From: Actinomycetota bacterium | Lineage (GTDB): Bacteria > Actinomycetota > Actinomycetes > Nanopelagicales > Nanopelagicaceae | Assembly (NCBI GenBank): GCA_026393035.1 | Contig: JAPLAY010000026.1 | Span: forward strand, 1-34,390 | Reading direction: 5' to 3' | DNA: 34,390 bases | Shown: in pieces, positions 1 to 34,390 of the stretch | Position numbering within the stretch: the stretch's first letter is position 1 | Layout of the letters: every line of letters begins with the position of its first letter | The notes under the pieces: generated by a model | Told to the model about the DNA's origin: nothing | Databases searched by the model: none | The model's input: only the letters and a program-made list of their open reading frames with translations | Made by a program: the position numbers and the translations under genes

Positions 1-37
1 CAAGAAGTGCGTAATCTAATTTAGGCGCGGTCAACAT
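1..37 (-). CDS. nuoN: NADH-quinone oxidoreductase subunit N, 5' end only
   Basis: Only the first 12 codons are inside the window (reading [12 protein letters not shown]), so the identity rests mainly on position. An ATG at 37-35 overlaps the nuoM stop codon by one base (TAATG), the same coupling seen elsewhere in this operon, and nuoN follows nuoM in nearly all 14-gene nuo operons. NuoN is one of the three antiporter-like membrane subunits of complex I. The rest of the gene lies beyond the left edge, so no motif can be checked. Confidence 0.75.
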   Translation of the reverse strand, partial: MLTAPKLDYALL

Positions 38-1542
38 TATTTGGCCACCTTTGCAATTGGATCGCTTACCCCGGCATGAGTCATAACAGTTTGGGTAGTT
101 GGATTAATAACGTTTAAGACCGGCTTTGGATAAAAACCGAGGAATACAAGGACGAGAATTACAGGCGCAATTGCAATTTTTTCACGCAAATTCAGATCAA
201 CCATGCCAGCACTTGGTGCTGAAGTTTCACCATGAAGTGATTTCTGGACTGCGATGAGAACATAGAGCGCGGCAAGAATAATTCCAGTGGTTCCAAGAAT
301 TGCAGCGACCGGATATTTAGCAAATGAACCAAGTAGAACTAAGAACTCACTAACAAAGCTTGATAGTCCAGGAAGCGCAAGGGCTGACATTCCCGCTAGG
401 AAGAAGGACCAAGCAAGTACTGGAGTTACACGTTGCAAGCCACCGAAATCTGAAATTTGTGTTGACCCGCGACGCTTTATCATCCAGCCCGCAGTTAAGA
501 AGAGCGCCGCAGTAGAAAAGCCATGGTTTACCATGTAGAAAATTGCACCGGTTAAACCTTGAGAGGTAAGTGCAAAAATTCCTAAAGTTATAAATCCAAA
601 GTGCGAAATAGATGTAAATGCAATCAGCGAATTAATATCTTTCTGGCCAATCGCCAAGAATGCGCCATAAAGAATTGAAATAACAGCCAAGGTAATAATT
701 GCTGGCGTGAAAGTCTTTGTTGCTTCTGGAAAGAAGCTCATGCAGAAGCGGATCATTCCGTAAGTTCCAACTTTATCCAGAACTCCAAGTAGCAACGTTG
801 ATGTTCCTGCTGTCGAAGACTTTGCAGCGGTTGGTAGCCAAGTGTGGAACGGCCACAGTGGCGCTTTGATAGCAAAGGCGATGAAGAAACCTAAGAAGAG
901 CCAATTTTGTGTTGGCGCATCAATAGTTAACTCAGAAAGTTTTGTAATATCGAAAGTTCCGCCACCTTGGTTTGTAGAAATTATGTAAAGCCCAATAACT
1001 GCAGCCAACATAAGTAATCCACCAAAAAGGCTGTAGAGCAAGAACTTCATGGCTGCTGCAGCACGATCTCCAACGCCATAACCGCCAATAAGGAAATAAA
1101 CCGGAAGTAGCATCGCTTCGAAAATTACGTAAAAGAGGAAGACATCAGTTGCAGCAAAGACGCCAATCATCATAGTTTCGAGAATTAATAGCAGAATGTA
1201 GAAAGTCTTTACGTTCCAGCGACCATTCTCTGATTCATTCCAGCCTGCGAGAAAAACAATTGGAACAAGAATTGTGGTCATCAATATGAGTGCAAGTGCC
1301 ATGCCATCAATACCTACTGCGTAATTGATATTAAAGGCCGAGATCCAAGTTCGGGACTCAGTAAATTGCAATGTGTTGTTTCTAGTTTCAAAGCCAAAGG
1401 TCATAACTATTGAAACAGCGGTGACAAGTAGCGAGAAACCAAGAGCAATTTGCTTAATCAATTTCGCATTACCAACTGGCATCGCTGCGATAACAATCGC
1501 ACCAAAGAGCGGCAGTAATTGAAGAGTGGTCAAGATACTCAT
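37..1542 (-). CDS. nuoM: NADH-quinone oxidoreductase subunit M (complex I proton channel)
   Basis: Antiporter-like membrane subunit of complex I, one of the proton-translocating channels. About 501 residues, nearly all hydrophobic, consistent with roughly 14 transmembrane helices. The key channel glutamate appears at residue 142 in [17 protein letters not shown], and the conserved lysine region reads [15 protein letters not shown] chose the ATG at 1542 rather than an in-frame codon at 1557, because this start forms an ATGA overlap with the nuoL stop and gives [11 protein letters not shown], a normal NuoM beginning. The stop overlaps the nuoN start by one base. It is co-transcribed as the penultimate gene of the nuo operon. 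No oddities seen. Confidence 0.97.
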
Positions 1543-3428
1543 AGCGTCACCATCCAAACTGCAGTTACTAAGGCAAGTACGCCTAGAACCATGATTAAGG
1601 CATAGCTACGAACATAACCATTTTGGATTCCACGTATAGCTGATGCGCAGGTTTGAATAATCCATCCCACCATGCGAACTAGGCCATCTATAACTCTGTT
1701 ATCTGTAGTTACCAAACTGCTAGTTAACTTCTGGCCAGGGCGCATGAATACCGCTTCGTTAAAAGAATCCTGATAAAGATCTTTGCGTGCCGCTTTTGTG
1801 AATACTGAGACTTTCTCGGGCGCTGAAACTGGAACCGTGCGATATTTAAGAACTGCAAAAGCAACGCCAATAGCTACAACGGCAAGTGCCAACGCTGAAA
1901 CCACCAATGGTGGCAAGAACTCTTCGGCATGGTGTTCATGGTGTTCGTTAACAACTGGTTGCAACCAATTAACTAGTGCGCTTCCTGAACTAAGTAGGAA
2001 GCCAGAAGCGACTGATCCAATTGCAAGAACTGCCATTGGTGCCCACATTAAGAATGGGGATTCGTGAGGATGTGCGTTTTCATCCCAACGCTTTGTTCCG
2101 GTGAAAGTAAGAACGATGACACGTGTCATATAAAACGCTGTGATGGCCGCACCAAGAAGTGTTGCTCCCCCAAGGAGAATTCCTTCAATGCCGCCGGCGT
2201 TAAAAGCAGTTTCAATTATTTTATCTTTTGAGTAAAAACCTGCAAATGGTGGAACTCCAAGAATTGCTAAATAACCAAGACCAAATGTGGCAGCGGTTAT
2301 TGGCATAACTTTTCCGATAGCTCCGTAACGTCGCATATTTACTTCATCATTCATGCCATGCATTACTGAACCAGCGCCAAGGAACATGCCAGCTTTAAAG
2401 AATCCGTGAGTTAGTAAGTGCATGATTGCAAAGGCATAGCCGACCGGACCAAGACCAGTTGCAAGAATCATGTAACCAATTTGCGACATAGTTGAAGCGG
2501 CAAGCGCTTTCTTAATATCGTCTTTGGCAGTACCGATAAGTGCACCGAATAACAATGTAATCGCACCCACGCAAACAACCATTAGTTGCGCCGTTGGTGA
2601 TGCATCAAAAATAAAGTTAGATCGTGTTATCAGATAGACGCCAGCTGTAACCATTGTCGCTGCGTGGATGAGAGCAGATACTGGAGTTGGGCCAGCCATC
2701 GCATCGCCTAGCCAAGATTGCAATGGGAATTGTGCAGATTTACCAGCAGCTGCAAGCAAGAGCATTGCGCCAATTGCGGTTAGTGCGCCTGCAGAAGCAC
2801 CTGATGCACTCTCTTTAACGCCGGCAAAAGTTACGGTGCCAAATTGTGTAAAAGCGATCATGATGGCAAGTGACAAGCCAACATCGCCAACCCGGTTTGC
2901 AACGAAAGCCTTTTTCGCGGCAGTTGCATAGGCTGGTTTTTGATTCCAGAAACCAATTAATAGGTAGGAAGCAAGGCCTACGCCTTCCCAACCAACATAA
3001 AGATTTAAGTAGGAATCTCCGAGTACGAGCAGAAGCATCGCTGCAATGAAGAGGTTTAGGTATGCAAAGAAGCGACGTCGATCGTGATCGTGGGACATAT
3101 ATGCAATTGAATAGATATGAATAAGAGTTCCAACACCAGAAATCAATAGGACAAAACAGATAGAGAGTTGATCAAGTAAAAGTGAAGCATCTACATGGAG
3201 CGAGCCAACTGAAATCCATTCAAAAATCTTCTGCGTAGCAGCACGTGCTTCGCCATCCCGGCCTTGCATCGCAAAGAATTCAATTAGACCAATTACAAAG
3301 ACTGAAGCTGAAATCAGAGTTGCAAATATGTGGCCCCACTTGTCAGCAATACGTCCCAAGAGAAGGAGTAAGCCAGCGCTAAATAGCGGAAGAGCAATCA
3401 GATAAACCAAATTTGTGCTCGTAACCAT
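1539..3428 (-). CDS. nuoL: NADH-quinone oxidoreductase subunit L (complex I proton channel)
   Basis: Largest antiporter-like subunit of complex I, at the distal end of the membrane arm and carrying the long lateral helix in known structures. It is 629 residues, the usual length. The channel glutamate is E148 in [20 protein letters not shown], followed by the conserved [13 protein letters not shown] segment; [17 protein letters not shown] and the [17 protein letters not shown] region are also present. A histidine cluster (HEHHEHH) sits in a loop before the last helices; similar His/acid-rich loops occur in actinobacterial NuoL as far as I recall. The start overlaps the nuoK stop by one base, and its stop overlaps nuoM by four (ATGA). 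Confidence 0.97.
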
Positions 3429-3727
3429 TAGCGCTTCAACAAACTAGCATCGTCAACAGATGCTGATCGACGGGAGCGATAAATCGTGACAATAATCGCT
3501 AGGCCAACTACAACTTCACAAGCTGCGACAACCATCGTGAAGAAGGATGCAACTTGACCATCTAAATTTCCATAAACCCGGGCGAAAGTTACGAAGGCTA
3601 AGTTAGCCGCGTTTAGCATTAATTCAACGCACATAAAAACAACAATTGCATTTCGGCGAACTACGACACCGATTGCTCCAATGGTGAAGAGCAGAGCTGA
3701 TAGATAAATATAATTTGAGATATCCAT
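3428..3727 (-). CDS. nuoK: NADH-quinone oxidoreductase subunit K
   Basis: Small membrane subunit of complex I (99 residues, three transmembrane helices), homologous to MrpC. The two membrane glutamates that take part in the proton path in characterised enzymes are visible: E35 in [18 protein letters not shown] and E71 in [16 protein letters not shown]. The length matches the family. The ATG directly abuts the nuoJ stop and the nuoK stop shares one base with the nuoL start, implying translational coupling. Confidence 0.97.
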
Positions 3728-4510
3728 TTAGTCTTCCTCCACTTCCTTCGCTTCAAGTTCAAATGGTTTTGATGAAAGCATGTCACCGCGAGCTTCAAGC
3801 GTCGCAGAAATTGATGTCGGAGCGGGAGATCCATCTGGAAGTAGCGCAGGAACATCAACAGCGTTGTGCCGTGCGAATACTCCAGAGCTTGGAAGACCAG
3901 CTGCAGTAGCGAGTGATGCGCCTCGGAATCTTGCGATTGATTGATCTCGTTGCGCAGTCCGAGATTTTGTTGAAGTGCTATGAGCCAAGACCATCGCACC
4001 AAGTGCGGCGGTAATTAGAAGTGCGGAAACAACTTCGAATGCCCAGACATATTTAGTGAAGAGCTGCTGTGCCAGACCTTGGACATTGCCCATTGAGTTT
4101 GCATCTTGGAGGCCAATAGTTTCAACCCCAATATTTGCTCTTGAAATTAACGAAATTATTAATCCACCCAAGCCAATTGCTGCAGCAATAGATGCCGGGC
4201 GTTGGCCGCGAATGTTTTCAACTAATGAATCAGAACTATCAACACCAACAAGCATAAGAATAAATAGGAACAACATCATTACGGCTCCGGTGTAAACAAC
4301 AATTTGCACAATTCCTAAGAAGAGTGCGTCTTGCGCAATATAGAAAATTGCCAGAGTGACCATTACCCAGGCAAGCAATAACGCCGAGTGAACCGCTTTC
4401 TTAACAAAGAGCATTCCGAGTGCAGAAACAACAGCAAGTGGGGCAAGAATCCAGAACAAGATTGCTTCTGGCTGAAGAGTTCTACCCACCTCTAACGCAA
4501 GATTAGCCAT
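3728..4510 (-). CDS. nuoJ: NADH-quinone oxidoreductase subunit J
   Basis: Membrane subunit of complex I (about 260 residues, five predicted helices, followed by a hydrophilic C-terminal tail of about 75 residues that is common in actinobacteria). The hallmark third-helix sequence [16 protein letters not shown] is at residues 68-83; this helix changes shape during turnover in solved structures. The open frame extends upstream to 4627, but the first 39 residues there overlap nuoI and are not NuoJ-like. The ATG at 4510 gives [20 protein letters not shown] and an 8-base overlap with nuoI, so I use that start. Confidence 0.93.
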
Positions 4511-5105
4511 TTGAACCGCCTTTAATATCACCGCGGTAGTAATCGATATGAGTCGTACCTGGAGCCATTGGATGTGGAGGTTGCAACATTCCTGATTTAA
4601 GTGGGGCAAGTAGATCTTCTTTTTCAAAGATTAATTTCGCACGAGACTCATCTGCTAATTCATATTCGTTTGTCATAGTAAGTGCGCGAGTTGGGCAAGC
4701 TTCAATACATAGACCGCAGAAAACACAGCGCAGATAATTAATCTGGTAAACCTTGCCGTAACGCTCGCCAGGTGAGAATCGCTCTTCTTCGGTATTTGAT
4801 TCACCTTCAACAAGAATTGCATCTGCTGGGCATGCCCAAGCACAAAGTTCGCAGCCAATACATTTTTCTAGACCGTCGTCATAACGATTTAGCTGATGAC
4901 GTCCATGAAAACGTTCGGCTGTTGGCTCCTTAACTTCTGGATATTCAACGGTATTAACTTTCTTGAACATCGTAATAAATGTGACCCAAAATCCTTGCAG
5001 CTGAGCGAAGAAGCTTTTGGCATCTTGATTCTCAATTGGCTTATTGGCTTTCGATGCAGCTGTTAGGCCGAGATCATTTGAACGCGGAGTTAATGGACTA
5101 TCCAT
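4503..5105 (-). CDS. nuoI: NADH-quinone oxidoreductase subunit I (two [4Fe-4S] clusters)
   Basis: Peripheral-arm ferredoxin-like subunit of complex I carrying clusters N6a and N6b. Both CxxCxxCxxxC motifs are intact: C82, C85, C88 and C92 in [12 protein letters not shown], and C127, C130, C133 and C137 in [12 protein letters not shown]. It is 200 residues; the first 35 or so are a polar extension ahead of the amphipathic anchoring segment ([14 protein letters not shown]). Overlaps nuoH by 8 bases at its start and nuoJ by 8 at its end. Confidence 0.97.
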
Positions 5106-6333
5106 TTAGTTGCTCCGTTCTCTTAATAGTTTTACTTCCTGGAATTGCAGGAACTGGGAATGTAGGTGCCAAAACTTCACCAAGTGCATCTTCGTTGATT
5201 CGGCGCTTCTTGGCTGATTCCACAAGAGTTGTTCCGGCGAAGACAAGTAGTACAACGCCAACTACAAACCCGATAACAACTGCACGTGGTGCACCTTGCA
5301 GAGAAAGTACGCGCAATGTTGAAACAATCATTATCCAAACAAGTGAGAATGGAATTAAGACTTTCCAACCAAACTTCATGAATTGGTCATAACGAAGTCT
5401 TGGCAGAGTTCCTCGTAGCCAGACAAAGATAAAGAAGAAGAAGATAACTTTTGTTAAGAACCAGATAACTGTGAACCAGCCACCGAGCCAGCTTTCAGTA
5501 AATCCAAGACCTGGAAGTGCGTGGTAACCGCCAAGGAATAGCGTTGTTGCTAACGCTGAAACTGCAACAATGTTTACATATTCAGCAAGGAAGAAGAGTG
5601 CAAATTTAAGTGATGAATATTCGGTATGGAATCCACCGACAAGTTCACCTTCGGCTTCAGCTAAATCGAAAGGTGCACGGTTAGTTTCGCCAACCATTGA
5701 GATTGCATAAATAACAAATGATGGGAAGAGCGTTACGCAGAACCACCATTGATGTTGTGCGGCAACGATATCTGAAGTGGACATTGAACCGGAGTAGATA
5801 AATACAGCTACTAAAGAGAGTCCCATTGCAACTTCATATGAAATAACTTGTGCGCTAGAACGTAGCCCACCAAGAAGTGGATAAGTAGAACCTGATGACC
5901 AGCCAGCAAGAACGATGCCATAAACACCAACTGAAGCGATTGCAAGAACATAAAGAACTCCGACTGGAATATCAGTCAATTGCATAACGGTCTTGTGGCC
6001 AAAGAGTGTGACTTTTCCAGAGAGTGGAATAACGGCAAATGACATGAAACAGGTTGTTGCACTAATAATTGGTGCAATAACAAAGACAATTCGATCCGCA
6101 GCCTTTGGAATTAAATCTTCTTTTAGCGCAAGCTTCACGCCATCAGCTAGCGCTTGAACTAAACCAAAAGGACCAACACGGTTTGGGCCGAGGCGTTGCT
6201 GCATGCGTGCAACTATTCGACGTTCACCCCAGACTGACATCAAAGTTGCTAGGACACAGACAATAAAAATTAATAGACCCTTAACAAGTGTTATCCAACC
6301 TGGATCATTTCCAATTAGTTGCGCAGTAGTCAT
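5098..6333 (-). CDS. nuoH: NADH-quinone oxidoreductase subunit H (quinone-binding membrane subunit)
   Basis: Membrane subunit that forms, with NuoB and NuoD, the entrance and cavity for the quinone head group, and links it to the proton channels. 411 residues with about eight hydrophobic helices. Diagnostic stretches: [24 protein letters not shown] (residues 34-57), the acidic loop [20 protein letters not shown], and FLAEYVN. The C-terminal hydrophilic tail of about 45 residues is typical of actinobacterial NuoH. ATGA overlap with nuoG upstream; an 8-base overlap with nuoI downstream. Confidence 0.97.
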
Positions 6334-8669
6334 GCTTTAACCACCTTAACTGGACCAGCAATAAAGCCGAGGTTTGCTAATACTTGTGATCCGATTGAGT
6401 TACGGGGAACCCAAATTGAATCATCAGACATCGAACTAATTGCTACTGGAAGACTTATTGAACCAAGATCGGATGAGATTGAAATTTGATCGCCAGATTT
6501 AACTCCCAATTTTTCAGCACGTGCTGGCGAAATATGAGCAGTTGCTTTGCGCGCAGTTCCAGCAAGATTTGCCTCGCCATCTTGCAAAGTTCCAAGGTCA
6601 AGTAATAAGCGCCATGAAGTTAAATTCAACTTTCCATCTGAACCAGTTAGCTTTTCAGTTGCAGCCTTTTCAAAGGCTGGAACCTTTCCATCCCAAACAC
6701 CAAGCGCTGCAATCTCTCGAGCCGTCGCGGCAACTGTTGGCAGATTGATAGGAGAACCCATTTCATCGGCAATCATCGAAAGGATTCGTACATCACTTCT
6801 TGATAGCGAATCATCGATTGCTTTATCGAAGGCACGAGAACTTCCTTGCCAATCTTGGAATGAACCACTCTTCTCAATAACCGCTGCAACGGGAAGTACA
6901 ACATCTGCGATTGCAGTTACTGAGCTATGTGAAATTTCCAGTGAAACTACAAATGAATTTAATAACTGTGTAAGGGCTTCATTTGAAATATCAAGCGGAT
7001 CTACGCCGCCAATAACTACTGCATCCAAATTCTTAACACTTAGCGCTAGAAGAATTTCCGAAGTTGAACGACCTGGGTTTGTCGGAAGTGAATCGACTGA
7101 CCATGCGGTTGCGACATCTACTCGCGCGCTTGCATCAGAAACTGGACGACCGCCTGGAAGAAGCGTTGAGATTGCACCAGCGCTAAGTGCTCCGCGTTCA
7201 CCTGCACGACGCGGAATCCAAGCCAACTTGGCGTTAAATTTTTCGGCAAGTGCTAGCGCAGTTGAAAGTGCACCAACGTTTTCTGCCAATCGCTCGCCTA
7301 CCAAAATAACGCTTTTTGCGGTGAGTCCAGAGATTGCTGAAATATCACTAACTAGTTCTGCACTTAATTTTTCAGATCCGCGGCTAGCAAATGGCGCATC
7401 ACTTATTACGGCAAGCGCGCGTTTTCTAACTTGCTTGAAAATACGTAGGAAAACTATTGGGGATTCTTCTTCTGGTTCAAAGCCAAGTAGAACTACTTTG
7501 TCAGCTTTATCAATATCTTTGTATGTGGTTTTTAATCCGAGTGCAACTCTCGATAGGAACGAAGTCTCTTCATCTGAGTGAGGGCGAGATCTGAAATCAA
7601 TATCATTTGTTGCAAGTGCTACTCGAGCAAACTTGCTATAACCATATGCATCTTCAACAGTTGCACGGCCGCCAACTAATACTCCGGCACGCTTACCCTT
7701 TAAGCCTGATGCTGCGAAGGCGATTGCTTCTGGCCATGAAGCTTCATGTAATTCGCCATCAGCACCACGAATCATTGGTGAAGTAACGCGCTCTCTACTT
7801 GTTAAATATTTGAATGCCCAACGGCCCTTATCGCAATTCCACTCTTCATTTACTGAAGAATCATCGCCAGCAAGACGACGCAGTGTTTTGCCACGACGGA
7901 TATCGGTGCGCATTGCACAACCAGAGGAACAGTGCTCACAAGCAGAATCAACTGAAACTAAATCGAATGGTCGTGCGCGGAAACGATATGAAGCTCCGGT
8001 TAATGCGCCAACTGGACAAATTTGAACGGTATTTCCTGAGTAATAAGACTCAAATGGTTCTTCGGCATAAATTCCAACTTGTTGCAGCGCACCACGTTCA
8101 TTCAAAGTAATAAATGGATCGCCTGCAATTTGTTCCGAGAAACGAGTGCAACGCGCACATAGAACGCAACGTTCACGATCAAGCAAAACTTGTGAAGATA
8201 TTGGAACTGGCTTTTCAAATGTGCGTTTAACACCTTCATAACGGGAATCTGGACGACCATTGCTCATTGCCTGATTCTGAAGTGGGCATTCGCCACCTTT
8301 ATCGCAGACTGGGCAATCCAATGGATGGTTAATAAGTAGGAACTCCATAATTCCAGCTTGTGCCTTCTCAGCTACAGGTGAAGTTAATTGCGTCTTCACA
8401 ATCATGTTATTTTCAACTGGAATTGTGCAAGATGCTTGTGGCTTTGGAAATGCTCGGCCATTTATTTCAATATCAACTAAACATTGACGACATGCGCCTT
8501 CTGGATCTAAAAGTGGGTGATCACAGAATCTAGGAATTTGAATTCCAAGTTTTTCAGCCGCACGAATAACAAGAGTTCCTTTTGGAACACTAACTTCAAA
8601 GCCATCGATAACTAAGGTAATCATTTCTACCGGCGCTTCGGTTTCAAGTAACGCTTGCTCTGGAACCAT
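6330..8669 (-). CDS. nuoG: NADH-quinone oxidoreductase subunit G (Fe-S / molybdopterin-like fold)
   Basis: Large peripheral-arm subunit that conducts electrons through several Fe-S clusters. All ligand sets are visible: [2Fe-2S] N1b at C49, C60, C63, C81; N5 at H115, C119, C122, C128; N4 at C168, C171, C174, C218; and the off-pathway N7 set C244, C247, C251, C279, which many NuoG proteins have lost. The rest (to residue 779) is the molybdopterin-oxidoreductase fold without a need for the cofactor. The ATG at 8669 abuts the nuoF stop; a second in-frame ATG 15 codons later (MITLVIDG) is closer to the start of the ferredoxin fold, so the start is not certain. Ends in an ATGA overlap with nuoH. 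Confidence 0.96.
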
Positions 8670-9980
8670 TTATGCACCTACAGTCTTGAAGATTGTTGAA
8701 GCAACTGGATCAAATGGGCAGCCACCATTGCGTTGGTGCTCTAGATATTCATCGCGGAAATATTTAAGTGAAGACATGATTGGGGCAACTGCGCCATCTG
8801 CAAGTGCGCAGAATGAACGGCCTGCAATGTTATCGCAGAGATCTAGCAGCTTTGTTAAATCAGCTTCAGTTCCCTTTCCATCTTCAAGGTCGTGCAACAT
8901 TTGAACTAACCACCAAGTTCCTTCGCGGCATGGTGTGCACTTTCCGCAAGATTCATGTTTGTAGAACTCGGTCCAACGAAGAGCAGCGCGAACGACGCAA
9001 GTAGTTTCATCAAAGATTTGAAGCGCCTTTGTTCCAAGCATTGAACCGGCGGCAGAAACACCTTCGTAATCCAGTGGAATATCTAAATGTTGATCAGTAA
9101 ACATTGGCGTTGAAGATCCACCAGGTGTCCAGAATTTAAGTTTGTGGCCAGTGCGAACACCACCAGCAAGTTCAAGCAATTCGCGCAACGTAATTCCAAG
9201 TGGTGCTTCAAATTGACCAGGATTATTTACATGGCCCGAGAGTGAGTAGAGCGTAAATCCTTTGCTCTTCTCGGTTCCCATTGCTTGGAACCATTCAATT
9301 CCATTATTTATAATTGCTGGTACTGATGCAATTGACTCAACGTTATTTACAACAGTTGGCTTGGCATACAAACCGGCAATCGCAGGGAATGGTGGGCGAA
9401 GTCTTGGTTGTCCTCTAAATCCTTCAAGTGAATCAAGTAGCGCGGTTTCTTCACCACAAATATAAGCACCGGCACCGGCATGAAGAGTTAGTTCTAGATC
9501 AAAACCTTTACCGCCAATATTCTTGCCAAGTAATCCTGCTTTATAAGCATCCTCGATTGCTTGCTGAACTCGGCGAAATACATGGACAACTTCACCGCGA
9601 AGATAAATAAATGCATGGTTTGCGCGGATTGCATATGAACCAATAATTATTCCTTCAATAAGTACATGTGGATTTGCTAGAAGCAGCGGCATATCTTTAC
9701 AAGTGCCTGGCTCTGACTCGTCAGCATTTACAACTAAATAATGTTCCTTGTTATCGCCTTGCGGAATAAAGCCCCACTTGCTTCCAGTTGGGAAACCAGC
9801 GCCACCGCGACCACGTAGTCCAGAATCTTTAATTGTTTGAATTACATCATCGGGCGACATTGCTAAGGCTTTAGCGACAGCTTTGTAACCACCATTGCGC
9901 TTATAACCTTCAATAGTAAATGAATCTTTCTCATCCCAATTTGCCGAAAGAACTGGAGTTAATTTGCTTGCTGAAGTCAT
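8670..9980 (-). CDS. nuoF: NADH-quinone oxidoreductase subunit F (NADH/FMN binding)
   Basis: Entry point for electrons in complex I: binds NADH and FMN and holds cluster N3. 436 residues. Glycine-rich NADH/FMN loops are at residues 55-68 (LRGRGGAGFPTGSK) and 168-186 (HAGAGAYICGEETALLDSL). The N3 ligands are C345, C348, C351 (ESCGKCTPCREGT) and C391. The presence of nuoE, nuoF and nuoG together shows this is a NADH-oxidising complex and not the 11-subunit form that uses other donors. Directly abuts nuoE and nuoG. Confidence 0.97.
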   Translation of the reverse strand: MTSASKLTPVLSANWDEKDSFTIEGYKRNGGYKAVAKALAMSPDDVIQTIKDSGLRGRGGAGFPTGSKWGFIPQGDNKEHYLVVNADESEPGTCKDMPLLLANPHVLIEGIIIGSYAIRANHAFIYLRGEVVHVFRRVQQAIEDAYKAGLLGKNIGGKGFDLELTLHAGAGAYICGEETALLDSLEGFRGQPRLRPPFPAIAGLYAKPTVVNNVESIASVPAIINNGIEWFQAMGTEKSKGFTLYSLSGHVNNPGQFEAPLGITLRELLELAGGVRTGHKLKFWTPGGSSTPMFTDQHLDIPLDYEGVSAAGSMLGTKALQIFDETTCVVRAALRWTEFYKHESCGKCTPCREGTWWLVQMLHDLEDGKGTEADLTKLLDLCDNIAGRSFCALADGAVAPIMSSLKYFRDEYLEHQRNGGCPFDPVASTIFKTVGA

Positions 9981-10616
9981 TTACTTTTCGCCCTTCTCAA
10001 GTCGCGCAATCTTCAAACCAAGAAGTGATGGGCCTCCTGCAGAGACTCCTTCATTCGCTAGACCATCGCTTAAGCCAGCAAGAACTTCTGAATTCTGCTT
10101 CCAAGTACGGAGCTTATTTGGGCCACGAGTAGGTGCTGGTGGATTTCCGGCACGTGCTGCATCAACTAAATCTTTCACACTTTGTGGAGTTTGATTGTCG
10201 TAGAACTCCCAGTTAACCATTACAACAGGTGCGTAATCGCAAGCCGCATTACATTCAATTCTTTCGATTGAAACTCTGCCATCTTTAGTTGTTTCATGAT
10301 TTTTAATTCCAAGGTGATCTTCGAGTGAATCATAAATTGCATCTCCACCCATAACCGCGCATAGGGTGTTAATACAGACACCAACGTGATACTCGCCAGC
10401 TGGTTCAGTGCGATATTGGGTATAGAAAGAGGAAACTGCAGTTACTTCTGCGGCGGCAATATCTAATTTTGCGGCAATAGTTTCAATTCCACGTGGCGTT
10501 ATATAGCCATCAATAGCTTGAACGTAATGAAGAAGTGGCATTACAGCAGAACGCGATCTTGGATATCTAGCAATGATTGAATCCATAATCTTCAATTGAT
10601 CAGTAGTAAATTCCAT
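9981..10616 (-). CDS. nuoE: NADH-quinone oxidoreductase subunit E ([2Fe-2S] N1a)
   Basis: 24-kDa-type thioredoxin-fold subunit of the NADH-oxidising module. It carries [2Fe-2S] cluster N1a, whose four ligands are C81 and C86 (CINTLC) plus C122 and C126 (ECNAAC). At 211 residues it has a C-terminal tail of about 60 residues beyond the minimal fold, common in actinobacteria. Helical N-terminal part: residues 1-60. The start shares a base with the nuoD stop and its own stop abuts the nuoF start. Confidence 0.96.
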   Translation of the reverse strand: MEFTTDQLKIMDSIIARYPRSRSAVMPLLHYVQAIDGYITPRGIETIAAKLDIAAAEVTAVSSFYTQYRTEPAGEYHVGVCINTLCAVMGGDAIYDSLEDHLGIKNHETTKDGRVSIERIECNAACDYAPVVMVNWEFYDNQTPQSVKDLVDAARAGNPPAPTRGPNKLRTWKQNSEVLAGLSDGLANEGVSAGGPSLLGLKIARLEKGEK

Positions 10617-11953
10617 TAGCGATCAACCCCTCCCATAACTGGATCGATTGATGCAACAGCACCGATTACATCCGCAATCATTCCGCCCTCTGCCATTGCA
10701 GAAGTTGCTTGCAAATTATTGAACGATGGCTCGCGGAAGTGAACTCGGTAAGGTCTAGTTCCACCATCAGAAACTAAATGCACTCCAGTTTCACCACGTG
10801 GGGATTCAATTGCGACATATGCCTGACCTGCTGGAACTCGGAAACCTTCAGTTACCAATTTAAAGTGGTGAATCAAAGACTCCATTGAAGTGCCCATGAT
10901 TTCGCGAATATGGTCAAGTGAGTTACCCATGCCATCGCTGCCAACAGATAGTTGTGATGGCCAAGCAATTTTCTTATCTGCAACCATTACTGGTTGGCCT
11001 TCAGATTTTTCTAACTTGTCACAAGCTTGTTCAATGATGCGAAGTGATTGTTCTAGTTCTTGCATGCGAATTAAGAATCGGCCATATACATCACAGGTAT
11101 CAGTTGTGATTACATCAAATTCATAATTTTCATAACCGCAATATGGTTCAGTCTTACGCAAATCCCATGGCATTCCAGTGGAACGAAGTACTGGGCCAGT
11201 TATGCCTAAAGTTGTGCAACCAGCAAGATCTAAATATCCGATTCCTTGAGTTCGCTTCATCCAAATTGTGTTACCAACTAGAAGCTTCTCATTATCTTTA
11301 AAGTTATGACGTAACTCTTTTACAGTTTCCCGAATCTTTGCAATCGCACCTTTTGGTAGATCCTGGGCAACGCCACCAGGACGAACATAGGCCATATTCA
11401 TACGTAGACCAGAGATCATTTCGAAAACATCTAAGACTTTCTCACGTTCACGGAAAGCAAAGATCATTGGGGAAAGTGCACCAAGTTCTAGAGCTCCGGT
11501 TCCAAGTGCAACCATGTGAGATGAAATGCGATTAAGTTCCATCATCAAGACGCGAATTTCACTCGCGCGCTCTGGAATATCATTTGTTATTCCAAGTAAT
11601 TTTTCAAGAGTTAAGCAGTAGGCAGTCTCATTGAAAATCGGCGCTAAATAATCCATGCGAGTCACAAAAGTTACGCCTTGGGTCCAAGTGCGGTACTCAG
11701 TATTTTTTTCGATACCAGTATGCAAATAACCAATTCCAGCACGAGCTTCAGTAATAGTTTCGCCTTCAAGTTCAAGAACTAAACGGAGCACTCCGTGAGT
11801 AGATGGATGTTGTGGTCCCATGTTTACAACAACGCGCTCTTCTTTAGTCTGACCAATCTCGGTAACTAATGAATCCCAATCGCCGCCAGTTACTGAATAA
11901 ACACGACCTTCTGTCGTATCAGTAGCTGATGCGTATGAATCTTGAGTTGTCAT
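10616..11953 (-). CDS. nuoD: NADH-quinone oxidoreductase subunit D (49-kDa, quinone site)
   Basis: Peripheral-arm subunit related to the large subunit of NiFe hydrogenases; it forms the quinone pocket with NuoB. 445 residues. The pocket loop [19 protein letters not shown] lies at residues 47-65, and the C-terminal GGVDR is typical. The N-terminal 38 residues are a variable extension. ATGA overlap with nuoC upstream; one-base overlap with nuoE downstream. Not fused to NuoC, unlike in E. coli. Confidence 0.97.
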
Positions 11954-12588
11954 CGGTATGACCTACGTTCTGATGGCGCAGGAATAGTTGCACCTTTATA
12001 TTCAATTGGAATTCCACCGAGTGGATAATCTTTACGTTGTGGATGTCCTGGCCAATCATCTGGCATAAGGATTCTGGTTAAACCTGGATGGCCATCAAAA
12101 ATAATTCCGAACATGTCCCATGTTTCACGTTCGTGCCAGTTGTTTCCGGCCCACACTTCAACAAGTGAAGGTAGATGTGGATCTGAATCAGGAACGCTAA
12201 CTTCTAAGCGAATGCGACGGTTGTGTGTCATAGAAAGTAATGGATAGACCGCATGAAGTTCACGATTCTTATCTTCTGGATAATGAACACCGCTAACACC
12301 AAGGCAAACTTCGAAGCGAAGTGATTGGGTATCGCGTAATTTCATTGCAGTATCAAATAATTTTTCACGCTTTACGTGAAGAGTTAATTCACCACGGTCG
12401 ATTACTACCTTTTCAATTGCACTATTAAATTCTGGATATGCACGCTCTAACTCATCTGTGACTTCATCAAAATAACTTCCATATGGTCGTTCACTAGAAC
12501 CGAAGTTTGCCGCGCTGCGAGCTAGGCCACCAAAACCAGAGGTATCGCCAGATCCACTGGCTCCGAACATCCCGTTATTTTCGCTCAT
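11950..12588 (-). CDS. nuoC: NADH-quinone oxidoreductase subunit C (30-kDa)
   Basis: Structural subunit of the connecting module of complex I. 212 residues; the signature [18 protein letters not shown] and the following [21 protein letters not shown] region are intact. The first 25 residues are Gly/Ser-rich and look like a flexible leader. It overlaps nuoB and nuoD by ATGA at both ends. Confidence 0.96.
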
Positions 12589-13139
12589 GCAAGAAGGCCT
12601 TTTAATTGATGAGTTGGCTTAGCTGCAAGTGCTGCTGCTTCAACTTCACGAATAACTTGTTCACGATTAACGCCAAGTTTTTCGCTGCCAATATGTTCAT
12701 GTAATTTCAAAATTGCATCCATCAACATTTCAGGACGTGGTGGACAACCTGGAAGATAAATATCAACTGGCACAACGTGATCAACACCTTGAACGATTGC
12801 GTAGTTGTTAAACATTCCACCTGATGATGCACACGCACCCATTGCAATTACCCACTTTGGTGCTGCCATTTGATCATAAATCTGACGAAGAACTGGGGCC
12901 ATCTTGTTTGAAACTCGACCTGCCACAATCATTAAATCTGCTTGACGTGGTGATGCGCGGAAAACTTCCATTCCAAAACGAGCTGCGTCATAACGGCCAC
13001 CACCGAAAGCCATCATTTCAATCGCACAACAAGCAAGACCGAATGTTGCTGGCCAAAGTGAATTTTTGCGCATGTAACCAGCAAGTTTTTCTACGCTAGT
13101 TAGTGCAAACCCCGCAGGTAACTTCTCTTCTAGACCCAT
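12585..13139 (-). CDS. nuoB: NADH-quinone oxidoreductase subunit B (cluster N2)
   Basis: Holds the terminal [4Fe-4S] cluster N2 that reduces quinone. With the start used here, the ligands are the tandem C37-C38 ([10 protein letters not shown]), C103 ([10 protein letters not shown]) and C132 (LPGCPPRPE). The open frame continues to 13223, but those 28 residues overlap the nuoA 3' end and are not NuoB-like. The ATG at 13139 gives [11 protein letters not shown], a standard actinobacterial NuoB start, 4 bases after the nuoA stop. Final length 184 residues. Confidence 0.96.
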
Positions 13140-13143
13140 GGAT

Positions 13144-13503
13144 TTAATCCCATTCCAATCCGCCGCGGCGCCAGACATAGGCATAAGCAACAAAAACAGT
13201 TCCGATAAAGATTGCCATTTCAACTAATCCAAAGAGACCGAGTTTGTCGAAAGTGACCGCCCATGGATATAAGAAAACAATTTCAATATCAAAAACAATA
13301 AATAACATAGCTGTTAAGAAATATTTAACTGGAAAACGTCCGCCACCTGCTGCTTGTGGTGATGGTTCGATACCGCATTCATATGCTTCGAATTTTGCTC
13401 GGTTGTATCGCTTTGGTCCTGTGATCGCTGCAGCAACAACTGAAAATGCTCCGAAGCCGAAGCCAATTGCGCCAATTACCAGTATCGGTACGTATGGGTT
13501 CAC
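13144..13503 (-). CDS. nuoA: NADH-quinone oxidoreductase subunit A (first gene of nuo operon)
   Basis: Three-helix membrane subunit (119 residues) at the junction of the two complex I arms. The conserved loop YECGIEP is at residues 41-47, and [12 protein letters not shown] in the second helix is diagnostic. The start codon is GTG at 13503-13501; no purine-rich Shine-Dalgarno site precedes it (the eight bases before it are C/T only on the coding strand), pointing to a very short or absent leader. It heads the operon, 84 bases downstream of the menG stop, and that gap carries a palindrome and a candidate promoter. Confidence 0.96.
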
Positions 13504-13511
13504 GGGAAGGG

Positions 13512-13517
13512 AGTCTA
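13512..13517 (-). promoter_or_regulatory. Candidate -10 box of the nuo operon
   Basis: TAGACT on the coding strand, eight bases before the nuoA GTG. It matches the TANNNT form of actinobacterial sigma-A-type -10 boxes. A partial -35 (TGTGAC, or TTGTGA one base further upstream) lies 18-19 bases upstream, inside the 19-bp palindrome. A transcript from here would have a leader of 0-2 bases. Inferred from sequence only. Confidence 0.45.
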
Positions 13518-13536
13518 CGGGTTTAGGCGTTCTTGG

Positions 13537-13555
13537 TCACAATTATGAATTGTGA
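13537..13555. promoter_or_regulatory. Perfect 19-bp palindrome upstream of nuoA (candidate operator)
   Basis: TCACAATT-ATG-AATTGTGA: two 8-base arms with a 3-base centre and no mismatch. It lies in the 84-base menG-nuoA gap and its nuoA-proximal arm covers the candidate -35. No T-run follows on either strand and the stem is AT-rich, so a rho-independent terminator is unlikely. The half-sites are oriented opposite to the Rex pattern (TTGTGAA-N6-TTCACAA) and the CRP pattern (TGTGA-N6-TCACA), so I do not name a regulator. Confidence 0.5.
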
Positions 13556-13587
13556 ATCTCGTCGAGGTGTAGGACATGTGGCATCTA

Positions 13588-14280
13588 TCACGGCTTGAAG
13601 CCCGTATGAATGGCCACAATGCCAAAGGTCAAATTGCGCCATTGGACGTTTTGGAATCCAGCCGCTGTCATTAACTGGGCAAGTCCCGATTGATTTGGCC
13701 AGGCCAAAATGGATTCGGCCAAATAAACATATGCATCGGGATTAGATGAAACTTTTCTGGCGATTGGTGGAAGTGCGCGCATCAAATAGCGCATATAAAT
13801 AACTCTAAAAATTTTATTAGTTGGTTGTGAAAATTCAACAACAACCATTCGACCACCGGGTTTTAAAACTCGAAGTGATTCTTGTAAAGCCTTCAGCGTG
13901 TTTGAAGTATTTCGTAAACCAAAAGAGATTGTTGTTACATCAAATTCATTATCTTTAAATGAAAGTGCGAGCGCATCACCTTGAGTGAATGCTAAATCTG
14001 GATGTCGCTTTCGTCCGGCATCTAACATTCCCTTCGAAAAATCTAAGGGAATAACATCTGCGCCAGCATCTGCTAGTGGTCGACTTGATGATCCAGTTCC
14101 TGCTGCGATATCTAGAATTCGCATTCCAGATTTTGGTTCAATTATTGAGGTCGCGACTTTGCGCCATGCTTTAGTTCGACCCAGGCTAAGCAAGTCATTT
14201 AACAAGTCATATCGACCGGCAACCCCATCAAACATCGCCGAAACCTCTTCGGGCTCTTTGCCTAGATCAGCTCTACTCAC
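13588..14280 (-). CDS. menG: Demethylmenaquinone methyltransferase
   Basis: Last step of menaquinone synthesis: SAM-dependent C-methylation of demethylmenaquinone (UbiE/MenG family). Class I methyltransferase fold with the SAM loop ILDIAAGTG at residues 55-63, the acidic PLDFSKGML region after it, and the family motifs DVTTISFGLRN and LRVLKPGGRMVVVEFS. An ATG exists at 14313, but the GTG at 14280 gives VSRADLGKEPEEVSAMFD, which aligns with the usual actinobacterial beginning, so I take 230 residues. No clear Shine-Dalgarno precedes it. It lies directly upstream of nuo on the same strand, and the divergent bioY begins 73 bases away. Confidence 0.93.
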   Translation of the reverse strand: MSRADLGKEPEEVSAMFDGVAGRYDLLNDLLSLGRTKAWRKVATSIIEPKSGMRILDIAAGTGSSSRPLADAGADVIPLDFSKGMLDAGRKRHPDLAFTQGDALALSFKDNEFDVTTISFGLRNTSNTLKALQESLRVLKPGGRMVVVEFSQPTNKIFRVIYMRYLMRALPPIARKVSSNPDAYVYLAESILAWPNQSGLAQLMTAAGFQNVQWRNLTFGIVAIHTGFKP

Positions 14281-14353
14281 GCGTATATTCTCGCGGTAGT
14301 AGGCTCTGACCACAAATTAAGGGAAGCAGAAAATCCAGAAAGAGGTCGATTAA

Positions 14354-14938
14354 ATGGTTCAGATTTCACAAGTAAGTACTTTGAAGTCAGCGGTAATTTC
14401 ACGCACAACTGCGATTACCCAGATCTCACTAATTTTGGGTGGCACAATCTTCTTGGCAGTAATGGCTCAAATATCTTTTCCAATTCCTGGTTCTCCAGTT
14501 CCATTCACTGGACAAACGCTGGGTGTTCTCTTACTTGGAACTGCATACGGCGCAAGTCTTGGATTTAGCACAGTCGCTTTCTACCTATTAATGGGTATTG
14601 CTGGTGCCCCAATATTTGCATCCGGCTCACATGGTTTTGAAAAAATTGCAGGTGCTACTGGTGGATATCTAGTTGGCATGTTGATTGCATCCCTCGTCCT
14701 TGGCGCTCTTGCTGGTCGCAAATGGGATCAAAAAATCAAGACTGTTATCCCAACAATGATTATCGGAAATGTAATTATTTTTACCGGCGGATTAATTTGG
14801 CTCCACCAATACACTGGTCAAAGTTGGGGTTGGACTGTCGACAAGGGATTAACGCCATTCATTCTTGCCGAGTTTATTAAGATTGCAATTGCTAGTACTG
14901 CGCTACCTGCTGTTTGGCGATTAGTTGCGAAGCGTTAA
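14354..14938 (+). CDS. bioY: BioY-family biotin transporter substrate-binding subunit
   Basis: Membrane S-component of an energy-coupling-factor transporter, which captures biotin and in most bacteria works with EcfT and two ATPases. 194 residues and about six hydrophobic helices. The family signature GSPVPFTGQTLGVLLLGTAYG and a downstream GATGGYLVGM block identify it. A Shine-Dalgarno-like AGAGG sits 8 bases before the ATG. No EcfT/EcfA or biotin-synthesis gene is in the window, so the partner is elsewhere or the protein acts alone, as some BioY proteins can. Probably co-transcribed with menF, 19 bases downstream. Confidence 0.9.
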   Translation: MVQISQVSTLKSAVISRTTAITQISLILGGTIFLAVMAQISFPIPGSPVPFTGQTLGVLLLGTAYGASLGFSTVAFYLLMGIAGAPIFASGSHGFEKIAGATGGYLVGMLIASLVLGALAGRKWDQKIKTVIPTMIIGNVIIFTGGLIWLHQYTGQSWGWTVDKGLTPFILAEFIKIAIASTALPAVWRLVAKR

Positions 14939-14957
14939 AGATAACTAACTCTTAAAA

Positions 14958-16190
14958 GTGCCCACAAATATCACCACCGAAATTCTCGGTGACCATCCCC
15001 CACTTGATCTGATCGCAACAGATTTAGCGCTAAGCGCTACCTGGATTCGAGGTGGCGAAGGGCTAATTGGTTTTGGTGAATGGAAGAGCACAAGTCTTAA
15101 AGGTAAAAATAGATTTACTGAAGCCAGAAAATGGTGGCACGAACAGTTAACATCTTTGAAAATTCAAAATAATGTACATGGAAGTGGAACTGGGCCAATT
15201 CTCTTCTCCTCATTTGCTTATGATCAATCAGAAGAATCAAAACTTGTTATTCCCAAAATTATTATTGGTCAAAAGGGTGGAAAGTCTTGGATCACTTGGA
15301 TTGGCGAAAGTACGCAACCCCCGATTTCGCAATATATCGAAGGCAACCAGCGCGGTGATATCGCATTTGAAGTTGGCGCTCTCGGTAACGAAGAGTGGAA
15401 AAATAGAGTTGCAACTGCTGTTAAAAAGATTAAGAACGGGGACCTAGAGAAAGTCGTTTTAGCGCGAGATTTGATTGCAAATAGTTCTGAAGCAATCGAG
15501 CCTCGGAATTTAATTGCATTTCTTGCAAAGAATTACCCATCAACGTGGGTATTCCTGGTTTCTAACTTAATTGGTGCGACTCCGGAACTATTGGTGCGAC
15601 TAAATAAGTCCCTTGTAACGTCCAGAATTCTTGCCGGAACTATTCGTAAATCTGGTGATGAAGCGAAAGATCTTGGCCTTGCCGCTTCGCTTGCTAAGTC
15701 TTCGAAAGACCTTGAAGAGCATGAGTATGCGGTCCGATCAGTTGCAGATGCGCTTTCGCCTTACTGTTCATCAACAAACGTTCCAGAATCGCCATTTGTA
15801 TTGCACCTTGCAAACGTTATGCACCTTGCTACTGACGTGACCGGTGTCTTAAATGATTCTGCTATCCCTGTAGATATTTTTGCTTTGATTGCTTCGCTTC
15901 ACCCATCTGCTGCTGTTTGTGGAACACCGACTGATACTGCAAATGCCGTAATTGATGAGTTAGAAGATATGAATCGTGGTCGTTATGCCGGACCAGTTGG
16001 CTGGATTGATGCGCGCGGAGATGGTGAAATTGGAATAGCGCTTCGTACTGGCGAACTCTCTGAAGACTTGAAAACCATGCGAATATTTAGTGGTTGTGGA
16101 ATTGTTGCTGGATCAAACCCTGAAGATGAACTAGCCGAGAGTCAAGCTAAGTTAAGTCCCATGCGCACTGCCTTAGAAATTCGGGCGTAA
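14958..16190 (+). CDS. menF: Isochorismate synthase (menaquinone pathway)
   Basis: Converts chorismate to isochorismate, the first committed step to menaquinone. 410 residues of the MST (chorismate-utilising) family. Visible active-site elements: K165 in NGDLEKVVLARD, GATPELLVRL near 206-215, the RILAGTIRK block, EHEYAV near 254-259, HPSAAVCGTP at 315-324 and the metal-binding DELEDMNRGRYAGPVGWID. It starts with GTG, with no obvious ribosome site, after bioY. Its last 49 bases overlap the 3' end of menD on the other strand. Salicylate synthase is the main alternative, but the neighbouring men genes favour MenF. Confidence 0.93.
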   Translation: MPTNITTEILGDHPPLDLIATDLALSATWIRGGEGLIGFGEWKSTSLKGKNRFTEARKWWHEQLTSLKIQNNVHGSGTGPILFSSFAYDQSEESKLVIPKIIIGQKGGKSWITWIGESTQPPISQYIEGNQRGDIAFEVGALGNEEWKNRVATAVKKIKNGDLEKVVLARDLIANSSEAIEPRNLIAFLAKNYPSTWVFLVSNLIGATPELLVRLNKSLVTSRILAGTIRKSGDEAKDLGLAASLAKSSKDLEEHEYAVRSVADALSPYCSSTNVPESPFVLHLANVMHLATDVTGVLNDSAIPVDIFALIASLHPSAAVCGTPTDTANAVIDELEDMNRGRYAGPVGWIDARGDGEIGIALRTGELSEDLKTMRIFSGCGIVAGSNPEDELAESQAKLSPMRTALEIRA

Positions 16191-17710
16191 GTCTGCGCCA
16201 AGTTTTCTGCCATAGTTTTTCGGTCTGGAACTTCAACAATTACCAAATTTAAACCTGTTTTATTATGCGCAATTGCTAAGTTCAAATCCGATGAAGTCTT
16301 TACCTTACTTACCGGAATTCCAAAGGCCGAAATAATTTTATCCAGGTCTTGATTCTGTGGTGTTCCAAATATGTCCTCAAACCCTGCAACACCAGCTTGC
16401 GGAAGCGTTGAGAAAATTCCCCCACCGTTATTGTCGATTACGAATATTGTCAGATTCGCTTTCGGCGGAGTTAAGAGCGCAGTTAAATCATGTAAGAAAG
16501 TTAAGTCGCCAATAATCGCAAAGGTACGTTCGAAGTGGTTGGAAATTCCAAAGATCGTTGATAAATTCCCATCAATACCCGCTAACCCACGGTTAGCAAA
16601 GACTTTGAGACCATTTCGTGGTTTGGCAAAAGCTTCAATATCTCTGATTGGTCTTGATGAACCAATAAAGAGCGCTGATTCGTTTGGAATCGAAGCTGCG
16701 ATTGTTTGTACTGCGCTCTGTTCGGACCAACTTTCATCAGAAGTAATTTGAACTGCGGTAATTCTAGAAATCTCTTGCCAATCTGAAATCCAGGTTGGAT
16801 TTAGAGTTTCTACCTCCAACTTTGGTAATTCGAAGAAAACCTGAGTCGCTGTTCGCTTAGTATCAATAGTTGAAATCCGCGGATCAATTACATAACTTTT
16901 AGCGATGCTTGCAACATAATTATTAATACTTCGAGACAGAGTAGTTCGTCCGATAACAATTGCATACTCTGCCTTTAAATATTCGCGGATGCTTTCATCC
17001 CCTAGAAATGTGCTGGCATGGGCAATTGCACTTGAAAAAGTTAGTGGATCTTCAGCAATAGTTGGTAATCCTGACTTTGCTACAAAGCTTTCAACTTCCT
17101 CACTTGTGAATGTGCCAAGATCATGGCCAATAACTAGAACACCATTACCGTTAACTACTAATGATTTTGGATTAACTTTTTCGCCTTTGGCTTCAGCTAT
17201 TTTTAAACCAGTTAGCCAGTCATTACTATCTTTAGGCAAAAGTGGATCATCAAATTGAATATTTAAATGAAGTGGTCCAGTACCAAGTTCAAATTTGCTT
17301 CCGGATATTAAATCAAGGGAAGTTATATTTGGGAAGAGTCCAACTTGATCCGTTGTTTGATTAGCGCCAGTCTTACGTAATCTCTCTGGTCTATCTGCAG
17401 TAATAGCTATTAACTTGTTATTAGCATGGAGCGCTTCAAGCATTGCTGGGTGAAAATTCGCTGCAGCAGTACCGCTAGTGCAGATAACGGCAACATGTTG
17501 GTTAGTTGCTTTTGAAATTCCTAAGGCGTAGAAAGCCGCTCCACGTTCATCTAGTTTTACATGTAGCTCAATAATCCCTTTGGCATCTGCTTCATGCAAC
17601 GCAATAGAAAGAGGGGCATTTCGAGACCCTGGTGAGATTACAAAATCGCTCACTCCAGATTCGATGAGTCTACGAATTGTTTGGCGCGCTAAATCAGTCG
17701 AGTTGCTCAC
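16142..17710 (-). CDS. menD: SEPHCHC synthase (ThDP-dependent)
   Basis: Joins isochorismate and 2-oxoglutarate to make 2-succinyl-5-enolpyruvyl-6-hydroxy-3-cyclohexene-1-carboxylate, using thiamine diphosphate and a metal ion. 522 residues. Catalytic glutamate E55 in LDERGAAFYALG; isochorismate-side loops ISPGSRNAPL (25-34), ICTSGTAAANFHP (76-88) and TADRPERLRKTGANQTTDQ; cofactor region NRGLAGIDGNLST near 373-385, GD at 401-402 and NN at 427-428. Starts with GTG, preceded by AGGTGG 4 bases upstream inside menC, which it overlaps by 17 bases. Its C-terminal 15 codons lie antisense to menF. Confidence 0.95.
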   Translation of the reverse strand: MSNSTDLARQTIRRLIESGVSDFVISPGSRNAPLSIALHEADAKGIIELHVKLDERGAAFYALGISKATNQHVAVICTSGTAAANFHPAMLEALHANNKLIAITADRPERLRKTGANQTTDQVGLFPNITSLDLISGSKFELGTGPLHLNIQFDDPLLPKDSNDWLTGLKIAEAKGEKVNPKSLVVNGNGVLVIGHDLGTFTSEEVESFVAKSGLPTIAEDPLTFSSAIAHASTFLGDESIREYLKAEYAIVIGRTTLSRSINNYVASIAKSYVIDPRISTIDTKRTATQVFFELPKLEVETLNPTWISDWQEISRITAVQITSDESWSEQSAVQTIAASIPNESALFIGSSRPIRDIEAFAKPRNGLKVFANRGLAGIDGNLSTIFGISNHFERTFAIIGDLTFLHDLTALLTPPKANLTIFVIDNNGGGIFSTLPQAGVAGFEDIFGTPQNQDLDKIISAFGIPVSKVKTSSDLNLAIAHNKTGLNLVIVEVPDRKTMAENLAQTYARISKAVRMGLNLA

Positions 17711-18683
17711 TTAGCCACCTTTCACCAAATCCGTTATTCCAAATAGTTGTGATGCGTTCTTGCCACCAAATACTACGTTCTTGTGGCGCCAAATATTTAT
17801 CCAGTAAATCAGTATCGGGCTCGACGCGCTTAACTTTTATAGTGCCAGCAGATATTTCAAGGCCAGACTTGATTACATCGCCTTCAAACAATGAAAGTGT
17901 TGCAAGTCCACAATCAAAATTTAATTCTGCTTGGCTGGCTGCGAGTGCAAGTCCATGCGATATTCCAATGCCGGTATCAAGCGCGCTCGAAATCACGGCT
18001 GGAAGACCAATCTTGGTAATCAAGTTATTTGCCATTGTCGCACCACCAGAAGGCGCCCACTTTATTATTGCAATATCAGCAAACTCTTTAACATCTTCGA
18101 ATCCACTATCTAGGGCGGTGCGGATAGATTCATCAATCGCAATCTTCATGGGTATTTCGCTCTTTAATTTCTTTAGATCAGAAATTGCAAGTGTTGGTTG
18201 TTCAATATATTCAAATACCTTGCCAAATCGAAGGTTGTAGTTATAGAGATTCAATAGCGCTTCTTCTAAATCCCAACCGCCATTTACATCAAGGCGAATT
18301 TTGAAATCAGGATTAAAATCAAGAGCAGCTTCTACAAGTTCACTATCTTGTACAAAATCATCAACTTTAATCTTTACCGTTTTTGCTCCAGGAAATCTTG
18401 AAAGTATCTCCGGCACGCGAGATATTTCAACTCTTGGCAGTGTGGCATTTATTGCAACTTCACTTCTTACCAAATCATTCCAAGTCTTATATGCACCTTC
18501 GAGTGCAGCTCTTAACCATGGCTCACATACCTTTTCGTCGTATTCAACGAATGGTGCAAATTCACTCCACCCAGCTGGACCGCGGAATAGCGCAGCTTCT
18601 CTTACTGAAACACCGCGGAAAGTTGTTCGCGTAGGTATGGCAACAACAGTTAGATCATTAAAGATCTCAGCTAATTGCCACAT
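17694..18683 (-). CDS. menC: o-Succinylbenzoate synthase
   Basis: Enolase-superfamily dehydratase that turns SHCHC into o-succinylbenzoate. 329 residues. Catalytic lysines in the KxK pair K104/K106 (TVKIKVDD); metal ligands D132 (RLDVNGGW), E161 (YIEQP) and D184 (IAIDES); the second acid/base lysine K208 in IIKWAPSGG. SSALDTGIGISHGLALAA is the typical terminal block. It begins 5 bases after the menB stop and overlaps menD by 17 bases, making a menB-menC-menD unit. No MenH coding sequence is fused to or next to it. Confidence 0.94.
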   Translation of the reverse strand: MWQLAEIFNDLTVVAIPTRTTFRGVSVREAALFRGPAGWSEFAPFVEYDEKVCEPWLRAALEGAYKTWNDLVRSEVAINATLPRVEISRVPEILSRFPGAKTVKIKVDDFVQDSELVEAALDFNPDFKIRLDVNGGWDLEEALLNLYNYNLRFGKVFEYIEQPTLAISDLKKLKSEIPMKIAIDESIRTALDSGFEDVKEFADIAIIKWAPSGGATMANNLITKIGLPAVISSALDTGIGISHGLALAASQAELNFDCGLATLSLFEGDVIKSGLEISAGTIKVKRVEPDTDLLDKYLAPQERSIWWQERITTIWNNGFGERWLSEQLD

Positions 18684-18688
18684 TTTTA

Positions 18689-19567
18689 TTACGGACGCTT
18701 TGGAAACTTATCGAAATTCGGTTCACGATTTTCTTTAAATGCATCGCGACCTTCCTGGCCCTCTTCTGTCATATAAAAAAGAAGAGTTGCATCGCCAGCA
18801 AGTTGTTGGACTCCAGCCAAACCATCATCAGCCGCATTTAATCCGGCCTTAAGAAGTCGAAGCGCCATTGGTGAGTGGCGAAGCATTTCGCGGCACCAAG
18901 AAACTGTTTCAGCCTCGAGTTCAGAAACTGGAACTACCGCATTAACTAATCCCATATCGAGAGCTTCGGCAGAATCATATTGACGACATAAGAACCAAAT
19001 TTCACGAGCCTTTTTCTGACCAATATGTGCAGCTAATAAACCGGCACCATATCCGCCATCAAATGATCCGACCATTGGTCCGGTCTGGCCAAACTTTGCA
19101 TTGTCTGCAGCAATAGTTAAATCACAAACAACATGAAGAACATGTCCGCCACCAACTGCCCAGCCTGCAACCATTGCAACTACTGGTTTCGGCAATCTGC
19201 GGATTTGAATTTGTAAATCTAAAACATTTAGGCGGCCAATACCTTTTTTGGCAAGTGAATCATTTCCTAAGTAACCATCATCACCGCGAACATTTATGTC
19301 ACCACCAGAACAGAAAGCTTCGTTTCCGGCACCAGTAAAAATAACAACTCCGACAGAATCATCATCACGGGCAAGTGAAAGCGCTTCTTGTAATTCGAAT
19401 AGTGTTTGTGGGCGAAATGCATTTCTAACTTCTGGGCGATTAATTGTAATTTTCGCCATGCCTTCAGCAGTTTGATAAGTGATATCTGAAAAGGCCTCGC
19501 TTCCAGCGCCGGTATTCCATTTTGGAATAGTCCGACTGCCGGGCTCGCGCTTAAAAGGTTTGCTCAC
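18689..19567 (-). CDS. menB: 1,4-Dihydroxy-2-naphthoyl-CoA synthase
   Basis: Crotonase-fold enzyme that ring-closes o-succinylbenzoyl-CoA to DHNA-CoA. 292 residues. Substrate loops [11 protein letters not shown] (43-53) and [14 protein letters not shown] (86-99), oxyanion-hole region [13 protein letters not shown] (133-145), and the MenB-specific [13 protein letters not shown] (167-179), which includes the conserved aspartate. GTG start at 19567, with a strong Shine-Dalgarno AGGAGG 4 bases upstream: one of the few canonical ribosome sites in this window. It heads the menB-menC-menD operon, divergent from menE across 39 bases. Confidence 0.96.
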
Positions 19568-19571
19568 ATTT

Positions 19572-19577
19572 CCTCCT
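19572..19577 (-). promoter_or_regulatory. Shine-Dalgarno site of menB
   Basis: AGGAGG on the coding strand, four bases before the GTG start at 19567. It is a full anti-16S match and fixes the start of menB. It stands out because several neighbouring genes have no such site. Confidence 0.8.
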
Positions 19578-19606
19578 ACAAAATATATGGATAGCCTACG
19601 GCTGTC

Positions 19607-20629
19607 ATGAAAACTTCGGTAATTGATATTGGGCTCCAGCGGTCAAACCCAGAGCTGGTGCAAGCAATTTCTGCTGCCTTCGCTCAATCCCAGGCAGAGT
19701 CGGCCCCAACTTTCATAGTAAGCACAACTGGATCTACGGGAGTTGTAAAGCGGGTTCAAATTTCTACATCTGCTCTTGCTAATTCATCGAAGTTATCCAA
19801 TGCAGCGCTCGGTGCCAAATCTGGCGATGTCTGGTCGTTATTACTTTCTACACAACATATTGCTGGGCTAAATGTCTTGGCTAGATCAGTTCTACTTGGA
19901 ACGCAAGTTGTTGGGGTTGAAAAGCGCGCTGACTATTCAGCGATAGTTCCAACTCAACTTCATAAAGCGCTAACGGGTGACAATGAATTATTAAGTCATC
20001 TTAAAAATTGTAAAGCTGTTCTTGTTGGTGGCGCAGCACTGACAAATGAACTTCTTGAAAAGGCTGTTAGTAATGGCATAAAAGTTGTGACAACTTATGG
20101 AATGACTGAAACTTGTGGTGGTTGCGTGTATGACAGCGTGCCGCTTGAAGGGGTAAGTATTGCTATTACCAATGAGGGACTGATAAAAATAAGTGGCCCA
20201 ATTTTGGCTTCTGGATATGAAAACGAAGATGAGCTATGGAACCAGAGCTTCAATAATGGTTGGTTCACTACAAACGATCTTGGCAACTTAAAGGATGGAA
20301 AGCTATTTATATCAGGACGGGCCGATGATGTAATCATTACCGGTGGCGAGAATGTTTCACTTTTCGCAATCGAATCTCAACTATCGAGTGCTTTCCCAGA
20401 AGTTACCTTTCTCGCAACATCGATCCCTGATCCACAATGGGGAGCAAAACTTTGTTTGATCTCGGATAAAGCTATTGACCACAATAAAATCTCAGAAGTA
20501 TTGCTTCTTAACTTAGGACGAGCCGCAGTTCCTAAAGAGTTTTTAGAGTTAACACAAATTCCCCAAATTGGAATTGGCAAACCTGACCGTGTCAAAGCGG
20601 CAGCTCTATTCATTGATAAGCAAAGATGA
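19607..20629 (+). CDS. menE: o-Succinylbenzoate-CoA ligase
   Basis: ANL-superfamily adenylating enzyme: activates o-succinylbenzoate with ATP and CoA, supplying MenB. P-loop [11 protein letters not shown] (39-49), TYGMTET (163-169), GWFTTNDLG (218-226), [16 protein letters not shown] (235-250), and the C-terminal catalytic lysine K325 in [10 protein letters not shown]. At 340 residues it is shorter than the Bacillus or E. coli enzymes but close to the mycobacterial form, which lacks part of the N-terminal region. No Shine-Dalgarno; a possible TAGCCT -10 box lies 9 bases upstream. Followed 4 bases later by menA. Confidence 0.93.
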
Positions 20630-20633
20630 CGCA

Positions 20634-21503
20634 ATGAATATTTGGATAGCCGGTGCTCGCCCACGCACTCTTCCGGCGGCTATTGCCCCAGTTTTAATTG
20701 GGACTTCGCTAATTAATATTGATAATCAAACAATTAACTGGGTCAATGCCGCTCTCGCATTAGCCGTAGGGCTGCTTCTGCAGATCGCAGTTAATTACTC
20801 AAACGATTACTCCGATGGAATTCGTGGAACTGATGAAGTTCGCGTAGGACCAATTCGCTTAGTGGCATCAGGTTTAGCAACTGCAGAACAGGTAAAGCGC
20901 GCAGCAATAATCGCTTATTTTTTTGCAGCCGTTAGTGGATTATTTCTTGCACTTAGAACTTCACCATTATTAATTCTCGTTGGCGCGATTGCAATTATTG
21001 CTGGCTGGAAATACACCGGCGGAAAGAATCCATATGGCTATCTTGGATTTGGTGAGATTTCAGTCTTTGTATTCTTTGGCTTAGTAGCAACAATGGGTTC
21101 GTACTTCGCACAATCCGAAAAGTTAACCTGGCAATCATTGCTGCTCGCAATTCCTATGGGCTCGCTATCTTGCACAATCCTTGGATTAAACAATCTTCGA
21201 GATCGCCCTAAAGATGAAACTGTCGGTAAGAAAACCCTTGCCGTCAGATTGGGCGATAAGAACGCTCGCCGAGCCTTGATTTTACTTCTGGTAATCGCCG
21301 CAACTTCTTCGCTTGCAGTTACCGCAATAACACCATGGGCGCTTTTAGTTCTACTTACTCTCCCGCTGCAATTCATATTAATTAGAGGAATCTCGCGCGG
21401 CGCAACCGGTGCTGGGCTAATTCCACTACTTGGCAAAGCGGGCGAGCTCCAATTACTAACATCACTGTTGATATCACTCGCGCTATTGATTACAAAGGCT
21501 TAA
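20634..21503 (+). CDS. menA: 1,4-Dihydroxy-2-naphthoate polyprenyltransferase
   Basis: UbiA-family integral membrane prenyltransferase that attaches the isoprenoid tail to DHNA. 289 residues with about eight or nine helices. The two Mg-diphosphate motifs are intact: NDYSDGIRGTD at residues 57-67 and NNLRDRPKDE at 186-195. An upstream frame extends back into menE to 20568, but the ATG at 20634 gives MNIWIAGARPRTLPAA, the standard MenA opening, 4 bases after the menE stop. Its TAA stop overlaps the candidate promoter of the next gene. Confidence 0.95.
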   Translation: MNIWIAGARPRTLPAAIAPVLIGTSLINIDNQTINWVNAALALAVGLLLQIAVNYSNDYSDGIRGTDEVRVGPIRLVASGLATAEQVKRAAIIAYFFAAVSGLFLALRTSPLLILVGAIAIIAGWKYTGGKNPYGYLGFGEISVFVFFGLVATMGSYFAQSEKLTWQSLLLAIPMGSLSCTILGLNNLRDRPKDETVGKKTLAVRLGDKNARRALILLLVIAATSSLAVTAITPWALLVLLTLPLQFILIRGISRGATGAGLIPLLGKAGELQLLTSLLISLALLITKA

Positions 21504-21506
21504 ACT
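21501..21506 (+). promoter_or_regulatory. Candidate -10 box for the PLDc_N gene
   Basis: TAAACT followed by exactly six bases and then the ATG at 21513, so a transcript from it would start at or next to the start codon. It overlaps the menA stop codon. No Shine-Dalgarno is present. No good -35 was found. Inferred from spacing only. Confidence 0.35.
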
Positions 21507-21512
21507 CCGACT

Positions 21513-21767
21513 ATGCGTCTTTGGTTCACAATTCTCGTTCTAGCATTCTCGTTCTATGCCTTCTTTGATTGTGCACGAACTGCACAAGACGAAGTAAGAA
21601 AGTTTCCAAAGTGGGCTTGGCTGCTTTTAATATTTCTATTCTCATCACTAGGAGCTCTTGGTTGGTTTATTTTCGGTCGCCCAATGCGCAATCCAGGCAC
21701 TGGACGTGGTGGCCGTGGAAAAATAATTCCACCAGATGATGATCCTGATTTTCTTCGCAAGCTCTAA
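21513..21767 (+). CDS. Small PLDc_N-domain membrane protein
   Basis: 84 residues. Two hydrophobic helices (about 2-18 and 33-53) joined by a short polar stretch, with the FPKWAWLLLIFLFSSLGALGWFIFGRP pattern typical of the PLDc_N family (the N-terminal membrane part of cardiolipin synthases, also found alone in actinobacteria). No phospholipase D catalytic domain follows, so it has no predicted enzyme activity. The tail is Gly/Arg-rich, then acidic (DDDPDF). It lies after menA and converges with ccsB, with a 13-base gap that leaves no room for a normal terminator. Function unknown; a membrane-associated accessory role is only a guess. Confidence 0.82.
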   Translation: MRLWFTILVLAFSFYAFFDCARTAQDEVRKFPKWAWLLLIFLFSSLGALGWFIFGRPMRNPGTGRGGRGKIIPPDDDPDFLRKL

Positions 21768-21780
21768 GCCTGATTAATAC

Positions 21781-22671
21781 CTACAAGCCGCTGTAAGTGT
21801 GTCGACCAGTTCCCCAAATATTTATATATACATAATTAAATAAGAAGGTTGAACCAGCGAATAAACATAACCAAGCTGCTTTTCGTCCGCGCCATCCAAT
21901 CGTTACGCGCGCATGTAAATAAGCGGCGTATGCAACCCAAGTAATAAATGCCCAAGTCTCTTTTGGATCCCAGCCCCAGTAACGGCCCCATGCTGATTCC
22001 GCCCAAATTGCACCGGCGATTACCGCGAAGGTCCATAGCGGAAATACAAATGCAACTAGTCGATAGGTAAGTTGATCCAATACATCTAGCGCTGGCAACT
22101 TCAAGGCCCAAGTAGGTCTGCCGCCCTTTGATTCATATCTATCTAAAATTAAATAAGTAGCTGCAATGCAATTTGCAAGTAAAAATACGCCGCCAGAAAT
22201 AATTGCAGCAGATACGTGAATAGCGAGCCAAGTTGATTTAAGTGCAGGAACGAGTGGCGCGCTTGGTCGATAAAGAATTGTGATTGCGGTTCCCAATGTT
22301 AGAAGAACTGCGATAGCAACTGGAAGTCCAAGCCAACGAATTTTATATTTCCACAGCGCAAAGATATATGCGCCGGTAAATGCGAGGGCGCCGGTGATTG
22401 AGAACTCGTACATATTTCCCCAAGGAACTCGATGTGCTGAGATACCTCTAAGAATTACACCAGCAAGTAAAAACGCGAATGCGAGAACCATCATTACAGT
22501 TCCTAAATTTCCACTTCGCTTTGTCCGTGAAAAATCAAATTTTGTTTTCTCATCGACATTGCGAACTGAGAAAGCTACTTCAACGGCGTGAGCAATGAAT
22601 GCAATTGTAAAGAGCACCATTGCTGAATAAATCGCATAGTTAGAGAGGTATGCGTAATTAGTAGATGTCAT
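21781..22671 (-). CDS. ccsB: Cytochrome c biogenesis protein CcsB (heme handling)
   Basis: System II cytochrome c maturation: with ResB it carries heme across the membrane and attaches it to apocytochrome c. 296 residues, about eight helices. The tryptophan-rich heme motif reads WGRYWGWDPKETWAFITW in the last third, followed by conserved histidine HARVTIGWRG; a second flanking histidine is in LAIHVSAAIISGG. The ATG overlaps the resB stop by four bases. It is the last gene of the operon. Confidence 0.95.
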   Translation of the reverse strand: MTSTNYAYLSNYAIYSAMVLFTIAFIAHAVEVAFSVRNVDEKTKFDFSRTKRSGNLGTVMMVLAFAFLLAGVILRGISAHRVPWGNMYEFSITGALAFTGAYIFALWKYKIRWLGLPVAIAVLLTLGTAITILYRPSAPLVPALKSTWLAIHVSAAIISGGVFLLANCIAATYLILDRYESKGGRPTWALKLPALDVLDQLTYRLVAFVFPLWTFAVIAGAIWAESAWGRYWGWDPKETWAFITWVAYAAYLHARVTIGWRGRKAAWLCLFAGSTFLFNYVYINIWGTGRHTYSGL

Positions 22672-24134
22672 TTACCTAAATTCCTCATCTCACTTACAAG
22701 TGCAGCGATTTCATTCTCTAGCCCTGGCGCAGAATTCTTGGCCAATCCTGCTATTTCTAAACCTAATTCGCCAACTCGTTCCTTAACCCAAATTCTTCGG
22801 GATCGAGTAAAGAGTGAGAGAAGTAAACCTAGAATTGCAAAGATCGAGCCAAGCAATGCGTATATCTTGCCTGGGTCTTTAACAATTTGCAGGTTGACCC
22901 AAGGGGTCCAACCTTCAAATGTGATTGAACCCTCACCGAAGTTATGGGTCTCATGAAGTTTCAGTGTTTTTAATTCAATGCGCTTCATTGCTGAAGTATC
23001 TAGGCGATAAATGGATTGTGGATTTCCGGAATCTAATCCCAAGTCACCAGTCCAGATTGAAACAAGCAGCCTTGGATCTAGAACTTCTGGATAAGTCGAG
23101 AAGGCACCTCGTTGTGAATTGCGAGCAAAAGTGGGAACGAATGAGCCAATGAAACCGACTTGCGGATTCATATCAGGAACTTTGATTGCGCCAGTTGATG
23201 TGAGATTTCCATCCTGAGGCAAGAAAATTACTGCACCTTGATACTTAATTTCTCCAGCCTTATCGCGGATTGTGACAAGTGGTGAATAACCATTCGCTTG
23301 TAAATAAACTTTTGTACTTCCAAAGGTTAGTGGTGAATTAACTCTTATGACTCTAGAAATTTCTTTACTACCAACTGGATCAGCGACATTTACCGTTAAC
23401 TTGTAATCACTTGGTACGCCAGTTTTCAATTCATATCTAGCTTTGAAGTCTGTCGCAGTTATTGAAAAGGGATTCAAAGTTTTCTCTGATTGCAATTTTC
23501 CGAATGAGATCACGTCGTAAGACGTAGGAATATTTATGAAGCGATCTCCCACATTTATGATCGCATCGCCTTTCATTCCATAAAGTGAGCCAACGCCGAT
23601 TCCAATTAAAATTAAGATTAGGGATAGATGGAAAACTAAGTTTCCAGTTTCGCGCAGATATCCCTTTTCAGCAGAAATTGAGGTGGCATCTCTTCGAATT
23701 CGGAAGCGATTTTTTCTAAACCAAGCTTCTGCAGCATCTAGTGAACCTAAATCGATTTCTGAGTGAAACTCCATTCGACTTAAATTCTTTGGTGTTAACG
23801 TCGGCTTCGCCCGAGCTCCCTTCAAATGCTCAAGGGTGCGCGGAAGAACGCAACCTATTAATGAGATGAAGAGCAGGATATAAATCGAACTAAACCAAGG
23901 TGAGCTATAAACATCAAACATTTGTAGTTGGTCGAGGAACTTTGCAGTACCTGGATTGCTCTTAAAATAGTCAGAGACCTTTAGCGGGTTCTGTGAACGC
24001 TGCGGAAATATCGAGCCGGGAATGGCTGCGAAGCCAAGTAGCAGTAACAAGATTAGCGCGGTGCGCATACTTGTTAGTTGTCGCCATAACCAGCTTGCTA
24101 AAGATTTGGCTCCTAATTCAGTTGTTGTAGTCAC
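22668..24134 (-). CDS. resB: Cytochrome c biogenesis protein ResB
   Basis: Partner of CcsB in the system II heme lyase (ResB/Ccs1). 488 residues: three N-terminal hydrophobic helices (about 24-42, 79-98, 170-190), a long extracytoplasmic domain (about 200-425), then one C-terminal helix near 430-450 and a short cytoplasmic tail. Opening motif LWRQLTSMRTALILLLLLGFAAIPGS is typical. The start is GTG immediately after the ccdA stop; it ends in an ATGA-type overlap with ccsB. Confidence 0.94.
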   Translation of the reverse strand: MTTTTELGAKSLASWLWRQLTSMRTALILLLLLGFAAIPGSIFPQRSQNPLKVSDYFKSNPGTAKFLDQLQMFDVYSSPWFSSIYILLFISLIGCVLPRTLEHLKGARAKPTLTPKNLSRMEFHSEIDLGSLDAAEAWFRKNRFRIRRDATSISAEKGYLRETGNLVFHLSLILILIGIGVGSLYGMKGDAIINVGDRFINIPTSYDVISFGKLQSEKTLNPFSITATDFKARYELKTGVPSDYKLTVNVADPVGSKEISRVIRVNSPLTFGSTKVYLQANGYSPLVTIRDKAGEIKYQGAVIFLPQDGNLTSTGAIKVPDMNPQVGFIGSFVPTFARNSQRGAFSTYPEVLDPRLLVSIWTGDLGLDSGNPQSIYRLDTSAMKRIELKTLKLHETHNFGEGSITFEGWTPWVNLQIVKDPGKIYALLGSIFAILGLLLSLFTRSRRIWVKERVGELGLEIAGLAKNSAPGLENEIAALVSEMRNLGK

Positions 24135-24866
24135 TTAAACCACCGGTGCAAAATCTGAAATTAGTGATCTAATCGAATTCATTAACTCTGCCCAGACTCC
24201 AGTTACTTGCAGAATTCCGATTGCAATAAGGAAGATACCGCCGATTAAAGTTAAGTAATTTCCACGTCGTGAGATAAATTTTCTAAGCTTTGTGGATTTA
24301 TCGAAGAATATTCCTACCAAAATAAATGGAATGCCAAGTCCAAGACAGTAGGCAAAACTTAGGATTGCGCCACGCAAAGCACTTGACTCTTGAAATGAAA
24401 GTGTCTGGACTGCGCCAAGTGTTGGTCCGATGCATGGGGTCCAACCAATTCCAAAAAGGAATCCAAGAATTGGTGCGCCAGCAAGTCCAGCACGTACTTT
24501 CCAGACTGGCTTAAAAGAGCGATAGAACCTCTGATTAAAGAGAAAAATCACGCCCATTGCGATGGTTAACAAGCCAAGTAATACGGTAACGGCTCGCGAA
24601 TTAGTTGAGATCTTGGAGCCAAGTGAACCAAATAGCGCGCCATATGAAATAAATAGAAGTGAGAAACCTAGAACGAATAGCAGCGAACCGAGCGCTGCTC
24701 GCCCTCTGCTCCTAACTTCAACCATTCCTGCGGCATATGAGAGATACCCAGGAACAAGTGGAAGTACACACGGTGAAGCAAAAGAGATAAGTCCGGCAAT
24801 AATTGCAACGCATGAAGCTACGAGTAAGTTTCCGTCAAAGACGACATCAACAAATGAACTAAACAT
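24135..24866 (-). CDS. ccdA: Cytochrome c biogenesis protein CcdA (thiol-electron transporter)
   Basis: Six-helix membrane protein of the CcdA/DsbD-beta family that passes reducing equivalents from cytoplasmic thioredoxin to the extracytoplasmic ResA-like protein. 243 residues. The redox cysteines are C33 in SPCVLPLVPGY and C145 in GWTPCIGPTLG. Overlaps the resA-like gene by 8 bases upstream and abuts resB downstream. Confidence 0.95.
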   Translation of the reverse strand: MFSSFVDVVFDGNLLVASCVAIIAGLISFASPCVLPLVPGYLSYAAGMVEVRSRGRAALGSLLFVLGFSLLFISYGALFGSLGSKISTNSRAVTVLLGLLTIAMGVIFLFNQRFYRSFKPVWKVRAGLAGAPILGFLFGIGWTPCIGPTLGAVQTLSFQESSALRGAILSFAYCLGLGIPFILVGIFFDKSTKLRKFISRRGNYLTLIGGIFLIAIGILQVTGVWAELMNSIRSLISDFAPVV

Positions 24867-25407
24867 TTACTGCACTTCCCGAAACTTTTTCTAATAAATC
24901 TCGCAGAACCGAAACAGTAACTTGGCCACTGATACGAGCTGCAACTCGCCCTTTACTATCGATGATCAACGTTGTTGGAATTGCATTTGCTGGAAGTGAA
25001 CCTCTAAAACTAGCGATAACCGCATCGTCTACCAGTGTTGGATATGTGAGATTAAATCTATTAACAAAACTTATTGCCGAACTTAAATTATCTCTTGTAA
25101 GAATTCCGACAAATTGAATATCTGGATTTTTACTTGCAAATTCTTGAAGAGTTGGAGCTTCGGCTCGACATGGCGAACACCAAGATGCCCAAACATTTAC
25201 AACAGTTACTTTCCCAACGCGGTAGTTAAATTCACCGCCACCAAGTTTTGCACCTGACAAATCTGGGGCTGCTTTTCTAGCGCTCTCTTTAATTAGGAGC
25301 GCTGAACCGTTTCCTGAAACAAATGCTTTTCCACTATTACTCGATAGTCCGCCTGTTGAACAGGAAGTTAATAACAATATTGAAGCTAATAAAAGAGCGC
25401 GTTTCAT
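24859..25407 (-). CDS. resA: ResA/TlpA-like thiol-disulfide lipoprotein
   Basis: Extracytoplasmic thioredoxin-fold protein that keeps apocytochrome c cysteines reduced for heme attachment. 182 residues. Lipoprotein signal with lipobox LLTSC (modified cysteine C16), then a short linker and a TlpA domain with active site WCSPC (C77, C80) and a conserved cis-proline region (ANAIPTTLIID). Expected to be reduced by CcdA encoded directly downstream. Overlaps the preceding phosphatase gene by four bases. Confidence 0.92.
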   Translation of the reverse strand: MKRALLLASILLLTSCSTGGLSSNSGKAFVSGNGSALLIKESARKAAPDLSGAKLGGGEFNYRVGKVTVVNVWASWCSPCRAEAPTLQEFASKNPDIQFVGILTRDNLSSAISFVNRFNLTYPTLVDDAVIASFRGSLPANAIPTTLIIDSKGRVAARISGQVTVSVLRDLLEKVSGSAVNV

Positions 25408-26024
25408 TTAGTTGGTAGTAAATGTTTTGCGGGCTCGGTGTATGAAACGTTTTCAATCATTCCTTCATTATCAAAGTGAAGTGTTGTAACAGAAGCCAGG
25501 GTACAGATTCGTTTTCTTGGATCATGCAATAGCCGGCGACCTTCTACAGCAGAACGCAATATCCAGATTGGTAATTGATGTGAAACCACTAAGGCATCTT
25601 TTCCATTCGCAGCATCACGTGCCTGGAAAACTGCTGCCAGCATTCGCTCAATCTGTTCGGTGTAAGGCTCGCCCCATGATGGTTTTGCGGGATTGCGAAG
25701 ATGCCACCATGAACTTGGATGTTTTAAAACCCCGCTACCCAATTCAAATTTCTTTCCTTCAAAAATATTTGCTGCTTCAATTAATTTTTCATCTGTCGTA
25801 ATAGCCAAATTGTGGGTCGCAGCAATAGGAGCCGCTGTTTCCTGCGCACGTTGCAGAGGTGATGCATGAATCGCACCAAGATTTAAATTCTTACTCCAAT
25901 CCGCAACTACCTTCGCCATCTCTTCACCCCTTGTAGATAGGCGCCATCCAGGTTGGCGGCCATAAAGAATCTTTTCGGGATTCTCTACTTCGCCATGGCG
26001 TAGGACGTGAACTGCTTGAGTCAT
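25404..26024 (-). CDS. Histidine phosphatase (phosphoglycerate-mutase-like) family protein
   Basis: About 206 residues. The phospho-acceptor histidine is H10 in HVLRHGEVENP, with the arginine-rich YGRQPGWRLSTRG next and a second catalytic histidine in LVVSHQLPIW. The frame can be extended to a TTG at 26048, but the ATG at 26024 fits the family and has a perfect TATGAT box six bases before it. It is translationally coupled to the ccs operon by a four-base overlap. A homologue (Rv0525) occupies the same place in Mycobacterium, by my recollection. The substrate is not predictable: sugar phosphate, nucleotide or cofactor intermediate are all possible. Confidence 0.88.
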   Translation of the reverse strand: MTQAVHVLRHGEVENPEKILYGRQPGWRLSTRGEEMAKVVADWSKNLNLGAIHASPLQRAQETAAPIAATHNLAITTDEKLIEAANIFEGKKFELGSGVLKHPSSWWHLRNPAKPSWGEPYTEQIERMLAAVFQARDAANGKDALVVSHQLPIWILRSAVEGRRLLHDPRKRICTLASVTTLHFDNEGMIENVSYTEPAKHLLPTK

Positions 26025-26030
26025 GGGCAA

Positions 26031-26036
26031 ATCATA
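26031..26036 (-). promoter_or_regulatory. Candidate -10 box for the ccs operon
   Basis: TATGAT on the coding strand, one base off the TATAAT consensus, followed by six bases and then the ATG of the phosphatase gene. This predicts a leaderless transcript that covers the phosphatase, resA, ccdA, resB and ccsB. The -35 position 17 bases upstream reads AATACC, a poor match. Confidence 0.5.
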
Positions 26037-26070
26037 ACTTGAAGCCAAGTATTGGTATTAGCCCGAACGC

Positions 26071-26076
26071 TATGGT
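26071..26076 (+). promoter_or_regulatory. Candidate -10 box for the HAD-IB gene
   Basis: TATGGT followed by six bases and the ATG at 26083, mirroring the divergent promoter of the ccs operon. Only 34 bases separate the two -10 boxes, so their -35 regions would touch. No Shine-Dalgarno precedes the ATG. Confidence 0.45.
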
Positions 26077-26082
26077 TGAGCC

Positions 26083-26853
26083 ATGGCAAATGGTGGCAAG
26101 CGCGTTGCCTTCTTCGATGTAGATAACACAATCATTCGTGGTTCTACCATCTTCTTTCTCGGTCGCGGAATGTATCAACGCGGATTTTTCAGCAAGCGAG
26201 ACATCTCAGCATTCGTTCTAGCAAATCTAAGATATCGATTGACTGGAACTGAGAAACCTGAAGAGATCCAAAAGTTTCAAAATGCCGCGACTGATTTTAT
26301 TGGTGGGCACAATGTTAAAGAGATCGAAGCCATTGGCTCTGAAATTTATGATGAATTCGTTTCACCAGCTCTCTGGCAAGGAACAATAGAAATTGCAAAC
26401 GAGCATTTGAAGGATGGCGTTGAAGTTTGGCTAGTAACAGCAGCTCCTCAAGATATGGCCGTTCTAATTGCTAATCGACTCGGCTTTACTGGTGCACTTG
26501 GAACAAAAGCTGAGATTAAAGATGGTGTATATACGGGAAGAATGAATGGCCTATTACTTCATGGAAATCAGAAAGCTTTGGCGATTAGAGAATTAGCGCA
26601 AACCCATGGCATCGATTTAAGAAATTCATTTGCATATTCCGATAGCCATAATGATTTTCCACTTTTAACTGCAGTTGGAAATCCGGCTGCAATTAATCCA
26701 GATACCTTGCTGCAAGTTCGGGCAATCCGTGAAAACTGGCCGATTCATGATTTCCGAAGAGGGCGTGCAGTTAAAGCAGCTTTTGGCCCACTGCTTGCCA
26801 GAATTTTTGCGCTTATAACTTATTTATCGCCTAGAAGATTGCGGTCGAGGTAG
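26083..26853 (+). CDS. HAD-IB family hydrolase (SerB-like phosphatase)
   Basis: 256 residues of the haloacid dehalogenase superfamily, subfamily IB (phosphoserine-phosphatase-like). Motif I is FFDVDNTIIRGST with nucleophile D12 and acid/base D14; motif II is the threonine in WLVTAAP; motif III uses the lysine in GNQKALAIRELA; motif IV is YSDSHNDFPLL. A helical cap lies between motifs I and II (about 30-110). The C-terminal basic tail (residues 220-256) carries a hydrophobic patch and could touch membrane. Such proteins act on phosphoserine or lysophospholipid-type substrates in different bacteria; the true substrate is not evident. Confidence 0.88.
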   Translation: MANGGKRVAFFDVDNTIIRGSTIFFLGRGMYQRGFFSKRDISAFVLANLRYRLTGTEKPEEIQKFQNAATDFIGGHNVKEIEAIGSEIYDEFVSPALWQGTIEIANEHLKDGVEVWLVTAAPQDMAVLIANRLGFTGALGTKAEIKDGVYTGRMNGLLLHGNQKALAIRELAQTHGIDLRNSFAYSDSHNDFPLLTAVGNPAAINPDTLLQVRAIRENWPIHDFRRGRAVKAAFGPLLARIFALITYLSPRRLRSR

Positions 26854-26882
26854 CTTCTAAAACTCGGTAAAGTAGGGCAGTT

Positions 26883-29039
26883 ATGTCTGTTAATTCTTTT
26901 GCCGATGAATTGCGTGCCCGCAGCGATGAAGCGATCGCCGCGCTTTTTCAAGTGCGCCCAGATTTATTATCGCCAGTCCCAACTGATTTATCGGCGCTAT
27001 CTGCACGCGCCAACTCAACGCCCAGTTTGATGCGCGCACTGGAATCACTTAATAAGTTTCAATTAGAAGTTTTAACTGCCATCTGCATATTAAATGAGCC
27101 ATTTTCAAAGGCAGAACTACTTTCAATAACAACGGCAGATGCCGGCGATGAACTCTTACGATTGTGGGCAGCAGCACTGGTATATAAAGATGGAAGCAAA
27201 TTTAGATTGCCCGGAAATCTTCGCCATTTAATCGGTGATGAACCAGCAGGTCTTGGGCCACAATCACAGAAGAAGATTGATTTTAAATCGCTCAAAGATA
27301 TTCCTACCGATAGTGCAGCGGTTCTGGAAAGACTTACTTGGGGTCCACCACGAGGCCAAGTTGTGAATATTAAATCTCCTGGAAAAGCAATCGGCTGGCT
27401 CTTAGAGAATAACTATTTAATGGTGATGGATTCTCGAACCGTAGTACTTCCGCGAGAAGTTGGAATGAACCTGCGTGGCGGGAAAGTTCTAAAAGAATTC
27501 ACGCCATTTGCAAATAAATTTATTGGCACCAAACGTAAGCAGGGCGATGTAGATCGTGCAGCAATTGCGAATATTTCAAATTTTCTTCGCTGGTGTGAAG
27601 AGCTTGCACATAACTGGTCGGATGAGCCACCAATTGCACTACGTTCTGGTGGAATTGGTATCCGCGATTTAAAGCGAAGCGCTCACCACCTTGGAGTTGA
27701 TGAAAATACCCTCGCCTTCGTTGCGGAAATTCTCTACCTCGGTGGCTTGATTGTTGTTGACACTGATGACCAAATTCTTCCAACAAACTCCTTTGATATT
27801 TGGATGTCTAGGTCGCTTGAGGAACGCTGGAGTTCGCTAGTTGCGCTCTGGTTTGAAACTTCGCGAGTAAGCGGTCTCGTTGGAAAATCTGGCGAAAAAA
27901 ATATTGCAGCGCTTGGTCCTGAATTAGATAGAGCTGGAATCGCCTCCATGCGTAAAGTAACTTTAAATATTTTGGCACAGAATTTAGAGCAAGACCCTGA
28001 TATCAAAAACCTTCAAGAAATTATTGCTTGGCAGATGCCACAGCGATTTAACGCCGAATATATTGAATGGACACTTAGAGAAGCAGAGTGGCTTGGCTTA
28101 ACTGGCCAGGGTGCGCTCTCTGAATTTGGCCGAGCACTTCTAAATGAAGAAGAGAACCTTGGTGTTGAGAACGCTCTTCCTAAACCGGTTGATCATATTT
28201 TGATTCAAGCAGATAACAGTGCGATTGCTCCTGGGCCGCTAACAGTTGAACTTTCAAACATGATTGGCACGATTGCGGATATCGAAAGTCGCGGTGGTGC
28301 ATCTGTTTATAGGTTTAGCGAAAGTTCTATTCGGCGCGGACTTGATCATGGCCAAACTGGCGAACAGATAAAGGATTTCTTAAAGAAAACTTCAAAGACC
28401 CCAGTTCCACAACCACTTGAATATTTAATTAACGATGTTGCCAAGCGACATGGCCGCCTGCGAGTTGGATCTGCAACTTCATACCTACGTTGCGAGGATG
28501 AAGGTTTAATAACTCAAATTCTTTATGATAAAAAGATAGAACACCTGCAATTCCGTAAACTTGCACCTCAAGTATTAGTTTGCGACTTTGAAGCTGGCGA
28601 TGTGATTAACACCCTTCGCGAAGCTGGCTATTTACCCGCTGGTGAGAACATGAATGGCATCTTGATATCTGCGCCCGCAATTAGAAGAGCGAAATCCAGA
28701 CCTCGCCCACCACGGGTTATAAGTGAAGTTCAAGCGCCAAATGAAATCGTTATTAAGGCTGCGGTAAGAACGTTACGAACTGGCGAAAAAGCGAGTTCAC
28801 ATAAGCCACGCGAAGTTCCTAGAACTACCGCAAATGAAACTTTAGATTTACTTCATCAATATATTGAAGAGCAAGCAAGTCTCACAATCGGTTATGCAGA
28901 TACAAATGGTGGGGTTTCAAATCGACTCATTGACCCGATATCAATTTCACTCGGTACCTTAATTGCACGAGATCACGCCACAGGCGAGATGGCTAGCTTT
29001 AGGATTCCGAGAATCACCGGCGTCAGTCCGGCAAAGTAA
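26883..29039 (+). CDS. Helicase-associated WYL-like domain protein (Rv0862c-type)
   Basis: 718 residues, resembling the actinobacterial Helicase_C_3 / XPB-associated family found next to ercc3 in Mycobacterium. The N-terminal part (1-100) looks like winged-helix repeats (SLMRALESLNKFQLEVLTAI); the middle holds a helicase-C-like region with LPKPVDHILIQADNSAIAPG near 430-450; the last 60 residues (about 658-718) read as a WYL-like domain (LTIGYADTNG, then LIDPISISLGTLIARDHATG and FRIPRITGV). No Walker A or DEAD/DEVH box is present, so it is not itself a motor. Likely a partner or regulator of the XPB helicase encoded two genes downstream. TAAAGT lies 9 bases before the ATG. Confidence 0.8.
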   Translation: MSVNSFADELRARSDEAIAALFQVRPDLLSPVPTDLSALSARANSTPSLMRALESLNKFQLEVLTAICILNEPFSKAELLSITTADAGDELLRLWAAALVYKDGSKFRLPGNLRHLIGDEPAGLGPQSQKKIDFKSLKDIPTDSAAVLERLTWGPPRGQVVNIKSPGKAIGWLLENNYLMVMDSRTVVLPREVGMNLRGGKVLKEFTPFANKFIGTKRKQGDVDRAAIANISNFLRWCEELAHNWSDEPPIALRSGGIGIRDLKRSAHHLGVDENTLAFVAEILYLGGLIVVDTDDQILPTNSFDIWMSRSLEERWSSLVALWFETSRVSGLVGKSGEKNIAALGPELDRAGIASMRKVTLNILAQNLEQDPDIKNLQEIIAWQMPQRFNAEYIEWTLREAEWLGLTGQGALSEFGRALLNEEENLGVENALPKPVDHILIQADNSAIAPGPLTVELSNMIGTIADIESRGGASVYRFSESSIRRGLDHGQTGEQIKDFLKKTSKTPVPQPLEYLINDVAKRHGRLRVGSATSYLRCEDEGLITQILYDKKIEHLQFRKLAPQVLVCDFEAGDVINTLREAGYLPAGENMNGILISAPAIRRAKSRPRPPRVISEVQAPNEIVIKAAVRTLRTGEKASSHKPREVPRTTANETLDLLHQYIEEQASLTIGYADTNGGVSNRLIDPISISLGTLIARDHATGEMASFRIPRITGVSPAK

Positions 29040-29053
29040 GGCAGACTTATCCC

Positions 29054-30130
29054 ATGGGACTAATTGAGGATCTCCAGAAACTTGTTGAGTTTGAATCGCC
29101 AAGTGAAGATCTCGCAGCCTGTCGTGGAGTTGCTGAACTTGCAGTCGCAATCGCAAATGGAAAATTAAATCCAGAAGCTAAAGTTATTGAAGAGAATGGT
29201 CGCCCGGTTTTCTGGTGGGGCAGCACAAATCCAGAAGTTTTAATTCTTGCGCACCTAGATACCGTCTGGCCTAAAGGATCTTTTGTTCCGACCTGGAACG
29301 TTACAGGTGACATCGCCAAAGGCCCAGGCATCTTCGATATGAAAGCTGGATTTCTGCAAGCAATTTATGCAGTCGCAGATATTCCGAACGCTGCAACAAA
29401 AGTTGCAATTATTGCTACAACTGATGAAGAAGTTGGTAGTCAAACTTCACGCGCACTTATTGAACGGCTATCTAAAACCGCAAAGGCAGTTCTGGTTTTG
29501 GAAGCTTCATTAAACGGAAAAGTTAAGACTGGACGTAAGGGCACTGCGATGTATCAAATTGCGCTTCATGGCCGGGCGTCACATGCCGGGTTAGAACCTG
29601 AAAAAGGAATTAATGCCACAACTTTGATTGCAGAAATAGTTTTGGAAGTTGCGAAACTTGCTAATCCAGAGTTTGGAACAACGGTTGTCCCAACAGTTAT
29701 GAACTCAGGTACAACTACAAATACGGTGCCAGCGCTTGCAACCCTTGACGTTGATATTCGCTCTTATTCTTCTTCCGAACTATCTCGGATTGATTCTGCA
29801 ATAAAATCCCTAGTTTCATCAAATAGCCAAGCAAAACTAGAAGTAACTGGTGGGATAAATCGCCCACCGCTTGAAACAAGTTCTACTGCAGAGCTCTATG
29901 AAATATTGGAGAAGGTCGCTAACGAGATCGGATTTGCTCCGATTGGCCACGCATCAGTTGGTGGCGCAAGCGATGGAAATTTTGCAGCTGCTGCTGGAGT
30001 TAGAGTTCTAGATGGACTTGGCGCAGTTGGTGATGGCGCACATGCACCACACGAACAAATATTGCTCTCCTCAATCCCGGCGCGAGTAACACTTCTAACT
30101 GCTTTTATTAAGGAACTCATTCGTGACTGA
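29054..30130 (+). CDS. M20 family metallopeptidase (carboxypeptidase G2-like)
   Basis: 358 residues with the two-zinc M20/ArgE/DapE layout. Zinc ligands can be read as H67 (LAHLDTVWP), D95 (GIFDMKAG, bridging), E126 (TTDEEVGS, next to the general base E125), E150 (LVLEAS) and H333 (HAPHEQ). The dimerisation domain is inserted at about 165-275 (GRASHAGLEPEKGINA). Closest in style to carboxypeptidase G2 and related aminoacyl hydrolases; substrate unknown. It starts 14 bases after the WYL-like gene and overlaps the XPB gene by 8 bases, so all three are probably one transcript. Confidence 0.88.
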   Translation: MGLIEDLQKLVEFESPSEDLAACRGVAELAVAIANGKLNPEAKVIEENGRPVFWWGSTNPEVLILAHLDTVWPKGSFVPTWNVTGDIAKGPGIFDMKAGFLQAIYAVADIPNAATKVAIIATTDEEVGSQTSRALIERLSKTAKAVLVLEASLNGKVKTGRKGTAMYQIALHGRASHAGLEPEKGINATTLIAEIVLEVAKLANPEFGTTVVPTVMNSGTTTNTVPALATLDVDIRSYSSSELSRIDSAIKSLVSSNSQAKLEVTGGINRPPLETSSTAELYEILEKVANEIGFAPIGHASVGGASDGNFAAAAGVRVLDGLGAVGDGAHAPHEQILLSSIPARVTLLTAFIKELIRD

Positions 30131-31775
30131 TGGCCCGCTAATTGTTCAAAGTGATAAGACCCTTCTATTAGATATCGATCATCCACTAAGTGATGAATGC
30201 CGCAGAGCTATTGCATCATTCGCTGAACTTGAAAAATCACCAGAACACATTCATACCTATCGCTTAACTCCGCTAGGACTTTGGAATGCTCGTGCTGCTG
30301 GACATGATGCGGAACAAGTTGTAGATATCCTCTTGAAGTATTCAAGATTCGCAGTACCGCACGCGCTCTTAGTAGATGTTGCCGAAACCATGTCGCGTTA
30401 TGGCCGACTTCGCCTTGAAGCACACCCAGTTCATGGCCTCGTATTAGTTTCACATGATCCTGCAGTCCTTAAAGAAGTTACTCGTGGCAAGAAAGTTGCG
30501 CCAATGTTGGGGCTGCAATTAGATGATGAAACTATTGTCGTTCACCCCGGACAGCGTGGATTCTTAAAACAAGCACTGTTAAAACTTGGCTGGCCAGCAG
30601 AAGATTTTGCAGGTTATGTAGATGGCGAGCACCATGAAATTGATTTAGTTCAAGATGGTTGGAAAATTAGAAAATATCAAGAGCTTGCGGCTGAAGGTTT
30701 CTGGCACGGTGGTTCTGGAGTCGTTGTTCTGCCATGCGGCGCCGGTAAAACTATTGTTGGTGCTGCCGCCATGGCACATGCAAAAGCTACGACGTTAATT
30801 CTCGTAACGAACACAATTGCCGCAAGACAATGGCGTGACGAACTTTTAAAACGAACCACGCTTAATGAAGATGAAATTGGCGAATATTCTGGATCTAAAA
30901 AAGAAATCCGCCCAGTGACAATCGCTACTTATCAAGTAATGACAACCCGCAAGCAAGGCGTTTACGCCCACTTAGATCTATTTGATGCTATTGACTGGGG
31001 CTTGATTATTTATGATGAAGTGCACTTACTTCCTGCACCAATCTTTAGATTTACCGCTGACATTCAATCTCGTAGGAGACTTGGCTTAACTGCAACTCTC
31101 GTGCGCGAAGATGGCATGGAAGGTGAAGTTTTCTCACTAATTGGTCCCAAGAGATTTGATGTACCTTGGCGTGAAATTGAAGCCCAGGGATATATTGCAC
31201 CTGCCGATTGCATCGAAGTTCGCGTAGATCTAACTGAGGCTGAACGTTTAAATTATGCAACAGCAGAACCAGAAGATAGATACCGATTCTGCTCAACTAC
31301 TGCTACTAAACGAAAAGTAGCAATCGCGTTAGCTAAAAAACATAGTGCGGAACAAGTTCTAATCATTGGACAATATATTGATCAGCTAGATGCATTGAGT
31401 GAAGAGCTAGGAGTTCCGTTAATTAAGGGAGACACTCCAATTAAAGAACGTGAGCGACTCTTTGGGCTATATCGCGCCGGTGAAATCAAATGCCTAGTGG
31501 TTTCAAAAGTTGCAAACTTCTCGATTGATTTACCTGATGCAACTATTGCAATTCAAGTATCCGGAACATTCGGTTCTCGCCAGGAAGAGGCACAACGTCT
31601 AGGTCGAATTCTGCGACCAAAATCAGATGGTCGTACTGCGAGGTTCTATTCAATTGTCGCTAGAGATACCGTTGATCAAGACTTCGCACAAAATCGCCAA
31701 CGTTTTCTAGCCGAACAAGGTTATGCCTACGGAATTATTGACGCTGAAGATATTTTAAGCGCCAACCCAGATTAA
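30123..31775 (+). CDS. xpb: XPB-type DNA repair helicase
   Basis: Superfamily 2 3'-5' DNA helicase of the XPB/ERCC3 type, about 550 residues, close to the mycobacterial enzyme. N-terminal damage-recognition-like part (about 1-150), Walker A LPCGAGKT at 203-210, DEVH box at 298-301, GLTATLVREDG at 321-331, which contains the XPB RED motif (R328-D330), and motif VI QRLGRILRPK at 491-500. Starts with GTG, with AAGGA 8 bases before it, inside the end of the peptidase gene. Converges with the glutaredoxin-like gene by a four-base overlap of stop codons. Confidence 0.96.
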   Translation: MTDGPLIVQSDKTLLLDIDHPLSDECRRAIASFAELEKSPEHIHTYRLTPLGLWNARAAGHDAEQVVDILLKYSRFAVPHALLVDVAETMSRYGRLRLEAHPVHGLVLVSHDPAVLKEVTRGKKVAPMLGLQLDDETIVVHPGQRGFLKQALLKLGWPAEDFAGYVDGEHHEIDLVQDGWKIRKYQELAAEGFWHGGSGVVVLPCGAGKTIVGAAAMAHAKATTLILVTNTIAARQWRDELLKRTTLNEDEIGEYSGSKKEIRPVTIATYQVMTTRKQGVYAHLDLFDAIDWGLIIYDEVHLLPAPIFRFTADIQSRRRLGLTATLVREDGMEGEVFSLIGPKRFDVPWREIEAQGYIAPADCIEVRVDLTEAERLNYATAEPEDRYRFCSTTATKRKVAIALAKKHSAEQVLIIGQYIDQLDALSEELGVPLIKGDTPIKERERLFGLYRAGEIKCLVVSKVANFSIDLPDATIAIQVSGTFGSRQEEAQRLGRILRPKSDGRTARFYSIVARDTVDQDFAQNRQRFLAEQGYAYGIIDAEDILSANPD

Positions 31776-32011
31776 AGCTTAGAGAAAGCGCTTCTGAATC
31801 TTTCGGGATCAACCAGAAAGAAATCATGTTGTTGATTATTAATTAGTATTACTGGAACCTGTTCGCCATATTTAGCTTCTAGCTCTGGATTGCCATCAAT
31901 AATTACTTTTTTAATTGTGAAGCTAAATTCTTTCTGCAATTCAACTAGCGTTTCAAGAGCGACATCACAGAGATGGCAGTTGCTCCTCGAGTAAATTTGA
32001 ACTTCATGCAC
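31772..32011 (-). CDS. Glutaredoxin-like thiol oxidoreductase (CxxC)
   Basis: 79 residues with a thioredoxin/glutaredoxin fold pattern: strand, then SNCHLC active site (C12, C15), helix LETLVELQKEF, strand VIIDGNP, and the cis-proline turn GEQVPVILINN near residues 50-60. It fits the DUF836 glutaredoxin-like family of actinobacteria better than classic GrxA/NrdH, since the site is CHLC and not CPYC or CMQC. GTG start; an ATG 4 bases downstream is out of frame. Upstream TAGAAT plus six bases suggests a leaderless transcript. Redox partner unknown. Confidence 0.85.
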   Translation of the reverse strand: MHEVQIYSRSNCHLCDVALETLVELQKEFSFTIKKVIIDGNPELEAKYGEQVPVILINNQQHDFFLVDPERFRSAFSKL

Positions 32012-32017
32012 TTATTA

Positions 32018-32023
32018 ATTCTA
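32018..32023 (-). promoter_or_regulatory. Candidate -10 box for the glutaredoxin-like gene
   Basis: TAGAAT on the coding strand, six bases (TAATAA) before the GTG start, the same geometry as at several other genes here. It lies within the 101-base divergent region 32012-32112, where I see no other clear element beyond a weak TGCC/GGCA inverted pair around a T-run. Confidence 0.4.
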
Positions 32024-32099
32024 GGGTTTCCAAAGCACATTGCCAGCCTTTTTTAAGCGCAGGCAGAGTCGACGAGTGGTATCCCACGAGCCTGACTGC

Positions 32100-32105
32100 T
32101 AGCGT
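32100..32105 (+). promoter_or_regulatory. Candidate -10 box for the secreted protease gene
   Basis: TAGCGT followed by seven bases and the ATG at 32113. Matches the TANNNT pattern, without a clear -35 or Shine-Dalgarno. Weakest of the series because TAGCGT is a common hexamer. Confidence 0.3.
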
Positions 32106-32112
32106 TTTGCCC

Positions 32113-34390
32113 ATGCGTGCCAAATATTTACTACTGATAGCAGCGCTCTTCGGTAGCGTTTTCGCGGCACCAGCACATGCACTTCCTTCTCAAGTTAAAT
32201 CTATAGATGCGCCTTGGGTCTATTTTTATGCTGATAAATCTGGAACTGCTTCAGTCACCAAGAATTCAATTCCAAAGACTTTCTCGGTCGACAAAGCTTT
32301 AACTAAGAGCTCATTTAAAGTTGATTTCACGAATACTCCGGAGATCTATCGCCCCGCAATTAACGCAGCCGTAGATGTTTGGGGGCAAAACTTCACCTCA
32401 CAAGTGCCGGTAAAAGTTCAAGTTTTATGGGAACGTCAAGCATCAAGTGCAACTCTTGCAGCCGCATCACCTGGAAAATTCCACTCAAATTTTAAGAATA
32501 TTCCAGATAAAGATCTTTGGTACGCCTCTGCCTTAGCAGATGCAATTGCTGGTGAAGATATTGAACCAACTATTCCAGAGGTAACAATCCGAATTAATTC
32601 GACAAATGGTCCAATGCTTTATCTGGGTACAGATGGAAACTGTCCAAGCACTAAATACGATTTAGAATCGATGATTCTGCATGAAATGGCTCATGGGCTC
32701 GGTTTTCTCTCTAATTCTGATTACGACAATTTATTTGGTTACGGAAGCATCCAACAGCCAACACCATACGATGCCTATGCCCAACTTGCTGATGGTCGAA
32801 GATTGATGGATCTAGATTCACCTTCACTTGCGCTAGGCACTGCACTAACTGAGCCACTTGTCTGGTCCGGTGCAAATGGCGTACGTGCAAACAATGGAAT
32901 CAAACCCGCTTTATATACGCCAAAGACATATGAAGGCGGATCTTCGGTCAGCCACCTAGATGAAGCAACTTTTGCTAATAGCGAACGTGATGCGGTTATG
33001 ACGCCGAATTTAAAGATGGGTGAAGTTTTTCATAACCCTGGACCACTTTTAATTGCGATGTTTGAAGATTTAATGTCAAAACCACCAGCTGGATTGCCTT
33101 TCGGAATTCCCGGAGCGCCTAGAAACGTTAAGGCTTTAGTTGGCGATAAATCAGCAATTATTAGCTTTGATCCGCCGATAAATCAGAGAACTGCTCAAGT
33201 TACCTCATACGTGATTAAGGTAAATCAGACCGGGATAGAAAAGACTTTTACTACTAGCCCAGCAATATTTACTGGCCTAACAAATGGAACTAATTATTCT
33301 TTCTCAGTTACTGCAAAGAATGCGGTTGGCGCATCGATTATTGCAACAACAAATGGTGTAATCCCCCAAGCTTCATGGAAGAAATCTATTTTAGATTCAA
33401 CAGCAGATGGCAAGTATTTGGCAACAAGTACATATGGCGGAAAGGTTGTTGTTGCCTACAGTGATACCCAGCGCGGGCTTTTAAAGCTTGCTACTTGGAG
33501 CGGAAAGAAATGGAGCATCGAAACTGTCGATGGCGATTCAACTAAGAGCGGACGGACAAAAAATAGCGTTGCGGGTTCCGTTTCTATTTGCACAACTTCG
33601 GTTGGCAAAACTAATTATCTAAATCTTTACTATGGGGATTTAACAAATAAGGATTTACGTCGAGCTTCATTTAACGGTAAAAAGTGGAGTTATGAAGTAA
33701 TAGATGGCGATGGTCCAACGATTCAAAGTTATAAAGAAGTGGAACGCGTCCGGACTGCAAGTGATGTAAGCGTCTCGAACGCATGTGCAATTACATCTGC
33801 TGGCGAACAAGTTTTCTATCGTGATGAGAGTCAAGGAATCTTGCTTGGCGCAGTTCGTGATGGAAAATCTTGGCGTTATGAAATTGTTGATGGTGATAAC
33901 TTATTGAACAACCGAACTATGGGTGATGTCGCATTTCATCTAACAGCAAAAGTTGTTGGAACCAAGATTAATTTAGCGTACGACTCAATTTTATCTGTCA
34001 GCAACTCAGATAAGAGCGCGCTGCGTGGCGAAGTTCGAATCGCAACCAGAGAGAGCGCATTCCCAGAAGATTGGAAGTATCAAACTTTGGCCGCAAGCGG
34101 TGGTAACACAATCGTTGCGGGCTATGACGTTGCTTTGAATTTAATCTCAAAGAACCTATATGCAACTTGGCTTGGTGCATCAGGAATCTCACTTCCTAAG
34201 CCAGACCAAATTCAATGGAGCAAAGTTGGCGTAGATCTCACGCCAAACGTTGCGAAGAGCGATTATTTCGGGGTTCCTAGTTCACCTGTTGCAGTCGATG
34301 ATGCGGGACTTATCTTTGGTTGCCAAGATCGACTTTGTTACTTTAATAAAGTTGATCAAACAATTAATTTGATTTCAACTACGAGCATCG
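32113..34390 (+). CDS. Secreted zinc-protease-like protein with FN3 and repeats, 3' end missing
   Basis: Continuous frame of 759 codons from ATG to the window edge with no stop. Signal peptide at residues 1-23 (basic start, hydrophobic core, APAHA before LPSQ). The catalytic-type motif is HEMAHGLGF at 190-198 (H190, E191, H194). The usual metzincin third histidine position (200) is serine; a later SHLDEATF (H281) followed by AVMTPNL (M296, a possible Met-turn) may supply the third ligand. A fibronectin type III domain spans about 335-418. From about 420, tryptophans recur at 422, 467, 525, 587 and 654, three of them in the pattern W-x-x-E-[TVI]-[VI]-DGD, suggesting a beta-propeller or similar repeat. 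Probably exported; substrate unknown. Confidence 0.8.
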   Translation, partial: MRAKYLLLIAALFGSVFAAPAHALPSQVKSIDAPWVYFYADKSGTASVTKNSIPKTFSVDKALTKSSFKVDFTNTPEIYRPAINAAVDVWGQNFTSQVPVKVQVLWERQASSATLAAASPGKFHSNFKNIPDKDLWYASALADAIAGEDIEPTIPEVTIRINSTNGPMLYLGTDGNCPSTKYDLESMILHEMAHGLGFLSNSDYDNLFGYGSIQQPTPYDAYAQLADGRRLMDLDSPSLALGTALTEPLVWSGANGVRANNGIKPALYTPKTYEGGSSVSHLDEATFANSERDAVMTPNLKMGEVFHNPGPLLIAMFEDLMSKPPAGLPFGIPGAPRNVKALVGDKSAIISFDPPINQRTAQVTSYVIKVNQTGIEKTFTTSPAIFTGLTNGTNYSFSVTAKNAVGASIIATTNGVIPQASWKKSILDSTADGKYLATSTYGGKVVVAYSDTQRGLLKLATWSGKKWSIETVDGDSTKSGRTKNSVAGSVSICTTSVGKTNYLNLYYGDLTNKDLRRASFNGKKWSYEVIDGDGPTIQSYKEVERVRTASDVSVSNACAITSAGEQVFYRDESQGILLGAVRDGKSWRYEIVDGDNLLNNRTMGDVAFHLTAKVVGTKINLAYDSILSVSNSDKSALRGEVRIATRESAFPEDWKYQTLAASGGNTIVAGYDVALNLISKNLYATWLGASGISLPKPDQIQWSKVGVDLTPNVAKSDYFGVPSSPVAVDDAGLIFGCQDRLCYFNKVDQTINLISTTSI

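Follow-up and report, generated by a model that had tools for sequence, protein, structure and literature searches.

We think it somewhat probable, from comparisons among related genomes, that the nuo promoter described here is regulated mainly by an orthologue of CRP acting through a CRP/GlxR-type site at 13577-13592, and that the 19-bp palindrome at 13537-13555 would not be a stand-alone operator. The conserved unit is not the whole palindrome: only its promoter-side arm is strictly kept in relatives. The palindrome is probably a conserved -35/TGTGA element joined to a loosely kept A/T-rich flank, and the predicted CRP-type site, which lies 21 bp upstream of it and was absent from an earlier note on this DNA, is the stronger and better-supported candidate control element. 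The relevant features of the window (the whole stretch of 34,390 nucleotides that was analysed) are listed below in the direction of transcription.

13588..14313, minus strand: menG (demethylmenaquinone methyltransferase; family by NCBIfam), upstream of nuoA and in the same direction
13577..13592, minus strand: predicted CRP/GlxR-type site CGTGAT-AGA-TGCCACA (CGTGA-N6-CCACA), overlapping the menG stop codon, centre at -79.5
13553..13556, minus strand: TTCA, -51 to -48, within and just beyond the distal arm
13537..13555, minus strand: palindrome TCACAATT-CAT-AATTGTGA, as read on the minus strand; its centre, 13546, is at about -41 relative to the predicted transcription start
13548..13555, minus strand: distal arm TCACAATT, weakly constrained
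13537..13544, minus strand: promoter-proximal arm AATTGTGA, which with the next CC contains ATTGTGACC and overlaps the -35 hexamer
13535..13540, minus strand: predicted -35 hexamer GTGACC, 4/6 to TTGACA, called from position and conservation
13518..13534, minus strand: 17-bp spacer, unusually conserved
13512..13517, minus strand: predicted -10 hexamer TAGACT, 4/6 to TATAAT
13144..13503, minus strand: nuoA, which opens the nuo operon and whose GTG start follows the -10 by 8 nt; transcript probably leaderless or nearly so

The palindrome itself is as the earlier note had described it: TCACAATT-ATG-AATTGTGA at 13537-13555 has 8-base arms without a mismatch and lies in the 84 bp that separate menG from nuoA, two minus-strand genes. 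As that note had proposed, it overlaps the -35 of what is likely the nuo promoter. A genome scan for further copies found TCACAATT-N3-AATTGTGA a single time in the whole assembly (1.26 Mb, 86 contigs). The exclusion of textbook CRP/FNR and Rex patterns also holds for the palindrome itself, in orientation as in spacing, because its half-sites are everted and separated by nine bases (TCACA-N9-TGTGA), not inverted as in TGTGA-N6-TCACA, the arrangement of the CRP/FNR family. As a bare repeat, however, it is no rarer than chance. The window contains three perfect inverted repeats (arm of at least 8, loop of 0-12) vs. 6.8 ± 2.9 in 30 first-order Markov copies of the window, and 0.43 repeats with such an arm and a 3-nt loop are expected from the same copies. 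The palindrome is notable instead for where it lies, over the -35 within a promoter block that is strongly conserved. An intrinsic terminator of menG, or an RNA hairpin, was considered and rejected: the arms are A/T-rich, a T run is absent, and the scan gave no terminator-like site at 13537-13555.

The arms were compared within a congeneric set of 27 genomes, in 25 of which the menG-nuoA gap was readable; the other two loci were L013 (G018), with only 55 bases before nuoA, and L021 (G013), which is without nuoA. Parsimony changes were counted per column on a tree of nuoA and menG coding sequence from 17 genomes, with 101 fourfold-degenerate sites (mean 3.95 changes) as the neutral reference; all P values are uncorrected and treat columns as independent. 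The conservation of the arms in close relatives, which the earlier note had wanted checked, turned out to be one-sided. On the proximal side, ATTGTGACC (-38 to -30), which includes a TGTGA half-site, had 2 changes in 9 columns vs. 35.6 expected, whereas the distal arm had 21 changes in 8 columns vs. 31.6 expected (P = 0.05). Exact 8-bp arms occurred in only 3 of the 17 aligned congeners, namely the present metagenome-assembled genome (MAG) and its sister genomes G003 and G010 (with a 4-nt centre in G010); conservation of both arms is thus not supported by the comparison. The sole clearly slow part of the distal side was TTCA, a segment picked after the counts were seen, with 5 changes in 4 columns vs. 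15.8 expected (P = 0.008, uncorrected). TTCA being slower than neutral, the distal side may be read by some factor.

The promoter block around the proximal arm was much better preserved. The predicted -10 had 0 changes in 6 columns across the 17 genomes and the spacer had 20 changes in 17 columns (67 expected), while the count for the discriminator was neutral. All 17 clade genomes, the present MAG among them, have TAGACT 8 nt upstream of the nuoA start codon, and 7 of the 8 other readable congeners have either TAGACT or TAGAAT there, at 6-8 nt. The promoter call is a prediction from this conservation and from position; a sigma-70 consensus scan listed no promoter here, the hexamers matching at 8/12 positions. 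Because only 8 nt, without a ribosome-binding site, separate the -10 from the nuoA GTG, the nuoA transcript is probably leaderless or nearly so. The family assignments of menG and nuoA were confirmed (NCBIfam). A small ORF in the conserved block, ending GTG ACC TAY AAC GCC TAA, was rejected because G003 and G010 have its frame closed or shifted (alignment by eye).

The CRP-type site reads CGTGATAGATGCCACA, with a GTG-N8-CAC core and 8 of 10 consensus positions; its right half, CCACA, is imperfect. When its columns were located by pattern for the parsimony count, the CGTGAT and TGCCACA arms had 0 changes in 13 columns (51 expected) and the centre evolved neutrally, with 11 changes in 3 columns. 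These same columns, with conserved arms around a free centre, were recovered in a pattern-free alignment. The left arm is partly held by coding too, because the TGA within CGTGA is the menG stop codon; TGCCACA is not so held. Across the 27 genomes, CGTGATNNNNGCCACA occurred 18 times, 17 of them before nuoA, and its reversed control once. Counted at 8/10 or better with a GTG-N8-CAC core, the site was present in 17/17 clade genomes (0.09 expected from shuffled gaps), in 4 of the 8 other readable congeners (0.01 expected from shuffles), the further four having none, and in 1 of 13 other family loci scanned (0.04 expected from shuffles; family loci L115 and L117 left out). Within the clade its centre lies at -79.5 (8 genomes), -80.5 (3), -90.5 (5) or -99.5 (1). 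The similar sites in the four other congeners are centred at -42.5, -43.5, -49.5 and -49.5, and a CRP-like site in a genome of another genus (G033) at -42.5. On the tree, the shifts can be accounted for by roughly one event of 11 bp and one of 9 bp, together with single-base indels, and because just two larger indels underlie it, the apparent helical phasing of the positions is suggestive only.

A protein that could read this site is common in the genus. A CRP-family HTH scored over cut-off in 21 of the 27 congeners and in 9/9 near-complete ones, with one CRP/GlxR orthologue per genome over the family cut-off. No CRP scored over cut-off in the present MAG, which is 82.7% complete; the six congeners without a CRP-type HTH, this one included, are 58-87% complete. 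The best solved relative of the orthologue is 3d0s (CRP/FNR family; E 2.4e-81), which we take to be M. tuberculosis CRP, and the two share an identical ASRETVNKALADFA stretch that presumably contains the recognition helix. Further down are 4byy, 4cyd and 3r6s, the last of which we assume to be GlxR. Three other domains gave no hit in any of the 27 congeners: Rex (PF06971; positive in 7 of 14 control genomes), class III adenylate cyclase (PF00211; 5 of 14) and CYTH (PF01928; 11 of 14). The retention of CRP in a genus where neither a class III nor a CYTH-type adenylate cyclase was detected prompts the question which signal this CRP responds to. The strict CRP consensus YGTGANNNNNNTCACR had 3 sites in six genomes, all three inside ORFs, while its reversed control had 13; a large CRP regulon built on this consensus is therefore disfavoured. 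By eye, the regions upstream of crp in 8 genomes held no consensus CRP site.

Under CRP control, nuo transcription would start from the TAGACT/GTGACC promoter, no more than about two bases from the nuoA GTG, and the genus CRP/GlxR orthologue would bind CGTGAT-N3-TGCCACA, the site on the menG stop codon, whose distances fit class I control (upstream, alpha-CTD-contacting). Class I positions are those of E. coli CRP. The proximal arm would then be the conserved -35 region of the nuo promoter with its TGTGA half-site, and the distal arm a loosely constrained A/T-rich flank keeping TTCA, which would have become a perfect mirror of the proximal arm solely in the sub-clade of the present genome. Activation seems somewhat more likely than repression because the site is upstream. 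As at actinobacterial CRP/GlxR promoters (M. tuberculosis CRP, C. glutamicum GlxR, M. smegmatis Crp1), a GTG-N8-CAC site lies upstream of nuoA; unlike at those promoters, it takes the form CGTGAT-N3-TGCCACA at -80, -90 or -100, on a menG stop codon, and unlike in those systems it occurs in a genus where the cyclase and CYTH domains went undetected. In a M. smegmatis crp1 mutant, nuoA, nuoF and nuoN were up 7- to 14-fold, and the authors suggested that Crp1 represses nuo (excerpts of PMC12713383). Crp1 controls nuo in that species; control in the present lineage is predicted from site conservation and the presence of CRP in relatives.

Alternatively, nuo could have its own dimeric regulator, of an undescribed kind, with the palindrome as operator and TCACA-N9-TGTGA at -41 serving class II activation or a block of the -35. 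We regard this as unlikely, although several observations lean its way: TCACA-N9/10-TGTGA stands at nuoA in 10 of the 17 congeners, 7 or 8 of the 8 arm positions match in 9 of the 17, TTCA is slow, the centre falls at -41, and a CRP-like site occupies about the same slot (-42.5/-43.5) in G005, G016 and the other-genus G033. The everted pattern is also commoner in the genus than its reversed control, with 31 copies in the 27 genomes, 9 of them at nuoA, vs. 3. But the proximal arm, being promoter, would be conserved anyway, the distal arm as a whole is near neutral, and the arms match at only 4/8 positions in G006 and G019 and 5/8 in G023, where the promoter is intact. Of the 22 copies away from nuoA, 16 were inspected and 15 lie inside ORFs, the other being intergenic (G025), so the excess over the control outside nuoA is mostly coding sequence. 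A profile of the palindrome (R1; built from 13 of the 17 clade sequences, leaving out one duplicate, two gapped and one divergent row) matched nuoA in 16 genomes with E up to 8.5e-4, and a profile of the -35 to -10 block (R2; 10 distinct versions) matched it in 17, two further weak R2 matches being the nuoA promoters of G025 and G021. Scoring covered the top 150 candidates in each genome, out of several hundred to about 1,500, such that weak copies may be missed; among those scored, R1 had 35 other, weaker matches (best E 0.005). Eleven of the 13 inspected were in ORFs and two were intergenic, before an rpmH-like gene (L183) and an atpA-like gene (L184). The matches inspected (16 of 22 pattern copies, 13 of 35 R1 matches) included no second conserved target or regulon of the palindrome, and none of the 18 window ORFs scanned was a DNA-binding regulator. 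A historical version, in which such a regulator replaced CRP in the class II slot once the CRP-type site had moved to helically phased positions at -80, -90 and -100, strikes us as distinctly unlikely; if true, it would mean a two-input complex I promoter in streamlined freshwater actinobacteria.

Two further readings take the arms apart. The proximal arm might be part of a different, degenerate operator, TTGTGACC-N3-AACGCC, with its centre at -28.5. This operator would correspond to the Rex operator of Streptomyces nuoA1 and would now be read by CRP or serve as promoter only. At S. avermitilis nuoA1, Rex binds TTGTGACCTGCTTCACAT with a footprint from -42 to -16 over the -35, so that TTGTGACC covers the nuo -35 there as in the present clade (excerpts of PMC5355995). 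The centre triplet of the putative operator had 1, 3 and 6 changes, against 0 or 1 in each of the 14 flanking columns; G022 and G017 read TTGTGACCTGC, and G009 has TTGTTATCTAATTCACC. TGTGA-N6-TCACA-like sites were found at 53 of 75 named actinobacterial nuoA upstream regions vs. 0.66 expected from shuffles, a count that mixes Rex and CRP sites, which look alike, draws on lineages that are not independent, and may include sites within the upstream gene. Yet the second half of the Streptomyces operator is TTCACA and that of the present clade AACGCC, and the right half ACGCC misses TCACA at 3/5 positions in 16 of the 17 genomes. The palindrome arms are everted relative to the Rex operator, the Rex domain was found in none of the 27 congeners, and the block was not seen by eye in other family genera. 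We therefore hold this reading to be quite improbable. Because TANNNT at the matching offset, 24, accompanied 0 of the 50 named-actinobacterial sites scoring 9 or 10/10 (one without readable context), homology to the Rex operator is only a lead, not a result, by which the proximal arm may be what is left of one half of an old Rex/CRP-type operator, and not half of a palindrome. The distal arm, for its part, might be core promoter, either an A/T-rich UP element or the -35 (TTCACA, TTGAGA or TTCATA) of a second, overlapping promoter with a TAYAAC -10. The A+T content is 73% at -56 to -36 vs. 49% just upstream, and such a -35 precedes TATAAC, TACAAC or TGTAAC by 16-17 nt in 11 of the 17 genomes. 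This second -10, however, ends in C, not T, its second and third positions belong to the fastest-changing columns of the block, and the present genome has AAGAAC there, all of which makes the reading highly doubtful.

These comparisons map, in a form that can be tested, the main promoter of respiration in a streamlined lineage from fresh water. On the map are a promoter that is likely leaderless, a conserved CRP-type site that stands 1, 11 or 20 bp nearer or farther from one species to another, and, in a genus without detected Rex, a -35 block like the Streptomyces nuo Rex operator. Candidatus Nanopelagicus and Planktophila are among the closest named relatives by NuoB, and we therefore place the genome in or near the Nanopelagicus/Planktophila group of freshwater actinobacteria. 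This lineage is abundant in lakes.

In six loci (L004, L007 and L015-L018), the distal segment with TTCA is nearly duplicated over 11 bp, which repeats TTCA at 11-bp spacing and shifts the CRP-type site by about one helical turn. The arrangement resembles PhoP/CRP promoters of M. tuberculosis, such as whiB1, where PhoP boxes are 7-bp direct repeats with an 11-bp period beside a CRP site (excerpts of PMC9645806), in that the near-repeat adjoins the CRP-type site in these six genomes. It differs in that there is one near-repeat only, which is absent from the present genome. An OmpR-type direct-repeat reading was dropped: response regulators of that type occurred in 9/9 genomes tested, so nothing was discriminated.

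Some smaller observations concern the surroundings and the scattered matches. A BioY-family gene at window positions 14354-14938 (plus strand) is divergent from menG, in a neighbourhood of menaquinone and cytochrome c biogenesis. The intergenic TCACA-N9-TGTGA copy in G025 adjoins an apparent tRNA end (by eye). Upstream of the rpmH-like gene (identified by eye), L183:1299-1341 (G015) carries two AATTGTGACCC copies with a 14-bp period; these resemble the nuo -35 block, and similar matches occur in G004 and G022. Finally, the gap before the AtpA-like gene (identified by eye from the start of its product) holds a near-perfect hairpin, CAGAATTCACAATTTGTGAATCTG, at L184:1258-1279 (G020), whose arms resemble those of the nuo palindrome around a shorter centre, with equal-score matches in G024 and G014.
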